A program made the translations under genes and the position numbers. The notes beneath the pieces were generated by a model. That model saw nothing but the letters and a program-made list of their open reading frames with translations, was not told the DNA's origin and ran no database searches. From Fibrobacter sp. UWB13 (GTDB taxonomy: Bacteria > Fibrobacterota > Fibrobacteria > Fibrobacterales > Fibrobacteraceae), in contig NZ_FXAX01000004.1 in NCBI RefSeq assembly GCF_900177805.1, positions 124,001 through 188,000 of the forward strand: a stretch of DNA of 64,000 nucleotides, read 5' to 3'. This document shows positions 1-64,000 of the stretch, piece after piece (positions within the stretch are counted from its first letter, which is position 1; every line of letters begins with the position of its first letter).

Positions 1-356
1 GCAAGCTTACCGATTGTCGTTGTCTTGCCCGCACCGTTCACGCCAATCACGAGCACCACATGCGGCTTGCCCTTAAGTTCAAACGGCGGCGGGTCCTTGA
101 GCAAGCGTTCCGCTTCGTTACGCATGATGTCGAGCACCTGCTCTGTTGTAAGCGACTTGCCCAAAGCGTTTTCGCGGAGCGCATCCGTCAGAAGGAATGC
201 AGCTTCGACACCGACATCAGCCTTGATGAGATGCTCTTCGAGTTCTTCGAGCGTCTCGTCCGTAATCTTACCGGCACCGACAATACCCTTCAATTCGCCA
301 AGCAAGGCGTCACGGGTCTTGGCAAGGCCACTCTTAATTGCAGAAAATAAACCCAT
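1..356 (-). CDS. ftsY: Signal recognition particle receptor FtsY (partial, N-terminal part)
   Basis: This is the N-terminal 118 codons of the SRP receptor GTPase, which docks ribosome-SRP complexes at the inner membrane; the rest lies beyond the left edge. The frame reads MGLFSAIKSGLAKTRDALLG, then the alpha-helical N domain, and ends in the G1 P-loop (GVNGAGKTTTIGKL). The usual acidic A domain is absent, as in short FtsY proteins. The ATG (354-356) shares one base with the TAA stop of clpP (356-358), so translation is probably coupled. Identification is strong because of the N-domain sequence joined to the SRP-type P-loop; Ffh is less likely given the MGLF start. Confidence 0.9.
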   Translation of the reverse strand, partial: MGLFSAIKSGLAKTRDALLGELKGIVGAGKITDETLEELEEHLIKADVGVEAAFLLTDALRENALGKSLTTEQVLDIMRNEAERLLKDPPPFELKGKPHVVLVIGVNGAGKTTTIGKL

Positions 357-937
357 TAGATAATACTCTCGACTTTATCCACGAGACCGTAAGACTTAGC
401 CTCTTCGGCAGACATGAAGTTGTCGCGTTCGGTATCGCGGTCAATCTGTTCAATCGTGTGTCCAGAAGTTTCGGCAAGAATCTTGCCCGTGATGCCACGG
501 ATGCGAAGCATTTCTTCAGCCTGGATCTGGATATCGCTTGCAGGAGCCACAATTTCGCCGTGAATGAGCGGCTGGTGGATCATGATGCGAGCGTTCGGCC
601 ATGCACAGCGCTTGCCCTTTGCACCGGCAGTGAGGAGCACAGCGCCCATAGAGGCGGCCTGTCCGCAGCAAACCGTCACGACATCGCTCTGGATTGCGTT
701 CATGCAGTCGTAAATGGCAAGGCCGGAGGAAATCACGCCACCCGGGCTATTGATGAAGAAAATAATGTCTTCGTGATTCAGGGAATCCAGGTACAGGAGC
801 TGCTTCACAATGCGTTCGGCACTTTCGTCATCGACACCACCCCACAAGAAAATTCTGCGCTTGGAGGCGAGGTATTCCTCAGCCTTCTTGAGCATGTCCG
901 GGGTCTGCTTTTCTTTGTTTTCGTTACAATCTGCCAT
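356..937 (-). CDS. clpP: ATP-dependent Clp protease proteolytic subunit ClpP
   Basis: Serine protease that forms the tetradecameric degradation chamber with ClpA/ClpX-type unfoldases in the cytoplasm. The 193-aa product has the normal length. Catalytic triad visible: Ser96 in GQAASMGA, His121 in IMIHQP and Asp172 in TERDNF; the GGVISSGLAIYD segment is the oligomer/oxyanion region. The frame is open 19 codons further upstream, but the ATG at 937 is preceded by AAAAGGA at proper spacing and gives the expected N-terminus, so it is chosen. The gene overlaps ftsY by one base (TAATG), suggesting a clpP-ftsY transcript. Confidence 0.95.
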   Translation of the reverse strand: MADCNENKEKQTPDMLKKAEEYLASKRRIFLWGGVDDESAERIVKQLLYLDSLNHEDIIFFINSPGGVISSGLAIYDCMNAIQSDVVTVCCGQAASMGAVLLTAGAKGKRCAWPNARIMIHQPLIHGEIVAPASDIQIQAEEMLRIRGITGKILAETSGHTIEQIDRDTERDNFMSAEEAKSYGLVDKVESII

Positions 938-1039
938 AAATAATCCTTTTGTTCTATTATAATGTAGAAAATTCAATATATTATCGTTCGTCATTGGTCA
1001 TTAGTCAACTGTTATTAGAGAGTTGCTAAATTTACAGCC

Positions 1040-1801
1040 ATGCCAACAGATTCTCAAAAATACCTGGTCGGACTTGTAAGTCCCGAAACGCTTACTGCCG
1101 CCGAGAGCGAAGAACTCCACCCGGCGCGCATTGACTTTGAAAGCTGCGACATCCTCGAAATCCGTTACGATTTTTTTGACGAATCCGAATGGCAAGGACT
1201 TTCAGCAAGAATCCGCAAGCTCGTCCCAAAGGCAATACAGCTCGGCACCATACGACTCAAACGTGATGGTGGCACATTCCCCGACGCACGAGCCATCGAG
1301 CGCCTCGGACTTTTCGAACAAATTCTCAATGCATTGGACGTCCCAGAATGGCTGGACCTCGAACGCGACTGCCTACACGACTACGATAAGCTCCGCGAAC
1401 TCACTGCCCCGAAAGCCGTGAAAATCCTCATTTCCGAGCACAATTTTACCCGCATCCCGAGCGACCTCGAACTCAAGAACTACCTCACCGACGTCAAACG
1501 GGTAAAGGCAGACGGGATTAAAATCGCCGCCATGAGCAACTCCGACGACGACTGCGCACGCCTCTACAAGTTCGCCAAAAAAGCCAAAGGGTTCAAGTTC
1601 ATCGCCGCATTCGGCATGGGCGAAACCGGAAAAATTAGCCGGATTTGGTCCCTCAAGGAGGGGGCAAACCTCACTTACGGTTCCATCGGAAAAGCCGCCG
1701 CCCCCGGTCAAATTGACGTCGCACTCATGCGAAAAGCCATCGACAGGCTCGAAAATACCTCATCACAGATAGAATTATCTTCTTTTTTAAACATATTTTA
1801 G
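1040..1801 (+). CDS. aroD: Type I 3-dehydroquinate dehydratase
   Basis: Dehydrates 3-dehydroquinate to 3-dehydroshikimate in the shikimate pathway. The 253-aa protein has the class I TIM-barrel landmarks: EIRYDFF near 40-46, GTIRLKRDGG near 69-78, catalytic His134 in ISEHNF, Schiff-base Lys161 in GIKIAAM, Arg201 and Gln224 of the substrate pocket. It diverges from the closest textbook enzymes (for example EHN instead of the usual HDF neighbourhood) but keeps every key residue. There is no Shine-Dalgarno; TAAATTTA ends 6 bases before the ATG, suggesting a leaderless transcript. It is divergent from clpP across about 100 bp. Confidence 0.88.
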   Translation: MPTDSQKYLVGLVSPETLTAAESEELHPARIDFESCDILEIRYDFFDESEWQGLSARIRKLVPKAIQLGTIRLKRDGGTFPDARAIERLGLFEQILNALDVPEWLDLERDCLHDYDKLRELTAPKAVKILISEHNFTRIPSDLELKNYLTDVKRVKADGIKIAAMSNSDDDCARLYKFAKKAKGFKFIAAFGMGETGKISRIWSLKEGANLTYGSIGKAAAPGQIDVALMRKAIDRLENTSSQIELSSFLNIF

Positions 1802-1810
1802 ATATAAATC

Positions 1811-1839
1811 TTACCAAACCGCAATAATTATTCTAAAAT
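1811..1839 (+). promoter_or_regulatory. Predicted promoter of the PTS IIA gene
   Basis: TTACCA (1811-1816), a 17-base spacer and TAAAAT (1834-1839). Start would fall about 30 bases before the ATG at 1879, leaving room for the AAAAGGA ribosome-binding site. Confidence 0.45.
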
Positions 1840-1878
1840 ACTTGTTTGACAGATACACAAAAAGGAACATTATAAATC

Positions 1879-2343
1879 ATGCGACTTTCTGAAAGATTTG
1901 TAGATAATTGCATCTTGATTAACTCTTCCAGCGAAACTAAGGAAGCCATTCTTAACGAATTGGTTGATACTCTTTGCAGCGCCTACAAACTTGAACACCG
2001 TGACGAAATCTTCGAAGCCATCTGGTCGCGCGAACAGAGCCGTTCCACGGGCATCGGTTGCGGACTTGCCGTTCCGCACGCCAAGATTGACTACGTCGAC
2101 CGCATGTGCATGGTCGCCGCCACCATCGAAAAGGGCCTCGATTTCCAGTCCTTTGACGGCGAACCGGTATACCTGCTCATCCTCATCGTGAGCCCGGGCA
2201 ATACCGTCGGTCCTCACCTCAAGGCTCTCTCCTCCGTGAGCCGTCTCCTCGCCGACGGAAACGTTCGCAAGGACCTCATTGCCTCCAAGACTCCGGCAGA
2301 ATTCCTCAGCATCCTCCGCGCCGCCGAAGACAAGTTCCTTTAA
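1879..2343 (+). CDS. PTS EIIA-type phosphotransferase (fructose/PtsN family)
   Basis: A 154-aa single-domain EIIA of the fructose/mannitol/Ntr class. The phosphorylatable histidine is His67 in GCGLAVPHAKID, and the fold extends through LLILIVSPGNTVGPHLKALS to the C-terminal helix. No EIIB or EIIC domain and no PTS transporter gene lies nearby, so a regulatory PtsN-like role is more likely than sugar uptake, but this is inference. The start follows AAAAAGGA at a good distance. It is flanked by aroD upstream and tRNA-Val downstream. Confidence 0.85.
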   Translation: MRLSERFVDNCILINSSSETKEAILNELVDTLCSAYKLEHRDEIFEAIWSREQSRSTGIGCGLAVPHAKIDYVDRMCMVAATIEKGLDFQSFDGEPVYLLILIVSPGNTVGPHLKALSSVSRLLADGNVRKDLIASKTPAEFLSILRAAEDKFL

Positions 2344-2358
2344 TGCGGCTTCGCCGCA

Positions 2359-2431
2359 GTTACTAGTCAATAGCTACTAGTTAATAGAAACGAATTTATC
2401 TAGTAACTAGTAACTCAAAACTAATAACTCA
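2359..2431. repeat. TAGTAACTAG-type degenerate short repeats
   Basis: This AT-rich spacer repeats variants of TACTAGT / TAGTAACTAG / TAATAACTC several times. Similar text occurs at 60722-60752, 53125-53150 and near 990-1016, so it is probably a dispersed low-complexity intergenic repeat. Confidence 0.5.
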
Positions 2432-2438
2432 ACATCAC

Positions 2439-2469
2439 TTGACAATCTTCAATAGCTTTTCTATATTTG
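2439..2469 (+). promoter_or_regulatory. Promoter of tRNA-Val
   Basis: TTGACA (2439-2444), exactly 17 bases, TATATT (2462-2467) continuing as TATATTTG. The predicted start is a few bases before the tRNA at 2480. This is the best-looking promoter in the window and also matches the TAnnTTTG motif seen before other genes. Confidence 0.8.
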
Positions 2470-2479
2470 CTCTCACCTC

Positions 2480-2554
2480 GGACGGTTAGCTCAGTTGGTT
2501 TAGAGCGCTGCTTTCACACGGCAGAGGTCACTGGTTCAAATCCAGTACCGTCCA
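2480..2554 (+). tRNA. tRNA-Val (anticodon CAC)
   Basis: A 75-base cloverleaf. Acceptor arms GGACGGT/ACCGTCC pair and are followed by discriminator A. The anticodon stem CTGCT/GGCAG encloses the seven-base loop TTCACAC with anticodon CAC (valine GUG). The T arm is CTGGTTCAAATCCAG. The 3' CCA is not encoded, so it must be added by the CCA enzyme, whose gene is at 31543-32889. Confidence 0.95.
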
Positions 2555-2560
2555 TTCGAA

Positions 2561-2586
2561 AAGGCTTCCGCAAGGAAGCCTTTTTG
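2561..2586 (+). terminator. Rho-independent terminator after tRNA-Val
   Basis: AGGCTTCC-GCAA-GGAAGCCT followed by a T run, 6 bases past the tRNA end. Confidence 0.85.
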
Positions 2587-2653
2587 TGTTTGTACAAATT
2601 TGCTATCTTAAAATTTAAGCAACCAAAATATATAGCTGGGGCATCTAAAAGGT

Positions 2654-3952
2654 ATGAATTACAGAAAAGCAATCGTTCTCGGTATTTTTGCGTCAGCATC
2701 GCTCGTTTTCGCTGATGGTTCCTGGACCTTAAGCGCATGCCTCAAGCAGGCGAAAGAAAAGAGCCTCAAGCTCGAATCCGCAAAGCTCCGCGAACAGAAA
2801 GCAGATGTGAGCCTCGAACAGGCTAAAGTCGGGAACTACCCCACGCTTTCGGCGAGCATCGGCAATACCCTTTACGATTCCCCGTTCAGAGATGGTCCGC
2901 AGGACCATTACCGCTTAAGCGCAGGACTCAGCGCTTCTTACACGCTCTGGGACGGCGGTTCTACAAGACTTTCCATCCAAGCTAACGAAATCAACAAGGA
3001 AGCTACGCGCCTTTCGACAAAGGAAACCGAACGCTCCGTGCAAGAAAGTGTCTTGAACGCGTACATGAACTTGCTCGCCGCGATTGAAAAATTGCACACC
3101 GCAGATGCAACCGTTGAACTGGCCAAGGCTGAATTCGAACACTACAACACGCTGTTCGAAGCAGGCTCCATCACCAAGAAAGACTTGACACAGTCGCAGG
3201 CAAACGTGCTCCAGAAAGAAGCATCACAGCTTGCCGCACAGTTGAGCGTGAACACCGCAAAGACGACGCTCCGCCAGCTCTTGGAACTCCCGGAAAGCGA
3301 AGCGTTCGATGTTTCGGCACCAGAATCCGAAATCCAGACGCCAGACGCCCTCACACCGATTCCGACACTCGATGCACTCCAGGCTACAGCCACGGAAACA
3401 AATCCAGGATTAAAGTCCGACAGCCTCGCCATCCAAGTGGCAAAGAAGAATACCGAAATTGCAGGCAAGGGCAAGTCCATCAAGGTTTCCCTCGGCGCAA
3501 ACGCAAGCACCGGTCTCCAAGCCTGGGAATCCAAGAAGTACGGAAGCCAGCTCAAGAACGGCTACCAGCACAGCGTTTCGTTGAACATCAACATTCCAAT
3601 CGTCGATGGTGGCGCCACTGAGAACAAAGTCTTGCAGGCGCAGATTAGCGAAACCGAAAGTCAAGTTGCATTGAAGGAACAGGCAAAGACGCTTGAAAAC
3701 AATATCGAAAAACTTTACTTGAACGCGCTCAGCGCCGACATGCAGTGGAAGGCAGCAATCCTCCAAGTTGAAGCAGAAAACGAAGCCTTGCAGGTCGCCG
3801 AAGAACAACGTAACGTAGGCGCCCTCACGTACACCGATTACTTGACGCAGAAGAACCGCCTCGAAAGCGCACAGTCCACGCTCACGAACGCCAAGTACAC
3901 AAGTCTCTTGGCACGCAATCTGCTGGACCTGTACCAAGGAAAGCTGGATTAA
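2654..3952 (+). CDS. TolC-family outer membrane efflux/secretion channel
   Basis: A 432-aa outer-membrane factor: trimeric TolC-like channels complete tripartite efflux pumps or type I secretion. A signal peptide ([20 protein letters not shown]) precedes two homologous halves of long amphipathic helices with [16 protein letters not shown] near residue 57 and the second-half equivalent in the [18 protein letters not shown] and [19 protein letters not shown] region. No inner-membrane pump or adaptor gene is adjacent, so partner and substrate are unknown. The AAAAGGT before the ATG supports the start. The stop overlaps that of the convergent NYN gene by four bases. Confidence 0.85.
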
Positions 3953-5103
3953 ACCAATTTTTCGGCTTCGCCGTCAGCGTACTTTCCGTACAAAATAGAT
4001 ACGATATCTTTCTTGGGGACTTTTTGACCTGTCTCCTTAAGGCTCACGCGAAGCCTGTCGAGCATGGCCTTGTCAATTTCTTTCCAGTACTGATTCGTTT
4101 CGGTGACAGTCCAGAGCTTGTCATCGCCACCGCTGATAGTCACGAGTTTTGCCTTGAAGAACGTACTCAACGCGCGATTGATAATGCTGCTCGTCGTACC
4201 GGCAATATTCTTTGCGACAATTTCCTGAACCAAGTCTTGCTTGTTCATCGGAACAAACGAAGTGAGGTCGCAAGCTTCGGCATAAATCTTCTTGAGCATA
4301 TTGCGCGGGAACATGTCCCAGCCCTTACGCTTAAGCGCCTTTGCCAAAACCATCTGCGCATCTTCTTCGACAGCGACTTTCTGCTCGGCAAGTGCGACCA
4401 TGTAAGAACCGCCACCCACGTCCGTCATTTGTACAAAGTCAGCAGACTTTACGAAGTCCTTGAACGTCTTGAAACCAAGGCGTTTTTCGTTAAACGCGTT
4501 ATCGAGACCAAGCATCTTGGGCTTGATTGCCGCGAGTGCAATCGGGCCATCTTCTTTTTGCAAAACGCTACGGAGCATTTCCATGGAATCGATTTTCTCG
4601 GAAACAATCAGGTTTGCGCGTTCCTTGGCATCGGCAACGTCATCGCCAGAATCGTCATCTGCTGCAGTTGCATCGTCCGTGTAAATATAACGGGAGCAGG
4701 AATTCTTGACACATTCGCTCAGCGGAGACTTGGGACCCACACCAATCACTTCCTTGCCCTGTTCACGCAATTTGCGGAAAAGTGGCGAAAAGTCGGAATC
4801 GCCCGTAGCAAGCACAATCCACTGCACCTGGGAATCGAGCGCCACTTCCATCGTATCGACCGTCATCTTGATGTCCGTCGAATTCTTGCCGCTCACCGGG
4901 TGGAACGTGTGTACGAGTTCAAAGCCATTTTCGTTGAGCGCGGACTGCAACGGGATCAGCTGCGGCGTAGACCATTTGCCATAAGCCTTGCGCACGACAA
5001 TCTGCCCAAGCGGCAAAAGCTCATCCATGAGCGACTGTACACCGTTATTTTTGACCCAGTTGGTCAAATTCTCTGCGTCGATAAAAATTGCAATGTGGTT
5101 CAT
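3949..5103 (-). CDS. NYN-domain (PIN-like) protein with LOTUS/OST-HTH domain
   Basis: A 384-aa protein beginning with a LabA-like NYN nuclease domain (about 1-140): AIFIDAENL (Asp9), NSTDIKM (Asp77) and [11 protein letters not shown] (Asp102/Asp104) form the acidic metal site of PIN-like RNases. After an acidic linker (about 143-160) residues 165-245 ([16 protein letters not shown] to SYMVAL) resemble an OST-HTH/LOTUS RNA-binding domain. About 140 further residues form a second helical module I do not recognise. The family acts on or binds RNA, but its target here is unknown. No Shine-Dalgarno is present; TATATA (5111-5116) lies 7 bases upstream, fitting a leaderless start. Confidence 0.82.
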
Positions 5104-5181
5104 GAGTGTATATATAGAATTTAACTTGACCCGTCCAAAGTTTACAAATTTCTTACAAAATCAGTTCTTTGTCCAAGGTCC

Positions 5182-5210
5182 TTGACAAAATGTCCATAAC
5201 AATATATTTA
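5182..5210 (+). promoter_or_regulatory. Predicted promoter of the first CE1-like esterase gene
   Basis: TTGACA (5182-5187), 17 bases, TATTTA (5205-5210; the overlapping TATATTTA fits the TAnnTTT pattern). This gives a leader of about 85 bases before the ATG at 5301. Confidence 0.6.
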
Positions 5211-5300
5211 CATTATTGATTATTTTCCTTTCGGAGAATAAATTAGGATTGGGTTAAGAGGTCCAGAGAGAAATTTTTGGATTTCAAAAAGGAGTGTTCG

Positions 5301-6851
5301 ATGAAAGCGAAACGTCTTTCGTTCGTTACCGCAGCATGCGTTGCGGCTTTATGTACCACATCATTCGCCTACACGATTAGCGGAACCGTTTCCGACGATC
5401 AGGGTAATCTTCTCAAAGACGTCGATGTCAGCCTACTCAAAGAAGGCAAAAACACAAAGACTGACGATCAGGGTAAATTCACCATCCATGAAGATGAAGA
5501 AGAAGTGGGCATCAACCCAAGCTTCAAAAACGCCGTCGGTTACATTGGCGTCAACAAAGGCATCCTCTCTTACTCCCAGAGCAGCACCTCCCCTGTTCAG
5601 GTAAAGATTTACAACTCGCTCGGCAACCAGGTTTTCAATAAGACATTGCAGGGCTCCGGCACGTACGACTTGAGCAAGGGTCTCAAGGCTCGCGGCACCT
5701 ACTTCGCACAGGTTTCCGTTGGTTCTGCTACGCAGAGATTCAAGTTTACGACTGACGGTAGCTTCAATAGCTCACTCGGTTCACAAGACGCAAGCGCTCT
5801 CATGAAGGACGCTCAGGCAGGTGAAGCCATCCGCTTTGTCGCCAAGGACTACGACACGCTCACCATCGCACTCAACACGCTTGACACAAACCTCAACGTG
5901 AAGCTCACGAAGAGCGTACCGGCAGAACAGACCTTCAAATTCGGCTATGCCCTCAAGAACGAACCGCGCAAGAGTAAAGGGTGCGGCAAGGCTTCCAGCT
6001 TGAGATCCAACAGAAAGGTCGAAAATGGCGAACAGTTCTCCATTAACGTTGGAGGAAAGAATCGCACATTCTTCATCACCTTGCCAAACAATTACGACAA
6101 CACCAAGCCACACAAGCTCCTCATCGCAAACCACTGCATGGGCTCTAAGGCTGAAGACTTTGTGCACCATAATCCGGACTACGACCATCCGACTCCGTAT
6201 TATGGCCAGCAGAAACTGGACAAGAACGGCGACTACATCTTCGTAGCACCTCAGGGTAACGACAACGGTACTTGGAACGGCAAGGAAGACCACCAGTTCG
6301 TTGACGAAATGATTACCGCGATGTTCGACAACTACTGCGTTGACACCACCCGCGTGTTCGCCACAGGATTTAGCTTCGGCGCCATGTTCACGAACTCTCT
6401 CGCTCAGGACTTGCAAGAAAGACTCCGCGCTGTAGCCGTCTACGCAACTGCAGACTACAACATTTGGCTCCCGTCTGCAGGATCGGGTCGTTACGACGCC
6501 AAGAACTTGCCTATCGCCTGGATGGGCGTACACGGCAAGAGAGACGGTATGTGCAACTACGACCGCGCCAAGACCAGCGCCCTCCCGAGAATCCTCAAGC
6601 GTAACGGCAAGGCCGACGCCAATGGCAACTTCACCGATGCCAGCAGCGAAAAGCCGCAAGAATTCAATGGCACAGCGGGTCACCTCTGCTACGATTTCAA
6701 GAATGTTGACGAACGCTTCCCGGTCAAGTGGTGCAGCTGGAACGGCGAACACCAGTGGACAGCACATGACGGCCCCAACACGGGTACCGGACAGGGCTGG
6801 CAGAACACTTGGGTTCCTGAAGAAGCTCACAAGTTCTTCGAACAGTTCTAA
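5301..6851 (+). CDS. Secreted CE1/feruloyl-esterase-like hydrolase, copy 1
   Basis: A 516-aa secreted esterase. In order: signal peptide (1-23, ending TTSFA), a carboxypeptidase-regulatory-like beta sandwich (25-70, ISGTVSDDQGN), a sort-domain-like segment (98-140, VQVKIYNSLGNQVF then GTYFAQV), and a C-terminal alpha/beta-hydrolase (about 213-516) of the CE1/PHB-depolymerase group. Nucleophile Ser358 lies in GFSFG; likely acid in VHGKRDG and base His484 in GEHQW. Such enzymes remove feruloyl or acetyl groups from plant xylan; the substrate here is inferred. AAGGAG at 5289-5294 selects ATG 5301 over an in-frame TTG at 5277. A paralogue follows directly. Confidence 0.82.
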   Translation: MKAKRLSFVTAACVAALCTTSFAYTISGTVSDDQGNLLKDVDVSLLKEGKNTKTDDQGKFTIHEDEEEVGINPSFKNAVGYIGVNKGILSYSQSSTSPVQVKIYNSLGNQVFNKTLQGSGTYDLSKGLKARGTYFAQVSVGSATQRFKFTTDGSFNSSLGSQDASALMKDAQAGEAIRFVAKDYDTLTIALNTLDTNLNVKLTKSVPAEQTFKFGYALKNEPRKSKGCGKASSLRSNRKVENGEQFSINVGGKNRTFFITLPNNYDNTKPHKLLIANHCMGSKAEDFVHHNPDYDHPTPYYGQQKLDKNGDYIFVAPQGNDNGTWNGKEDHQFVDEMITAMFDNYCVDTTRVFATGFSFGAMFTNSLAQDLQERLRAVAVYATADYNIWLPSAGSGRYDAKNLPIAWMGVHGKRDGMCNYDRAKTSALPRILKRNGKADANGNFTDASSEKPQEFNGTAGHLCYDFKNVDERFPVKWCSWNGEHQWTAHDGPNTGTGQGWQNTWVPEEAHKFFEQF

Positions 6852-6885
6852 TCATAAACGAATTTCATAAATCAGCTCTCTACCC

Positions 6886-6922
6886 AAAAAGCGGTTCCTC
6901 CCCCAGGAGCCGCTTTTTTTGT
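6886..6922 (+). terminator. Terminator after esterase copy 1
   Basis: AGCGGTTCCT / AGGAGCCGCT stem with a C-rich loop and TTTTTTT tail. Confidence 0.85.
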
Positions 6923-7096
6923 CATGCCCACGCATTCCGGCCCTTCGGCATCGCCAACCTTAGCGGGACTTGTAAAAATCATTTTATAGACAATTAGTCC
7001 ATAGGCTTAGGGCTTTGAGATGTAACATTCATCACATCTAGAATTAGATTAGTTTATAGTGAGGTGTGTCTTAGGAGTTTGGTAAAAGGAGTACGT

Positions 7097-8611
7097 ATGA
7101 TTAAAGCGCCTAATCTATTTACGGCCGCGTGTTTTGCCTTGTGCGGAATCGCATCGGCATACACAATCACAGGAACAGTTTCTGACAACGACGGCAAGGC
7201 TCTCAAAGGAGTCTCTGTCAATTTGCTCAAAGAAGGCAAGACCGCCACGACAGACGACAAGGGTAAATTCACCATCCAGGAAGACGAAGTGGGCATCCAT
7301 CCGGGTTTCAGAAACGCCGTTGGCTATATCAGCGTAAACAAAGGCATTCTCTCTTACTCCCAGAGCAGCACCTCGCCTGTTCAGGTAAAGATTTACAACT
7401 CGCTCGGCAACCAGGTTTTCAAAAAAACATTGCAAGGTTCCGGCACGTATGATTTAAGCAAAGGACTCAGCGCACGCGGTACTTACTTTGCACAGGTCTC
7501 TGTCGGTAATGCCAAGCAGAATTTCAAGTTCACGACGGACGAAAGTTTTACCAGCTCCTTCGGCTCACAGGCTAACGCCCTCATGAAGGATGCCGCCAAG
7601 GACGAAGCACTCCGCTTTACATTCGAAGGCTATGACACGCTCACCGTGCCGCTCGGAACGCTCGACACGACCGTTGATGTGAAGCTCAAAAAATCTGAAC
7701 CTACATACAAGTTTGGTTACGCCTTGAAGAACGCACCGACCCCGAGTAAGGGCTGCGGCACCAACTCCACATTGAAGAAAGTCAAGAGCGTTGAAAACGG
7801 CGACCAGTTCCAAATCAAGGTCGGTAACGACACCCGCGATTACTTTATCACCTTGCCGAAGAACTACGACAACAAGAAACCGCACAAGGTTCTCTTCGCC
7901 TTACACTGCTACGGTAGCCGCGGTGAAGACTTCGTGCATCACAAAGCAGACTACGACCATCCGACTCCGTACTACGGCCAGCAAGTGCTCGACAAGAACG
8001 GCGACTACATCTTCGTTTCACTCGACGCTATTGGCGGTGTATGGACCAAGGGTCAGGGCGACCACGACTTCTTCGCTCAGACACTCACGACTTTGAACGA
8101 CAACTACTGCATTGATACAAGCCGCGTGTTCATTACAGGCTTTAGCTTTGGCGCCATGTTCAGCTACTCACTTATGCAAGACATGCAGAGCCGCGTCCGC
8201 GCCGCAGCCACCTACGCAGTCGCAGACTATAACATTTGGCTCCCCGAAGGCAACAACATGAAGAACTTGCCGATTGCCTGGATGAACGTTCACGGCAAAA
8301 ACGACGGCAGATGCGATTACAACCGCGCCAAGACTAGCGCCCTCCCGCGAATCCTTAAGCGCAACGGCAAGGCCGACGCTGACGGAAACTTCACCGACGC
8401 AAGTAGCGAAAAGCCCAAGGAAGTAAGCGGTAACACCGGACACGTTTGCTACGACTTCACGACTGTCGACGAGCGCTTCCCCGTCAAGTGGTGCAGTTGG
8501 CCGGGTGACCACCAGTGGACCGCACACGACACCGGTAACATGGGCGTCGGCTGGAACTGGGAACAGACATGGGTTCCTGAAGAAGTCCACAAGTTCTTTG
8601 AACAGTTCTAA
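7097..8611 (+). CDS. Secreted CE1/feruloyl-esterase-like hydrolase, copy 2
   Basis: A 504-aa paralogue of the preceding gene with the same order of parts: signal peptide ending GIASA, ISGTVSDNDGK-type (here TGTVSDNDGK) beta sandwich, sort-like segment (VKIYNSLGNQVF, GTYFAQV) and CE1-type esterase domain with nucleophile in GFSFGAMF, VHGKNDG and a histidine in GDHQW. The copies differ in the active-site neighbourhood (LHCYGSRGEDF versus NHCMGSKAEDF), which may mean different substrates. ATG 7097 follows AAAGGAG; an upstream in-frame codon at 7064 is ignored. Each copy has its own terminator, so they are probably separately transcribed. Confidence 0.82.
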   Translation: MIKAPNLFTAACFALCGIASAYTITGTVSDNDGKALKGVSVNLLKEGKTATTDDKGKFTIQEDEVGIHPGFRNAVGYISVNKGILSYSQSSTSPVQVKIYNSLGNQVFKKTLQGSGTYDLSKGLSARGTYFAQVSVGNAKQNFKFTTDESFTSSFGSQANALMKDAAKDEALRFTFEGYDTLTVPLGTLDTTVDVKLKKSEPTYKFGYALKNAPTPSKGCGTNSTLKKVKSVENGDQFQIKVGNDTRDYFITLPKNYDNKKPHKVLFALHCYGSRGEDFVHHKADYDHPTPYYGQQVLDKNGDYIFVSLDAIGGVWTKGQGDHDFFAQTLTTLNDNYCIDTSRVFITGFSFGAMFSYSLMQDMQSRVRAAATYAVADYNIWLPEGNNMKNLPIAWMNVHGKNDGRCDYNRAKTSALPRILKRNGKADADGNFTDASSEKPKEVSGNTGHVCYDFTTVDERFPVKWCSWPGDHQWTAHDTGNMGVGWNWEQTWVPEEVHKFFEQF

Positions 8612-8639
8612 AGATTTCCTATACACTCTCTAATATTCA

Positions 8640-8668
8640 AGGGCTCGCCGGAAACGGCGAGCCCTTCT
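8640..8668 (+). terminator. Terminator after esterase copy 2
   Basis: GGGCTCGCCG-GAAA-CGGCGAGCCC, a 10-bp stem with a GAAA tetraloop; the T tail is short (TTCTGATTT). Confidence 0.7.
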
Positions 8669-8680
8669 GATTTAATTTAA

Positions 8681-8713
8681 CAGGATCCTTCGCGCTATCG
8701 CGCTCAGGATGAC
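8681..8713. repeat. Dispersed intergenic repeat (CAGGAT...CAGGATGAC type)
   Basis: Starts CAGGATCCTTCG and ends GCTCAGGATGACG around a small CGCGATAGCGCG-like dyad. A related element is at 53046-53088. Confidence 0.55.
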
Positions 8714-8731
8714 GTTACCGTCTACTTTCTA

Positions 8732-10072
8732 CTAAATGAGTTTTTCCACTTTAGAACAAAGCGATTCGGCTTCCTCAGCAGTCGGAGCTTCGGCAATCAC
8801 GCGGATCACAGGTTCCGTGTTGCTAGCGCGCACATGCACCCAGGACTTTTCACTCCCGAGCCAGAGGCCGTCGCGTTCATCCATCTTCCAGCCGGCAAAT
8901 TCAGCCTTGACCTTCGGGAGAATGTCAGCAACTTTCTTGTCGCCGAGTTCGAACTTTTTCTTCGGCATCACGTAGGCCGGATTTTCTGCCACGAACTTTT
9001 CCGGGCCGCCATTGTGGTGGGCCATCCAGCTAAGCACAAGTGCGGCAGCCACGAGGCTATCGCGACCGTAATGGAGCGCCGGGAGAATCACACCACCGTT
9101 ACCTTCACCGCCGATAACGCAACCGTTTTCGATCATCTGGAGGCTAACGTTGATTTCACCGACTTTGGCGCGGCTAAATTCGCAACCGTACTTGGCAGCG
9201 ACATCTTCGTTCATGCGGCTCGTGGAGAGGTTCACGCAAACGCCACCCTTCTTCTGGGCAAGCACTTCGTCCGTTGCAATCGCGAGCGTGTATTCTTCAC
9301 CGATACTTTGTCCCAAACCATCGACGAGAGCGCAGCGGTCTGCATCCGGATCCACGGCAAAGCCAACTGCGCAGCCGTTATCCTTGACAGCCTTGCGCAG
9401 GTCACCGAGGTTTTCAGGAATAGGTTCTGCACCGCGCGGGAACGTGCCATCCGGGCTGCAATGAACGCGAACAACTTCGCAACCGAGCTGTTCCAAGAGA
9501 CGAGGCACAATAAAGCTACCGGCACCGTTCACGGCATCGACAGCGACCTTGAAATGCTTAGCCTTGATGGCTTCGACATCCACGAACGGAATCTTGAGCG
9601 TACCATCGATATGAATGCCATCGGCATCCGGAGCAACTTCGTACTTGCCCATCGTGCGGTAATCCGGATAAGCAAACTGGTTTGCATCAGCGAGAGCAAA
9701 AAGCTGCTTCACATCATCCGGACCGAGGAAAAGTCCCTTGTTGTTGAGGAACTTGAGAGCGTTCCATTCGAGCGGGTTATGGCTTGCAGTAATGATGATA
9801 CCTGCATCAGCCTTGAAATGCGTCGTCAAAAGTTCCACGGACGGAGTCGTCGAAAGGCCAACATCCACGACGTCCACGCCAGAAAGGCGGCAAATGCCAG
9901 CGACAAACTGAACGATGGCATCACCTGTCGGGCGGCTATCGCGGCCAATGACCACGCGCTTAGCCTTCGTGATTTCGAGGAATGCACGCACATGGCTCTG
10001 CAAAACCTGCGGAGTAAGGGTATCGCCAACGATTCCGCGGATACCAGAAATAGAACGCATTAATTTAGACAT
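8732..10072 (-). CDS. Phosphohexomutase (phosphoglucosamine/phosphomannomutase type)
   Basis: A 446-aa alpha-D-phosphohexomutase that interconverts hexose 1- and 6-phosphates. Four family sites are intact: phosphoserine Ser97 in TASHNP, metal-binding DPDADR (241-246), sugar-specificity loop GEGNGG (322-327) and phosphate-binding RASNTEP (415-421). The GEGNGG loop is closer to archaeal-type GlmM/PMM proteins than to E. coli GlmM (GEQSGH), so glucosamine 1-phosphate is possible but not certain. GGAGA precedes the ATG. It follows the cupin gene by 21 bases and is probably co-transcribed. Confidence 0.82.
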   Translation of the reverse strand: MSKLMRSISGIRGIVGDTLTPQVLQSHVRAFLEITKAKRVVIGRDSRPTGDAIVQFVAGICRLSGVDVVDVGLSTTPSVELLTTHFKADAGIIITASHNPLEWNALKFLNNKGLFLGPDDVKQLFALADANQFAYPDYRTMGKYEVAPDADGIHIDGTLKIPFVDVEAIKAKHFKVAVDAVNGAGSFIVPRLLEQLGCEVVRVHCSPDGTFPRGAEPIPENLGDLRKAVKDNGCAVGFAVDPDADRCALVDGLGQSIGEEYTLAIATDEVLAQKKGGVCVNLSTSRMNEDVAAKYGCEFSRAKVGEINVSLQMIENGCVIGGEGNGGVILPALHYGRDSLVAAALVLSWMAHHNGGPEKFVAENPAYVMPKKKFELGDKKVADILPKVKAEFAGWKMDERDGLWLGSEKSWVHVRASNTEPVIRVIAEAPTAEEAESLCSKVEKLI

Positions 10073-10093
10073 ATTTTCTCCATTAAATTAAAC

Positions 10094-10426
10094 TTATCCG
10101 AGTTCCGGGACCGTCGCATAAAAGACGAGATCTTCCGGACCTTCGTTAATCAAGCTGTGGGAATGGCCCTTCGGGCAGAAATGGCACTGGCCAGCTTCAA
10201 CATATTCCACGCCATCATCAAAAAGAACCTTGCCTTTCCCCGAGACAAAGAACATAATTTCGCTGTTAGTTTCGTGCTTGTGGTAACCGATAGATGCACC
10301 AGCTTCGAGTGTACCGTGCATAATACGCGTCGTGCCGTCAAAATACATCTTCGCCTTGTATTCTTTTTCGCCACCCTTAAAATTCGGGAGAACAGTCGTC
10401 TCCATACCTTTCAAATCAATAATCAT
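10094..10426 (-). CDS. Small cupin-domain protein
   Basis: A 110-aa single-domain cupin. Motif 1 is GYHKHETNSEIMFFVSGKG (HxH plus Glu of the metal site) and motif 2 is CHFCPKGHSHSL. Cupins of this size include sugar-phosphate isomerases, dioxygenases and binding proteins; the substrate cannot be read from the sequence. Proximity to the phosphohexomutase (21 bases) hints at a sugar-phosphate role. AGAGGT lies just before the ATG. Confidence 0.8.
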   Translation of the reverse strand: MIIDLKGMETTVLPNFKGGEKEYKAKMYFDGTTRIMHGTLEAGASIGYHKHETNSEIMFFVSGKGKVLFDDGVEYVEAGQCHFCPKGHSHSLINEGPEDLVFYATVPELG

Positions 10427-10486
10427 TATGACCTCTTTGAACGAGGTAATAATAGAATTTTAAGAAAAAAGAACCAACCATATAGG

Positions 10487-11257
10487 CTAAACGTTGCGGC
10501 GATATCCGCTCAAAGCGAGGAAAATGATAGCCGGGACGTAGAACAGCCAAATAAAGTTATTCGACACAACTGCCAAAATTTCGCGGGTCGAATGGTCCGC
10601 CCCCGTAAGGAGTGAAATTCCTGTAAGCGCATCACAGCATGTAAAGCAAATCATCCCGATCATGATAAAGAATGAATTTGTCTCTGGGAAAAAGCCTAGC
10701 GTTGTCGCTCTGCATGCCATGTAAAGCGAACACAAAAGCGTCGGTGCGTACGCTATAACCGCCATGAGCATCACGGATTCAAGGACCTTGAAATACGCAA
10801 GGAAAAGCATCGCAATCACAGCCGCAAACGGGATGCAGTAAATCCACGGGAACGACCAGTCTGTATTCTTTGTACGCGAGTGCCGATAAATTAAAATCAA
10901 CTGTGCCATGAAGAAAAAGCCGATGCCAAGTGTTATAAAATTTTCACGAGTGTCAGGCGTGCCAAAATAATTGTACAGAATTTTAAAACAAAAGTCAGCA
11001 CAAAGAATCATCAAAAAACTCATCTGTAAAAAGAATCGGTCGCGCTTGGTCACCGAACGCCTACCAATCGTAAACGCAAGCAGCGTAGCAATACAAGTTA
11101 CAATAAACTTCGTGATGTTCTGAAAATCGCTGGTGGAATCTAGACACGACTGTACTGCACCGCACTCATGCAGCACATACCAGTCACGCACAAAGAACGA
11201 CACAAAAAGGATTGCCACAAAGGCAATCAAAGTAGAGACCAGCTTCGAATACACCAT
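10487..11257 (-). CDS. Multi-pass membrane protein, YhhN-like
   Basis: A 256-aa integral membrane protein with about seven or eight hydrophobic helices. The spacing and motifs (MILCADFCFKIL, LGIGFFFMAQLILIY, CCDALTGISLL) resemble the YhhN/TMEM86 lysoplasmalogenase family, where conserved acidic residues sit in helices, but similarity is weak. There is no Shine-Dalgarno; TATATT (11265-11270 on this strand) lies 7 bases before the ATG. It stands alone between the cupin and transporter genes. Confidence 0.5.
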   Translation of the reverse strand: MVYSKLVSTLIAFVAILFVSFFVRDWYVLHECGAVQSCLDSTSDFQNITKFIVTCIATLLAFTIGRRSVTKRDRFFLQMSFLMILCADFCFKILYNYFGTPDTRENFITLGIGFFFMAQLILIYRHSRTKNTDWSFPWIYCIPFAAVIAMLFLAYFKVLESVMLMAVIAYAPTLLCSLYMACRATTLGFFPETNSFFIMIGMICFTCCDALTGISLLTGADHSTREILAVVSNNFIWLFYVPAIIFLALSGYRRNV

Positions 11258-11366
11258 GTGTATAAATATAAAGCGGTCGTAAGCAAAAAGTAAAGAAAAG
11301 TTTAAAAATTTTCTTGTATGTGATAATTGACAAACTTTATTTTGTCATATCCGCGCAAGCGGTGTT

Positions 11367-12272
11367 CTAATTATCTTTCTTCGGCTTGATTTTTGCGGTC
11401 ATGTAACTGAGCACAAGGTTCTGCCATACAACGTAGCAAGTCGGAGCGAGAGCCACCACCGGGCCAGCGTAAAGGCTAGAAACCCAGATAACAAGCGTCG
11501 TATTCTTTTGCCCCATGCTCTGCGAGCCTTCAATCGGACGGCGACCGCGTTCGCAAACCCAGCCAAGCCAAAACTGCAAAAGGCAAAGCACAAGCGAAAC
11601 CGCAGCCATGAGCGGGAGCTTTCCGCTATTCCACAAATCGGCAAAGCCCATTTCGCGAATGTCGAAGCTAGCCTTGGACAAAATAATGAACACCGAGAAC
11701 GTCCACACGAACATCGTATACTTTTGGTATTTCGCGGCACGGTCGGCAAGTTCCGGGTAAAAGTTACGGAGTCCAAACGCAAACGCCAGCGGGATGCTGA
11801 TAATCGGCTGGATCGTATTGAAAATCTTCATCGCGATTTCGGAAAGGTCCGCTTCGGCGCCCGTCAAATAGCCAAAGATAATCGGAATGCTAAAGCACGC
11901 AATCAGGTTACCGCTGAGGAAAATCTTGAGCGCAAGGGATGCGCTGCCGCCAAGCATTTTCGCCATCGCAGGGGCCGCATTCGCAGGCGGGCAAAGCGCA
12001 ATGATGGCACCGCCCAAAAGCACTTCGCGCGGCAAGTGGAAAAGCTCCACAACGCCCCAGAGGGCGGCGATAATCACGAGACTTGCGATAAACGCGCGAG
12101 CTTCTATCTTGAACGTGTAACCATGCGTCTGCGGCGGAATTTTCGTCACGAACGTAAGGAACATCATGATGCCGATAGTGAACGGCAAGAGCGGCGACAG
12201 AAAGTGCGCCTGAGGAATGAGGATGCCAGCGAGAATGGCGACCGGCATGAGAATAGCGCGTAAGTTACCCAT
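11367..12272 (-). CDS. Bile acid:sodium symporter (BASS)-like transporter
   Basis: A 301-aa inner-membrane protein with about ten helices and BASS-family hallmarks: IIALCPPANAAPAMAKMLGG, SGNLIACFSIPIIF and the late MGQKNTTLVIWVSSLYAGP segment. In this superfamily (bile acid, pyruvate, arsenite carriers) the substrate is not predictable. The open frame runs 60 codons further upstream, but that stretch is a translated intergenic hairpin repeat and lacks membrane character, so ATG 12272 (MGNLRAILMPVA) is chosen. Confidence 0.78.
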   Translation of the reverse strand: MGNLRAILMPVAILAGILIPQAHFLSPLLPFTIGIMMFLTFVTKIPPQTHGYTFKIEARAFIASLVIIAALWGVVELFHLPREVLLGGAIIALCPPANAAPAMAKMLGGSASLALKIFLSGNLIACFSIPIIFGYLTGAEADLSEIAMKIFNTIQPIISIPLAFAFGLRNFYPELADRAAKYQKYTMFVWTFSVFIILSKASFDIREMGFADLWNSGKLPLMAAVSLVLCLLQFWLGWVCERGRRPIEGSQSMGQKNTTLVIWVSSLYAGPVVALAPTCYVVWQNLVLSYMTAKIKPKKDN

Positions 12273-12326
12273 AGTCTTATTTCCGAGACCAAAGATAACA
12301 ATTTGAGTATGGCCTTGGCTATAAAA

Positions 12327-12379
12327 AAGGAGATCCCCGCTCGTCCCCGTCAAGCGAGGACAGGTAGGCGGGGATGACA
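12327..12379. repeat. Dispersed hairpin repeat (GGAGATCCCCGC...GCGGGGATGACA type)
   Basis: Starts AAGGAGATCCCCGCTCG and ends GGCGGGGATGACAG; the arms pair. It lies between lysA and the BASS gene. Relatives occur at 39606, 46524 and 50148. Confidence 0.7.
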
Positions 12380-12455
12380 GGGTACAAACGCCGGGGTGAC
12401 GAATGCAAAGGAAATGTGGCGATGTCGGAACTGTGTCCGGCATGACATCCAACGC

Positions 12456-13715
12456 TTATAATTCGATAATGCGATCGTTTTGCAGCAATTGTTCAAAAGT
12501 CTGGCGTTCACGAATGAGCTTGATTTCACCCTTCGTGTACATCGTTTCAGCAGCGTAGCGACGGCTATTGTAGTTGCTGCTCATGGCGGCACCGTAAGCA
12601 CCGGCATCATGGAGAATCAGCAAATCACCAACCTGAGCCTTCGGGAGCTTGCGCGTCACAACAAAGCCGCCTTCTTCCTGCGTGAACACGTCACCGGATT
12701 CGCAAAGCGGGCCAGCGACAACAGCGTCAACAGTTTCGTTCAGTTCACGACCGTCACGGGCAACCACAGAAATAGCGTGGTAGCTACCGTAAAAACTCGG
12801 GCGAACGAGATCGGTAAAGCCAGCGTCGAGCAAGTAGAACAAATTATTTCCCTGTTTCTTCACGGCGCGAATTTCTGCAACGAGGTAGCCGCTTTCTGCA
12901 ACAAGGTAACGGCCCGGTTCCACTTCGAGATGGACATCGTGACCAATGCTCTGCTGGATACGCTTGCGGGCGTTATCCCACAAATCATAGTAAGCCTTCA
13001 CGTCAATGCGGTTGCCCTTTTCTTCTTCGTGATACGGAATCGGGAGGCCACCACCAGCGCTAATCGTGCGGAGGTGAGAACCGAGGTGACGGCTAGCGTC
13101 GACCATAGCATCGCAAACCTGGGCCAAGTGTTCAAAATCCGTGCCGGAACCGATGTGCATGTGCAAACCGGTAATCCACATGCCGTTGCTCTGGGCGAGC
13201 TTGATGCAGTCCTTAATCTGTTCGTGCCAAATGCCGTGCTTGGAAAGGTCGCCACCGGTATTCGTCTTGCGGGAGTGACCATGGCCAAAGCCCGGATTCA
13301 CGCGGATGGTGAGTTCAGACTTCACGCCGAAATCAGCGAGCTGCTGGATCATATCCGGAGAGCCCACGTTCACGGCGATATCGTACTTCTTCACGAGTTC
13401 GAGTGCATCGCGGTCAAAGATATCGGCAGTGTAGACAATTTCAGGAACCTTGCCCTTCTGCTGTCCACCCTTGAAGCCGGCCTTGAGGGCGCGCACAATT
13501 TCACCAGCGGAGACGGCGTCGACAACGCAGCCAAGCTTGCGGATGAGCGAAACCACGGAAAGGTTCGGGCATGCCTTCTGAGCAAAGCGCACAGTGTCAA
13601 AAACCTGCACGTCCTTTACAGCACGTTCAATCGTCGCACGGTCATAAATCCAAAGCGGGGTGCCGTATTCACTGGCCGCTTTCAAAAGCACTGAATCAGG
13701 GATGGAATATTTCAT
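12456..13715 (-). CDS. lysA: Diaminopimelate decarboxylase
   Basis: Converts meso-diaminopimelate to L-lysine with PLP. The 419-aa alanine-racemase-fold enzyme shows PLP lysine Lys47 in RFAQKACPN, HMHIGSGT, the phosphate loop SAGGGLPIPY, substrate-site EPGRYLV and the dimer-interface catalytic Cys in PLCESGDVF near residue 345; the YGAAMSSNYNSR segment closes the site. The N-terminal FAQKA is less conserved than the usual YALKAN. TATCTTTG (13723-13730) ends 7 bases before the ATG, with no Shine-Dalgarno, suggesting a leaderless start. Confidence 0.92.
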   Translation of the reverse strand: MKYSIPDSVLLKAASEYGTPLWIYDRATIERAVKDVQVFDTVRFAQKACPNLSVVSLIRKLGCVVDAVSAGEIVRALKAGFKGGQQKGKVPEIVYTADIFDRDALELVKKYDIAVNVGSPDMIQQLADFGVKSELTIRVNPGFGHGHSRKTNTGGDLSKHGIWHEQIKDCIKLAQSNGMWITGLHMHIGSGTDFEHLAQVCDAMVDASRHLGSHLRTISAGGGLPIPYHEEEKGNRIDVKAYYDLWDNARKRIQQSIGHDVHLEVEPGRYLVAESGYLVAEIRAVKKQGNNLFYLLDAGFTDLVRPSFYGSYHAISVVARDGRELNETVDAVVAGPLCESGDVFTQEEGGFVVTRKLPKAQVGDLLILHDAGAYGAAMSSNYNSRRYAAETMYTKGEIKLIRERQTFEQLLQNDRIIEL

Positions 13716-13722
13716 ACGGGGG

Positions 13723-13730
13723 CAAAGATA
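13723..13730 (-). promoter_or_regulatory. TAnnTTTG promoter element of lysA
   Basis: TATCTTTG on the minus strand, directly upstream of the lysA ATG; same motif as at 14338, 61233 and 61280. Confidence 0.55.
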
Positions 13731-13747
13731 GTAATTTGGTAGGATAT

Positions 13748-13776
13748 GAAAAACGCCGAGCGTTATGCCCGGCGCA
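13748..13776 (-). terminator. Terminator of the CBM48-domain gene
   Basis: On the minus strand CGCCGGGC-ATAAC-GCTCGGCG followed by TTTTTC. Confidence 0.75.
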
Positions 13777-13803
13777 TTTTCAATAGTTTTTCAATCAGAG
13801 CAA

Positions 13804-14280
13804 TTATACGTGCTTGATCTTATTGTCGCCTGCATCCCAGTTTACACCGTCACAGACAAACTTGTATTCGTAGTCGCCCGGAACGAGGGAAATCTTTGCA
13901 ACCCAAAGACCCGTCTTCTTGTCCTTCTTGAGCATGTCGGCATCGACAGTCCAGTTGTTGAACGTACCAGCAACAGAGACGGTTGTTGCAAGCGGGCAAT
14001 CGGCAACGAATTCGACAGCGACCTTCTTCGGGGCCGCAGCCTTCGGAGCCTTTGTTGCAGCTTTCTTTGCCGGGGCCTTGGCGACCTTCACTTCAGCTTT
14101 CGGGGCTTCAACTTTTGCAGCCTTAGTAGCCTTAGCCGGCGTTTCAGCCTTCGGAGCGGCCTTCTTGGCAGGAGCCTTCACGGTTTTTGCGGCGGACTTT
14201 TCTGCAGCGGGTTTTGCCGCAGCCTTCGTCGCAACTTTCTTTACGGGTTTTGCAACCACAGTCTTAGAATTCTTGGACAT
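13804..14280 (-). CDS. Lys/Ala-rich protein with C-terminal glycogen-binding (AMPK-CBM/CBM48) domain
   Basis: A 158-aa two-part protein. Residues 1-88 are low complexity, dominated by Lys, Ala and Pro (KKAAPKAETPAKATKA style), like histone-H1-type tails. Residues 89-158 form a CBM48/AMPK-type glycogen-binding beta sandwich: VSVAGTFNNWTVDADMLKKD, WVAKISLVPGDYEYKFVCDG, then NWDAGDN. Such domains bind alpha-glucans; the basic tail could bind nucleic acid or polyanions. The role is unknown; a glgM-like glycogen synthase gene is 24 kb away. AGGAG precedes the ATG and the gene has its own terminator. Confidence 0.8.
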   Translation of the reverse strand: MSKNSKTVVAKPVKKVATKAAAKPAAEKSAAKTVKAPAKKAAPKAETPAKATKAAKVEAPKAEVKVAKAPAKKAATKAPKAAAPKKVAVEFVADCPLATTVSVAGTFNNWTVDADMLKKDKKTGLWVAKISLVPGDYEYKFVCDGVNWDAGDNKIKHV

Positions 14281-14337
14281 AATAATCTCCTCTTATTTCT
14301 TAGTGTCCTAAATTTAGTAAAAAAATTTTTATTTTGC

Positions 14338-14345
14338 TATATTTG
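14338..14345 (+). promoter_or_regulatory. TAnnTTTG promoter element of rpe
   Basis: TATATTTG preceded by TTTTGC; the hexamer ends 6 bases before the rpe ATG and no ribosome-binding site is present. Confidence 0.6.
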
Positions 14346-14349
14346 AAAT

Positions 14350-14997
14350 ATGCTTAAACAAATCATCGCTCCAAGCGTCTTGAACGCAAACTTCCTCGAA
14401 CTCGGCAATGGTCTCAAGGCCATTGAAAACGGAGGCGCAGGCCTCGTTCATTTGGACATCATGGATGGGCACTTTGTCCCAAACATCAGCTTTGGCCCGG
14501 GCATTTCTGCCTGCGTCAAGAAGGGCACCAAGCTCCCGCTCGATTGCCATTTGATGATCGAAAATCCGGAAAACTACGTGGGCGAATTTGCTAAAGCTGG
14601 CGCAAGCATCATCAGCGTGCACGCCGAAACCACAAATCACCTCGACCGTTTGCTACACCAGATTGCAGAACTCGGCGTCAAGCCCGCAGTCGCCATCAAC
14701 CCGGCAACTCCGCTCGAAAGCATCAAGTACGTGCTCGACATCGTGGACATGGTACTCATCATGTCTGTGAACCCGGGATTCGGCGGTCAGAGCCTCATTC
14801 CTTACTGTCTCGACAAGATTCGCGAACTCCGCGCCCTCAAGCCGGAACTCAACATCCAGATCGATGGCGGCGTAAAGCTCGACAACATCCTCGCCTGCAA
14901 GGAAGCGGGCGCAAACATCTTCGTCGTCGGAAGCGCCATTTTCGGCAAGCCCGATCCAGAAGCCGTCTGCAAGGAATTTGTGAATTTAGTTAAATAA
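14350..14997 (+). CDS. rpe: Ribulose-phosphate 3-epimerase
   Basis: Interconverts ribulose 5-phosphate and xylulose 5-phosphate in the pentose phosphate pathway. The 215-aa TIM barrel is full length: SVLNANFLELG, HLDIMDGHFVPNISFGP (catalytic Asp and metal His), LDCHLMIENPE (second metal His), MSVNPGFGGQ, and QIDGGVKLDN with the second catalytic Asp, then GSAIFG. It is divergent from the CBM48 gene across about 70 bp and ends in a strong terminator. Confidence 0.94.
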   Translation: MLKQIIAPSVLNANFLELGNGLKAIENGGAGLVHLDIMDGHFVPNISFGPGISACVKKGTKLPLDCHLMIENPENYVGEFAKAGASIISVHAETTNHLDRLLHQIAELGVKPAVAINPATPLESIKYVLDIVDMVLIMSVNPGFGGQSLIPYCLDKIRELRALKPELNIQIDGGVKLDNILACKEAGANIFVVGSAIFGKPDPEAVCKEFVNLVK

Positions 14998-15014
14998 ACT
15001 CGCGAATCAAAAGC

Positions 15015-15043
15015 AAAAAAGGTCCCGCGAGGGACCTCTTTTT
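15015..15043. terminator. Bidirectional terminator between rpe and a 27-codon ORF
   Basis: AGGTCCC-GCG-AGGGACCT stem with A run on one side and T run on the other, so it can serve rpe (+) and the micro-ORF on the minus strand. Confidence 0.85.
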
Positions 15044-15044
15044 G

Positions 15045-15128
15045 TTACATCGGCGTCGATGCTGCAGAAGCAAAGAGGGCCGACACAAAAATTATAGAGA
15101 CAACAATAAGAAAATACCAGTTTTGCAT
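15045..15128 (-). CDS. Candidate 27-aa single-helix membrane peptide
   Basis: The minus strand encodes a 27-residue peptide, MQNWYFLIVVSIIFVSALFA followed by SAASTPM, that is one continuous hydrophobic helix. The stop touches the terminator. It resembles small transmembrane proteins too short for ordinary gene calling. No strong ribosome-binding site is visible, so it may be chance; the combination of start, helix, stop and immediate terminator is the only support. Confidence 0.3.
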   Translation of the reverse strand: MQNWYFLIVVSIIFVSALFASAASTPM

Positions 15129-15230
15129 GTCAGTAATATATACTGAAAATGTGAAACAGATCACTCATTTGCAAAAAGTTACAAAATTACTACAAAGTAA
15201 CCATTTTTGTAACGATAGATTAACAAAATC

Positions 15231-16838
15231 ATGCAAATATACGCAAATAAAGTATTCAACACACCCATCGAAACCATTGAGGCATTCTCCCCCAACGAAA
15301 TCAAATCAACATTGGACAGGCTCGAAGTCCTGCAACGCCAAGACTATTACCTTCTCGGCTACATGCGCTACGACCTGAAGAATATAGCAGGCGACGCACC
15401 CCTTATCTACTTTGAAGCTTTTGACTCGTTCCAGCCGTTCGAAGAAAAAATCCCCAACTACAAAATCGGCACCATCGTAAAACCGCGCCTATCCAAAGAA
15501 GAATACACGCAAAAGATTGACTACATCAAAGAGCAAATCAAGAACGGGATTACATACGAAGTCAATTACACATACCCTTCAACGCTCAGAACAAACGCTA
15601 GTGAATTAGACTTGTACCAGTTCCTATTGCAAAACCAAATGACCCCTTACAACGCCTTTTTGCAAAACAAGTACGAGACCATCTTATCGTTTTCGCCGGA
15701 ACTGTTTTTTGTGAAGCGCGGCAACAAGATTTTGACAAAACCCATGAAGGGAACGCTCAAACGAGGAAAGACTTCCGAAGAAGACAATGCGTTGCAAGAA
15801 TTCTTGCACAACGACTTAAAGAACCGCACCGAAAACGTCATGATTGTAGACCTGCTGCGAAACGATCTCGGGAGAATTTCAAAGCCGGGAACCGTCCGCG
15901 CCGACAAGCTATTCGAAGTCGAAAAACACAAAACCGTTTTCCAGATGACTTCCGAGATTTCATCGGAACTGAAAGACGGCACAACGCTTTACGACATCAT
16001 CAACGCGATTTATCCATGCGGTTCCATCACGGGTGCGCCCAAAATTTCTACAATGGAAGTCATCTCAAACGCAGAACCGTTCCCGCGAGAAGTGTACTGC
16101 GGAGCCATCGGCTACATCCACGGCGACGAAATGATTTTCTCCGTACCCATCCGAATCTTGCAGAAAAAGCAAGGCGAATCGGAATACAGATACGATGCCG
16201 GCGGCGCCATCACGTGGGCATCTACCGCAGATGACGAATGGAATGAAACAATGACCAAAGCAAGTTTTTTAAATACCGATTTTTCGCTGATTGAAACAGG
16301 CATCACCGATTTCGAGATGCATCTTGAACGTTTGAGAAATTCCGCAAACGCGCTCGGCTTCACTTGGAACAGCGACCTTGAAAAAATCAAGTTCGATAGT
16401 TCTGTCGTGAACAGAATTGAGCTTTTTAAAGACGGTCATTTTGAACTCACGACAAGACCAATTCCCGCACCCAAGCAAGATCCAAAAGTCAAAATCGTAC
16501 ACAAAGTAAATTCATCCAATCCGTTCCTGTACCACAAAACGAGCATCCGCTTGCCATTCCCGAAAGACGTCTTTGACGAAATCTGCGTGAACGAGAAAGG
16601 CGAAATCACCGAAGGCACATTCACGAACATCGGCATTCTAAAAGACGGCATTATTTACACGCCACCTATCGAGTGCGGGCTTTTAAACGGCATCACAAGA
16701 CAAAAACTTTTAAACGAAGGCAAAGCCAAAGAAAAAAATCTGTACCCGAGTGACCTCAAGACCGCCGAGAAAATCTACTGTTTCAATTCCGTCCGCGGCA
16801 TTGTGGAAGTGACGCTCGACGAACGAGAACATAATTGA
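15231..16838 (+). CDS. pabB: Aminodeoxychorismate synthase component I fused to 4-amino-4-deoxychorismate lyase
   Basis: A 535-aa bifunctional enzyme for 4-aminobenzoate in folate synthesis. Residues about 80-340 are the chorismate-binding domain: TKPMKGTLKRG carries the PIKGT-like lysine typical of PabB rather than TrpE, then VMIVDLLRNDLGRI, SITGAPKISTMEVI and CGAIGYI. Residues about 345-535 are a class IV PLP fold: MHLERLRNSANALG, YHKTSIR with the probable PLP lysine, EGTFTNIGI and CGLLNGITR. The short N-terminal region of stand-alone PabB is trimmed. The glutaminase PabA is not in this window; folE and folD are elsewhere in it. Confidence 0.88.
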   Translation: MQIYANKVFNTPIETIEAFSPNEIKSTLDRLEVLQRQDYYLLGYMRYDLKNIAGDAPLIYFEAFDSFQPFEEKIPNYKIGTIVKPRLSKEEYTQKIDYIKEQIKNGITYEVNYTYPSTLRTNASELDLYQFLLQNQMTPYNAFLQNKYETILSFSPELFFVKRGNKILTKPMKGTLKRGKTSEEDNALQEFLHNDLKNRTENVMIVDLLRNDLGRISKPGTVRADKLFEVEKHKTVFQMTSEISSELKDGTTLYDIINAIYPCGSITGAPKISTMEVISNAEPFPREVYCGAIGYIHGDEMIFSVPIRILQKKQGESEYRYDAGGAITWASTADDEWNETMTKASFLNTDFSLIETGITDFEMHLERLRNSANALGFTWNSDLEKIKFDSSVVNRIELFKDGHFELTTRPIPAPKQDPKVKIVHKVNSSNPFLYHKTSIRLPFPKDVFDEICVNEKGEITEGTFTNIGILKDGIIYTPPIECGLLNGITRQKLLNEGKAKEKNLYPSDLKTAEKIYCFNSVRGIVEVTLDEREHN

Positions 16839-16851
16839 AATTGTGTATACC

Positions 16852-16878
16852 GATGCCGGAATAAATCCGGCATGACAA
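16852..16878. repeat. Dispersed hairpin repeat (GCCGGAATAAATCCGGCATGACAA)
   Basis: Inverted repeat GCCGGA-ATAAA-TCCGGC followed by ATGACAA. A near-identical copy is at 38262-38287. Confidence 0.75.
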
Positions 16879-16879
16879 G

Positions 16880-16907
16880 TAAAAAGGCGGGCACAAGGCC
16901 CGCCTAA
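16880..16907 (-). terminator. Terminator of the GH9 cellulase gene
   Basis: Minus strand GGCGGGC-CTTGT-GCCCGCC then TTTTT. Confidence 0.85.
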
Positions 16908-16933
16908 CCCTAAACACACAACCTAGCGCAAAC

Positions 16934-18694
16934 TTACTTCACAACCGCATTGGCGTGGCCTACGTAAATGGCCTGCAAGGCGCCAGCGAGATATGCAAGC
17001 GGAGCGTTCCAGTTGATGGCCACTTCGTTTGTCGCATAGCTGCAGCGGTTATCGATGTAAGCAAGTGCCGGCTTGTCTGCAACAGCGTAGTTCGGGCACT
17101 TCCAAAGTTCCTTGCCATCGAGGTTGATGTCCTGCTTGCCCAAGTGCGGACCGCCCACGAGCATGCCCGGGACCGGATCATCGACAAAGTCAGATTCGCT
17201 CACGCGATGGTGCGGGTTGCGCGGGCTTCTGTAGCCAAAGCCAGTCACGTACGTCATTTCAATCGGGTTCTTGCCCAAGAGGTAATCGAGGCACTGCTGG
17301 GCGCCATCCAAGTAGCTCTTGTCGCCCGTGATGTAATAAGCATGCAGCAACACGATTCCGTTGTTTGCCATGGCACTGTTACTGCCCCAGTTCCAGCTCG
17401 ACGGAAGAGCCGGGAGTCTGTAAGCGCTCGTATCGCCAACCGCACGGAGTTCGTTTGCAGCGGCAAGCAAAGCCTTGCGAGCAGCACCACCGAGCTTTGC
17501 GCCAAAATCAGCAGAATCTAAAGCCACATGGTAAACAGCGAGCATGTTCACATCGCCCCACCACGGTCCATCGCTTCTGATCTTGTAAGCGCTTAAGTCG
17601 TTGAGGTAATTCTTCTTCTTTGTGGCGCGGAAAAGTTCTGTTGCCGCAAAGGCAAATTCATCCTTGCCGTCTTCGCCGCCATACGTATAGTCACCTGTCT
17701 GCACATCGGAAGGCTGCTTGTACAAAGCCTTCGGATTGTGCTTAGCCCAGTAATAGGCGGCACCAGAAGCCTTGAGCATGCGGTCTGCAAAAGCCTTGTC
17801 GAACGGAGCATACACGCGAGATGCCTGAGCCATCACTGCAGCAAAGTCAAGCGTTGCAGTCAAGCTCTTTTCAATCGCATAACGCTTGGCGCCATCAATT
17901 TCAGGCATCGTGCTAGAGCCAAACTTGAGCGACGTGAGCTTGTGATAAACGGCACCATCCTTGTCCTGCATCGAAAGCATCCAGTCCAGATTCCAGCGGA
18001 TTTCTTCGAGGAGTGAAGGCATCTTCGGAAATTCACGCGGGATGTTCCACTGGAGCGTATCCATGAAAGCCGGGAAGTGTTCATAAAGTTCCAAGAGCGT
18101 AAACACAGTAATGCCCGAGTTCACGATGTACTTGCCATAGTCACCGGCATCGTACCAACCACGCTGCGACTTGATAATCTTCGGGTCGGCCTTCTTGGGA
18201 GCGGGCTTGCCCTTGGACTGAGCAACGACCGTCGCCGTCGGCAAATCTGTACCGTAAACAGTCACGCTATCGTCGATGTGGCCTGCCGCACGAGCCCACT
18301 TGCCTGCATAGCGCGTATCGAGAGCCATACCTGCACGCTGGTAGTAGAACCACTTGAGGGCGGCCTTTGTCAAATCTTCGTAAACATTCTCGCCTATCAC
18401 GACCGGATTACCGATATAGCCGTCTCTGTACAGGCGGTACGTACCCGGTTTCTTGATCGAAGAAATATCATAGGTCTGGACTTCTTCGCCACTATAGTCC
18501 CAATCGTAAACCATCGGAGCTTCGAGCGTAAGCACCGTGTTGCCCGCCATGTCACGGACTTCGAGCGGGTTCGCATCGTTACCGGGAATGACGACCGTCT
18601 TTTCGGATTCGGGGGCAAAGCCAAGCTGGTTCACCAGGGGGATAGCCATTGTCGGCACAGCAAACGCTAACGCAGCTACTAGATGTTTACGCAT
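16934..18694 (-). CDS. Secreted GH9 endoglucanase (cellulase)
   Basis: A 586-aa inverting cellulase. A signal peptide is followed by a CelD_N-type Ig-like domain (about 20-100, VNQLGFAPESEKTVVI) and a GH9 alpha/alpha barrel. Catalytic machinery is complete: GWYDAGDYGKY near 179-189 supplies the base Asp, SPRNPHHR the conserved His/Arg, and YATNEVAINWN the acid Glu near 557. No carbohydrate-binding module or sorting tail follows. The second ATG (18694, MRKHLVAALAF) is chosen because AGG sits 6 bases before it; an in-frame ATG is 12 bases upstream. Confidence 0.93.
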   Translation of the reverse strand: MRKHLVAALAFAVPTMAIPLVNQLGFAPESEKTVVIPGNDANPLEVRDMAGNTVLTLEAPMVYDWDYSGEEVQTYDISSIKKPGTYRLYRDGYIGNPVVIGENVYEDLTKAALKWFYYQRAGMALDTRYAGKWARAAGHIDDSVTVYGTDLPTATVVAQSKGKPAPKKADPKIIKSQRGWYDAGDYGKYIVNSGITVFTLLELYEHFPAFMDTLQWNIPREFPKMPSLLEEIRWNLDWMLSMQDKDGAVYHKLTSLKFGSSTMPEIDGAKRYAIEKSLTATLDFAAVMAQASRVYAPFDKAFADRMLKASGAAYYWAKHNPKALYKQPSDVQTGDYTYGGEDGKDEFAFAATELFRATKKKNYLNDLSAYKIRSDGPWWGDVNMLAVYHVALDSADFGAKLGGAARKALLAAANELRAVGDTSAYRLPALPSSWNWGSNSAMANNGIVLLHAYYITGDKSYLDGAQQCLDYLLGKNPIEMTYVTGFGYRSPRNPHHRVSESDFVDDPVPGMLVGGPHLGKQDINLDGKELWKCPNYAVADKPALAYIDNRCSYATNEVAINWNAPLAYLAGALQAIYVGHANAVVK

Positions 18695-18821
18695 AGAAAA
18701 CCTCATTTTTGCTTAAAAAATACCTTTTCTTTTGTAAAAGCGTACCTCCACCACCCATTTTAATGTTTACTATAGGCAACGCTAAGTGTATCGAGTGTAG
18801 CGGGCGGACTCGCCGTAGTAC

Positions 18822-18857
18822 AAAAAATCCTCGGCGCGGATGCGTCGAGGATTTTTA
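18822..18857 (-). terminator. Terminator of the six-gene outer-membrane operon
   Basis: AAAATCCTCG / CGAGGATTTT stem with A and T runs on both sides, between the GH18-like gene and the GH9 gene. Confidence 0.8.
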
Positions 18858-18898
18858 AAAGCGTTTGCGAATCTTGCGATTCTCGCTAATTCCGAGAA

Positions 18899-19954
18899 TT
18901 ACTTCTTCTTACCCGGCTTGTAGTTCACGCCCGGACGGAGTTCGAGGCCAACCGTCACGAGGAGCGAAACGATCGGTTCGTAGTGGTCCTGAGAGAGGTC
19001 GTACACGGCAACGCCTGCCATGCCTTCGCTCTTTACATGCTGGGCAACAGCCTTCACAGACGGGATACCCATGAACACGATAGATTCGGTTTCGCTCACA
19101 GCCACTTCGGACTTGGAAGCTTCATCGAATGTCACCGTGTAATCCGGAGTGTCGAAGCGGTTCATGAGTTCAGCATACGGGAGGTAACCTTCGTTACCGC
19201 TGCCCACCCCCTGATGGCTCGTGCCGAGGCCCTTTGCACCTGCAAAGGACTTACCATACATGAACACCACCGGAGCAAGGAGGTCCTTGTTCACACCAGC
19301 AGCTGCAACAGCGTCAAGCGTTTCCTGCACAGAGTTTGCGCTCTGGTTCGGAACGAGGCTGCTTTCACTTTCGGTCATGAGGTCCGTCATGAACACGTCC
19401 ACGTAAGCGAGGCGGTTCAAGGCTTCGGCCTTGTAGGCATCCATGCCGGATGCCGGGTAAATCACGGCAGTCACCGTCGAGCCCGAAAGACCGTCGACCA
19501 AGGCGTTCACCATCTTGGCGTAATCTTCGGAATCATCCGTCGTGAGGTTCTGCCAGTCGAGTTCAACACCGTCACCACCGTTCGTTGCAATCCAGTCCTT
19601 CACGTTAGAGACGAAGGAAGAAAGCGTTTCGTCGGAGGAGGCGATAGCCTTGAGGCTCGATTCCGCTTCCATGCCGCCCACGGAAACGATGAGCTTCACA
19701 CCGTTTTCCTTGGACATGGTAGCGAGGTTCTTGAAGTTGTCGGCATCGTATTCGTCGGCAAAGGCAACCGTACCTTCTGCACTCGGAGTGATAGACATGT
19801 AGTGAATATCAGTCACGAGATTGTAGCGGATGTCCTTGGCGTAGAACTGGGAATACTGACTCCAATACGGATAGAAGCCAATCACTTTGTCAGCAGCAGC
19901 CTGGGCCATAGCAGCGCCCATAGCAAGAGCCAATGTAATAACTTTAAAGTTCAT
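18899..19954 (-). CDS. Secreted GH18-fold protein lacking the catalytic Glu
   Basis: A 351-aa protein with signal peptide (MNFKVITLALAMGAAMAQAA) and a GH18 TIM barrel: VIGFYPYWSQY at strand 1, LIVSVGGM (SxGG motif) near 88-95, GDGVELDWQN at 127-136. The family signature DGxDxDxE is here DGVELDWQ: the acid/base Glu is Gln135 (codon 19550-19552) and the middle Asp is Glu131. Chitinase activity is therefore unlikely; a glycan-binding, chitinase-like lectin role is inferred. The tail ends in KPGKKK. Last gene of a tight six-gene operon; start follows AGAGG by 8 bases. Confidence 0.8.
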   Translation of the reverse strand: MNFKVITLALAMGAAMAQAAADKVIGFYPYWSQYSQFYAKDIRYNLVTDIHYMSITPSAEGTVAFADEYDADNFKNLATMSKENGVKLIVSVGGMEAESSLKAIASSDETLSSFVSNVKDWIATNGGDGVELDWQNLTTDDSEDYAKMVNALVDGLSGSTVTAVIYPASGMDAYKAEALNRLAYVDVFMTDLMTESESSLVPNQSANSVQETLDAVAAAGVNKDLLAPVVFMYGKSFAGAKGLGTSHQGVGSGNEGYLPYAELMNRFDTPDYTVTFDEASKSEVAVSETESIVFMGIPSVKAVAQHVKSEGMAGVAVYDLSQDHYEPIVSLLVTVGLELRPGVNYKPGKKK

Positions 19955-19971
19955 TTGATAACCTCTCATCC

Positions 19972-20616
19972 TTATTGAATCAGACGATCAACGCCATTGG
20001 CGTCACGGCAATACAAGTTGTAATCCGGAACAAAATCTTCGGCATACTGGACACCTTCAAGCTGCTGACCGGCAATCGGCAGTTCAGAGCGAGGAGTACC
20101 AAGTTCCGTCGGAAGGCAATAACGATATGCCCAACCATGGATTCTGCCATACATGTTGAAGTGCTGGCTAATACCCATGTAATCCACAGGAATAGCGGTC
20201 AACAAGGCAAGGTCATTGTCAACGCCTACATAATTGTAGCCGTCAGCCAAAGACTGGAGCTTGGTTGCGTCAGCAGAGAAGGTTTCCCATCCTGCTTCCG
20301 TTCCACCGCCCATGTACGGGTCCAGATAAATGGCTTTCAGAGTCTCAAGGTTTGTCACGAAAACAGCATCTTCTGCAGCCTTCAGTTTATTAAAATCAGG
20401 GAGCTTAAGTCCCGCATTTACCCTGAACTGTTCGTTATAGTCCGCCACCGTTTCCCTGATCTGCATCATGCGCAATTCCGGATGCAATTTCATGTACACT
20501 TCCGAATTGAAGTCTGCAGGGAAGCTATCGACATAGGGATCATCAACACTCATCGAGGAGCAGGCGCCCAAAACACCTGCCAAGAGAATCATCGTGTACT
20601 GGTGAAGTTTTTTCAT
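19972..20616 (-). CDS. Lipoprotein of the six-gene outer-membrane operon
   Basis: A 214-aa lipoprotein with signal peptide and lipobox LAGVLGACSS (Cys about residue 19). The mature part is rich in aromatic and acidic residues (SEVYMKLHPELRMMQIRETV, DLALLTAIPVDYMGISQHFN) and matches no family I recognise. ATG 20616 is preferred over a GTG three codons earlier because AGAGG lies 8 bases before it. Gaps of 12 and 17 bases to its neighbours imply co-translation with the barrel and GH18-like genes, as expected for an accessory subunit of an outer-membrane complex. Confidence 0.7.
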   Translation of the reverse strand: MKKLHQYTMILLAGVLGACSSMSVDDPYVDSFPADFNSEVYMKLHPELRMMQIRETVADYNEQFRVNAGLKLPDFNKLKAAEDAVFVTNLETLKAIYLDPYMGGGTEAGWETFSADATKLQSLADGYNYVGVDNDLALLTAIPVDYMGISQHFNMYGRIHGWAYRYCLPTELGTPRSELPIAGQQLEGVQYAEDFVPDYNLYCRDANGVDRLIQ

Positions 20617-20628
20617 TTTCAGCACCTC

Positions 20629-22809
20629 TTAGAAATTCACCGTCACATCGGCGGAAAGTATGTTCTTGGTGATGGAAAGCTTGTCTTCGCCCGCAACAGC
20701 ACCAGTATTATAAGAATACTGAAGTTCGTTGGTAAGCATGCCATACTGCAAGGACAAGTAAGAAATCGGAGCAAGTTTCACACGGACACCAGCCATGATC
20801 AAGCGTTCGTTAGTTTCCTTCACGTTAAAGAGGAAGGGAGCTTCTTCGGTGCCGCCGACAAACGGGACGCCACCTCTGTCAAAGACCTTCTTATACTGCT
20901 GGAAACCGGCGAGCAAGCCGAACGGACCCCAAACATCGGCGGTAATACCGGCAACGATGCGAGTAGCCTTACGCTTGAGGTAAGCGTTTTCGGAAGCCTG
21001 CGAGAAAGAGCCCTGAACGAGAATCTGGCGATCGAGAGCGGCGAGTGCACCAACATCGACACCAAGACCCGCAGCAAATTCCGTAAACTTGTTCTCTTCA
21101 ATTACCGGGATACCAAGACCTGCCCATTTGCCATAGTTGGCATAAGTTTGAGTCAACAGGTTGACACGGCCATTGAAGAACACCTTGTCTTCCCAGTTCA
21201 CATCGACCTGGGCGACAATACCCTTACGGTCAGGAGTAGCCATGCCGAACGGCAATGCAAGACCGACAGACGGATCGATATCCATCAAAAGGTCCTGTTC
21301 GGCTTCGAGCTTCTTCGCAATATTACCCGTGTAACCGTTGCGGTAGAAGTGGCCATTCTTGTAGTTGTTGTCCAAGCGAGAATACATGTACTTGCTTTCT
21401 TCATCGTTAGACAAGGTATTCGTGCTGTTCGAGGTCATCAAGTTGCTTGCATTCAATGTCGTGGAATTATAGACATTGAAGTAGAGATTTTCGAGGCTAG
21501 AAGCTCCGAAAGTCGACATGATGGCTTCAGTAACCGGAGTACCGTAGAAGGAGTTCGAATTGAGGATCACCGAACGTCCATGATAGATCGGAGAAGATGC
21601 CAGTTCAGACCAGAAGCTGGAATCCGTCTTGAGGTAACCGGCCTGAGCATTGAACTCAATACCACTAATGTCACCCTTCACAAAGAGGTTGGCATAGAAG
21701 CTGTTACCATCCTGATCGCGGTAATCCTGGTTCGTATAGACATTCGCATCAGAAACTGAGTTCTTGACGTAGACAATATCCTTGCCGTCCACATTCTTGG
21801 ACATGATGGTATATTTCGACGTCTTTTCCGTCGTCATGTAGTCACGATCGACCTTCCACTTGGACATGGCAAATTCGCCGTTCAAGCCAAAGGTAACCGG
21901 AAGTTCCGGGAGCACCTTCTTGGAATCGAAAGCGAGGTCAGCAGAAATGACCATGTTGTTGTCGTAATAGATCGTATCGGCATTGTCGATCGACTTCGAG
22001 CGGCGAGTCTGCTTGCGGTCCATCAAGTTGACGAAGTTCACGCCAAGATGGGCTCCATAAGCATCGGCACCGGCACGTGCACCGAGGAGGTAACGGTCAG
22101 AGAAGTCGAAGTCAAAGAACACCTGGTCGGTCTTCTTACCCGTGTTGCGAAGACGGGCACCCGTGAGCTGAGCGGTGATATTATCGACCGGACCCACATT
22201 ACCACTCTGGTAAGCGACATTGAGACCCTGCAACAGGCGGCGGCTCGTGGTATCGAGGTTACGCTTTGCAAGAGCTTCGCGACGCTTTTCCGCAAAGATT
22301 TCCGGTTCCTGGAGGATTTCGGTCTGCGGAGTGTAAATGGTGAGCGGGGTATAACCGACACGCATGTAACCCAAGTTGAAGTCCACATGCTTATTGAGGA
22401 TCGTACCGTCGTAGCTGAACCAATGACCGATAATCGGGTTGTTGTTTTCGTCGTAAGCGCTCTGCCAATCCTTGTGCAAGCGCAACTGGACGTCAATCAT
22501 GGTTTCAGAACTCGGACGAGCGGTCAAGCGCAGGTTCACATCCGTGAAAGCCTGGTTTTCCTGAGTCGGAGATTCCGGAACGCCTTTTGCAAACTGATCG
22601 GAAGAAGCGAAGGAAGCGAGAGCGCCAGCCTTTGCCGTACCGTTAATCTTAAGTCCAAGAACTGCTGCATTGAGAGAATCCAGCTTTTCCAACAAGGACT
22701 TCTGTTGCGTCACAACCTCAGCCTGGTTTTCAGCAGCAAAAGCAGATGCGGCCGAGAAAGCTACTGCGGAGGTCAGTAAAAATTTGCGCATGTTCATATT
22801 GAAATTCAT
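20629..22809 (-). CDS. Outer-membrane beta-barrel protein 3 of the operon
   Basis: A 726-aa predicted barrel. Signal peptide (ASAFA near 20-25), a short coiled-coil stretch (VVTQQKSLLEKLDSLNAAVL, 32-51), then alternating beta strands to a C-terminal strand ending SADVTVNF, with the terminal Phe typical of BAM substrates. Residues 148-200 hold a segment shared with the next gene upstream (PLTIYTPQTEILQEPEIFAE then RRLLQGLNVAY). No plug or TonB box was recognised. The start follows GGGAGGT. Function is unknown; porin, adhesin or glycan transport are possible. Confidence 0.72.
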   Translation of the reverse strand: MNFNMNMRKFLLTSAVAFSAASAFAAENQAEVVTQQKSLLEKLDSLNAAVLGLKINGTAKAGALASFASSDQFAKGVPESPTQENQAFTDVNLRLTARPSSETMIDVQLRLHKDWQSAYDENNNPIIGHWFSYDGTILNKHVDFNLGYMRVGYTPLTIYTPQTEILQEPEIFAEKRREALAKRNLDTTSRRLLQGLNVAYQSGNVGPVDNITAQLTGARLRNTGKKTDQVFFDFDFSDRYLLGARAGADAYGAHLGVNFVNLMDRKQTRRSKSIDNADTIYYDNNMVISADLAFDSKKVLPELPVTFGLNGEFAMSKWKVDRDYMTTEKTSKYTIMSKNVDGKDIVYVKNSVSDANVYTNQDYRDQDGNSFYANLFVKGDISGIEFNAQAGYLKTDSSFWSELASSPIYHGRSVILNSNSFYGTPVTEAIMSTFGASSLENLYFNVYNSTTLNASNLMTSNSTNTLSNDEESKYMYSRLDNNYKNGHFYRNGYTGNIAKKLEAEQDLLMDIDPSVGLALPFGMATPDRKGIVAQVDVNWEDKVFFNGRVNLLTQTYANYGKWAGLGIPVIEENKFTEFAAGLGVDVGALAALDRQILVQGSFSQASENAYLKRKATRIVAGITADVWGPFGLLAGFQQYKKVFDRGGVPFVGGTEEAPFLFNVKETNERLIMAGVRVKLAPISYLSLQYGMLTNELQYSYNTGAVAGEDKLSITKNILSADVTVNF

Positions 22810-22824
22810 TCTAGTTACCTCCCA

Positions 22825-25071
22825 TTAAAATTCCACATTAATGGAAGCTTCAAAGATAGACTGACTAAACTTATGCTGGTAGGTTCCCGTTACACCATCA
22901 GCCTTGCCCTTCTTGGTATTGCTGAAGTAATCAGGCAGATTACGCGGCGTACCGGTAACGGTAGCGGTGTTATAGTCATTCGTCACATTGATCATGCCGT
23001 AGTTGATAGCGAGCCATGCATTGTCGGCGACCGTGTAGTCAAAGCCAACCATCCACTGCATCTGCTTGCTCTTCATGAGAGGAATGTCAGCACCGACTTT
23101 CGTTTCGACATTGCCGACACCGTAATCGGAATTGATCATCTGGAAACCAGCCGTAAAGCCGAGACGCGGCAAGAACTGGGCGCAGAGGCCAGCGTTGATG
23201 AAGTCGCTCTTAAGAGTGCCGACCACACCGCCGTACATCATGTTGTTCTTGCTTTCGGAATGCTTGTAAGAACCGGATACTTCCAAAGCCTTGCTGAGAC
23301 CAGCAATCTTGGCGATATCAACCTTGGCGCCACCGCCGAATTCCATGTAGGAAACCTTGTCCAAGCCTTCAATTTCAGGCTTGACCTGATTGAAGATGCT
23401 CACGAGAGCCTGAGCTTCAACCATTCCCTGCCAGTCGCCCTTGATAAGAGCGCGGACACCCATGCGGTTTGCAGTGGCAAGACCGTTCGGCAAGGCAAGC
23501 TGAAGAGCCGGATCCATCATCAAATTGAGGAGAGCGAGCTGTTCAGCGGTATAGACGTTAGAACCCCAGGAGTTCTTGTTATACGGAGCGATGTTGTAGC
23601 TCTTGGACTGACCGTCCCTAATCTTATCGTCGTTCGTACCGAGAGAGCGGGTCATCGGAGAGAACTTCGGAGAGTAGTTGTAGAGAGCGTCAAAGGTGGA
23701 GTAAAGCGGAGAGTTCACGCCGTACTTGACCGTTTCGCCATCCTTATCGGAGTTCAAGATGCGCTGAGCAAAGAAGCTCGGAGACTGGGCGAGGTTGTTG
23801 AACCACTTTTCATCGTTGCGGATGAAGTCGAGGGCAAGACCTGCACTCCAGCTATTGTCCACCTTGTAACCCACGTTCAAGTTAGCAAGAATTGCAGAAC
23901 CGTTAGCAGATTCTTCGGTCGTAGGAAGGGTAAGCTGGGTATAAACTGTTTCACCAGTTTCAGGATCCGTCAGTTCTTCACCAGTTGTAGGATCGATAGC
24001 GGCCGGGCCCTGGACAACCTTGCTCAACGTCTTCGTCTTGTTCATGGACATGGCGTATTCAGCAACAAGGTCAAGAGTCAGGTTCTTGTTCTGCATGAGG
24101 GCAGCCACATCGGCACCGACGCGAGCGCTCAGCACGAACGTATTCTGCAAAGCATCATCGTACGGATTGATCTGCTGCATTTCGTAAGGGTTAGCCTTAT
24201 CTCCAGGAACGAAGCCCACCGGGTCCCTGTTCACATGGCGGTAAGTATAAGAGTTGGTGCTCTCGTTATCGAAAATGAGCATCGGAGTCACGCCGACAAA
24301 GATATTCTTCTGCATCGGCAATAGTTCGATGTTGCCACCGACAAGCCACTTGTCCGTTGCAGAGGCAAGCGACGTACCATCGACTTCATCACCCGGAAGG
24401 ATGTTGCCTTCGGCACCGGTAAAGTCAAGCACCGACACGCGGTTCACGCGGGCGAAGAATGCTTCGGCACGGAGTTCACCAATCATCGGGTCGATTTCCT
24501 GACGGAACTGGAGATTCACACCCTGGAGGTTGCGCTTGTTGCCTTCGAGGAGCTGTTCCTTCTGGGCCATGTGGCGTTTACGGGCGAAAATCGTCGGTTC
24601 GTACATGATGTCGATACCCGGATTGTAGATCGTAAGCGGAGTGATTTCCTGACGGAAGTCACCGACAACCCAGTAGAAGTTCTTGCCGATATTGCCTTCG
24701 ACATTGAGCCACTTGGCTTCGAGAGTCTTAGATGCAGCAGCAAAGTATTCCTGCATACCGCCGCCAAGGCGCATCGTCACGTTGGCGCGGACAAATTCGT
24801 ACGGACGGAAACCGAAGTTCAAGTCAGCACTGACGAATTCGTTGCGTTCCACATCCGTCATGTTGTTGATACCGGTCGGATCGTTATCCGTAGAGAAACT
24901 GGAGCGCTGTGCTACAGCACGGATGCTACCGCCAATTTCAACGCCACGCTTGGCGTTTGCACTATCAGCCTTGGCCTGCAAAGCCTTTTGATTATCCGCA
25001 ACAGCGGAAGCCGATGCGGCAACCGAGGCAGAAAGAAGGGCGATTAAAAGTCTTTTCATTTTCATATTCAT
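22825..25071 (-). CDS. Outer-membrane beta-barrel protein 2 of the operon
   Basis: A 748-aa predicted barrel paralogous to its downstream neighbour. Signal peptide ending ASASA, a short helix (NQKALQAKADSANAKRG), then beta strands ending EASINVEF. The shared segment lies at 136-190 (VVGDFRQEITPLTIYNPGID, then YEPTIFARKRH and RNLQGVNLQF). GGGAGG directly abuts the first ATG of the frame (25080), so the third in-frame codon position, ATG 25071, is the likely start. Distances of 15 bases on each side fit one transcript. Confidence 0.72.
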   Translation of the reverse strand: MNMKMKRLLIALLSASVAASASAVADNQKALQAKADSANAKRGVEIGGSIRAVAQRSSFSTDNDPTGINNMTDVERNEFVSADLNFGFRPYEFVRANVTMRLGGGMQEYFAAASKTLEAKWLNVEGNIGKNFYWVVGDFRQEITPLTIYNPGIDIMYEPTIFARKRHMAQKEQLLEGNKRNLQGVNLQFRQEIDPMIGELRAEAFFARVNRVSVLDFTGAEGNILPGDEVDGTSLASATDKWLVGGNIELLPMQKNIFVGVTPMLIFDNESTNSYTYRHVNRDPVGFVPGDKANPYEMQQINPYDDALQNTFVLSARVGADVAALMQNKNLTLDLVAEYAMSMNKTKTLSKVVQGPAAIDPTTGEELTDPETGETVYTQLTLPTTEESANGSAILANLNVGYKVDNSWSAGLALDFIRNDEKWFNNLAQSPSFFAQRILNSDKDGETVKYGVNSPLYSTFDALYNYSPKFSPMTRSLGTNDDKIRDGQSKSYNIAPYNKNSWGSNVYTAEQLALLNLMMDPALQLALPNGLATANRMGVRALIKGDWQGMVEAQALVSIFNQVKPEIEGLDKVSYMEFGGGAKVDIAKIAGLSKALEVSGSYKHSESKNNMMYGGVVGTLKSDFINAGLCAQFLPRLGFTAGFQMINSDYGVGNVETKVGADIPLMKSKQMQWMVGFDYTVADNAWLAINYGMINVTNDYNTATVTGTPRNLPDYFSNTKKGKADGVTGTYQHKFSQSIFEASINVEF

Positions 25072-25086
25072 CTTTAGCATCCTCCC

Positions 25087-27372
25087 TTAGAACCAAGCCT
25101 TGGTTTCAGCAGCGATGTAATGGGAATGCCAATTATTTTCAGAAACGGTTTCGTCAGAGTGCGTCATGAACTTGTAGCGGAAGTGGAGACCCACACGGTC
25201 GGAGAAGTCCCAGTCAAAGCCAAGGCCAATAGCGAAGTCCTTGTAGTTGATCGGAGCCTTTTCATAAATGTAGGTACTGACTTCGTTAATACGGCTCTTG
25301 TTCTTTGCCGAAGCAGACCACTGAGGCATAGCCTTACCGGTTTCACGGGCGACATAAGCCTGGCTAGACCTGAACGTTTCGAGACCGAGGATACCCACCA
25401 TGTGGAATGTCGGAGTCACGGCAACAGTCGGTTCAAACTGACCGTAGAAACTCGTCATGAGCATGTCGAACGTGTTTTCGGAAACGGCGATCGGGGCAAA
25501 CGAAGTAGAAACACCGGAGAGAGCAACAAAAGCGGTCATCATGATGTTGCGGTCGGTACCGAACCAGTGACCAATATCGTAACCACCCATGAAGGACATG
25601 TAGCTAGACCACTTGGCGTGTTCCGGAACCTGTCTGAAAACAGCCTGTTCACCGTTTTCATAAGCGGCGAAAGATTCCCACATTTCCCAAGTACCACCAT
25701 AAAGACCACCATGCTGGCGATACATCTTAACGCCATCAGCAGCAATCTTTTCGACACCGACACGGGAAACATAGGACGTACCGGAGCTGTTACCGGAGTC
25801 AGCCACGAAAAGCGGCTTGTGCTTGGTCCAGGAGTTGGTGCTTTCCCAAATGTTGCGGCCGTTCAAGCGGTAGTTGAACGAAATCACGTCCTTGCCTGCT
25901 TCGATCTGGCGATGCTGAGCATACTGGAAGTCAAAGTAGCCACGGTTGAAGCTCGGTTCCAACTTGAAGTTGATACCAGCCATGTTCGGGGAGTAGCGGA
26001 GAGCACCACCGTTGAGGTAGAATTCATCCTTGCGCCAGCCCGGGAAACGGGACGGGTTCGTAAGAGAGTACGGAGAATAGAAGCCCGGCTGGAAGAACAC
26101 GAGTTCTGCAGTCATCGGCCAGCCTTCGATATACTTGCTCTGAGCCTTGACATAGATACCGATCTTCGGATCGCCAACGCTAGATCTCTTGGTATCAACA
26201 GAATAACCAGAAGACTTATTGGTTGCCTTATAGTCATCAATGACTTCGGACTGGTAGAATGCCGTAGTATCAACAATGCTCAAGCCCAAGTCAGCCATCA
26301 AGAAGAGCTTCGGTGTAACGTTGCCCTTGACATCGATAGAAGCCACGTGGGTATTGAGGAGTCTCGGAGTTGCATCACCGGTACTCTGGATACCATAGTT
26401 AAGCCACTGGTCACGGAATTCATCTTCGCGGATGATACCGTCATCATAAGTGACGCCCAAGTAGTTCACGCCAACGGTCAGGTTGTCGGCAATCTTTTCC
26501 TTGGCGATACGGCCATGAAGGATTGTACCACGGAAATCGTAGCCACCCATCATTTCGAGTTCGCCCGGCTGGCCACCGTACATACGGAGACCGTCACGAG
26601 TTGCCACGTCGGCATCCATCGGCTGGGACACGAGGAACTGAGCCTTCAAGTCATACGGGAGCTGGTAGACGTTAGCAAAGACGCCACCGAAGGAGCGGTT
26701 CGTCCAGAAAGCACGACCACCTTCCTTGACCGGCTTGAATGCCTTTTCCTTATAGTAGGTAGAAACGGTCTTTTCGTCTTCGAAAAGTTCGTACTGCCAT
26801 ACGAAACGCGGGTTCGTTTCACGTTCCCACATGGTAAGCGGGGAAGCGTTAGCCCAGATAACACCGCCTGCGGTAATGTAGGCGCCGAACACACCTGCAC
26901 GGATATCGACACCGACGTTCAATTCTTCATTGATGGTCGATGCATAGTAGTCCGTAGAGTGATCGTAAAGGACGCGTTCATCGTAATAGGCAGGAGTCTG
27001 AGTCGGGTGCTTAGCCAAGTCGTTCGTAAAGATACCGCTCAAGTCGAACGGGAACGAGAGGTTCGTAAACAACGTAATGTAGGAGTTCGGCATGGCGACG
27101 ACGTTCACATTCAAGACTGCATCGACGCTTGTACGTGCCTGGTCATCCTTGACCCACGGGCTCTGTTCAGAATAGTGGAAATTCTTCAAACGGAAAGCCA
27201 TGTAACCGGAGACTGCCAGTGGCAGATCGTCCTTGCCGAGAAGAGTCGATTCCATGTTGTTGGAAAGAGTATCCAACGAAGCGTGAAGGGAATCAAGCTG
27301 CAACTGCGGAGGAAGAGCCCACGCAGCACCGAGGCTAGACGCTAATAAAAGGGAAGAAACTGTTTTGCGCAT
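25087..27372 (-). CDS. Outer-membrane beta-barrel protein 1 of the operon
   Basis: A 761-aa predicted barrel, the most divergent of the three. It has a signal peptide (MRKTVSSLLLASSLGAAWAL), a helix (LQLDSLHASLDTLSNNMEST, 24-43), many aromatic-rich strands and a C-terminal strand ending AAETKAWF. The PLTMW segment near 178-182 corresponds to PLTIY in the other two. AGAGGA precedes the ATG. No known family signature was found; outer-membrane location is inferred from the signal peptide, strand pattern and final Phe. Confidence 0.7.
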   Translation of the reverse strand: MRKTVSSLLLASSLGAAWALPPQLQLDSLHASLDTLSNNMESTLLGKDDLPLAVSGYMAFRLKNFHYSEQSPWVKDDQARTSVDAVLNVNVVAMPNSYITLFTNLSFPFDLSGIFTNDLAKHPTQTPAYYDERVLYDHSTDYYASTINEELNVGVDIRAGVFGAYITAGGVIWANASPLTMWERETNPRFVWQYELFEDEKTVSTYYKEKAFKPVKEGGRAFWTNRSFGGVFANVYQLPYDLKAQFLVSQPMDADVATRDGLRMYGGQPGELEMMGGYDFRGTILHGRIAKEKIADNLTVGVNYLGVTYDDGIIREDEFRDQWLNYGIQSTGDATPRLLNTHVASIDVKGNVTPKLFLMADLGLSIVDTTAFYQSEVIDDYKATNKSSGYSVDTKRSSVGDPKIGIYVKAQSKYIEGWPMTAELVFFQPGFYSPYSLTNPSRFPGWRKDEFYLNGGALRYSPNMAGINFKLEPSFNRGYFDFQYAQHRQIEAGKDVISFNYRLNGRNIWESTNSWTKHKPLFVADSGNSSGTSYVSRVGVEKIAADGVKMYRQHGGLYGGTWEMWESFAAYENGEQAVFRQVPEHAKWSSYMSFMGGYDIGHWFGTDRNIMMTAFVALSGVSTSFAPIAVSENTFDMLMTSFYGQFEPTVAVTPTFHMVGILGLETFRSSQAYVARETGKAMPQWSASAKNKSRINEVSTYIYEKAPINYKDFAIGLGFDWDFSDRVGLHFRYKFMTHSDETVSENNWHSHYIAAETKAWF

Positions 27373-27381
27373 AAAATCCTC

Positions 27382-28125
27382 TTAAATCTCGTTGCGGAAC
27401 GGATAATGAGCCGGGCCTTCGTACGGCTTGCCATGCTTCTTAATCACAATATCATCGATCCAAACTTTGAAGGATTCGTTTTCATCCTTGCGGACTTCGA
27501 GACGGAAGCCCTTGAAGTTGGACCATGCGAACGGGAGCATCACTTCGCGCGTGTTCTTCGCATCCCAGTACACACCGGTATTGCCGAAGAGCTTCAGAGG
27601 AATGCTGAAGTGCTTCCATTCGGTCGTAATTTCACCAAGGCTCTTGGAACGGAGCTTAACCTGGAGGGATTCGCCGTTGCTCTTCACGCCATCGTCAACG
27701 AGCACGAACAAGGCGTTTTCGCCACCCTGGGCACCTTTAAGCCAAAATTCGAGAACACCTTCTTCCAAATACGGAGTCAGGTCCACGGAACCCGCAATAC
27801 AAATGGCGACACCGGAATAGTCGCTCGCGATAAGTTCGATTTCCATGGAGAGAGCACCTTCCATAGCGTACTTATCCGTGAGTACCGGTTCGGGGTTTTC
27901 ACGCGGATACTGGTAGGTATAGCCACCACCACGCGGAATAGCTTCACGCATGACAACGGTGACAACTTCCTTATCAGGACGGAACGGCTTAGGATCCTTC
28001 ATGACAAAGTGGGACTGGTCGCGGTCGCGGTAATCGCTAAAGCCGTAGCCAGCAAAAGAAGATGAAGCAAGAAGCATCGCCGCTAGAGCGGACTTCCAAA
28101 TGGCTTTTTTTAAGTTTCCATTCAT
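27382..28125 (-). CDS. Secreted CBM11/CIA30-like beta-sandwich protein, first gene of the operon
   Basis: A 247-aa secreted protein. After the signal peptide (ending ASSSFA) residues about 75-240 resemble the galactose-binding-like fold of CBM11/CIA30 proteins: GALSMEIELIASDYSGVAIC, LEFWLKGAQGGENALFVLVD, FSIPLKLF, NFKGFRLEVRKDENESFKVW and IDDIVIKK. In CBM11 this fold binds beta-glucans, so glucan binding is inferred. The start at ATG 28125 (MNGNLKKAIW) is preferred over an ATG 30 bases upstream. The gap to the first barrel gene is 9 bases. Confidence 0.68.
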   Translation of the reverse strand: MNGNLKKAIWKSALAAMLLASSSFAGYGFSDYRDRDQSHFVMKDPKPFRPDKEVVTVVMREAIPRGGGYTYQYPRENPEPVLTDKYAMEGALSMEIELIASDYSGVAICIAGSVDLTPYLEEGVLEFWLKGAQGGENALFVLVDDGVKSNGESLQVKLRSKSLGEITTEWKHFSIPLKLFGNTGVYWDAKNTREVMLPFAWSNFKGFRLEVRKDENESFKVWIDDIVIKKHGKPYEGPAHYPFRNEI

Positions 28126-28262
28126 AATAGGTACAATTCTCCAAATTCGGATCATCTACAATATAGCTTGTTTTTGGGAATTTTCGATCCAGTGTTTTGC
28201 AAAAAAGGCTTTGCAAAGCTAGATGTATCAACGAAATACCGCTTGCTAAGCCACATAAACGC

Positions 28263-28279
28263 TGGACTCAAGCGTAAAC
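28263..28279 (+). repeat. 17-bp direct repeat, copy 1 (possible operator)
   Basis: TGGACTCAAGCGTAAAC, identical to copy 2, 82 bp apart start to start. Confidence 0.8.
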
Positions 28280-28344
28280 GGAAATTTTTTCGTTTGTAAT
28301 GTTTCTTAATGTTTACAAATTAAAAATTTTGACGGTGCTCACAA

Positions 28345-28361
28345 TGGACTCAAGCGTAAAC
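28345..28361 (+). repeat. 17-bp direct repeat, copy 2 (possible operator)
   Basis: TGGACTCAAGCGTAAAC, identical to copy 1, about 90 bp before the GH5 start. Confidence 0.8.
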
Positions 28362-28452
28362 ATAAGATAAGCATGTTTTTAATTTTCTAATTTTTGTTTT
28401 ATATAGATTTTGAGAACACGCATTTAAGTATCATAACCTTTTGGGGGTTACC

Positions 28453-29613
28453 ATGATTAAAAAGATTCTTTCTGCAATGGCAATCGGATGCCTCTTTTGC
28501 GCATGCGACAACGGCACCGCTCCTCCGCCGGCCGCATCATCCAGCAACAAAAGCACAGCCGTTCCCGTAGACTACACCGCCGGAAGAACCATGAACAAGA
28601 TTCTTGGCCGCGGCATCAATCTCGGTAACTCCTGGGATTCCGATGGAAACGATGACAGCGGCTGGGGTAACCCCATCCGCGATACGGATTTCGCCATCAT
28701 CAAGGCAGCGGGTTTCAACTCCGTCCGCATCCCGGTCCGCTGGCAGAACGGTTCCGACTATACCAACCATACCGTTAATCCGGATCGTCTGGCAGGCGTC
28801 CTCGAAGATATCCGACTCGCCATCGCAAACGGCCTTGCCGTTGTCGTGAATTTCCACCATTATACCGACCTGAACTGTGCCGGTGGCGGCGGAACCGGTT
28901 GCACTTACAACGCCGCCGAATTCGAAGCCGAAAAGACACACTTCCTCATGATGTGGGCACAGGTGGCACAGGCTATGGGTGAATTTCAGGATAACCAGGT
29001 CGTTCTCGAAATCTTGAATGAGCCCATCATCCCGAACGCAACGCTTGTGGACCAGCTGATGCTTGACGCCTACACCGTCATCCGCACGTACGCTCCGGGC
29101 AAGACCATCATGTTTGAAACCTACCATGCCGCAAAGTTCGAAGACCTCGAAAGCCTGCACTTGCCGCAAGACGGAAACATCATCTTTAGCGGACACTACT
29201 ATCAGCCATACCAGTACAGCCATCAAGGTCATCACGGTAACAAGTGCCTTGGCGACGGTGCCTTCGCCAACACGGCAGCATCCGACATGCAAATTTACAA
29301 GGCTCTCGCCCGCCGTCTTTATCCCGACATCAACGGTACCGATCACGTCCCTTTGAACATGGGTGAATTCGGTGTCGCCGGCGGTAGCAACATGGGACAG
29401 TGCGTATGGTACAATCAGAACGGAGATCCGGAACAAGGCGTTTGGCCCACAGACCAAAATAAAGCCGCATGGGCTCAAAAGACCGCTCAGGCAGCCATAT
29501 CTAGCGGGATGTCCTTCCATTATTGGGGATTTGGTCAGACAGGCGGATTTGACGCCTACAACGTATATAGCGAAACCTGGTATCCGGGATTCCCGCAGGC
29601 ACTGTTACAATAA
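28453..29613 (+). CDS. GH5 endoglucanase (cellulase), probable lipoprotein
   Basis: A 386-aa retaining cellulase. The N-terminus (MIKKILSAMAIGCLFCAC) ends in a lipobox-like Cys18, followed by a Pro/Ser linker, so it is probably surface- or membrane-anchored. The GH5 barrel starts LGRGINLGNSWD; acid/base Glu190 lies in LEILNEPI and nucleophile Glu305 in NMGEFGV, with VVNFHHY and SGHYYQPYQYS lining the cleft. A Gly-rich Cys pair (LNCAGGGGTGC) may form a loop disulfide. ATG 28453 follows GGGGG; an upstream in-frame TTG is ignored. It is divergent from the outer-membrane operon. Confidence 0.93.
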   Translation: MIKKILSAMAIGCLFCACDNGTAPPPAASSSNKSTAVPVDYTAGRTMNKILGRGINLGNSWDSDGNDDSGWGNPIRDTDFAIIKAAGFNSVRIPVRWQNGSDYTNHTVNPDRLAGVLEDIRLAIANGLAVVVNFHHYTDLNCAGGGGTGCTYNAAEFEAEKTHFLMMWAQVAQAMGEFQDNQVVLEILNEPIIPNATLVDQLMLDAYTVIRTYAPGKTIMFETYHAAKFEDLESLHLPQDGNIIFSGHYYQPYQYSHQGHHGNKCLGDGAFANTAASDMQIYKALARRLYPDINGTDHVPLNMGEFGVAGGSNMGQCVWYNQNGDPEQGVWPTDQNKAAWAQKTAQAAISSGMSFHYWGFGQTGGFDAYNVYSETWYPGFPQALLQ

Positions 29614-29623
29614 TTACGGAATA

Positions 29624-30391
29624 TTACGGGCGAACGAGAGAACCGCCCCAATGTTCATCAAAGAAGGCTTGGAACAGAGGTTCCGGGCCTTTTTTCAATT
29701 CTTCGATGACTTCAGCCGTCGGGCGTTTGCCACGGTAAAGTTCGCGGAAGGCTCGTTCGAAAAATGCAATGCGTTCGGGCGGGAATTCATCAGCATGCAA
29801 ACGGAGCGCATGGAGGTTGAGGGACGCAAAGCGAAGCGGGTTCCCGAATGCACGACTGCAAGGGGGAACGTCATAATCGACCTTGAGCGTGCCGCCCACA
29901 AAAGCGTAGGCGCCCACCTGATTACGTTGCTGCACCGCGGTAGTGCCACCGAGGGTGGCAAACATGCCGATACGCACGTGGCCGCCAAGTTGGCAAGCGT
30001 TCGCAATGACAGCCCCCTCGCCAATTTGACAATCGTGCCCCACATGGGCATAAGCCATAATGAGGACGCGTGGCGCAATGCGAGTGCAACCGCCGCCCTG
30101 AACCGTGCCACGGTTGAGCGTCGTGTATTCGCGGATGATGCAATTTTCGCCAATTTCCAATCGAGTTGGCTCGCCCGCGTACTTGAGGTCTTGAGGAGGC
30201 GCCCCGAGAATAGCCCCATCGTAAACGTGCGTATTCGCCTTGATGGTCACGCAGCCGTAAACGCGCACGCGCGATTCGAGCACCACGTTTTCACCAATTT
30301 CCGCACCTTCATCGACAACGCACCAAGGGCCGATAACAGCAGACTCGTGAACGTTGGCATTCGGATGAACAAAAGCGGATGGATGGAGCAT
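29624..30391 (-). CDS. lpxA: Acyl-ACP--UDP-N-acetylglucosamine O-acyltransferase
   Basis: First committed step of lipid A synthesis, showing that the cell has LPS. The 255-aa protein is a left-handed beta-helix of hexapeptide repeats (IGPWCVVDEGAEIGENVVLE and so on) with the catalytic histidine in AHVGHDC (His119), the GGHVRIG turn and a C-terminal helical bundle. Length is normal. lpxB/lpxD are not adjacent. There is no Shine-Dalgarno; TAAATT lies 6 bases before the ATG, suggesting leaderless transcription. Confidence 0.92.
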   Translation of the reverse strand: MLHPSAFVHPNANVHESAVIGPWCVVDEGAEIGENVVLESRVRVYGCVTIKANTHVYDGAILGAPPQDLKYAGEPTRLEIGENCIIREYTTLNRGTVQGGGCTRIAPRVLIMAYAHVGHDCQIGEGAVIANACQLGGHVRIGMFATLGGTTAVQQRNQVGAYAFVGGTLKVDYDVPPCSRAFGNPLRFASLNLHALRLHADEFPPERIAFFERAFRELYRGKRPTAEVIEELKKGPEPLFQAFFDEHWGGSLVRP

Positions 30392-30397
30392 AGCCGT

Positions 30398-30418
30398 AAT
30401 TTAGTAATTTCCTATATT
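30398..30418. promoter_or_regulatory. Back-to-back -10 elements of lpxA and the GT2 gene
   Basis: TAAATT on the minus strand (30398-30403) and TATATT on the plus strand (30413-30418) lie in a gap of only 34 bases between two divergent ATGs. Each is 6-7 bases from its start codon. Confidence 0.55.
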
Positions 30419-30425
30419 TCCCCAC

Positions 30426-31529
30426 ATGGGTGGCATTATTCTCGCATGCCTGACTGCGCTTTATGCGCTACTGTTCCTATTCTTTATCATAGGACTGTTA
30501 AAGACGCATCGTTATAAAGGCCCAAAGGCCACCCCGAGTGTTTCGGTCGTGATCCCGATGCGCAACGAAGAGGAGTTTGCCGAACGCACACTCGAAGCGG
30601 TCGCTGCCCAGGACTACATTGGCGAATGGGAAGTGATTTGCGTCGATGATCGTTCTACGGACCGCACGCGCGAGATTCTCGAAAAGTTTGCCACCACGCA
30701 CCCGCGATTCCGCGTTTTGAGCCTTCCGCAAGACTTACCGCAAATCGCAAGCCCCAAGAAGCGCGCACTCGAAAGCGCCTTCAAGATTGCGAAAAACGAA
30801 GTGCTCTTGACGATGGACGCCGACTGCATCCCGCGCAAGAGCTGGATTACCGCCATGGCCGGGCGATTTGTCGATGGTATCTGCATTGTGCAAGGCCCCA
30901 AGCAGAACAACGGTTCGCGTTCAATGCCGCACCTCTACCAGAAACTCGAGACTCTCGGCTACACCGCGATGGAAGCAGCGGGCTTTAGCCTTGGCCGCCC
31001 GATTGTCGCCAGTGCGGCATGCCTAGCGTACAAAAAAGATCTGTTCTTTAAAGTCGGCGGATTCGGAGACCTCATCAACCTCTCGAGCGGCGATGACGAC
31101 ATGCTCATCCACAAGATGATGAAAATCCCGGGAACGAAGGTTTGCTACAATCTCGACAAGGATGCTGTGATCGAGACCGCCCCGGTGCACACGTGGAAGC
31201 AACTTTTCAACCAGCGCGCCCGCTGGAGCAGTAACGGCACGAACTACGAAAGCAAAGCCTACATCCTTTTGCTCACGCTCATTTACACATACTACATCTG
31301 GATGTTCGTGAGTCCATGGTGCGCTATATTCCTCGACTTTCCGTGGCAATGGTGCGTATTCAGCATTCTGCCCAAGATTGTCGTGGACTTCGTATTCTTG
31401 AGCATTGCATCCTGGAAACTCAAATCCAAGCGCCGCATGCTTGCGTTCTTGCCTGTAGAGCTTATCCAAATCCCAATGATTGTGTTCTGCGTCCCCGCAG
31501 GAATCTCGGGAATGTTCCGATGGAAATGA
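30426..31529 (+). CDS. Membrane-bound family 2 glycosyltransferase
   Basis: A 367-aa glycosyltransferase. One N-terminal helix (3-24) precedes a GT2 GT-A domain: VSVVIPMRNEE, ICVDDRSTDRT, LTMDADCIPR (DxD metal site), the acceptor acid in SSGDDDMLIH and FNQRARW, a QxxRW motif seen in processive GT2 enzymes. Three or four helices follow (about 280-365). The sugar donor and product are unknown; envelope or exopolysaccharide synthesis is likely. It has no ribosome-binding site and a TATATT 7 bases upstream. Confidence 0.82.
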   Translation: MGGIILACLTALYALLFLFFIIGLLKTHRYKGPKATPSVSVVIPMRNEEEFAERTLEAVAAQDYIGEWEVICVDDRSTDRTREILEKFATTHPRFRVLSLPQDLPQIASPKKRALESAFKIAKNEVLLTMDADCIPRKSWITAMAGRFVDGICIVQGPKQNNGSRSMPHLYQKLETLGYTAMEAAGFSLGRPIVASAACLAYKKDLFFKVGGFGDLINLSSGDDDMLIHKMMKIPGTKVCYNLDKDAVIETAPVHTWKQLFNQRARWSSNGTNYESKAYILLLTLIYTYYIWMFVSPWCAIFLDFPWQWCVFSILPKIVVDFVFLSIASWKLKSKRRMLAFLPVELIQIPMIVFCVPAGISGMFRWK

Positions 31530-31542
31530 TTTAGACGAGAGA

Positions 31543-32889
31543 CTAGAGCCGTTCTTTCGTCTGACTCCGGACCCACTCGATTGCTTCTTCGGCGTTCTTG
31601 ATTTTGCCATCGAGCTGGAGCTCAAAGCTTTGCTTGATGGTCTCGCCCATTTGCTTGCCCGGCTTGAATCCCATTTCCATAAGCATTTTGCCCATGAGGA
31701 ACGGCTGCGGAGCTGCATTGAGCAAGTCGAGACTTGTAACAGCCTGCCATAGCTGTTCCGGGAATTCCGGGGCGCCGGCGGCGGCGTAATACTTACGCGG
31801 GGTGGCTTTCACAAGCAGGCACAACAGCTTTAAGCCACCCAGCTTCACCGCCATGCGGCGAAGCGCCGGCGCATCGCTTACAATTGCAAAATCAAGCGTG
31901 CTATAAGCATTCAAAAGCAGCGGAACATTCTTCACCAAGTGCGATTCATTCGTAATGCGTTCGAGGAACTTGAGAGATGTTTCCGGACTCCCGCTGAGAA
32001 ATGTAGCAAACGCAAATTCCATCACCTGATCGTCCGAAAGTGCGGTGCACTTGGCGTCACCAACAGCTCCACTAGCCGCTTCAGCATTCGCAAAGTTCCT
32101 GCGCAAGCTCTCCATGTTGTCAAGCATTTCGCCTAGGTCTTCCCAGGAGCCATGCAGTGGCGAAACTTCCGGGAAAAATTCATTCAGCTTGATGTCCAAA
32201 AACGCGCGCAATCCAAGCGATGGCTTGCCCGGCTTCAAAAGCCACTTCTTGAATTCTTCGAACAAGCGTTCGATAGAAAGGTCTTCGAGCGAAAGCGTCT
32301 GGCAAAGTTCAATCGTCTCGGGTGCAAGCCTAAGCGCAAAGCGACTTGCAAACTGCACACCGCGCAAAATGCGCAGCGAATCTTCGACAAAGGCAGGGCC
32401 CACATGGCGCAACAAACCTTTCTTCAAGTCGTCAATGCCGCCGTACGGGTCACAAAGCGTGAGTTCCGGAAGTTCCATGCCCATCGCATTGATGGTAAAG
32501 TCTCGGCGGAGCGCCGCTTCCTTAAAAGAAAGCTTTTCGTCCGTATGCACCACAAAACCGCGATGGCCATAGCCAACCTTGCTTTCGGTACGCGGGAACG
32601 AAAAATCGAGCGAGAGCCCCTTCATTGCCAAGTGGATCACGCCAAAAGCTTTCCCGACAAGATTCGTGCGACCGTACTTCTTTAAAATCGGAATAAGTTC
32701 ATCTTGCGTGAGGTCGTACACTTCAACGTCATAATCACGGCAAGTCCTGCCAAGGAGCGCATCGCGCACCCAGCCGCCCACCAAGAAGGCGCGACCACCC
32801 GCTTCACGAATTTCGCCCGCAATAGAAAGCAGACGGTTCGGCAAATCCGGTTCAAACGTCTTGCCTGCAAGAGTTTCGATACTCGGCAT
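31543..32889 (-). CDS. cca: CCA-adding tRNA nucleotidyltransferase / poly(A) polymerase family
   Basis: Adds or repairs the 3' CCA of tRNAs. The 448-aa class II enzyme shows FLVGGWVRDALLGR, the catalytic DYDVEV acidic pair, RRDFTINAMG, DPYGGIDDLKKG and EDSLRILRGVQFASRF. The tRNA-Val gene in this window lacks an encoded CCA, so the activity is needed. The ATG shares one base with the stop of the upstream lipoprotein gene (TAATG), placing it last in an operon with a sigma factor and a secreted propeller protein. Confidence 0.9.
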   Translation of the reverse strand: MPSIETLAGKTFEPDLPNRLLSIAGEIREAGGRAFLVGGWVRDALLGRTCRDYDVEVYDLTQDELIPILKKYGRTNLVGKAFGVIHLAMKGLSLDFSFPRTESKVGYGHRGFVVHTDEKLSFKEAALRRDFTINAMGMELPELTLCDPYGGIDDLKKGLLRHVGPAFVEDSLRILRGVQFASRFALRLAPETIELCQTLSLEDLSIERLFEEFKKWLLKPGKPSLGLRAFLDIKLNEFFPEVSPLHGSWEDLGEMLDNMESLRRNFANAEAASGAVGDAKCTALSDDQVMEFAFATFLSGSPETSLKFLERITNESHLVKNVPLLLNAYSTLDFAIVSDAPALRRMAVKLGGLKLLCLLVKATPRKYYAAAGAPEFPEQLWQAVTSLDLLNAAPQPFLMGKMLMEMGFKPGKQMGETIKQSFELQLDGKIKNAEEAIEWVRSQTKERL

Positions 32890-33254
32890 TACTTATCCGC
32901 CTCGACAGACTTGTAGCGGTCGTAAATGCTCATCGTCTTTTCTTCAGAAGAATCCTGCAACAACGTAGAAACCGGGATTTCAACCTTAGAAGAATCCCCA
33001 GTCGTTGCACTTTCCGTATTGGCATAGCGGTCATAAATACTGCCACCAGTCGGACCCGATTCATTTTTCTTTTTAGATTCATCTTCGCGGCAAGTGCGGA
33101 GTTCGTTTTCCATATAGGCGCGCTGATCCGGAGAATACGTCATCGTATTCAGGCGATATTCAATTTCTTCACAAACAAGTCCTTGACGCTCGCCAGCACA
33201 ACCCACCAAGAGCATAAAAACAGCTATAAAGGCAAAACCGATAACTTTATTCAT
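32889..33254 (-). CDS. Small lipoprotein with repeated SIYDRY motif
   Basis: A 121-aa lipoprotein of unknown function. The lipobox is LLVGCAG (Cys19). The mature part has two Cys (CEEIEYR, LRTCRED) and then an acidic Ser/Lys-rich region in which SIYDRY appears twice (72-77, 109-114), spaced 37 residues apart. It overlaps cca by one base and lies 21 bases after the propeller gene. Confidence 0.7.
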   Translation of the reverse strand: MNKVIGFAFIAVFMLLVGCAGERQGLVCEEIEYRLNTMTYSPDQRAYMENELRTCREDESKKKNESGPTGGSIYDRYANTESATTGDSSKVEIPVSTLLQDSSEEKTMSIYDRYKSVEADK

Positions 33255-33275
33255 AGAATGTCCTCAACTCAAAAA

Positions 33276-35588
33276 TCAATGGATGACCAGGAGTTTTCCT
33301 TTTTTAACCTTGGATTTTCCACGAATAATATACTGATAGACACCTGGAGCCACAATATTTCCATTATCCATCCGGCCATCCCATTCGGCACGACCACCGA
33401 CAACGCGTTCATTGGCAAGTGTCGCCACCAGTCGACCACCCCTATTGTAAATGTTGATGACAGCATCATCCGAGATGTTGTTGAACAACACATACTGATG
33501 TCTATTCGGGCGGAAGGGATTCGGGAATACCTTGACTTCTTCACGGGCAGCATCGGTCATGTTGCCTTCCGTACTGCGCAAGTCATTCCTCGTGTAACGG
33601 GTAACACCGTTATCATGAGCAAACCAGACATAACCGAGCAGCGAGTCAATAGCCACATCCTGGACTCTATCGCTCAGAAGACCATGCCATGTCGTAAAAT
33701 GGGTTACAGACAATGTATCCGGATTTGTCACTCGCGGAGTCAAGCGGTACGCTCCGTTCGTCGAAGTTCCAACCCAGAGGTTTCCACGGCTATCCACATC
33801 AATACTTGTAAAACTTGCACTTGTAAGGCCGTTTGTAGAAAGCGGAGTTCTCAGAGAATCCTGCTCTTCGTTCCAATATGCAAGCGAAGACGCCGTTACT
33901 ATCCAGAAATAATCCGTCTTCGGTTCATAAACCATGTCCAGCGGAGTGGATGGCGTTCCGTAATAGTTCTTTACCTGAATCTTTGACTTTTTCAACTCAC
34001 CGCCCATCTGTTTTGGAGGTGGGAACGTAAATACATCCAAGCCACCATCGGCATCCGTCGTCAGCTCCTTACGAGTACCGACATAAACTTTCCAATCGCC
34101 AGTTTCCTTGTCAATGCGGGCGACCATCGGTCCACCAAGCATTGCACTGCCGATATTGTTTGCGCAAGAGATATTGCCGTTCAGGTCTACATAGATGAGG
34201 CTGTACCCACTGTTCGAGCCCGACGTCGTAAGGAATCCATTGTTATCCGGAGCGGGGATCGTCCACACCGCCACAGTGTATGGCGTCTTGGGATTTTCCA
34301 GAATGTTGTCCATGCAAAGACCTTCTGTCGCCATAAAGGACGTTTCCAGAGATTCGCCCCACTGGGAATACATGAAATAGCCCTGTCCCCAGATATGGTA
34401 GAATACCGTACCATCAGGAATGACCGACAACGTTTTCATATTGTGACCTAGAGCATCCGTGTTATTGCCAATAGCACTAGGCAAAGCGAGCTTAGGTTCA
34501 CTCCATTCGTTACCAAAATTACGCGAGAAAAGACCTTTCTTGGAAGCAGCTAAGACTCCTCCTCCCGGAAGTACCTGAAGTTCGTAGGCGCCTCCAACGG
34601 CAAACTTCTTGTACTCGATCAATTCCGAAAGCTTGCGACCATCGTAATAGAATATATCGTTAGGCCCTGCCAAAATTGCCTTACCCGAAGGCTGCAACGA
34701 AACCCAACAGACTTTAGACTGTAAATAAGGATGACGTATCGTATCATTCTTGATAATTTTCACAGACTCCTTTTTTTCATACAAGACCGAATCTTCCAAC
34801 GCATGTCCACGGAGAGTGACTAGCGGAGCATCCGACGAAATCACAGAGAACGTATCAAGAGCGACAACCGTCTCGCCATCCTTGTCCCAAATTCTCATGC
34901 CTTCCGAAGGGAACGTCATGAGCTTACCATTCTTCCATGCGATATCCTTAATGTCATAGCCTTTGTTAGATGCAGATTTTACGACACTCCAGGAATCCTG
35001 ATTATAAAGCTGCACATCCGATTCCAGATTTTCCCAGTCCATCTTGCGCACGTAAAGAGATTGACCGACAGCGACAAACAGGGAATCCCCGCGAACCTTC
35101 ATGGCACTAATAGATTCCGACGTCAAGCTCACATCCGAAATACGATCCACAGTGATAATTGACGTCAACGTCTTGAGGTTAAAAAACGAGAGGCGGTTTT
35201 CGAACGCAATCGTCAAAACGGAGCCGGACAAACAAACCATGCCAGGGATCACATACACTTTGTTGCTTGCGTAGGAACGGCTAAGGACTTGCCAGTAACC
35301 GTTTACCATCGTCGAAATGATACCGAAGTCGCTCACGGCAAAGATTTCATTTTCCGAAACGACCACCGCACTTATGGACTGGTCGCCAAGACCATTCGAC
35401 GTCGTGTACAAGTCATCTGCGGTATTCGTCCTGTAACGGACGCCGCCACCCGTTGCCATCAGCAAGCCGTCGCCATAAGGCGCAGCCGACTTGATCGGAA
35501 GCGGGCTTGAAAAATTGAGCCAGCCATCAACGGCAAAAGCGGTTGTGGCGAGAGCGAGGATACAGATAAGCTTTGACAATATTTTCAC
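33276..35588 (-). CDS. Secreted two-component-propeller-like protein with T9SS-like C-terminal tail
   Basis: A 770-aa exported protein. After the signal peptide (ending TTAFA) it has beta-propeller blades of the kind found in two-component regulator sensors (GLGDQSISAVVVSENEIFAV, ASFTSIDVDSRGNLWVGTST, DRVQDVAIDSLLGYVWFAHD). The last 90 residues are FlgD/por-secretion-tail-like: KVFPNPFRPN, VINIYNRGGRLVATL, WDGR and VAPGVYQYII. This architecture suggests type IX-like secretion to the cell surface, which is inference. It lies 29 bases downstream of the ECF sigma gene. Confidence 0.75.
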   Translation of the reverse strand: MKILSKLICILALATTAFAVDGWLNFSSPLPIKSAAPYGDGLLMATGGGVRYRTNTADDLYTTSNGLGDQSISAVVVSENEIFAVSDFGIISTMVNGYWQVLSRSYASNKVYVIPGMVCLSGSVLTIAFENRLSFFNLKTLTSIITVDRISDVSLTSESISAMKVRGDSLFVAVGQSLYVRKMDWENLESDVQLYNQDSWSVVKSASNKGYDIKDIAWKNGKLMTFPSEGMRIWDKDGETVVALDTFSVISSDAPLVTLRGHALEDSVLYEKKESVKIIKNDTIRHPYLQSKVCWVSLQPSGKAILAGPNDIFYYDGRKLSELIEYKKFAVGGAYELQVLPGGGVLAASKKGLFSRNFGNEWSEPKLALPSAIGNNTDALGHNMKTLSVIPDGTVFYHIWGQGYFMYSQWGESLETSFMATEGLCMDNILENPKTPYTVAVWTIPAPDNNGFLTTSGSNSGYSLIYVDLNGNISCANNIGSAMLGGPMVARIDKETGDWKVYVGTRKELTTDADGGLDVFTFPPPKQMGGELKKSKIQVKNYYGTPSTPLDMVYEPKTDYFWIVTASSLAYWNEEQDSLRTPLSTNGLTSASFTSIDVDSRGNLWVGTSTNGAYRLTPRVTNPDTLSVTHFTTWHGLLSDRVQDVAIDSLLGYVWFAHDNGVTRYTRNDLRSTEGNMTDAAREEVKVFPNPFRPNRHQYVLFNNISDDAVINIYNRGGRLVATLANERVVGGRAEWDGRMDNGNIVAPGVYQYIIRGKSKVKKGKLLVIH

Positions 35589-35617
35589 ATTCTAAAATTA
35601 CAAATTTTAAAAACTTT

Positions 35618-36229
35618 TCAACCGGCATATTCAATAATTTCTCGCAATGAGGCGTCCCGACCAAAAACCATTTTTAACAATTCCTTTTGTTGGACCATCT
35701 TTTCCCGCATTTTTTCAAACGCTTTTATTCGGCGCCTTGTAATTCCCGTTCTAGAAAGTCCTATCAAGTTACTCAATTCATCTGTATTATAGCCTACAAT
35801 CGAAAGTTCCACGATCATCTTTTCTAGCGGACTCAATACCGAAAGCAGGCTTGAAAGCTCCCCTATAATAGCGCTGACGTTAACATCCTCATCGGGCAGC
35901 GAATGCTCCAAGTTTTCAGATGCCGTATAACGCTCCATGCGGTCGTACAGAATCGAAAGCGGAATTTCCCGGTTCCATCCCCTTTTCCGATAGCCGCTAT
36001 AATGGCAATTCAACAGAACCGTCTGAAACCATGGCAACAAATGGACTCCGTTGTTCAACTCACTTGCCTTTTGGCAAAAACGGAGCGCCACCTCCTGAAA
36101 CAAGTCGTCCGCCTCGTCTTTTAAGCCGCACTTTTTCAAACACAATTTGTATATTCTGTAGGAATATTTTTTCCAAACACTACCTACCCAATCGCGGGGT
36201 TGGTCACAAAGGAAACCCGTATATGACAT
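35618..36229 (-). CDS. ECF-family RNA polymerase sigma factor
   Basis: A 203-aa sigma factor. Region 2 is visible as DWVGSVWKKYSYRIYKLCLK, ADDLFQEVALRFCQKA and LPWFQTVLLNCHYSGYRK; region 4 as LSPLEKMIVELSIVGYNTDE, then LIGLSRTGITRRRIKAFEKM. The tail (KMVFGRDASLREIIEYAG) is extra. No anti-sigma gene is adjacent; the next genes encode exported proteins. ATG 36229 is chosen over an in-frame TTG at 36265 since neither has a strong ribosome-binding site. It is divergent from dsbD. Confidence 0.8.
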   Translation of the reverse strand: MSYTGFLCDQPRDWVGSVWKKYSYRIYKLCLKKCGLKDEADDLFQEVALRFCQKASELNNGVHLLPWFQTVLLNCHYSGYRKRGWNREIPLSILYDRMERYTASENLEHSLPDEDVNVSAIIGELSSLLSVLSPLEKMIVELSIVGYNTDELSNLIGLSRTGITRRRIKAFEKMREKMVQQKELLKMVFGRDASLREIIEYAG

Positions 36230-36278
36230 AAATGTTTTATTTCCAATATTTTCTACTTCTTTCAACGGGACTTAATTT

Positions 36279-38204
36279 ATGAAAATTTTAGACAAATTTA
36301 AGGAATTTGGAAATTTTGCAAACAACCGTTTGCAAAAAACGTCATTTTGCATGCTATTGTTTGCAACGGCTATTTTTGCGGAAGAGTTCAACATGAACAA
36401 TATGCCGCCTCCAGAAGCTGGCATGAAGTATTCTGTGGGGGCTTTGCAGAAAGGTTCGAGCGTTACTGTTGAAATCGAAATTCCGGATAACTGGCATGTA
36501 AACGCAAATGTTGCCGCCGATGAATTTTTAAAACCCTCGTCTATCGAGATTTCGGCAAAGGGCATTCACTTTGGAGAGCCCAAATGGCCAGAACCGATCA
36601 AGGAATACAGCGAAGCCTTGGATCTCGAGAATCTCGTGTTCAAAGGACTCTTCCAAATCACGCTCCCGGTCGATAGCGTCGAAGATGATTACGACAGCTT
36701 GACGACCAAGGCAACATTCCATTACCAGGCATGCGACAATTCGATTTGCCTCGCTCCATCGCAAGTGACATTTGGACTTGGACCGCTCGGGTTTACAAAA
36801 AAAAGCGCATCGCGAGATGATGCAACTGCTCCTGGAGCCAAAAGTGCTACAAACTCTACAGTGAAAACGGGCGGAAACGCCGCTGCAAATGCCACCGGGA
36901 ATGTGATCAATGCGCCAAGCGCTGCTGGGAATACCACAGAAGGTGCCGCCGGAACGTTCATTTTGCTTTTGTCCGCACTGTTCGGTGGCTTAATTCTGAA
37001 CTTGATGCCGTGCGTGCTTCCCGTGCTTTCGCTAAAGCTTTTCAGCTTGATCAAGCAGTCTCGTGAGAGCCGCCGGCGCCTGCTTATGCTAGGCGCCACG
37101 ACAACCCTCGGGATACTTGTGAGTTTCTGGACGCTCGCCGGGGTTGTCGCCGCCGTCAAGGCGGGCGGCGGAAATGCAGGCTGGGGCATGCAATTCCAGA
37201 GCGCTGGATTCATTGCATTCATGGTCGTGATTCTGAGCGCCTTTGCGATGAGCTTTTTTGGAGTCTTTGAAATTTGGCTTCCCGGAAGCGCCACCACCAA
37301 GATGGACAAGGCTGGGCACAAGCAGGGCTTTTGGGGCGCATTTTTCACAGGCGCACTCCTCGTGCTTTTGAGCACACCGTGCTCTGCACCGTTTCTCGGT
37401 ACAGCGATGGGTTTTGCATTTACCGCATCGACCCCTGTGCTGTTTTTGTTTTTCACCGCAGCAGGCATCGGGCTTGCACTCCCCTACATGCTCGTAAGTG
37501 CGTTTCCGAAAGTCCTGAAAGTTTTTCCGAAACCGGGCGCATGGATGGTCACGCTCCAGAAAATCATGGGCGTTCTTTTGCTCGGCACAGTCGTATGGCT
37601 CTTGTGGGTTGTGCATGAACAAGCCGGAAACGTCGGCGTAGGCATCTTCGCCGCCATTTCACTTTTGAGCATCGCCATGAGTTTTGCGATAGGAAACATC
37701 GCCCCACCGGGCGTCGCGTTCTTTCGCGAAGTGCTCTCCGTTGGCGGCGCCGTTGTAATCCTTGCCATTATCTGGTTTGCATTTGCATCGCCAAAGTTCG
37801 AAGCCGAAGTCGATGCAATTTTCAAGGCAAGGTCAGTACAGCTCGTCACCGAAGATGGCTGGTACCGCTACACGCCAGAACTCATCGAAGAATTTGCGAA
37901 GTCCGGTCGTACCGTATTCATTGACGCCACCGCCGACTGGTGCCTCACTTGCAAGGCAAACGAAGCTGCCGTCCTCAACCGCGATGATTTCAAGCACGCC
38001 ATGGACAGTCTGAATGTCGCCCGCGTCAAGGCTGACTGGACTCGCGAAACACCCGAAGTCACAGCGCTCCTGCGCAGCATGGGCAAGTCCGGCGTCCCCG
38101 CCTACGCCATCTACCCCGCAGGCGATGCAAGCAAGCAAATCGTTCTCCCAGAACTCCTTACGACAAGCGCGATTGTGGAGAAGATTGTAGACGGTAGACT
38201 GTAA
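36279..38204 (+). CDS. dsbD: Thiol:disulfide interchange protein DsbD
   Basis: Carries electrons from cytoplasmic thioredoxin across the inner membrane to periplasmic partners. The 641-aa protein has all three parts: an N-terminal alpha domain with QACDNSICLAP (redox Cys pair near 148-153), an eight-helix core with membrane cysteines in LMPCVLPVLSLK and STPCSAPFLG, and a C-terminal thioredoxin-like domain with DWCLTCKANE. A long Ala/Thr/Asn linker (about 180-225) joins the first two. A terminator follows. Confidence 0.92.
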   Translation: MKILDKFKEFGNFANNRLQKTSFCMLLFATAIFAEEFNMNNMPPPEAGMKYSVGALQKGSSVTVEIEIPDNWHVNANVAADEFLKPSSIEISAKGIHFGEPKWPEPIKEYSEALDLENLVFKGLFQITLPVDSVEDDYDSLTTKATFHYQACDNSICLAPSQVTFGLGPLGFTKKSASRDDATAPGAKSATNSTVKTGGNAAANATGNVINAPSAAGNTTEGAAGTFILLLSALFGGLILNLMPCVLPVLSLKLFSLIKQSRESRRRLLMLGATTTLGILVSFWTLAGVVAAVKAGGGNAGWGMQFQSAGFIAFMVVILSAFAMSFFGVFEIWLPGSATTKMDKAGHKQGFWGAFFTGALLVLLSTPCSAPFLGTAMGFAFTASTPVLFLFFTAAGIGLALPYMLVSAFPKVLKVFPKPGAWMVTLQKIMGVLLLGTVVWLLWVVHEQAGNVGVGIFAAISLLSIAMSFAIGNIAPPGVAFFREVLSVGGAVVILAIIWFAFASPKFEAEVDAIFKARSVQLVTEDGWYRYTPELIEEFAKSGRTVFIDATADWCLTCKANEAAVLNRDDFKHAMDSLNVARVKADWTRETPEVTALLRSMGKSGVPAYAIYPAGDASKQIVLPELLTTSAIVEKIVDGRL

Positions 38205-38216
38205 AATTGATAGTGG

Positions 38217-38251
38217 TCAAAAAAAAGGTGGCTTGAAGCCACCTTTTTTCG
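38217..38251. terminator. Terminator after dsbD (possibly bidirectional)
   Basis: AAAAAAGGTGGCT-TGA-AGCCACCTTTTTT; symmetrical A and T runs also allow it to end the convergent glycogen synthase transcript. Confidence 0.85.
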
Positions 38252-38261
38252 CTTTACTGGC

Positions 38262-38287
38262 GAAGCCGGAATAAATCCGGCATGACA
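38262..38287. repeat. Dispersed hairpin repeat (GCCGGAATAAATCCGGCATGACAA)
   Basis: Nearly identical to 16852-16878; inverted repeat GCCGGA-ATAAA-TCCGGC plus ATGACAAC. Confidence 0.75.
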
Positions 38288-38290
38288 ACA

Positions 38291-39523
38291 TTAAACGCGC
38301 TTGCCTTCACGCTTGTAGCGTTCGATGCATTCCTGGTAGAAGTCGAATGTCTGCTTGGCAATCGTCTTCCAGCTGAACACGTCAATGGCGCGCTTGCGGC
38401 TGACTTCGCCCATCTTCTTTGCAAGTTCCGGATTCTCGAGAATCTTGTTGAGCTTGTTCGCAAAGTCCGTCTGGAAAGTCTTCGGATCAGCAGGTTCAAA
38501 GATCTTTTCGGAAACCGGCTTGAGCGGCACGAGGTAACCCGTTTCGCCATCGACGATGATTTCCGGAATGCCACCGACAGCAGAGCCAACGACCGGCGTT
38601 CCGCAGCTCATGGCTTCGAGATTGATAATGCCGAACGGTTCATAAAGAGACGGCGTCGCAAAAACGGTTGCATGGCTATAGAGCACGCGAAGTTCCGTAT
38701 GCGGCACAGCGTCCTGAATCCACACGACTCCATCACGTGTCTTCTGGACTTCTTCAATCAAGCGCTTGCATTCATCGGCAAGTTCCTGCGTGTCCGGCGC
38801 ACCGGCGCAAAGCACCACCTGAGCATTCTTGTCGATCTGCGGGATTGCCTGAATGAGCTGGCTGATGCCCTTCTGGCGCGTAATACGGCCCACAAAGAGC
38901 ACGAACGGACGCTTCGGATCCACGCCCCACTTCTTCAAGATTTCTTCATCGAACGTCGGCTTGTAAAAATCCGGATCGATACCGTTGTAGATAACCTTCA
39001 CGCGATCTTCCGGCACGCCGTAAAGCTTCATCACATCGCGCTTCATGCCTTCGCTCACGGCAATCACGCCGTCAGCAGCTTCGTAAGCGGTGCGTTCAAT
39101 CCAGCAGCTCATGTTATAGCCGCCGTCACCGAGCTGTTCCGCTTTCCACGGACGGTGCGGTTCGAGCGAGTGCGTCGTCAAAATAAGCGGGCACTGCAAA
39201 AGGCGACTTGCAACCACGCCACCGAAATGGCTGTACCACGTATGGCAATGAATCACATCGATATCCTTGAGCGAGGACATCCACTGCAAATTAATATCGA
39301 GCGGCTTCAAGATTTTCTTGAAACGTTCATCAGCCGGATTATGTTCTAGCTTCTGGCTAAAACCAATGGCTCGGATATTGTCTGCATCGTCGTTCTGCGG
39401 ACCAAAGCAGCGTGCTTCGATGTGGCAGAGCTTGGAAAGTTCTTGGCTCAGGAACTTGACGTGGATACCTGCACCGCCATAGATTTCTGGCGGAAACTCA
39501 TTAGTAAGGATAGCAGCGTTCAT
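38291..39523 (-). CDS. Glycogen synthase, GlgM/corynebacterial GT4 type
   Basis: A 410-aa GT4 glycosyltransferase. N-terminal Rossmann half: LTNEFPPEIYGGAGIHVKFL and HCHTWYSHFGG; C-terminal half: FVGRITRQKG and the EX7E motif in EPFGIINLEAMSCG. The sequence resembles the actinobacterial-type GlgA now called GlgM, which makes maltose 1-phosphate or extends alpha-1,4-glucan from ADP-glucose; donor specificity is inferred. Fibrobacter stores glycogen, and this window also has a glycogen-binding-domain protein and a phosphohexomutase. Confidence 0.82.
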   Translation of the reverse strand: MNAAILTNEFPPEIYGGAGIHVKFLSQELSKLCHIEARCFGPQNDDADNIRAIGFSQKLEHNPADERFKKILKPLDINLQWMSSLKDIDVIHCHTWYSHFGGVVASRLLQCPLILTTHSLEPHRPWKAEQLGDGGYNMSCWIERTAYEAADGVIAVSEGMKRDVMKLYGVPEDRVKVIYNGIDPDFYKPTFDEEILKKWGVDPKRPFVLFVGRITRQKGISQLIQAIPQIDKNAQVVLCAGAPDTQELADECKRLIEEVQKTRDGVVWIQDAVPHTELRVLYSHATVFATPSLYEPFGIINLEAMSCGTPVVGSAVGGIPEIIVDGETGYLVPLKPVSEKIFEPADPKTFQTDFANKLNKILENPELAKKMGEVSRKRAIDVFSWKTIAKQTFDFYQECIERYKREGKRV

Positions 39524-39605
39524 AATACAGCAAACAGTGTTTAGTGGACAGGGGTTCGGTAAATGTCCGCAAACTGTTTTCGTGAATAATTATAAAAAAT
39601 TGTAT

Positions 39606-39659
39606 AAGGAGATGCCCTATCAAGTCTGGCATGACAATAATATTTGCGGGCATGACAAG
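39606..39659. repeat. Dispersed repeat remnants (GGAGATGCCC...GGCATGACA)
   Basis: AAGGAGATGCCCTATCAAGT followed by CTGGCATGACAATAAT and a second GCGGGCATGACAAG end. Looks like one element plus a partial second copy. Confidence 0.55.
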
Positions 39660-39663
39660 CGTA

Positions 39664-39696
39664 AAACAAACACCTCGACCATGAAGATCGAGGCGC
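39664..39696 (-). terminator. Terminator of Ser-rich hydrolase lipoprotein 1
   Basis: Minus strand CCTCGA ... TCGAGG then TGTTTGTTTT. Confidence 0.55.
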
Positions 39697-39720
39697 TTGG
39701 TGTTTGGAGTGTTTAAGAGA

Positions 39721-41028
39721 TTAGAAGTTCTTGCACTGGCCCTTCCAATTGCCGCGTTCGCCAACAATCGGGCCATTGATGTACTTGCCACTAGAGCCAA
39801 CGAAATCAGCCTTGCGGTTGTCTTCGCCACCGAGGTGCCAACGCATCCATGCAACCGTTGCAGCCATGCCGCCCCACGGACCAGAACCATGGCCCCAGCC
39901 GCATTCACCCTGCTGGCATTCATTGCCCTGACCGCCCGTCATCTTGATGAGGCATGCCGGAGCCTTGACGCCCCGGTTGTTATAGTCAGCTTCGGCGTTC
40001 GGGCGTTCCATGCCGCCTTCGCCATAAACAATACCGATAGTCTTGCTTGTAGAAACCTGAGACATAGCCGTATGTCCGAGGTCACCACTATTGTTGAGCA
40101 TGGCGGTAATCACACGGTCGTCCTTGATGAGGGCCTGTTCAGATTCGAGACCGCCCATGGAGTGACCGGAGCAACCGACCTTCGTCATATCAAGCTTCTG
40201 GTACAGAGGATCATTCGGATCCTTGTTCTTCTTTTCGAGCCAGTTGAGGGCAGGAATTGCCTGGGTTGCGTTACCCGGAGATTCACGGAGTGCTATCACG
40301 ACAAAGCCGTGAGAAGCGAGACGACGGATAATACCACCGTATGCACCCGGTTCCGTGCCGCCACCCGGACCCCACACGACAACAGCGTGCTTCTGGTCGT
40401 TAGAAAGCTGTTCCGGATAAGCAAGGATTCCACCGCCATCGTGACCGGTGCGTTCAATGTACTTGACCTTCAACTGGTCCTTCGTCTCGTCCGTGCCTTC
40501 GGCAAGGAAAACACCCTTCGGCTTAGCTGCTTCGCTGGAGCTCGATTCGACCTTTTCTTCAGAACTGGAGGAGCTTACAGCAGGAGCCTTTTCAGAACTA
40601 GAACTTACAGCCGGTGCGGTAGCAGAGCTCGATGCCGGAGCGTCACCGCAGGCGTTCGGCAAGCTAGAAGCCAAGCACTTGTCATCAGAACTAGAGCTTG
40701 CAGCAACATCTGCAGAAGATTCTGCGCCCGGAGCAGCTGCGCTGCTGGATCCTGCCTGCGGCCCAACATCCGCACTAGAACCCGGAACAGTTGCACTGGA
40801 GCCAGCTTCAACAGTCGTACCAGAAGTCGGCTGAGCGGCATCAGAGCTAGAAATTTCTGCGCCAGCAGACCACCGAGAGTCAGAACTCGTGCCCGGCTGA
40901 ACTTCTCCGGCAGAGCTAGACGACAAGCTGGCAGTAAAATCGCTAATTGCAGACGTGACATCGTCACCGCAATTTAGGAAGACCAAAGAACTGGCCAACA
41001 CCACAGTTTTTAAGAGTTTAGATTTCAT
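39721..41028 (-). CDS. Ser-rich-linker lipoprotein with alpha/beta-hydrolase domain, copy 1
   Basis: A 435-aa exported hydrolase. The signal peptide ends at Cys20 followed by GDD. Residues about 30-175 are a Ser/Ala/Glu-rich linker. The C-terminal 260 residues are an alpha/beta hydrolase of the cutinase/PAF-acetylhydrolase/dienelactone-hydrolase kind: VVVWGPGGGTEPGAYGG, RRLASHGFVVIAL, nucleophile in GCSGHSMGG, and a likely catalytic His in GWGHGSG. The substrate is unknown; cell-wall polysaccharide or ester-linked side groups are plausible. AGGAGAAC precedes the ATG. A paralogue lies directly upstream. Confidence 0.78.
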   Translation of the reverse strand: MKSKLLKTVVLASSLVFLNCGDDVTSAISDFTASLSSSSAGEVQPGTSSDSRWSAGAEISSSDAAQPTSGTTVEAGSSATVPGSSADVGPQAGSSSAAAPGAESSADVAASSSSDDKCLASSLPNACGDAPASSSATAPAVSSSSEKAPAVSSSSSEEKVESSSSEAAKPKGVFLAEGTDETKDQLKVKYIERTGHDGGGILAYPEQLSNDQKHAVVVWGPGGGTEPGAYGGIIRRLASHGFVVIALRESPGNATQAIPALNWLEKKNKDPNDPLYQKLDMTKVGCSGHSMGGLESEQALIKDDRVITAMLNNSGDLGHTAMSQVSTSKTIGIVYGEGGMERPNAEADYNNRGVKAPACLIKMTGGQGNECQQGECGWGHGSGPWGGMAATVAWMRWHLGGEDNRKADFVGSSGKYINGPIVGERGNWKGQCKNF

Positions 41029-41137
41029 TTTGTTCTCCTATTTTTCCCATAACCTGTATAGAAAGTACCTTATAATATCATCGAAATTTCATGTTTTGAA
41101 CAAAGTCTCGTGGATAAAAAGTCCAAAGGTAAACAAA

Positions 41138-41170
41138 AGAAAACGCCTCGATCGTAATGACCGAGACGCT
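41138..41170 (-). terminator. Terminator of Ser-rich hydrolase lipoprotein 2
   Basis: Minus strand CGTCTCG ... CGAGGCG then TTTTCTTTTG. Confidence 0.6.
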
Positions 41171-41204
41171 TGGTTGTTGGAGTGTGGAAATGATTATGAA
41201 TTAA

Positions 41205-42386
41205 TTAGAAATTCTTACATTGGGTTTTCCATTTGCCCTGCTTACCGATGATGCTTCCATCGATATACTTGCCAGTCGTACCCACAAAATCTGCCTGACG
41301 TTCGTTTTCGCCACCGAGCTGCCAGCGCATCCAGGCAATCGTTGCCGCCATGCCGTCCCAGGAACCGGAACCATGGCCGTAACCGCCTTCGGAATTGTTC
41401 TTCGGACCGCCCGTCATTTCGATCAGGCAAGACTTGATATCCGTTGCCGTTTCGTAATCCTTGATGGCGTTCGGCTTTTCCATGCCAACTTCACCATAAA
41501 GCACCGCAGCCGTTTTTTCTTTCGGGAAATTCTTGATGACACCGCCATTCTTGTCACCGCTATTGTTGAGGAATGCGGTAAACACGCGCTTGTCCTTGAT
41601 GGCTGCCTGCTCCGATTCCAAGCCGCCCATCGAATGCCCAGAGCAACCGACCTTCGTCAATTCAAGCTTCTGGTAGAACGGGTCGTTGGAATCCTTGTTC
41701 TTGTTTTCGAGCCAGTCAATCGCCTTGGAAGCCTGCGTTGCATCGCCCGGCGAAACGCTCAAGGCAATCACGACAAAACCATGCGAAGCGAGTCTGCGGA
41801 TCATGCCTTCGTAAGCGCCCGGTTCCGTGCCGCCGCCCGGCCCCCACACGACAACGCCGTGTTTCTGGTCGCTAGAAAGCTGTTCCGGATAAGCTAAAAT
41901 ACCCTTATTATCCCAACCCGTATTTGTCTTGTAAACGACCTTCAGCTGGTCCTTTTCTTCTTCCTTACCGCTCGCAAGGAAAATGCCCTTTGGAGCTTCG
42001 CTCGAACTAGAAACCTGTTCGCTGGAACTCGACTGAGCCTCGGAAGAACTGGACGCCACATCGCCTGAGCTAGACTGCACATCAGAAGAGCTGCTCGGAG
42101 CATCTGCCGAACTCACCGGAGCTTCGTCGGAACTCGATGCAGGCGCAATTTCGGAGCTAGAGGTCGGTGCAATATCAGAACTAGAGACCGGCGCATCACC
42201 GCAAGCGTTCGGCAAACTTGATGCCAAGCACTTGTCATCAGAGCTGGAACTTTCAGCCGTAGATTCTATGCTTGATGAAGAAATATCACCAGTAGACGAT
42301 AACGGAGAAGTTGCAGAATCGTCCCCGCAGTTGATAAAGGCAATGGCACTTGCCAAAATCACACCCTTAAAAATCTTTGATTTCAT
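41205..42386 (-). CDS. Ser-rich-linker lipoprotein with alpha/beta-hydrolase domain, copy 2
   Basis: A 393-aa paralogue of the neighbouring gene with the same plan: signal peptide ending Cys20-GDD, a Ser-rich linker (about 25-135), and an alpha/beta hydrolase with WGPGGGTEPGAYEG, LASHGFVVIAL, GCSGHSMGG and GYGHGSG. Both copies end in a Cys-containing QCKNF. The linkers share KCLASSLPNACGDAP but otherwise differ. AGGAG lies 8 bases before ATG 42386; the longer frame upstream is not used. Separate terminators imply separate transcripts. Confidence 0.78.
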   Translation of the reverse strand: MKSKIFKGVILASAIAFINCGDDSATSPLSSTGDISSSSIESTAESSSSDDKCLASSLPNACGDAPVSSSDIAPTSSSEIAPASSSDEAPVSSADAPSSSSDVQSSSGDVASSSSEAQSSSSEQVSSSSEAPKGIFLASGKEEEKDQLKVVYKTNTGWDNKGILAYPEQLSSDQKHGVVVWGPGGGTEPGAYEGMIRRLASHGFVVIALSVSPGDATQASKAIDWLENKNKDSNDPFYQKLELTKVGCSGHSMGGLESEQAAIKDKRVFTAFLNNSGDKNGGVIKNFPKEKTAAVLYGEVGMEKPNAIKDYETATDIKSCLIEMTGGPKNNSEGGYGHGSGSWDGMAATIAWMRWQLGGENERQADFVGTTGKYIDGSIIGKQGKWKTQCKNF

Positions 42387-42441
42387 TTTAGGCACTCCTT
42401 TTTTTACCAAGACCTTAATCCCATCCTTCAATAAAATACCC

Positions 42442-42475
42442 CCAAAAAAGCCCCGTGATCAAAATCACAGGGCAC
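42442..42475 (-). terminator. Terminator of folE
   Basis: Minus strand GCCCTGTGAT-TTTG-ATCACGGGGC then TTTTTT. Confidence 0.85.
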
Positions 42476-42511
42476 GTTTCGTTGACAAAAAGTCCAAAGC
42501 TAAAAAGGAGA

Positions 42512-43078
42512 TTAACGCGGGGCGTAGATGCGGGACATGAATTCGGCGCGAGTCTTTTCGTCCGTCTTGAAGCGTCCGAGGAGCTGCGTCGTGACCATCA
42601 TGGCACCCGGCTTTTTCACACCACGCATCGTCATGCACATGTGCGAAGCTTCGAGAACCACGGCAACGCCCTTCGGCTGGAGCACTTTTTGAATAAGTTC
42701 TGCAATCTGGCGCGTCATGCGTTCCTGAATCTGCGGCATGCGAGCGTAATATTCCACCACGCGCGGGATCTTCGAAAGACCGACCACACAATCACCCGGA
42801 ATATAGGCCACGTGAGCCTTGCCTGTAAACGGCAAAAAGTGGTGTTCGCACATGCTTGCAAACTGGATGTCCGGCACGATAATCATTTCATCGTACTTTT
42901 CGTGGAAACGCGTCTTGAGGATGTCTTCGGCCTTCATTTCACCCGTAAGGCTAGTCATGAGCTCGGCGTACATCTTTGCAACACGTTTCGGCGTATCGAT
43001 AAGGCCTTCGCGGTTAGGGTCTTCGCCCATGCCTTCCAGAATCATCCGGAAGCCGTCTTCCATTTTCTTAAAATCCAT
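42512..43078 (-). CDS. folE: GTP cyclohydrolase I
   Basis: Converts GTP to 7,8-dihydroneopterin triphosphate, the first step of folate synthesis. The 188-aa protein is the normal bacterial core. Zinc ligands are seen in [11 protein letters not shown] and in [30 protein letters not shown] and the [11 protein letters not shown] segment are family hallmarks. The open frame extends 78 codons upstream, but only ATG 43078 gives the normal N-terminus. TATCTTTG (43135-43142) could be its promoter, leaving a leader of about 50 bases. Confidence 0.93.
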
Positions 43079-43134
43079 AATGTACCCGCAAGCGATGAGG
43101 TATGAAGTCGGTTGCCTTCGGCATCCGTCGAGCG

Positions 43135-43142
43135 CAAAGATA
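43135..43142 (-). promoter_or_regulatory. TAnnTTTG promoter element upstream of folE
   Basis: TATCTTTG on the minus strand, preceded by TTTTTTGC, in the gap after the nitroreductase gene. Confidence 0.5.
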
Positions 43143-43154
43143 GCAAAAAAGAGC

Positions 43155-43745
43155 TTACACGAAAACGACTTCGTTGCCTGTGCGAGGAGTTTCCGCGCGG
43201 TTCGGGAGTCCTGATTCCGTATCGGCATAGCCAATCGCCACAGAAGCGTAAACGCGTTCATCTTCCTTAAGACCAAGACCGCGCAGGTATTCCAAAAGCG
43301 TCGGGTCTTCATTCAGCCACTTGAGCTGATTGATGTAGCAACTGCCAAGGTTGAGTTCATTCGCGGCAAGCATCATGTTTTCGACAGCGCAGGCGACATC
43401 CGCCATGTTGTTGCCATATTCTTTTTTATTCGCAACGACGATAAGCACAGGCGCAGTATAGCAGAAAGAATAATTGCCCTTGCGCGAAAGCGTGATAGAA
43501 TTCTTGAGGCTCTTGTAAAGGTCTTCGCGAAGTTCCATCGCTGCAAATGCGGACTGCACGAGTTCCTTGAGCTTTGCAATCACCGCCGCATCCGAAATCA
43601 CGAAAAAGCGATTACCTTGCGCGTTACCGCCGGTCGGTCCGAATTGTCCCGCTTCGGCAATCAGTTTTAACTTTTCGATTTCAACAGGTTGCGCCTTGAA
43701 CTTGCGCGTGCTGCGACGGGTCTTTATGGCTTCAAGTGTATTCAT
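43155..43745 (-). CDS. Nitroreductase-family FMN oxidoreductase
   Basis: A 196-aa flavin enzyme of the nitroreductase fold. Features: [14 protein letters not shown] at the N-terminal FMN phosphate site, [16 protein letters not shown], the [20 protein letters not shown] helix, LGSCYINQL and the late [11 protein letters not shown]. These enzymes use NAD(P)H to reduce quinones, nitro groups or other acceptors; the natural substrate is not predictable. It lies 20 bases downstream of argA and is probably co-transcribed. Confidence 0.82.
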
Positions 43746-43765
43746 AATAAATCCTTCGAGACTCT

Positions 43766-45124
43766 TTACTTGTCAAGCGGGAGCATCAAAATTCTAGACT
43801 TGCGTTTTTGATTGTAGTGTTCACGCTTGGATGGCGGCAACTCATCAACAGTGCCATCGACAAACCCAAGCTGATAGAACCAATCGAGCGCCTGCGTTGT
43901 AAGCAAGAACAAAGTCTTATAGCCCTTCATACGACCAAGCGAAATCAAGTGGCGTACAATCGCATCGCCAATACCCGATTTGCGGTAGTTCGCACCGACA
44001 GCAATGCCAGCAACTTCAGCCATGCCATTTTCAAACGCATGGAGAGCACCGCAACCGTGGATGCTGTTATCGATGCTGTACACCACGTAATCAGCAAGCT
44101 TTTCAGAAATGGAGTCCTGCGTACGCGGCACCAGGTAACCCTTCGCAATATAGTCTTGCATAATGCGCAAGATATCCGGAATGTCTTCGATAGTCGCCGG
44201 GCGGATACAGGAGTACTGGTTTGCATACACCATGGTTCCGTCACCGCGAGCAGAGAACACTTCCTGCAACACGCTGCCCTGAAATTCACCGCTCAACAAA
44301 TGCACACGGTTCGCACCCGCTTCGCAAGCGTTGATGGCATTCATCAGGTAATCCATTTGTGCAAAGTCGAGCACATCGGAATTGAGTTCCAGAAGTTCCT
44401 TCGCCTGGTCCACGTCCATTGCAGAAATAAGCCCGTTGTCCGTCGGTTCAAGATACTTCGTGTTCTTGCCCGTCACGAGACCTTCGAGCTTGATGCCGCT
44501 TTGGCTACCGATGAAGAACAGCTTCCCAACCTTCAAGTATTTGCAAAGTTCGGTAGCAAGTTCTGTACTAGAAATATTGTAGGCATGTCCAATCTTGTTC
44601 CAGCCAATCGGCGGGATAATCGGCACAAACTTCTCGTTCATGAGCTGTTCCAAGAGGTCGCGCTGGATGCGTTCAATGCGACCGGTGCGCATGTAGTCGA
44701 CACCGTTAATCACGCCCATGCTGCGCGCCAAGATCCAGTTGCCTTGAATGCCACTGAGACCGCTCGCCGTGAGGTGGCTCATGATGCGTTGCGCAACACC
44801 CAAGGACGCCTGTTCCACAAGCGGAAGCGCCTCTTCGTTCGTGAGTCTCACGCCGTTATGGAATTCTGTCTCAAGGTCCCACGCCTTGAGCTGAGCATCG
44901 ATGCTATTTCGCGTACCCGGCACGATAATGATTCGGATACCCGCCTTATGCAACAAAGCGATATCGCGCATCAGCACGGGGAACATCGGATGGTCCATCA
45001 GGCTATCGTCAATTTTCAGAACGAAAAGCTGACCTTTAAACCTATCCATATAGCCAAACACTTCACGGATGAAACCGGCTACTTCGAAGTGCTGAGAATA
45101 AAAATCGGACGCTGCGTTATTCAT
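43766..45124 (-). CDS. argA: Amino-acid N-acetyltransferase (N-acetylglutamate synthase)
   Basis: Acetylates glutamate to begin arginine synthesis. The 452-aa protein has an N-terminal amino-acid-kinase-like domain (about 20-290: FVLKIDDSLM, IIIVPGTRNSIDAQL, GNWILARSMGV) and a C-terminal GNAT domain (about 305-435: CIRPATIEDIPDILRIMQDY, VAGIAVGANYRKSGIGDAIV, FLLTTQALDWFYQLGF). This is the classical ArgA layout and length. The gene starts just after the terminator of the FKBP gene and is followed by the nitroreductase gene. Confidence 0.9.
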   Translation of the reverse strand: MNNAASDFYSQHFEVAGFIREVFGYMDRFKGQLFVLKIDDSLMDHPMFPVLMRDIALLHKAGIRIIIVPGTRNSIDAQLKAWDLETEFHNGVRLTNEEALPLVEQASLGVAQRIMSHLTASGLSGIQGNWILARSMGVINGVDYMRTGRIERIQRDLLEQLMNEKFVPIIPPIGWNKIGHAYNISSTELATELCKYLKVGKLFFIGSQSGIKLEGLVTGKNTKYLEPTDNGLISAMDVDQAKELLELNSDVLDFAQMDYLMNAINACEAGANRVHLLSGEFQGSVLQEVFSARGDGTMVYANQYSCIRPATIEDIPDILRIMQDYIAKGYLVPRTQDSISEKLADYVVYSIDNSIHGCGALHAFENGMAEVAGIAVGANYRKSGIGDAIVRHLISLGRMKGYKTLFLLTTQALDWFYQLGFVDGTVDELPPSKREHYNQKRKSRILMLPLDK

Positions 45125-45143
45125 GGGTTAAAAAGTAGCAACA

Positions 45144-45174
45144 GAAAAAGCGAAGGACAGAACATCCTTCGCCA
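45144..45174 (-). terminator. Terminator of the FKBP lipoprotein gene
   Basis: Minus strand GCGAAGGA-TGTTCTG-TCCTTCGC then TTTTTCTG. Confidence 0.75.
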
Positions 45175-45226
45175 TTTGAACAGAAAAAAGCCTTTTTTTG
45201 CGTGGCGTTCCGCGCATTTCGCGAAA

Positions 45227-46042
45227 CTACTTCGCCGGGAATACCTGCAACAGCTCCACCTCGAACACAAGGAGCGCATTAGGCGGAATTAAAGGCGGAG
45301 CACCGGCTTCACCATAGGCTAAAGCACTCGGGATCCAAGCCTTTACCTTTTCACCGACCTTCATTTCCAAGAGCAAATCCTGCCAGCCTTCGATGACAGA
45401 AGTCACCGCAAATTCCATCGGGGCACCGCGCTTGACGCTATTGTCAAATTCCGTTCCGTTGAGAAGCGTTCCCACGTAATGGACTTGCACCTTGTCGGTC
45501 AGCTTCGGCTTGATTCCGGTACCTTCCTTAAGCATTAAATATTGCACGCCTTTTTTCGTGACCCAGATTCTCGGATCCTGAATATTCTTCGAAAGGAACG
45601 CCGCCTGGTCACTTAAAGCCTTACGTGCAGCAGCGGCCTCATCAATATCCTTTTGCATTTGCATCTGGTTGAGCAAGTCCTGAAGCGCAGCCTCGGACTG
45701 GGAATCCGTCATAAGGATCTCGCGAGAGGAATCTAAGACATCTCGCATGGCATCCATAAGGACATCCAGCTTAACAGGAACATTAATATTCGAAACAGCC
45801 CTGCCGAAGTCTACACCAAGCGCATAACTATAACGGTCAACCGCATTGTCCAAAAATACTTTTTGTTCCTGAGGTTCAGTTGGTTCCGGAACAGGGGTCA
45901 AATCAGGTGCACTAGAGGCTTCTTTAACCTCTGCAGGCGCAGGAACCGGATTTGAATCAACTGCGGGAGCAGATTTACTACCTCCGCAAGCCACAAGAGC
46001 GCTCCCCACAAAAAATATTGGCAAATAACGAAAAATTTTCAT
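45227..46042 (-). CDS. FKBP-type peptidyl-prolyl cis-trans isomerase lipoprotein
   Basis: A 271-aa exported prolyl isomerase of the FkpA/Mip type. Lipobox SALVACGG (Cys18), a Pro/Glu linker, then an FKBP_N helical domain (about 60-155: YSYALGVDFGRAVSNINVPV, LLNQMQMQKDIDEAAAARKA) and a C-terminal FKBP domain (about 170-271: VQVHYVGTLLNGTEFDNSVK, FAVTSVIEGWQDLLLEMKVG, WIPSALAYGEAG, LLVFEVELLQV). It would assist folding of envelope proteins. ATG 46042 is chosen because it starts the signal peptide; the frame is open 97 codons further. Confidence 0.88.
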   Translation of the reverse strand: MKIFRYLPIFFVGSALVACGGSKSAPAVDSNPVPAPAEVKEASSAPDLTPVPEPTEPQEQKVFLDNAVDRYSYALGVDFGRAVSNINVPVKLDVLMDAMRDVLDSSREILMTDSQSEAALQDLLNQMQMQKDIDEAAAARKALSDQAAFLSKNIQDPRIWVTKKGVQYLMLKEGTGIKPKLTDKVQVHYVGTLLNGTEFDNSVKRGAPMEFAVTSVIEGWQDLLLEMKVGEKVKAWIPSALAYGEAGAPPLIPPNALLVFEVELLQVFPAK

Positions 46043-46213
46043 AAAAACGGATCCAATCCTATTTTTTATCTCTAAAAATACTTTTTTTGGCGAAAAAACG
46101 CAAAAAAATGTGAGTTTTATCTCTAATTTACTATAAATGTAAAGAAAATCACACACTAACCCTTTAATTTTTCTTACTTTTTTGCTATCTTCGCGTTGAA
46201 AGGAAAATTTACA

Positions 46214-46465
46214 ATGAAAAACAGCTTTAAGTGTTATATTGATTCTGCAACAGCTCAAAAAAAGCTGTTCGATGAGTCTATTGATAACGTTAAAGGCGCC
46301 TTGGTTAAAGTTGTATCTGAATCCATGGTGCATAGCGATAGCGAAATGCAGGTTTTCAAAAAGCAGGAACCGGCTTATTCGACTACGGGTTGGCTCAAGG
46401 GCGCCCTTTCTTACCCCTGGGCAATCGTAAGCATCGTTATCCCATCGATTCTCGAAAACCTGTAA
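46214..46465 (+). CDS. Small protein of unknown function (83 aa)
   Basis: An 83-residue protein I do not recognise. The first 50 residues are hydrophilic and helical (KCYIDSATAQKKLFDESIDN); residues about 58-80 (TGWLKGALSYPWAIVSIVIP) are hydrophobic and could be a membrane-associated helix. AAAGGA precedes the ATG and a strong terminator follows, which supports a real gene. It is divergent from the FKBP gene, with TATCTTCG in the upstream gap as a possible promoter. Confidence 0.6.
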   Translation: MKNSFKCYIDSATAQKKLFDESIDNVKGALVKVVSESMVHSDSEMQVFKKQEPAYSTTGWLKGALSYPWAIVSIVIPSILENL

Positions 46466-46473
46466 TTCTGAAA

Positions 46474-46504
46474 CGCCCGCCTCAAGCGGGCTTTGCTTTT
46501 TTAA
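46474..46504 (+). terminator. Terminator of the 83-aa protein gene
   Basis: GCCCGC-CTCAA-GCGGGC then TTTGCTTTTTT. Confidence 0.8.
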
Positions 46505-46523
46505 GAATAACGCCTCTTTTTAC

Positions 46524-46558
46524 TTGTCATGCCCGCCACCGAGCGGGCATCTCCTTTT
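46524..46558 (-). repeat. Dispersed hairpin repeat (GGAGATGCCCGCTCG...GCGGGCATGACA)
   Basis: Read on the minus strand: GGAGATGCCCGCTCGGTGGC then GGGCATGACAAG; arms GCCCGC/GCGGGC pair. Member of the same family as 12327 and 50148. Confidence 0.75.
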
Positions 46559-46622
46559 TTAAAGAAAAAACACCTTTAGCGGCGAGTCTAAATTTTTTAT
46601 TTTTGCAAAAAACGGAGATTTT

Positions 46623-47462
46623 ATGGCAGCACTCATTCTCGATGGCAAGGCTCTTGCCAAGACTACTGAAGAAGAACTCAGCGCCCGCGTGGCAAAGCTC
46701 AAGGAAAAGACCGGCAAGACCCCGATTCTTGCAACGATTCTCGTGGGCGACGATCCGGCTAGCGCCACTTACGTCAAGATGAAGGGCAATGCCTGCGCTC
46801 GCGTGGGCATGGAAAGCATCCGCGTGGTGATGGACAAGAACACCACGACCGAAGAACTCCTGGGCAAGATTCAGGAACTCAACGAGAACCCAAACGTGCA
46901 CGGCATCCTTTTGCAGCACCCGGTTCCGCGCCACATCGACGAACGTGCCGCCTTCGAAGCCATCGACGCCCGCAAGGACGTGGACGGTGTAACCTGCCTC
47001 GGCTTTGGCCGCATGTCCATGGGCGAGCGTGCTTACGGCTGCGCAACGCCGGCCGGCATCATGCGTCTCCTCAAGGCTTACAACATTCCGCTTTCTGGCA
47101 AGCACGCCGTGGTCGTTGGCCGCAGCGCCATCCTCGGAAAGCCGATGGCCATGATGCTCCTCAACGCGAACTGCACCGTGACCATTTGCCACAGCAAGAC
47201 CGAAAACCTTCCGGAATTTGTGAAGCAAGCTGACATTTTGGTCGGCGCCGTCGGCAAGCCGGAATTCATCAAGAAGTCCTGGATCAAGCCGGGTGCAGTC
47301 GTCGTGGACGCTGGTTACCATCCGGGTGGCGTGGGCGATATCGAAAAGGGTCTCGAAGAAGTCGCCTCCGCATACACTCCGGTTCCGGGCGGTGTAGGCC
47401 CGATGACCATCAACACCCTCATCTACCAGAGCGTGGAATCCGGCGAATCGTTGATTAAGTAA
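46623..47462 (+). CDS. folD: Bifunctional methylenetetrahydrofolate dehydrogenase / cyclohydrolase
   Basis: Interconverts 5,10-methylene-, methenyl- and 10-formyl-tetrahydrofolate. The 279-aa protein shows the catalytic lysine in [15 protein letters not shown], the PVPRHIDE loop, [14 protein letters not shown] and the NADP-binding [16 protein letters not shown], ending [13 protein letters not shown]. Length is typical. CGGAG precedes the ATG. Its TAA overlaps the next ATG by one base, linking it to an AlgJ/X-like gene. Confidence 0.94.
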
Positions 47463-48418
47463 TGTTCAACGTCACGCGACAGGTAAAGCATTTGAAAGGC
47501 GCCCTCGTGGCGCTTTTCGCTTTGTGCGCCTTCAGCGGAGCATTCGCATCAGAACTTCAAAAGCAGATGCTGCGCGACATGAAGAAATGCGGCAGCACCA
47601 CCGAAGAAGTCACTTGCGTTGTCGAAGGCAAGGACGGCTGGCTCTTTTTGCAAGAAAGCCTAGTGAACGCCACCAAGCGTTGGAACGACAACACGCCACA
47701 GATCATCGCGTTCAAGGACTCACTCGAAGCACGCGGCATCAAGCTCATCGTCGTACCCGTTCCAGACAAGCTCCTTGTCGCACCCGAGCAATATTCCGAT
47801 AAGGCAAAAAAAGGAATCAAGCTCCCACAATACAATAAGTGGGTCGAGAAGCTCCGCAAGCATAACGTGACTGTCATCGACGCGCTCGGCAAGATTAAAG
47901 AACTTCACAAGAATCTTGGCACCGAGACGCCCATGTTCGAACCATACGAAAGCCACTGCACAGGTCCCGCAAGACTCGTACTCGCCAACATGGCTGCAGA
48001 TTCCATCGCACCGCTCCTCTACGGCATGAACCGCAAGCGCTACCCGTTACGCGACACCATCGTCGATGGCACCGGGAACCTCTACGACTTGCTCCACGGC
48101 GAAGAAATTGAATATAAAATAAAAGAACAGAAAGTTTTGGGCACCGACGGCTACAAGTATCGCGGTTCCAAAAAAGCCCCCATCGTCATCATCGGCGATA
48201 GCAATGTAGGTCAAGGAAAATCCTACGGCGCACAAATCGGCGCATACATCGCAGCAGCAACAAGCGTCGAAACATTCACTATCAGCAAAGTCGGCGGCGG
48301 CAACATCGGCCCGCAAATGTTCAAAGGCAAGTCCAGTTTTTTGGAAGGCAAAAAGGCAGTCGTCTGGGTATTCGACGGTCGCGAGCTCTATGGGCATTTT
48401 AAAGCTCCGGAATTTTAA
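47462..48418 (+). CDS. Exported AlgJ/AlgX-like SGNH-hydrolase-fold protein
   Basis: A 318-aa exported protein. After a hydrophobic signal (LKGALVALFALCAFSGAFA) it follows the ALGX/ALGJ SGNH pattern: GKDGWLFLQES, VVPVPDKLLVAPEQYS, FEPYESHCTGPARLVLANM (the usual DxHW-type motif, here ESHC) and VIIGDSNVGQG, where Ser is the likely nucleophile. In known systems such proteins O-acetylate exopolysaccharides in the periplasm. No MBOAT partner is adjacent, so the acceptor is unknown. It overlaps folD by one base (TAATG). Confidence 0.68.
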   Translation: MFNVTRQVKHLKGALVALFALCAFSGAFASELQKQMLRDMKKCGSTTEEVTCVVEGKDGWLFLQESLVNATKRWNDNTPQIIAFKDSLEARGIKLIVVPVPDKLLVAPEQYSDKAKKGIKLPQYNKWVEKLRKHNVTVIDALGKIKELHKNLGTETPMFEPYESHCTGPARLVLANMAADSIAPLLYGMNRKRYPLRDTIVDGTGNLYDLLHGEEIEYKIKEQKVLGTDGYKYRGSKKAPIVIIGDSNVGQGKSYGAQIGAYIAAATSVETFTISKVGGGNIGPQMFKGKSSFLEGKKAVVWVFDGRELYGHFKAPEF

Positions 48419-48440
48419 ATTCCACAAACCCGACCAACAG

Positions 48441-49427
48441 CTACTTCAGCTTCTCTAAAAATTCCTTAGCGTCGCAAGACTCGACGAGACTTTCGCCAAG
48501 CAGTTTCTGCAAGCGTTGTAAGTCATGGCTGCCATCGTGTTCAAAGATGACCACCTTCTTGAAGCGGTCTCGATGACGCAACAGGAACTCCAGATTGTTG
48601 ATGTCCGTCTTCGGGAAACCGTAACCGATAAAGTAAATCTCTTCGGCATTTTTCAGGTAGTAATCGGCCTTAGACCAAAGCAAGTTGAAAAGACTCCCGC
48701 GCAAGAAAGATTCCTTGGCATGCGCCATCGGAATGAAGATGGGCGTGTCTTCGCAGTAGATGGGGAAACTGCGGTCCTGCGGTTCGACTTCACAGACGTT
48801 TTTCAAATCGAGTTCGTCACTTGCGCCCTTGACGGGGAACCAATTGAGCGAGCCGTGCAGTTTGATAAGGTCTATAGTGCGGTTGGATTTGCCACGTTTT
48901 GCCGAACGGTCGGCAGGGTCAATTTTTACGCCATAATCGACGGAAACTTGTTCGCTAAGTTCCTTATCCTTGGCAATTGCAGTTTCAATAAGCGTGTCGT
49001 AATTGAACGAAAGCAACAGCGTCTCGCGAGAACCTGACGCTGAATCGTTTTCGCAAGACACCAAAAATTTCTTGAGAATCGCAGCAGCAGATTCATCAAG
49101 CACATCGTTATCGCGACGGATGACGCTTGCAATAAAACGCAACAGTTCAAAACGGAGCGATGCATGGTAAAGGCGTTCACGCTCGCCCGGGAAAATCTGC
49201 GCCGAAAGAATAGACGTTGCCAAAGGCTCAATGCCCAAATAATCGCTATCGCCGTTGCAGAGCGTCAAAAAGCGCTTGCAATAATCGCGAAAATGCGGAA
49301 ACTCGTCCGGGATTCCAAAAGGGATAAGTTCGTTCAAGTCGCGGAGCGTGGGCATCTGCGGCGAGAAGGACTTGCTAAAACCAGAACCAAGTACAAAAAT
49401 ACGGCGATAACAATTCGATTGCATCAT
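48441..49427 (-). CDS. Stand-alone SIR2-like domain protein
   Basis: A 328-aa protein of the SIR2_2 type. The NAD-binding start is FVLGSGFSKSF (11-21); the active-site pair is Asn142 in LSFNYDTLIE and His191 in KLHGSLNWF; the end is LWSKADYYLKNAEEIYFIGY, then FPKTDINN. These residues match those needed for NAD+ hydrolysis in bacterial immune SIR2 proteins such as ThsA, but no fused sensor domain is seen. It may be a defence NADase or a house-keeping paralogue. It lies 34 bases after the phosphatase gene. TATACA lies 8 bases before the ATG, without Shine-Dalgarno. Confidence 0.75.
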   Translation of the reverse strand: MMQSNCYRRIFVLGSGFSKSFSPQMPTLRDLNELIPFGIPDEFPHFRDYCKRFLTLCNGDSDYLGIEPLATSILSAQIFPGERERLYHASLRFELLRFIASVIRRDNDVLDESAAAILKKFLVSCENDSASGSRETLLLSFNYDTLIETAIAKDKELSEQVSVDYGVKIDPADRSAKRGKSNRTIDLIKLHGSLNWFPVKGASDELDLKNVCEVEPQDRSFPIYCEDTPIFIPMAHAKESFLRGSLFNLLWSKADYYLKNAEEIYFIGYGFPKTDINNLEFLLRHRDRFKKVVIFEHDGSHDLQRLQKLLGESLVESCDAKEFLEKLK

Positions 49428-49461
49428 ACCGTTAATGTATAATTTTTAAGCGAAAATGAAC

Positions 49462-50139
49462 TTAAAAATGAAGCCAGCCCGTTTCCATGGCTGTGATGGG
49501 TGTGACTTTCACGTTACCTTTTTCAGGGCGTTCAAATGCAAGGCCCGTCAAGAAGTTCATCCAGCATTTCGGCTGGAACTTCAAATTACAAAAGTGCGAG
49601 AGGCACGGTACAATCCAGGCATCATGTGTCACGAAGATGTTAAAGCGGGAATCGCCTTTTGCAAACATCATCTCGCGCATCTGTTCGGCGCGTTCATGCA
49701 ATGGGAAAAAAGCATCGTGCTCGCCGGAATCAAGCCACTCGCAGATACCTTCGTAAAAACCTTCTCGCAAAGTCTGCTCATATGCAGGCACATCACGGAC
49801 AAAGAAATCGCCAAGTTCATTCAGCGGCGTGACATTCACCGAGGCACCTGAGCAAACTCCAAAGCCCGCAAGCTTGCGACCTTCACCAATGCACTTCGCC
49901 GTTTCCACGCAACGCCCGACCGGGCTCGAAAAGTACACCGCATCGCCAATCGCAGGAATCACTTTCCCAAGCGCTACCGCCTGGCGACGCCCACAATCCG
50001 TAAGCCCCACATGCGCACCAAAGTCCTTGTCGTCGGGCGTGATGTGGTTGCGTTCAGCATGGCGCAACAGCAGATAAATTTTAGAGTTCCAGTCAACCTG
50101 GGCAAAAAAATCTGAAATTTGTACGAAGTCGTTAGTCAT
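49462..50139 (-). CDS. Histidine phosphatase superfamily protein
   Basis: A 225-aa protein with the phosphoglycerate-mutase-like phosphohistidine fold: YLLLRHAERN (RHxE with the phosphorylated His near residue 27), LTDCGRRQAVALGK, VYFSSPVGRCVETA (conserved Arg), and FVTHDAWIVPCL (second His). Small proteins of this class dephosphorylate sugar phosphates, nucleotides or proteins. The substrate is unknown. It lies just downstream of a hairpin repeat and upstream of the SIR2-like gene. Confidence 0.82.
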   Translation of the reverse strand: MTNDFVQISDFFAQVDWNSKIYLLLRHAERNHITPDDKDFGAHVGLTDCGRRQAVALGKVIPAIGDAVYFSSPVGRCVETAKCIGEGRKLAGFGVCSGASVNVTPLNELGDFFVRDVPAYEQTLREGFYEGICEWLDSGEHDAFFPLHERAEQMREMMFAKGDSRFNIFVTHDAWIVPCLSHFCNLKFQPKCWMNFLTGLAFERPEKGNVKVTPITAMETGWLHF

Positions 50140-50147
50140 AGGTTAGT

Positions 50148-50181
50148 AAAGGAGATTCCCGCTCGGAGGCGGGAATGACAA
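50148..50181. repeat. Dispersed hairpin repeat (GGAGATTCCCGCTCG...GCGGGAATGACA)
   Basis: AAAGGAGATTCCCGCTCGGA then GGCGGGAATGACAAAT; arms TTCCCGC/GCGGGAA pair. It separates the PAP2 and histidine phosphatase genes. Confidence 0.8.
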
Positions 50182-50182
50182 A

Positions 50183-50728
50183 TCAAGCGCCAATAGCTGC
50201 AGAAATCGGAATCCACAAAGCGTGTCCGAGCACAAAGCTCAAGATACCAAGCAAGAATCCGCAGATAATATCCGAGAACCAGTGCACACCAAAGTACACG
50301 CGCAAAAGTCCCCACGTGAGCGGCAACAGCATCATGATCCATCCATACTGCGGCACGCAATAGAACACCGTGCTTGCCACCGCCAAGTTGTTCATCGTAT
50401 GGCCCGACGGGAAGCTGTATTTGTCAAGCGGCGGGACCTCCGCCTTGATTTGCGGGTTGGCGGCAAACGGGCGCGGACGCTTAGTGCTGAGCTTGACGCC
50501 CTCGTAAATGAGAAGGCTCATCGCAAGCGAAACAAGAGCCTGCCACAGAATCGGCAAAAAACTATCCCAGCTCGTTCTCCAAATCAAAAATGCTATGAAC
50601 AGAGCCCAGATATAGCCATCACCAAGGCGCACGTAAAACTTGAGGAACTTCGTCGTCTTCGCAGAAAAATGCCGGTTCGTCCAATAAACTGACACGCGAT
50701 TGTCAAAATCAGAAATCTTACGAAACAT
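50183..50728 (-). CDS. PAP2-family membrane phosphatase
   Basis: A 181-aa integral membrane phosphatase. Three catalytic motifs are present: KLSTKRPRPF, YSFPSGHTMNN and RVYFGVHWFSDIICG, among five or six helices. Members dephosphorylate undecaprenyl pyrophosphate, phosphatidylglycerophosphate or lipid A, so an envelope-lipid role is likely. ATG 50728 (MFRKISDF) is chosen over an upstream in-frame TTG; TAAATT (50736-50741) lies 7 bases before it and no Shine-Dalgarno is seen. The stop of the upstream lipoprotein gene is 20 bases away. Confidence 0.88.
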   Translation of the reverse strand: MFRKISDFDNRVSVYWTNRHFSAKTTKFLKFYVRLGDGYIWALFIAFLIWRTSWDSFLPILWQALVSLAMSLLIYEGVKLSTKRPRPFAANPQIKAEVPPLDKYSFPSGHTMNNLAVASTVFYCVPQYGWIMMLLPLTWGLLRVYFGVHWFSDIICGFLLGILSFVLGHALWIPISAAIGA

Positions 50729-50748
50729 TGTTATGAATTTAGTATTTA

Positions 50749-52725
50749 TCAATTTTTCAGGCAACGCACCGAGAAGTGGTAACCCTTTTTCGTGACATCG
50801 TATTCCGGGAAAGCATCATCTCGTGCCGTAAACTCGATGTAAATATTCGAATTGTGGCTATACTGCGATTTATGGAAATTAGGGTTGTCGTCATATTCCA
50901 AATGCACCTCGGCAATCCAGAACGCAGCACTTTCTTGGTTGAAAGTCCAGCCCTTTGACGGCAAAACGGAGAAACCGGTTTCATTCGTCGCCAAGCCCTC
51001 TTCCCAACCATTCTGGGATTTCACGAGACGACTCCCCAGCAAACCAAACTTTTCTGGATAGAGCTCTGCAACTGTCGTTTGCAATGTATAGAAATCATCG
51101 AACGAAGGCATATGCCAGCCGTCCGGACAAACGCCCCGGATGCGCGAAATAGACGGAATTGTATCCTTGCTAAAATCACAATCCTCGTCATACGAGCATT
51201 CACTCATACTTTTTCCCACAGCCGCATTCCAGGTGTAAAGGCGCCCATACATCTCGCAAAAAGCAGGATCGCCACCATCGCAAAAGCTAGAATCCGCCTC
51301 GTAATTCAAGTTCTGTGCCATCCATTCCTGCTTACCGATTTTCACAGTTCTGTACACTTGATTGTCACGAGCATCCAGCAGTTCCCCATATTCCACATCA
51401 GGGTTCAAGTACGCCGTCGTAACGCACTTGTACTTGCTGCAATCGTACTTGATTGCAGGGATTGTTGTAAGCGGCTTATCGAGAGAGCCTTTCACATACT
51501 GAGAATCGGCGACAGCAATATCTTCTATTTCCAGGGACTCGGAATTTTTATCGGCATCCGTCAAGACAACATCCACAGAAAGCTTTGCTTTAGAATCCGT
51601 ATAGCTGAACTCATAGGCAAGGTGGAGCGAATCTTTTTCCTGCTCGACATAATCCTGATAAGCAAGTTGTCCATTTACAAAGAACGAGACCATCAAAGTC
51701 TGGCTTTTACGCCCTATCAAGTCTTCGTATGCGTCAAAGTCAAGGGAATACTTGCGTTCATGCTGTGTCCCGTTTGACTTGACGGAATACTTCGCATTAT
51801 TGACCGTAACGACCTTCGGTGCCGTATGGTCAATAAACACATCCGAATCCAGGCGCATCCCGGCAACACCCTCACGGAAGTTCCCGGCAGAATCAAGAGA
51901 AAGCGCCCACAGCAGGGAGTCGTTTCCAAATTGAGCCTCGTTCACGGCATCATGAAATTCACTGCCAGCAGCAGACCTACGCACGGCCACCATGCTTATA
52001 ATATAATGCCCTTCCTTCAAGGTATCTAGAATGTCGTAGACTTTACAACTCATGTAGTCCCAATATTTAGAGCACTCCACGAGAACGGCGTTTGCCCCTG
52101 TACTATCGTATAAATAGACTCTAGCCGAAAAGTAACCCTTATATTCCGTGCCATAATGCACGCTCGCATACTTGTTTTTTACACTCACATACCATTCCAT
52201 TTTCGGGAATGTCCTTATCAGGGAAAAATTGACATTGAAACCTTCTCCCCAGGCAAGCCTGTATTCTCCATCCGGAAGAGCGGGATTATCGAGACTGCTC
52301 AAGTCCGCCTCATATTTCCATTTGGTTTCCCACCTTTCGGTATCGGTTGTATCACTCAGCAGGGTTGTCTTTATAGGGACCGACCCGACTTTTTCCTTCG
52401 CGGTGGAATCAGCAGAGATCTTTACAAGCCTGTATAATGTCGCCTCGACCTTTTCCATATTGTAATGGCACCCCACATCGCTTCCGTAGGCATAGAAGCC
52501 TTTCAACGACGAAATATAATCCAAATCGATCGGCCAACCTTCCCGATAATACGGCTTGGTATCGCAACCCGTTTCTTGCTCGGAACTGCTCGATTTTTCT
52601 TTTTCGCTAGAAGAGCTACTCGTCGTTTCGGGTTCATCTATAATCGGTGAAGAAGGTTCATCATCGCCACACGCCACCAACAAGCAAAGGGCAAATAGCA
52701 ATTCAAGGGAGAGCCAATTTTTCAT
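50749..52725 (-). CDS. Large lipoprotein with TIGR02145 (F. succinogenes major paralogous) domain
   Basis: A 658-aa lipoprotein. Signal peptide and lipobox LLVACGDDEP (Cys19), a Ser/Glu linker (SSSSSEKEKSSSSEQE), a long beta-rich middle region with Cys pairs (about 60-420), and a C-terminal TIGR02145 domain: DNQVYRTVKIGKQEWMAQNL, CEMYGRLYTWNAA, VCPDGWHMPSFDDF and YHFSVRCLKN. The domain resembles a lectin/FGE-like fold and is expanded in Fibrobacter; its ligand is unknown. AGGAGG lies 6 bases before ATG 52725, which decides the start. Confidence 0.83.
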   Translation of the reverse strand: MKNWLSLELLFALCLLVACGDDEPSSPIIDEPETTSSSSSEKEKSSSSEQETGCDTKPYYREGWPIDLDYISSLKGFYAYGSDVGCHYNMEKVEATLYRLVKISADSTAKEKVGSVPIKTTLLSDTTDTERWETKWKYEADLSSLDNPALPDGEYRLAWGEGFNVNFSLIRTFPKMEWYVSVKNKYASVHYGTEYKGYFSARVYLYDSTGANAVLVECSKYWDYMSCKVYDILDTLKEGHYIISMVAVRRSAAGSEFHDAVNEAQFGNDSLLWALSLDSAGNFREGVAGMRLDSDVFIDHTAPKVVTVNNAKYSVKSNGTQHERKYSLDFDAYEDLIGRKSQTLMVSFFVNGQLAYQDYVEQEKDSLHLAYEFSYTDSKAKLSVDVVLTDADKNSESLEIEDIAVADSQYVKGSLDKPLTTIPAIKYDCSKYKCVTTAYLNPDVEYGELLDARDNQVYRTVKIGKQEWMAQNLNYEADSSFCDGGDPAFCEMYGRLYTWNAAVGKSMSECSYDEDCDFSKDTIPSISRIRGVCPDGWHMPSFDDFYTLQTTVAELYPEKFGLLGSRLVKSQNGWEEGLATNETGFSVLPSKGWTFNQESAAFWIAEVHLEYDDNPNFHKSQYSHNSNIYIEFTARDDAFPEYDVTKKGYHFSVRCLKN

Positions 52726-52800
52726 ATTCATCCTCCTAAGCACCAAAAGAAAATTACGCCTAACGTAATATACAAAAAACGCCAATTTTGCGAGCTTTTT

Positions 52801-52944
52801 TTGAAGAAAGACGGTATCGGTTTTGACGGCTTATCTTTCGAAATCGGCTGGCACACCCATGGCAGCGTGATGATCGTGGTGCCTTACAAGGAAATTCTGC
52901 CCTATATGGAAACTTGGGCCCGCAGAATATATGGTTTCAATTGA
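52801..52944 (+). pseudogene. Remnant of a DUF3298/RsiV-like gene (C-terminal end only)
   Basis: A 47-codon open stretch without a start encodes GFDGLSFEIGWHTHGSVMIV, then VPYKEILPYMETWARRIYGF and a TGA stop. The pattern (EIG...G...V.VPY.E..PYM) matches the C-terminal end of DUF3298 proteins such as RsiV. The rest is missing, so this is probably a decayed or deleted gene. It lies in the 431-bp gap before ackA. Confidence 0.45.
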
Positions 52945-53045
52945 CGCATTCGTAATCCGCCTTAGATCCCCCCGCGCCAAAATACTATTATTTAGAAAAA
53001 AGAACGGGGCAAAATGTCCTATAGACCAAAGACGATCAATCGATT

Positions 53046-53088
53046 AGATTCTTCGACTTCGTCCTACGGACTCCGCTCAGAATGACAC
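53046..53088. repeat. Dispersed intergenic repeat (GATTCTTCGAC...CTCAGAATGACACC)
   Basis: Ends AGATTCTTCG and CTCAGAATGACA pair partly around CTACGGACTCC. Related in layout to 8681-8713. The rest of the gap up to 53156 holds CACTAACCACTAACCACTG short repeats. Confidence 0.55.
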
Positions 53089-53156
53089 CTCTATCATGTT
53101 CTGCCAGCTGAGCCGAAGGCTCCCTAATCACTAACCACTAACCACTGATTACTAAA

Positions 53157-54338
53157 ATGCGCGTACTCGTCCTCAACTGCGGCAGCTCCTCTGTAAAATT
53201 TGCTGTCATCGATACAAAGACCCAGGAATCCATCGCTAGCGGCCTCGTCGAAAACATCGGCGTGAACGGTCACACCAAGGCCAAAGGTCCTGAAGGCAAG
53301 ATTGACTTCAACTTCGACTGCCCCACGCATGCCGAAGCTGTGGACCAGGTCAAGAAGTTCCTTGACGCCCAGAAGCTCACCTCCACGATCGAAGCTATCG
53401 GCCACCGCGTCGTGCATGGCGGTAAGTACATCAAGAGCGAAAAGGTCTCTCAGGAAGTCATCGACTACATCCGCAGCATCACGCTCTTTGCCCCGCTCCA
53501 CGAACCGGCACACGCAACCGGCATGGAATGCGCTACCAAGTTCTTCCCGGGTCTCCCGCAAGTCGCCGTGTTCGATACGGCTTTCCACCAGACCATGCCA
53601 CAGAAGGCTTACCTCTACGGCATCCCGTACAAGTTCTATGAAAATGACGGCATCCGCCGTTACGGTGCTCACGGCACAAGCCACCGCTTCGTGACCGCCG
53701 AAGCTTGCAAGGTTCTCGGCACCAAGCCCGAAGAAACCTGCCTCATCACGGCTCACCTCGGCAACGGCTCCAGCTGCTCCGCCATCTTGAACGGCCAGTG
53801 CGTCGATACCACGATGGGCTTCACACCGCTCGAAGGCCTTATCATGGGTACCCGTTCCGGTAGCCTTGACCCGGCAATCCTCTTCTACATCGCTAAGAAG
53901 TACGGTGAAGAATACGGCACCATCGACAAGCTCGACCACCTCGTTAACAAGGAATCCGGCTTGCTCGGTCTCTCTGGACTTTCTAACGACATGCGTACTC
54001 TCACGCAGGCTGCAAGCGAAGGCAACAAGCAGGCACAAATCGCCCTTGACGTCTTCTGCTACCGCCTCACCCGCGAAATCGACGGCATCGCCATGGCTCT
54101 CCCACGCATTGACGCCATCGTCTTCACGGGCGGCATCGGCGAAAACAGCTTCTACGTCCGCAAGCAGGCTCTCGACAACCTGAAGCTCCTCGGCTACCAG
54201 GTTGACGAAGAACGCAACCTCAAGAGCGGCAAGGAATCGAACCACCTCATCACGAAGGATGGCACGCCGAAGGCAATCGTCGTTGCAACAAACGAAGAAC
54301 TCCTCATCGCTCTCGACACCGAAGCACTTGTCAAGTAA
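53157..54338 (+). CDS. ackA: Acetate kinase
   Basis: Makes ATP and acetate from acetyl phosphate, a main energy step in this acetate-forming fermentation. The 393-aa ASKHA-fold enzyme has VLNCGSSSVKF, AIGHRVVHGG, VFDTAFHQTMP, RRYGAHGTSHRFV, TAHLGNGSSCSAI, GFTPLEGLIMGTRSGSLDP and VFTGGIGENS, with all catalytic and nucleotide sites. No pta gene is adjacent. A strong terminator follows about 110 bases downstream. Confidence 0.95.
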   Translation: MRVLVLNCGSSSVKFAVIDTKTQESIASGLVENIGVNGHTKAKGPEGKIDFNFDCPTHAEAVDQVKKFLDAQKLTSTIEAIGHRVVHGGKYIKSEKVSQEVIDYIRSITLFAPLHEPAHATGMECATKFFPGLPQVAVFDTAFHQTMPQKAYLYGIPYKFYENDGIRRYGAHGTSHRFVTAEACKVLGTKPEETCLITAHLGNGSSCSAILNGQCVDTTMGFTPLEGLIMGTRSGSLDPAILFYIAKKYGEEYGTIDKLDHLVNKESGLLGLSGLSNDMRTLTQAASEGNKQAQIALDVFCYRLTREIDGIAMALPRIDAIVFTGGIGENSFYVRKQALDNLKLLGYQVDEERNLKSGKESNHLITKDGTPKAIVVATNEELLIALDTEALVK

Positions 54339-54444
54339 CGCAAAGCAGAATAGTGAGCAACAAGTCCCATGCGTTAAGCTGGGACGGTTGCGAGAGTGAG
54401 CGCCAGCCCTGCACATGTTTTGCAGATTCTAGCGCGAACGGTCA

Positions 54445-54478
54445 GAAAAAGGCTCCGCGATGCGGAGCCTTTCTTTTA
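54445..54478 (+). terminator. Terminator after ackA
   Basis: AAAGGCTCCGC-GA-TGCGGAGCCTTT with TTCTTTT tail. Confidence 0.8.
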
Positions 54479-54496
54479 CGCTTATGCAAAGTGAGC

Positions 54497-57400
54497 TTAC
54501 TTAATCGTCCATGTCTGGTTGTTGACGCGGAGGATCTTGCGTCCCTGCACCTGGGCAGAAGCGTTGAGCACTTCAGCCGGGTTCACCGGAAGCTTAGCAC
54601 TCCAGACCACGCGACCCTTCATGTCCATGATCTTTGCCGTACCGCGCTTTGCCATCACAGCATTCTGCCAGTTCATCTTCGGCTGAGCAAGCTGCGGTTT
54701 CAAGCCAATCGGTCTTTCACCAATGATAACATACAGCGGAACCGTCACATTCAACTTATCCGGATCGCTAGCCTTCACGCCAATCGCAAGAATCTGCTTG
54801 TCCTTGAACTTGACGCCTTCATTAGCCTTGACCGTAATCACGGAACCCTTCATCGAAATCGAAACGTACTTCAGCAAAGCGTCAGTCTCGTTCGGGGTAT
54901 AGGTCAATTCATCGCCATCGACATCCGTCACAAGCGTATCCAAATCCCATTTGACTTTCCAGTCGGACTTTTCGGATACATAGATGGTATCGCGATGCAA
55001 CAGCACAGGCTTGTCGTTTACCGGAGTAATCGTCACGCAGAATTCAAAGCTCTTGGAGCCAGACTTCTTGTCTGTTGCCGTCACGACCACATAAGCCTTG
55101 CCCGTAGAATCCTGAACGGAGTTGATTTCAAGGATTCCCTTATCCGTAATCTGAACCTTGAGCTTGCCATCCTTGCTCTTTGCAGAGTAGGTCAGCGGGT
55201 CGCCTTCCGGATCCTTGAACCAGGAGGCAATCACAGAACTCGTGTACTTCAAAGTTTTCGAAGTCGGGAAGTCTTCGGTCACAGTCGTATCGAGAGTGCT
55301 GGACTTTACGACAATGGTCGGGAGCAAGTTGCGCTTTTCGACCACAATTGTCACGATAGCGGCTTTGGACTTCGTCCCCTTGACAACGGCATAGTAACCA
55401 AAGTAATCGACACCTTCATAGCCTTCTTCCGGCACGTACTTGAAGCTACCGTCCTTATTGAATGTCAACGTTCCATGAGCAGGCTTCTGAGCAAGTTCAG
55501 CTTCCATACCCTTCGTCACGCCTTCTGGATACTTGTCGTTAGCAAGAACACCTTCCTTGGCATCCACCGTAAGAGTGCTATCGTTAAACGTGGTGTACTC
55601 GTCCTTTACAGCCTGGGCGACATCCTTCGGAGAGACAAGCTTTGCATAAAGCTTCACACCGACGGAATCCTTGCCATCCGAAGCATAGAAGAAGATAGTT
55701 GCAAGACCCGTTGCACTAGCCACCGGCTTCAGAGAAATAAAGTAGGTGCTTGTAGTCACGCTATCGACTGTAGCAATAATCTTTGTACCTACAGCCTTAT
55801 AAGTAAACTTCTGCGTGCCTTCGGTAACTTCACGATCCTTAAAGACCAAGGACTTTGTCGGAATCTTGATCTGTTTTACGGTATCTTCGTCGAAGTCCAT
55901 ATCGAGAACAAGCGTATCCTTCAGGAATGCACTATCGGCAACCGTCACGGTCGGCTTGGCGTTGATCGGCACCACGTGGATGACCACAGTACCCTTGTTA
56001 CTAATCATCGTATGATTTGCAGTTTCCACAAGCACGTAAGTCAACGTGTCATCGCCACGGAAATCCTTTTCCGGAGTATAGACGAACGAACCCAACTGGG
56101 AGAATTCCGTCAAAACGCCATGCTTGGTAGAATCCACCGGCACAACCAGGAAGTCATCGCCATCCGGATCCGTGTTCATTGCAGCAAGACCGCGCACAAT
56201 CGGAACAATCAAATCTTCGCCTTCGTTCACTGTATACGACGTATCCAAAGCCACCGGCGGTCTATTGGCATCCTTGATTGTCAAGGCGTACTGGACAAAG
56301 ACAGATTCAGACTTTCCATCCGTCGCATAAATCGCCACATTGATACTCGTATCCTTTTTAATACCGGTCGGAGTAAAGCGAAGGGTATCATTCAACGTAG
56401 CCTTGTCCATCGGAGTCAAGATGGAAATCAACGGAGCAGACATGTCAACGGCAAAAATGAGCTTGTCATTGTCTTCGTCTGCAAAAAGATCTACCAACGG
56501 AACTTTGACTGTATCCGTTTCATCAATCTTCAGCACAACGACTTCATCATAAGGAGCAAGCACCGTTGTCGGGTGATTTTCTGCAGGAGGATCATCCGGG
56601 CATTCCGGGTCACCCGGGCAAACCGGATCAGGTCCCGGACCTTCAGCATCAGCCGTAATGATAACGTTAAACTGAGCCTTTACAGAAGTTCCTTCGCTAC
56701 TCAAAGCAAAGATATTAAGAGCTAATGCTGTATCGCGTTCAATATTCCTAGAAACAAACACAAGAGTGTCCGCCAAAGTCGGCGCATCAGCCGGCTTGAT
56801 CTTCGTCAAGATATTGGCAGGCATCGAAGTCGCAATCGTAATCTCTTCATTTTCGCCCGCAGTAAAGACCTTCGAAAGAGGAATCTTCAAGGAATCCGTT
56901 TCCTTCATCGTCACGGTCTGAGCCTTGTTATACGGTTCAAGCACCGCAAGAGTCGGCTTTTCTACGACCGTTTCGCATTCACCGAGAGAAATGGAAGCAA
57001 CCGTAATGACGTTTTTATGCCTATTGGCGTCACTTTCTTCAAGGTTTGCAGCAATGCCCGCCTTGTAGCTAATCTGAACAGCTAGCTGTTTTGCCAAATC
57101 CAACGAGGCAGTCTGGCCCCAGCCCGCTTCTTGAGCGAAATTCTGGAAATCAAGGTACTTCGCCGTAAATTCGGTTGCAGCCGGGAGGTTCACGCCATAA
57201 TAGTTGTAGTCCGTAATAGTAGACTGCTTCAAGTCAAAACGGAACGGACGATCCGCCTTATAGGTAAAGCAAAGGCCAGAATGAGCAGAAAGATCTACAT
57301 CCGTTTCCTGTCCACCAGAAGATTTCCACGAAAAACCAAAACCTGCAACACTATACTCTTCTGAATTGAGATCCAACTCTACAGAAAACTGCTTATACCC

Positions 57401-57577
57401 ATCATCGGTATCGGAAAGAGTACCCTTTGTATTCGGTTGCGGCTGGGCATAGGAATACCACCCAGCCGGCTGCATGTCATTGCCTTTCTGTTTATCAAAA
57501 CTCCAAACCGTCGTGCCGGCGAAACCCGTCGTCGCGCCAGCCAACGCCATCACCAAAGATAACGATAGCGATTTCAT
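54497..57577 (-). CDS. Large secreted multidomain adhesin-like protein
   Basis: A 1026-aa exported protein. Signal peptide (MKSLSLSLVMALAGATTGFA), an N-terminal CBM11/galactose-binding-like domain (about 22-200: VWSFDKQKGNDMQPAGWYSY, CFTYKADRPFRFDLKQ), then about seven Ig/cadherin-like repeats (GSFVYTPEKDFRGDDTLTYV; GVLANDKYPEGV with GYEGVDYFGYYAV). A linker with four Cys (PDPVCPGDPECPDDPP) lies near 320. The last 60 residues (AKIMDMKGRVVWSAKL, GRKILRVNNQ) look like a secretion-sorting tail. A surface role in polysaccharide adhesion is inferred. No partner gene is adjacent. Confidence 0.72.
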   Translation of the reverse strand: MKSLSLSLVMALAGATTGFAGTTVWSFDKQKGNDMQPAGWYSYAQPQPNTKGTLSDTDDGYKQFSVELDLNSEEYSVAGFGFSWKSSGGQETDVDLSAHSGLCFTYKADRPFRFDLKQSTITDYNYYGVNLPAATEFTAKYLDFQNFAQEAGWGQTASLDLAKQLAVQISYKAGIAANLEESDANRHKNVITVASISLGECETVVEKPTLAVLEPYNKAQTVTMKETDSLKIPLSKVFTAGENEEITIATSMPANILTKIKPADAPTLADTLVFVSRNIERDTALALNIFALSSEGTSVKAQFNVIITADAEGPGPDPVCPGDPECPDDPPAENHPTTVLAPYDEVVVLKIDETDTVKVPLVDLFADEDNDKLIFAVDMSAPLISILTPMDKATLNDTLRFTPTGIKKDTSINVAIYATDGKSESVFVQYALTIKDANRPPVALDTSYTVNEGEDLIVPIVRGLAAMNTDPDGDDFLVVPVDSTKHGVLTEFSQLGSFVYTPEKDFRGDDTLTYVLVETANHTMISNKGTVVIHVVPINAKPTVTVADSAFLKDTLVLDMDFDEDTVKQIKIPTKSLVFKDREVTEGTQKFTYKAVGTKIIATVDSVTTSTYFISLKPVASATGLATIFFYASDGKDSVGVKLYAKLVSPKDVAQAVKDEYTTFNDSTLTVDAKEGVLANDKYPEGVTKGMEAELAQKPAHGTLTFNKDGSFKYVPEEGYEGVDYFGYYAVVKGTKSKAAIVTIVVEKRNLLPTIVVKSSTLDTTVTEDFPTSKTLKYTSSVIASWFKDPEGDPLTYSAKSKDGKLKVQITDKGILEINSVQDSTGKAYVVVTATDKKSGSKSFEFCVTITPVNDKPVLLHRDTIYVSEKSDWKVKWDLDTLVTDVDGDELTYTPNETDALLKYVSISMKGSVITVKANEGVKFKDKQILAIGVKASDPDKLNVTVPLYVIIGERPIGLKPQLAQPKMNWQNAVMAKRGTAKIMDMKGRVVWSAKLPVNPAEVLNASAQVQGRKILRVNNQTWTIK

Positions 57578-57669
57578 TATAAAAACTCCTCTAAGATTTC
57601 AACACCAAGACCCATCAGGGTAAATCTATATTATCCCGTGAGCTTTGTCACTAGGGGAGCAAAAAAAAA

Positions 57670-59526
57670 TCATCCCAAATTGTCAAGGGCTTCGAAGCGC
57701 TCGTAAGCCTGTTCGAGCAGAGCCTCGTCATCGGCAATCTTTTTCTGGAGTTCCACGATGAGGGTTGCGTTCGTGTAGACTTCGGGCTTGGAAAGTTCCA
57801 GCTGGTAGTCGGCAATTTCCTTTTCGAGCTTTTCGATTTTTTCGGGGAGGGCGGCGTATTCGCGCTCCTCGTTGTAGCTGCGCTTTTTCTTTTTCGCAGG
57901 CGCGGGGGACGCAGAGGCGGCGCCGGCGCCAGCGTTAGAGCGAGCTTGCTTTTCGGCTTCGCGTTCGGCGGCCAGGCGGGCTGCCTGGGCGGCTTCCTTG
58001 TCGCGGAGCTTCTTGTTCGCCTCGTAATCGGAGTAACCGCCAACCGCTTCAAAGACATGACCATCTTCTTCGATGGCGAGGATGCCCGTCGCCACGGAAT
58101 CGAGGAAGGCACGGTCATGACTGACAGTCAGGACGGTGCCGTTATAGTCCGCCAAAAGTTCCGCCAGAAGGTCGAGGGTTTCCATGTCCAAGTCGTTCGT
58201 CGGTTCGTCAAGCACCAAGACGTTGCTCGGGTGGCTAAAGAGGCACGCGAGCAAAAGGCGGTTGCGTTCACCGCCACTAAGCGCACTGATCGGACCACGG
58301 GCGCGATCCGCCGAGAACAAGAAGTCTTGCAAATAACTTAACACATGGCGTTTGACACCGTTCAATGTGATATAAGCCTGACCGTCACCGATGTTCTCGA
58401 TGAGCGACTTGTCTTCGCGCAGGCGGGTACGCATCTGGTCAAAATAGGCAATATGGAGGTTACTGCCCAAGCGCACTTCACCCGATTCCGGCTGGAGTTC
58501 GCCAAGAATCAAGCGGAGTAATGTCGTCTTGCCGGAGCCATTCGGCCCCACAATGCCAATACGGTCGCCACGGCTGATTTCGGTCGAGAGGTCGCTAATG
58601 AGCGGACTCCCGTCATAGGAATAGCTCACATTCTTGAGACGCGCAACGAGGCGCCCGGAACGGTCGGCTTCCGTAATCTGCATGTTCACATTGCCTGTAC
58701 GGGAGCGGCGGGCCGCGCGTTCTTCGCGCATCTTGATGAGGGCGCGGACTCGCCCCTCGTTGCGCGTACGGCGGGCCTGGATGCCCTTGCGGATCCAGAC
58801 TTCTTCTTCGGCAAGCTTCTTATCGAAAAGTGCATTTGCCTTTTCTTCTTCGGCAAGCGCCTGGTCCCTAAACTGTACAAACTTGTCGTACGGGAAATCC
58901 CAACTGCGCACACGACCACGGTCAAGCTCAAAAATACGTGTTGCCGTACGGCGGACAAAAGCACGGTCATGGCTCACAAACATCACCGCACAATTCAAGC
59001 GCGTCACAATCCCTTCCAGCCACTGGATCGCGGGAATATCCAAATGGTTCGTCGGTTCGTCGAGCAAAAGCAAATCCGGATCTTCAGCCACGGCACGAGC
59101 AAAAAGCACACGACGCTTCTGACCACCGCTCAAGCTGTCGTAAGGCGCATCCGCATCGATGCCCGTCTTCCCGAGAATCGCCTCGGCAGTCGCATTGTGC
59201 GCGCCATCGTCCAGAATCTTCTGTGAAATCACAGAACCGCCGCTTACCACGGACACGCGGCCCATCACAATGTCGCGGACAGTCCCGTCGAGATGTGCGG
59301 GGATTTCCTGGATCATGCGGGAGACCTTAAGCCCCGTCTTCTTTACGATTTCGCCGGAATTCGCTTCCATCTCACCGGTCAGCACCTTCAAAAGCGTGCT
59401 CTTGCCCTCGCCATTACGACCCACAAGGCAAATGCGGTCGCCAGCCTCAATATCGAACGAGACATTATCCAAAAGCGGCGGACCGCCAAAACGCAGCAAA
59501 ATATTATGAACCGACAAAATGGGCAT
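57670..59526 (-). CDS. uup: ABC-F ATPase, Uup type
   Basis: A 618-aa soluble protein with two ABC domains and no membrane part. Walker A: GRNGEGKST and GPNGSGKTT; signatures LSGGQKRR and LSGGERNR; Walker B LLLLDEPTNHLD and VLVLDEPTNDLD. The interdomain linker (about 220-290) is basic, and the last 90 residues are a coiled coil (PEKIEKLEKEIADYQLELSK) as in Uup. ABC-F proteins act at the ribosome or in genome stability; antibiotic resistance is not implied. AGG lies close to the ATG. Confidence 0.88.
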   Translation of the reverse strand: MPILSVHNILLRFGGPPLLDNVSFDIEAGDRICLVGRNGEGKSTLLKVLTGEMEANSGEIVKKTGLKVSRMIQEIPAHLDGTVRDIVMGRVSVVSGGSVISQKILDDGAHNATAEAILGKTGIDADAPYDSLSGGQKRRVLFARAVAEDPDLLLLDEPTNHLDIPAIQWLEGIVTRLNCAVMFVSHDRAFVRRTATRIFELDRGRVRSWDFPYDKFVQFRDQALAEEEKANALFDKKLAEEEVWIRKGIQARRTRNEGRVRALIKMREERAARRSRTGNVNMQITEADRSGRLVARLKNVSYSYDGSPLISDLSTEISRGDRIGIVGPNGSGKTTLLRLILGELQPESGEVRLGSNLHIAYFDQMRTRLREDKSLIENIGDGQAYITLNGVKRHVLSYLQDFLFSADRARGPISALSGGERNRLLLACLFSHPSNVLVLDEPTNDLDMETLDLLAELLADYNGTVLTVSHDRAFLDSVATGILAIEEDGHVFEAVGGYSDYEANKKLRDKEAAQAARLAAEREAEKQARSNAGAGAASASPAPAKKKKRSYNEEREYAALPEKIEKLEKEIADYQLELSKPEVYTNATLIVELQKKIADDEALLEQAYERFEALDNLG

Positions 59527-59616
59527 AAAAACCTACTTCTTTTTCACAAAAATAAAAATCTTGCGTTTAAAACTTTTAATGCAAACTTTAAAAAAAAGGA
59601 GATGCCTTTAATTATC

Positions 59617-59624
59617 TAAATTTG
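59617..59624 (+). promoter_or_regulatory. TAnnTTTG promoter element before the BamA-like barrel gene
   Basis: TAAATTTG, with the hexamer ending 8 bases before ATG 59631 and no ribosome-binding site. Confidence 0.5.
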
Positions 59625-59630
59625 GACGAA

Positions 59631-60722
59631 ATGCGTTTTTTGTCTAAAAAGCTACTAGCACTAGCAGCCTTCGCCGCACCAGCATTTGCAGGAGTTGAAG
59701 CCGATTCCACGGACGACTTCCAGCGTTTTTCCGTCGTTCCCATTCTTGGCTATACCGAAGAAACCCGGTACCAGTTCGGGGCAATGGCTATCATATTCTT
59801 CAAACCTGAATTTACCGGCGGAAACTCCACCGAGCTAGACCTTTCCTTTTACGGCACAACACGCAAGCAGGTCACGGGTTCTGTATCACCCAAGTTCTTC
59901 TTGTTGAACGATCGAATTTCAGGAGATGTCGACCTCCATTACGAAAACTGGGTCGGTAATTACTTTGGTAGAGGCAACGATCCCGACATCGACGACTACC
60001 GCAAGTTCGACCGCCACACATTCTATTTTACATCCTTAACCGAAGCCAATTTTGGTACAAAGCAATGGCTTCCGGACTTCCGCTACGGGCTATTTTTCGA
60101 GATAAACAGCACCGAGATTGACCTCAACCGGTACAATTACCACGGGACTCTCAATCGCCCTGAAAACACAGACGGCTGGAGAAACGGCGTAGGCTACCAT
60201 CTTTCCATAGACTCCCGCGACAACACCAACTGGGCTCGGCATGGTTACCTTGTACAATGGGGACACTACTTTTATAACAAAGCCTTAGGCGACTACAATT
60301 TCACCCATCAGGAACTCGATGTCCGCGGCTATACAGAATTCATCTGGAATACGTCCATGGCTGTCGGTTTCCTCTGGCAACGCATCGACGGAGACGCTCC
60401 TTTTGACAAACTTGCAGGCTCGGACGGGCTCAAGCGGTTCCGAGGCGTCGAAAAGAACTTCTTCTACGGCAACCAGGCGATGTTTTTACAAGTAGAATTC
60501 CGCAAGAAACTGTTCTGGCGACTCGCCGGTGACATTTTCTTCGAAGGCGGAAAAACGGGCGATTACTTTAGCGACCTTATGCGTAACAAGTGGCATAGGA
60601 GCTTGGGCTTCGGGGGGCGGTTGGCGCTCAACCAGAAAGAAAACCTGTATGCCCGCTGCGAATTTTCGTGGGTCGATTTCAAGCACCTCGGCATGACGAT
60701 GTACGTCCGCGACGCCTTCTAG
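59631..60722 (+). CDS. Outer-membrane beta-barrel protein, BamA/surface-antigen-like
   Basis: A 363-aa barrel. Signal peptide (MRFLSKKLLALAAFAAPAFA), then an Omp85-like C-terminal barrel without POTRA domains: VVPILGYTEETRYQFGAMAI, VGYHLSIDSRDNTNWARHGY, the SDGLKRFRGVEKNFFYGNQA loop (a degenerate LRGY/F-type motif) and a last strand ending GMTMYVRDAF. Related proteins insert or move substrates in the outer membrane; the role here is unknown. ATG 59631 is used rather than an in-frame TTG nine bases upstream. Confidence 0.72.
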   Translation: MRFLSKKLLALAAFAAPAFAGVEADSTDDFQRFSVVPILGYTEETRYQFGAMAIIFFKPEFTGGNSTELDLSFYGTTRKQVTGSVSPKFFLLNDRISGDVDLHYENWVGNYFGRGNDPDIDDYRKFDRHTFYFTSLTEANFGTKQWLPDFRYGLFFEINSTEIDLNRYNYHGTLNRPENTDGWRNGVGYHLSIDSRDNTNWARHGYLVQWGHYFYNKALGDYNFTHQELDVRGYTEFIWNTSMAVGFLWQRIDGDAPFDKLAGSDGLKRFRGVEKNFFYGNQAMFLQVEFRKKLFWRLAGDIFFEGGKTGDYFSDLMRNKWHRSLGFGGRLALNQKENLYARCEFSWVDFKHLGMTMYVRDAF

Positions 60723-60752
60723 TGGGTAGTCACTAGTCAATAGTTATTAGTT
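60722..60752. repeat. TAGTCACTAGTCAATAG short repeats
   Basis: Degenerate TAGT/CTAG repeats directly after the barrel gene, similar to 2359-2431. Confidence 0.45.
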
Positions 60753-60761
60753 TCTGGGGAT

Positions 60762-60800
60762 AAAAAAAGCGGATGCAAACCCGAGAGCCTGCATCCGCCA
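60762..60800 (-). terminator. Terminator of nuoA
   Basis: Minus strand GCGGATGCA ... TGCATCCGC then TTTTTTTA. Confidence 0.85.
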
Positions 60801-60831
60801 TTTTGAGATAGAATAATCAACGGTTTAAGGA

Positions 60832-61224
60832 TTAGTCCTTAACGCTGTTCCAGTCCAACACACCCTTCTTCAAGAGGTAGATGTAACCGGCTTCGAGAAT
60901 CAGGAGGAAGCCAAGGAGGATGAACAGCAATTCCCAGCCGCCAGCGAGGAACTGGATGGTCCAGGGATAAATAAAGGCGACTTCGAGGTCAAACACCAAG
61001 AAGAGCATAGCCACCATGTAATATTTTACCGGATAGCGCTCGTTTGCCGTACCGGAAACGTGAGCAAGGCCACATTCGTAAGCAGAACCCTTAATAAGGG
61101 TATGCTTGATCTTGCCCGGGTGCAAAACCCAGTTGGCGACGAGAAGAACTGTGGGGATGCAGAGAGCCATGATCACAAGGATCGTCATGGCGAAGGTGGT
61201 GTCGAAAATTTCAACATTGCTCAT
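60832..61224 (-). CDS. nuoA: NADH-quinone oxidoreductase subunit A
   Basis: A 130-aa three-helix subunit of complex I. The signature is clear: SAYECGLAHVSGTANERYPV, KYYMVAMLFLVFDLEVAFIY, PW, with the conserved acidic residues in the FDLE stretch. ATG 61224 (MSNVEIFD) is preferred; the open frame extends 15 codons more. No nuoB or other nuo gene follows: a terminator and then a plus-strand barrel gene are downstream, so this copy is alone. TATCTTTG (61233-61240) lies 8 bases upstream of the ATG, without Shine-Dalgarno. Confidence 0.9.
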   Translation of the reverse strand: MSNVEIFDTTFAMTILVIMALCIPTVLLVANWVLHPGKIKHTLIKGSAYECGLAHVSGTANERYPVKYYMVAMLFLVFDLEVAFIYPWTIQFLAGGWELLFILLGFLLILEAGYIYLLKKGVLDWNSVKD

Positions 61225-61232
61225 AGTGATTC

Positions 61233-61240
61233 CAAAGATA
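61233..61240 (-). promoter_or_regulatory. TAnnTTTG promoter element of nuoA
   Basis: TATCTTTG on the minus strand, 8 bases before the nuoA ATG. Confidence 0.6.
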
Positions 61241-61279
61241 GTAAAAAAGTTTTTGCTACAGCAAACCATTTTTGTAAAC

Positions 61280-61287
61280 TATATTTG
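61280..61287 (+). promoter_or_regulatory. TAnnTTTG promoter element of the second TIGR02145 gene
   Basis: TATATTTG; the hexamer ends 8 bases before ATG 61294. It is divergent from the nuoA element 40 bases away. Confidence 0.6.
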
Positions 61288-61293
61288 GTAATC

Positions 61294-62193
61294 ATGAAGA
61301 AAAATCTCCTTTCTTTCGTTATTGTAGGGGCCTCCACCCTCTTTTTCGGCTGTTCGGACGATCCAAGTCCAATGGCACCTCCTGTCTCCATCACTAGTTC
61401 TTCCTCTGTCGTTTCGCCAACATCGTCCTCCATTTCCAATCCGGGAGATTCTACGATTGTCATCGGCGTCAGAGACACAACTGAAAAGCACCAGACAGTA
61501 ACCGTTCCCAGTCAATCGAGCGTCCAGCACCCTGACATGGTGGACGAAAGCCAGACGTACTGCATCTGGACCGCAGGTTGCGAAGCTACGGTGAAGCCGC
61601 CTTCATCCTCCTCCAAGGCAACACCGGTTGCAAAGAGTTCCTCCAGCAATAACGGCATTACCATCGACACGCCCGAAAACAAGGAACCCGTCGTCCAAGG
61701 TCTCCAGATGACCGACACGCGTGACAACCAGACTTACACCCTTATTCAAGTTGGCACAAAGCTCTGGATGGCACAGGACATCAATTACGCTATCGCCAAC
61801 AGCGAATGCTACAACGAATCCGACGCCAACTGCGCAACAAACGGAAGACTTTACACATTCAACGGCGCCCAGAAGGCATGCCCGACCGGTTGGCGCCTTC
61901 CGAGCCGCGAAGAAGCTCAAACAGCTATTAACAACGAAGCTATGCCTTGGAGCTATAGCGGACGCTGCAAGGACGGCGACTGCAACTTCATGGGTGACAT
62001 GGGCTTCCACTGGACATCCGGAACTCCGGAATCCGGCGACAAGAAATTCGACGAAAACGGCGGAACAAACGGAGCACTCATCATCGTGGAGAAATCTCCC
62101 GAATATGTCAAGGACAAGGAAGGCGAAGATAGATTGTTCTTCCAGGTCGACTCCAAGACAAAGCGCTTCAGCGTCCGCTGCGTCCAGGATTAA
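61294..62193 (+). CDS. Lipoprotein with TIGR02145 (F. succinogenes major paralogous) domain
   Basis: A 299-aa lipoprotein. Signal peptide and lipobox TLFFGCSDDP (Cys20), Ser-rich linkers, then the TIGR02145 domain from about residue 140: DNQTYTLIQVGTKLWMAQDI, CATNGRLYTFNGAQKACPTG, WRLPSREEAQ, GDMGFHWTSGTPESGDKKFD and RFSVRCVQD. It shares the CxDD pattern after the lipidated Cys with three other lipoproteins in the window. The frame is open far upstream, but only ATG 61294 begins a signal peptide. Confidence 0.85.
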   Translation: MKKNLLSFVIVGASTLFFGCSDDPSPMAPPVSITSSSSVVSPTSSSISNPGDSTIVIGVRDTTEKHQTVTVPSQSSVQHPDMVDESQTYCIWTAGCEATVKPPSSSSKATPVAKSSSSNNGITIDTPENKEPVVQGLQMTDTRDNQTYTLIQVGTKLWMAQDINYAIANSECYNESDANCATNGRLYTFNGAQKACPTGWRLPSREEAQTAINNEAMPWSYSGRCKDGDCNFMGDMGFHWTSGTPESGDKKFDENGGTNGALIIVEKSPEYVKDKEGEDRLFFQVDSKTKRFSVRCVQD

Positions 62194-62217
62194 CCAACGA
62201 TTTTCCTCCTTACAACA

Positions 62218-62250
62218 AAGACTCCGCGCGAGCGGAGTCTTTTCCTTTTT
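62218..62250 (+). terminator. Terminator of the second TIGR02145 gene
   Basis: GACTCCGC-GCGA-GCGGAGTC then TTTTCCTTTTT. Confidence 0.85.
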
Positions 62251-62290
62251 CAGCAAGAACCGCCCCCTCAACTTTACTAAATTCCCTCTT

Positions 62291-63694
62291 ATGCTACGTT
62301 CAAAGTACCAGATGCTCACGGACTCGCTTTCCGAGAACATTTTCAAGACGAGGACCCAGGCCAACCCGATCATGCTGGTGGTGCTCGCCTATCTTCTACT
62401 CATTGCGATTGGCACCGGGCTTTTAAGTCTCCCCGCATCCACCACTCGCCCCATAGATTTTATCGAAGCCTTTTTCACATCGATGTCTGCCGTCTGCGTC
62501 ACCGGACTTTCCGTTGTCGACATTTCTTCTACATATACAGATACAGGCCACTGGTTCATCATCGTCCTCATGCAGCTTGGCGGACTCGGTATCATGACCG
62601 CATCTACAACACTTATCTTGCTTGCCGGCATGCATCCAGGATTTAGCCACCAGTCCGTATTCTTCTCCGAATTCACGCAAGAAGGAAACATCGACGCAGG
62701 TCGCATCCTCAAGGCAGTCATCCCATTTACATTTGTTCTGGAACTCATCGGCGGCACCGTCTACTTCACGCAGTTCGAATCTATGGAAATGTACGACCGC
62801 ATTTTATGCTCTGTTTTCCAGGCAGTCAGTTCATTCTGCGGTGTAGGATTTACGTTGTTCCCCAACTCGCTCGAAGGTTTCCAGTACAACCCCGTCATGA
62901 ACATCACCACCTGCATCCTCGTACTGGCAGGCGGTTTCGGGTTCCTTGCCATTGCAGAGCTGCGCTACATCTTCGACTTCAGCCACAAGGAAATCCGCCG
63001 CGTTTCTTTGCACACCCGCATTGCGACTTACGGCACCATCATCGTCATCGTCGCAAGCATTCTCGTCTTCTCGTTCACCGAATGGAACAACCTCTTTAGC
63101 GGACACACCATAGGCGAAAACGCACAATCCGTATTATTCATGGCGTTCACAAGCCGCACGGCAGGACTCAACTCCTTGAACATTCCTGACCTCACGCAGG
63201 CATCGCTCTTCTTCTTTATCATCATCATGTTCATCGGCGCAAACCCTGGTAGCTGTGGGGGTGGCATCAAGATTACGACCGCAGCAGTCATCGGGCTTTT
63301 GGGCATAAACAGACTCCTCGGCAGAGAAAAGACTCAAGTCATGGGTCGCACCATCCCGAACAACACCGTCGATAAGGCAATTCGAATTTTCGTCGTCGCC
63401 ATGGTTGTGATTGCTGCGGCAACGCTCATTCTCCTCTGCACCGAAATTCCCTCCGGCACAGCCTACTCCGCCAACAGCACGCCATTCCTCAAAATTCTGT
63501 TCGAAGTCGTGAGCGCTTATGCCACATGCGGACTTTCGATGGGACTTACCGAAGAACTCACCACGGTCGGGAAAATCGTCATCTGCTGCGTGATGTTCAT
63601 CGGACGAATGGGACCATTGTTCCTGATTTCGGCAGTCGCAGGCAAGCTTCAGGACACCGCTTATTACGCCGAAGAAGATATAATGGTCGGTTAA
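62291..63694 (+). CDS. Potassium uptake protein, TrkH/KtrB family
   Basis: A 467-aa inner-membrane potassium translocating subunit. Selectivity-loop regions: AVCVTGLSVVD, FCGVGFTLFP, SRTAGLNSLN and YATCGLSMGL, each with the key Gly; the regulatory GGGIKITTAAV segment lies between. Length fits KtrB/TrkH. ATG 62291 (MLRSKYQMLT) is chosen though the frame is open 190 codons upstream through the previous gene. TAAATT lies 7 bases before it. The RCK partner gene follows after 20 bases. Confidence 0.9.
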   Translation: MLRSKYQMLTDSLSENIFKTRTQANPIMLVVLAYLLLIAIGTGLLSLPASTTRPIDFIEAFFTSMSAVCVTGLSVVDISSTYTDTGHWFIIVLMQLGGLGIMTASTTLILLAGMHPGFSHQSVFFSEFTQEGNIDAGRILKAVIPFTFVLELIGGTVYFTQFESMEMYDRILCSVFQAVSSFCGVGFTLFPNSLEGFQYNPVMNITTCILVLAGGFGFLAIAELRYIFDFSHKEIRRVSLHTRIATYGTIIVIVASILVFSFTEWNNLFSGHTIGENAQSVLFMAFTSRTAGLNSLNIPDLTQASLFFFIIIMFIGANPGSCGGGIKITTAAVIGLLGINRLLGREKTQVMGRTIPNNTVDKAIRIFVVAMVVIAAATLILLCTEIPSGTAYSANSTPFLKILFEVVSAYATCGLSMGLTEELTTVGKIVICCVMFIGRMGPLFLISAVAGKLQDTAYYAEEDIMVG

Positions 63695-63714
63695 CTTAAT
63701 ACTATATTTAAATT

Positions 63715-64000
63715 ATGGCTTCTAGACAATTCGTGATTATCGGTCTTGGGAATTCGGCAAACTACCTTGCCCGTCATTTGACGTCGCTCGGTCATGACAT
63801 CATGGTCATCGACTCTCATCCCGAAAAAGTCCAAGACTTCGCCAGCATGGTCTCGCAAGCCGTTGTCGCCGACAGCACCCGCAAAAAGCAGCTCGCCTCC
63901 ATCCCGTCATTAACCAAGGCGGATAGCGTTATCGTCTGCATCGGTAGCAACCTGGAAGCATCCCTCCTCACCATCCTGAACCTAAAGGAACTCGGAGTCA
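63715..64000 (+). CDS. Potassium uptake regulatory subunit, TrkA/KtrA RCK family (partial)
   Basis: The first 95 codons of an RCK protein: MASRQFVIIGLGNSANYLAR with the Rossmann GLGNSA loop, HDIMVIDSHPEKVQDFAS with the ribose-binding Asp, then AVVADSTRKKQL and SVIVCIGSNLEASLLTILNL. It binds nucleotides and gates the TrkH/KtrB pore encoded 20 bases upstream. The gene runs off the right edge. TATATT (63703-63708) lies 6 bases before the ATG and may give a separate leaderless start inside the operon. Confidence 0.9.
   Translation, partial: MASRQFVIIGLGNSANYLARHLTSLGHDIMVIDSHPEKVQDFASMVSQAVVADSTRKKQLASIPSLTKADSVIVCIGSNLEASLLTILNLKELGV

Follow-up and report, generated by a model that had tools for sequence, protein, structure and literature searches.

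The GH18-like protein encoded in the 64,000-nucleotide stretch of Fibrobacter sp. UWB13 DNA analyzed in this study (the window) lacks the catalytic Glu of its family, as does every one of its orthologues in the Fibrobacteraceae, a family of cellulose-digesting gut bacteria, and its gene, routinely annotated as a chitinase, is the last of six in a conserved operon. Taken together, the results make it reasonably likely that this dead GH18 protein (a pseudo-chitinase) is a fixed subunit of a complex, that its catalytic acid was lost a single time on the stem of the family, and that it most likely binds beta-1,4-glucan at the cell surface.

The gene occupies positions 18899-19969 on the minus strand and encodes 356 amino acids from an upstream ATG or 351 amino acids from the ATG at 19954; residue numbers refer to the 351-residue version, as in the initial annotation. 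The product contains a signal peptide and matches PF00704 over profile positions 1-317 of 317 (E = 6.6e-31), with a score of 108.6 bits compared to a cut-off of 29.6, which places it within the GH18 family; a search of NCBIfam returned a single match, to ChiD, far below the cut-off. Direct reading of the sequence confirmed the signature described in the initial annotation, where the remnant of the DGxDxDxE motif is DGVELDWQ (19550-19573, minus strand): CTG at 19550-19552 on the plus strand is CAG on the minus strand, encoding Gln135, and the middle Asp is replaced by Glu131 (19562-19564). The AlphaFold2 model, for which 54 orthologues were used (mean pLDDT 88), shows a GH18 TIM barrel with an alpha+beta insertion, and its closest folds in the PDB are chitinases and chitinase-like lectins, among them BRP39/YKL-40, Ym1 and RobpsCRA (Z approximately 36, rmsd approximately 2.2 A over approximately 315 residues). 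The protein ends in a conserved tail, LRPxxxYxxKKK (18902-18934), in which Pro341 is invariant and Arg340 and Tyr345 are nearly so, and which has a polybasic end; no such tail is apparent in the C-terminal sequences of the active sister GH18s described below.

A six-frame search covered 167 genomes of the phylum, 126 of which contained a match at E values up to 1e-5, including some other GH18s. Among Fibrobacteraceae genomes at least 90% complete, 60 of 60 contained a true orthologue, as counted by hand from the search table. The orthologue set comprised 105 distinct Fibrobacteraceae proteins with 38-100% identity to the window's protein, none of which has Glu at the catalytic position. The most commonly observed residue was Gln (80 proteins), followed by Gly (12), Ile (5), Val (2), Leu (2), and one each of Thr, Ala, Met (L099) and Asp (L108). 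The last of these is a divergent orthologue (L108 9499-10548, in G146) with the motif HGVEVYWD, in which Asp stands at the catalytic position and Tyr replaces Asp133. Compared to the orthologues, the FSU_3030-like GH18 paralogues of the genus retain an intact motif in 20 of 20 cases (DGLDMDWE in 19, DGIDMDWE in one). Chance or sequencing error as the source of Gln135 was rejected on these counts, since Glu is absent from 105 of 105 orthologues and present in 20 of 20 paralogues, and Gln itself was rejected as the key residue because 25 orthologues carry one of the other eight. Of the claims made in the initial annotation, the loss of the catalytic Glu and of catalysis is strongly supported, both by these counts and by the replacement of further active-site residues; no orthologue with an intact DxxDxDxE motif, which the annotation had named as contrary evidence, was found among the 105. 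Its question of whether Gln is fixed is answered in the negative: the conserved feature is the absence of Glu and not the identity of Gln. Its proposal that the protein binds a glycan remains an inference, in keeping with the cellulose binding reported for the S85 orthologue discussed below.

The changes in the active site extend well past Glu135. The 105 orthologues were set beside 38 active GH18s from the phylum, comprising five sister proteins and 33 others. Eight residues shared by almost all of the active proteins have changed in the orthologues: Phe101, Asp131 (now Glu), Glu135, Met188, Tyr190 (of MxYD), Gly229, Met316 and Trp318 (now Tyr or Phe), with the ancestral residue retained in a few orthologues at positions 101 and 188. 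Most of these are known residues of the GH18 -1 subsite and of substrate-assisted catalysis, in which the Tyr of MxYD and the Trp of beta8 hold the N-acetyl group. The final Glu, the Tyr of MxYD and the Trp of beta8, by which an active chitinase would be recognized, are therefore all missing from the GH18-like protein, and it is almost certainly not an enzyme. At the same time, the orthologues have gained invariant residues of their own, including Q33, Y34, S35, Q36, R43, D67, E98, E131, N203, G249, G251, S252, N254, Y272, S282, E283, P341 and Y345, the first four of which form the QYSQ of the beta1 loop. The loss of old active-site residues combined with the gain of new invariants looks like a change of function rather than decay. 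Pairwise dN/dS against four close relatives is 0.04-0.07 for this gene, a sign of strong purifying selection. With loop boundaries set by the author from predicted secondary structure, entropy is lower in the ligand-facing loops than on the opposite side of the barrel, a modest difference (1.42 versus 1.73 bits, p = 0.02). Conservation is highest in the beta1 loop, at 0.64 bits, and in the insertion domain, at 1.00 bits, compared to an overall mean of 1.50 bits, and the conservation of the insertion domain would also fit contacts with other proteins.

The GH18-like gene closes an operon with the order CBM30-BB1-BB2-BB3-lipoprotein-GH18-like, in which all genes lie on the minus strand with intergenic gaps of 2 to 15 bases. 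The first gene (27382-28155) encodes a stand-alone CBM30 protein, the orthologue of Fisuc_1525/FSU_2007, and is followed by three genes for large outer-membrane beta-barrels, each with a C-terminal Phe: BB1 (25087-27372), the most conserved of the three, BB2 (22825-25080), with a weak match to PF13505, and BB3 (20629-22809), identified by homology and position. BB1 is itself predicted to be an outer-membrane barrel, and BB2 and BB3 were called as barrels from similarity, position and the C-terminal Phe. The fifth gene (19972-20625), separated from the GH18-like gene by 2 bases, encodes a fast-evolving lipoprotein with the lipobox LGAC. A divergently oriented GH5 cellulase gene (28441-29613, plus strand; Fisuc_1523 orthologue) lies on one side of the operon, and a GH9 cellulase gene (16934-18706, minus strand; Fisuc_1531 orthologue) lies 192 bases downstream; cellulases of GH5 and often of GH9 flank the operon in Fibrobacter, the GH9 gene being adjacent in only part of the genus.

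The outer-membrane operon context put forward in the initial annotation was confirmed and is shared throughout the family. Almost all loci with sufficient flanking sequence have this gene order, BB2 being undetected in L055, and a lipoprotein-like open reading frame fills the gap wherever the lipoprotein escaped detection by BLAST. It is thus very probable that the GH18-like protein is a fixed part of an outer-membrane system. Against the same four relatives, pairwise dN/dS was 0.01-0.04 for the CBM30 gene, 0.14-0.22 for the barrels and 0.21-0.39 for the lipoprotein. The CBM30 protein is the most constrained product of the operon, with at least 67% identity across the family, and the lipoprotein, placed among slower-evolving genes, shows only 23-51% identity between relatives; its fast change suggests that it may be a surface-exposed variable subunit. 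No plug or TonB-receptor domain, as would be expected of a SusC/TonB-dependent transporter, was matched by Pfam in BB1-BB3 at E values up to 0.1. A fold search with BB1 recovered porin and siderophore-receptor barrels of a general kind and nothing more specific (best Z 15, low TM-scores); a chitoporin among them is tied with many other porins, and no specific transporter family is claimed. Promoter and terminator scans gave results at chance level.

The relatives of the protein point to an origin in chitin degradation. In the tree, the orthologues form one clade (support 100/100) joined with a sister group of active GH18s at 98/93, and a single loss of the catalytic acid is sufficient to explain this topology; the loss accordingly maps to one event on the Fibrobacteraceae stem. 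The active sister proteins, from three genomes of the same class (G156, G158 and G159; L123, L124 and L125; L186 and L187), have 30-32% identity and the motif DGIDLDWE or DGIDIDWE, and in all three genomes the active GH18 gene adjoins a divergently transcribed CBM30 homologue. In G158 and G159, where enough sequence is available, homologues of BB1-BB2-BB3 follow, then a large gene, then two more active GH18 genes. The large gene is assigned to GH20 by Pfam in G158, and its counterpart in G159 was called by similarity to the G158 gene; GH20 has no match in the window's genome. These loci, with CBM30, three barrels, GH20 and GH18s, extend over 6479-18967 of L186 and 268-15102 of L187, and by their gene content they are chitin-degradation loci built on the same CBM30-barrel module. 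Two genomes from the order to which the window's genome belongs (G041 and G042) have the CBM30 gene next to BB1; in G041, BB2 and BB3 come after BB1 and no GH18 gene is adjacent. The best reading of these patterns is that the target of an outer-membrane polysaccharide complex changed from chitin to cellulose and that the complex kept a non-catalytic GH18 subunit that is probably glycan-binding.

Gene order matches F. succinogenes S85 exactly, where Fisuc_1523 is the GH5 gene, 1525 the CBM30 gene, 1530 the GH18 gene (FSU_2012) and 1531 the GH9 gene, and the locus numbers 1525-1531 leave the right number of genes for CBM30, three barrels, lipoprotein, GH18 and GH9. The GH18-like gene is therefore the orthologue of FSU_2012/Fisuc_1530 (UniProt A7UG63, CBP-9), an equation made by synteny; the two share their place in the locus and a signal peptide but differ in label, as FSU_2012 is annotated as a chitinase, listed among the hemicellulases and linked to the chitinase activity of cells. 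FSU_2012 was detected in both the outer-membrane and the extracellular fraction (PMC4668043), and its expression is high and stable (PMC6204037). It was 1.30-fold lower on cellulose, a decrease tied to a fall in the endo-N-acetylglucosaminidase activity of cells (PMC6851124). If S85 resembles its relatives, however, that activity cannot come from FSU_2012, and the intact GH18 paralogue is the natural candidate. Later papers cite FSU_2012 as an outer-membrane cellulose-binding protein, one of them listing it as a chitinase with characterized cellulose binding (PMC3079729), and that binding could be indirect, through CBM30 partners. Within the incomplete range of literature covered, no paper was found that noted the dead active site of FSU_2012 or treated the operon as a unit.

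There are several potential explanations for the retention of such a protein. In the preferred one, the catalytic acid and the -1 subsite of an ancestral active chitinase would have disappeared a single time, on the Fibrobacteraceae stem, and the barrel would have been retained by strong purifying selection as a non-hydrolyzing module of a complex with the CBM30 protein, the three large beta-barrels and the variable lipoprotein. We infer that this complex lies at the cell surface, where the module would most likely bind beta-1,4-linked glucan (cellulose or cellodextrin) and might help in adhesion or in handing chains over to the barrels, while the neighboring GH5 and GH9 enzymes do the cutting. 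That the protein binds a beta-glucan is probable. Trp31 and Tyr34, in beta1 at the mouth of the cleft, are invariant in 105 of 105 orthologues, an aromatic residue is retained at the beta8 position in 103 of 105, and the S85 orthologue is listed as cellulose-binding. These observations argue against a subunit whose role is solely structural or protein-binding, such as that of a plug, lid or adaptor for the barrels or the lipoprotein, with cellulose binding provided by the CBM30 partner. We consider this alternative less likely, even though the whole -1 subsite is altered, the beta8 Trp included, the insertion domain and the C-terminal RP...Y tail are strongly conserved, and a dead GH18-like protein without measurable binding is known (BT1284).

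That the protein is still an enzyme, using another acid such as Glu131 or Asp191 or acting on an unusual substrate, is very improbable. Conservation of Glu131 (105/105), Asp133 (104/105) and Asp191 (101/105) is in its favor, but many different residues occur at the freely drifting catalytic position, neither the Tyr nor the Trp needed to hold the N-acetyl group is left, and position 131 lies buried beneath Asp133 in known GH18 structures. The endo-N-acetylglucosaminidase activity of S85 cells has been linked to FSU_2012 (PMC6851124); the intact GH18 paralogue in the same genomes can account for the measured activity. A decaying pseudogene or a misannotation would explain the lost catalytic residues and deserves practically no credence, as the frame is intact in all relatives and the operon position is fixed; the pseudogene was rejected on its low dN/dS and the intact frames.

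The picture of a glycan-binding subunit that was once a chitinase bears on the long-standing question of cellulose attachment and uptake in Fibrobacter. Tentatively, CBM30-BB1-BB2-BB3 may be a non-SusCD outer-membrane polysaccharide machine of the Fibrobacterota whose target has changed between chitin and cellulose, with the former chitinase of the Fibrobacteraceae as its non-cutting glycan-binding subunit and the whole as part of the cellulose adhesion or uptake apparatus of Fibrobacter. The compact six-gene operon is a testable candidate for an adhesion/uptake complex. In addition, an incorrect function (chitinase, peptidoglycan turnover) is removed from a highly expressed, family-wide protein. 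Hydrolysis of chitin by GH18 enzymes has been expected for all Fibrobacteres (PMC4704652, conclusion); counts of GH18 genes do not demonstrate it in the Fibrobacteraceae.

Loss of the catalytic acid with conversion to a lectin is known for animal GH18 proteins, including replacement of Glu by Gln in Ym1 and IDGF (PMC1945033), the same substitution as in the window's protein. Like the chitinase-like lectins YKL-40/BRP39, Ym1, insect IDGF and RobpsCRA, the protein combines a GH18 fold (Z approximately 36 to BRP39, YKL-40, Ym1 and RobpsCRA) with a lost catalytic Glu. Unlike these animal and plant proteins, it arose by an independent loss, is bacterial, is locked into an operon with outer-membrane barrels and has also lost the beta6 Tyr and beta8 Trp. 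Catalytically impaired GH18-like proteins that were shown to be inactive occur in Bacteroidales, and one of them, BT1284 of Bacteroides, had no measurable binding to the glycans tested, its expected glycan among them (PMC11180146). BT1284 and the GH18-like protein of B. faecium are likewise bacterial proteins with a GH18 barrel and replaced catalytic residues, encoded within or close to glycan-utilization loci; however, they are related to endo-beta-N-acetylglucosaminidases and fused to a DUF1735 beta-sandwich, while the window's protein has no DUF1735 and belongs to an operon with different partners. The FSU_3030-like protein that is the other GH18 of this genome (G000:C1:1235982) has approximately 25% identity, an intact motif of the DGLDMDWE type and a different genomic location. 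The active GH18s of G156, G158 and G159 share a homologous CBM30 neighbor with the window's protein, along with BB1-BB2-BB3 in G158 and G159, but differ in their intact motif, their divergent transcription and the presence of GH20 and two further active GH18s in the locus. Set against these systems, the Fibrobacteraceae protein would be a rare bacterial case in which a chitinase became a permanent, non-enzymatic component of a surface system.
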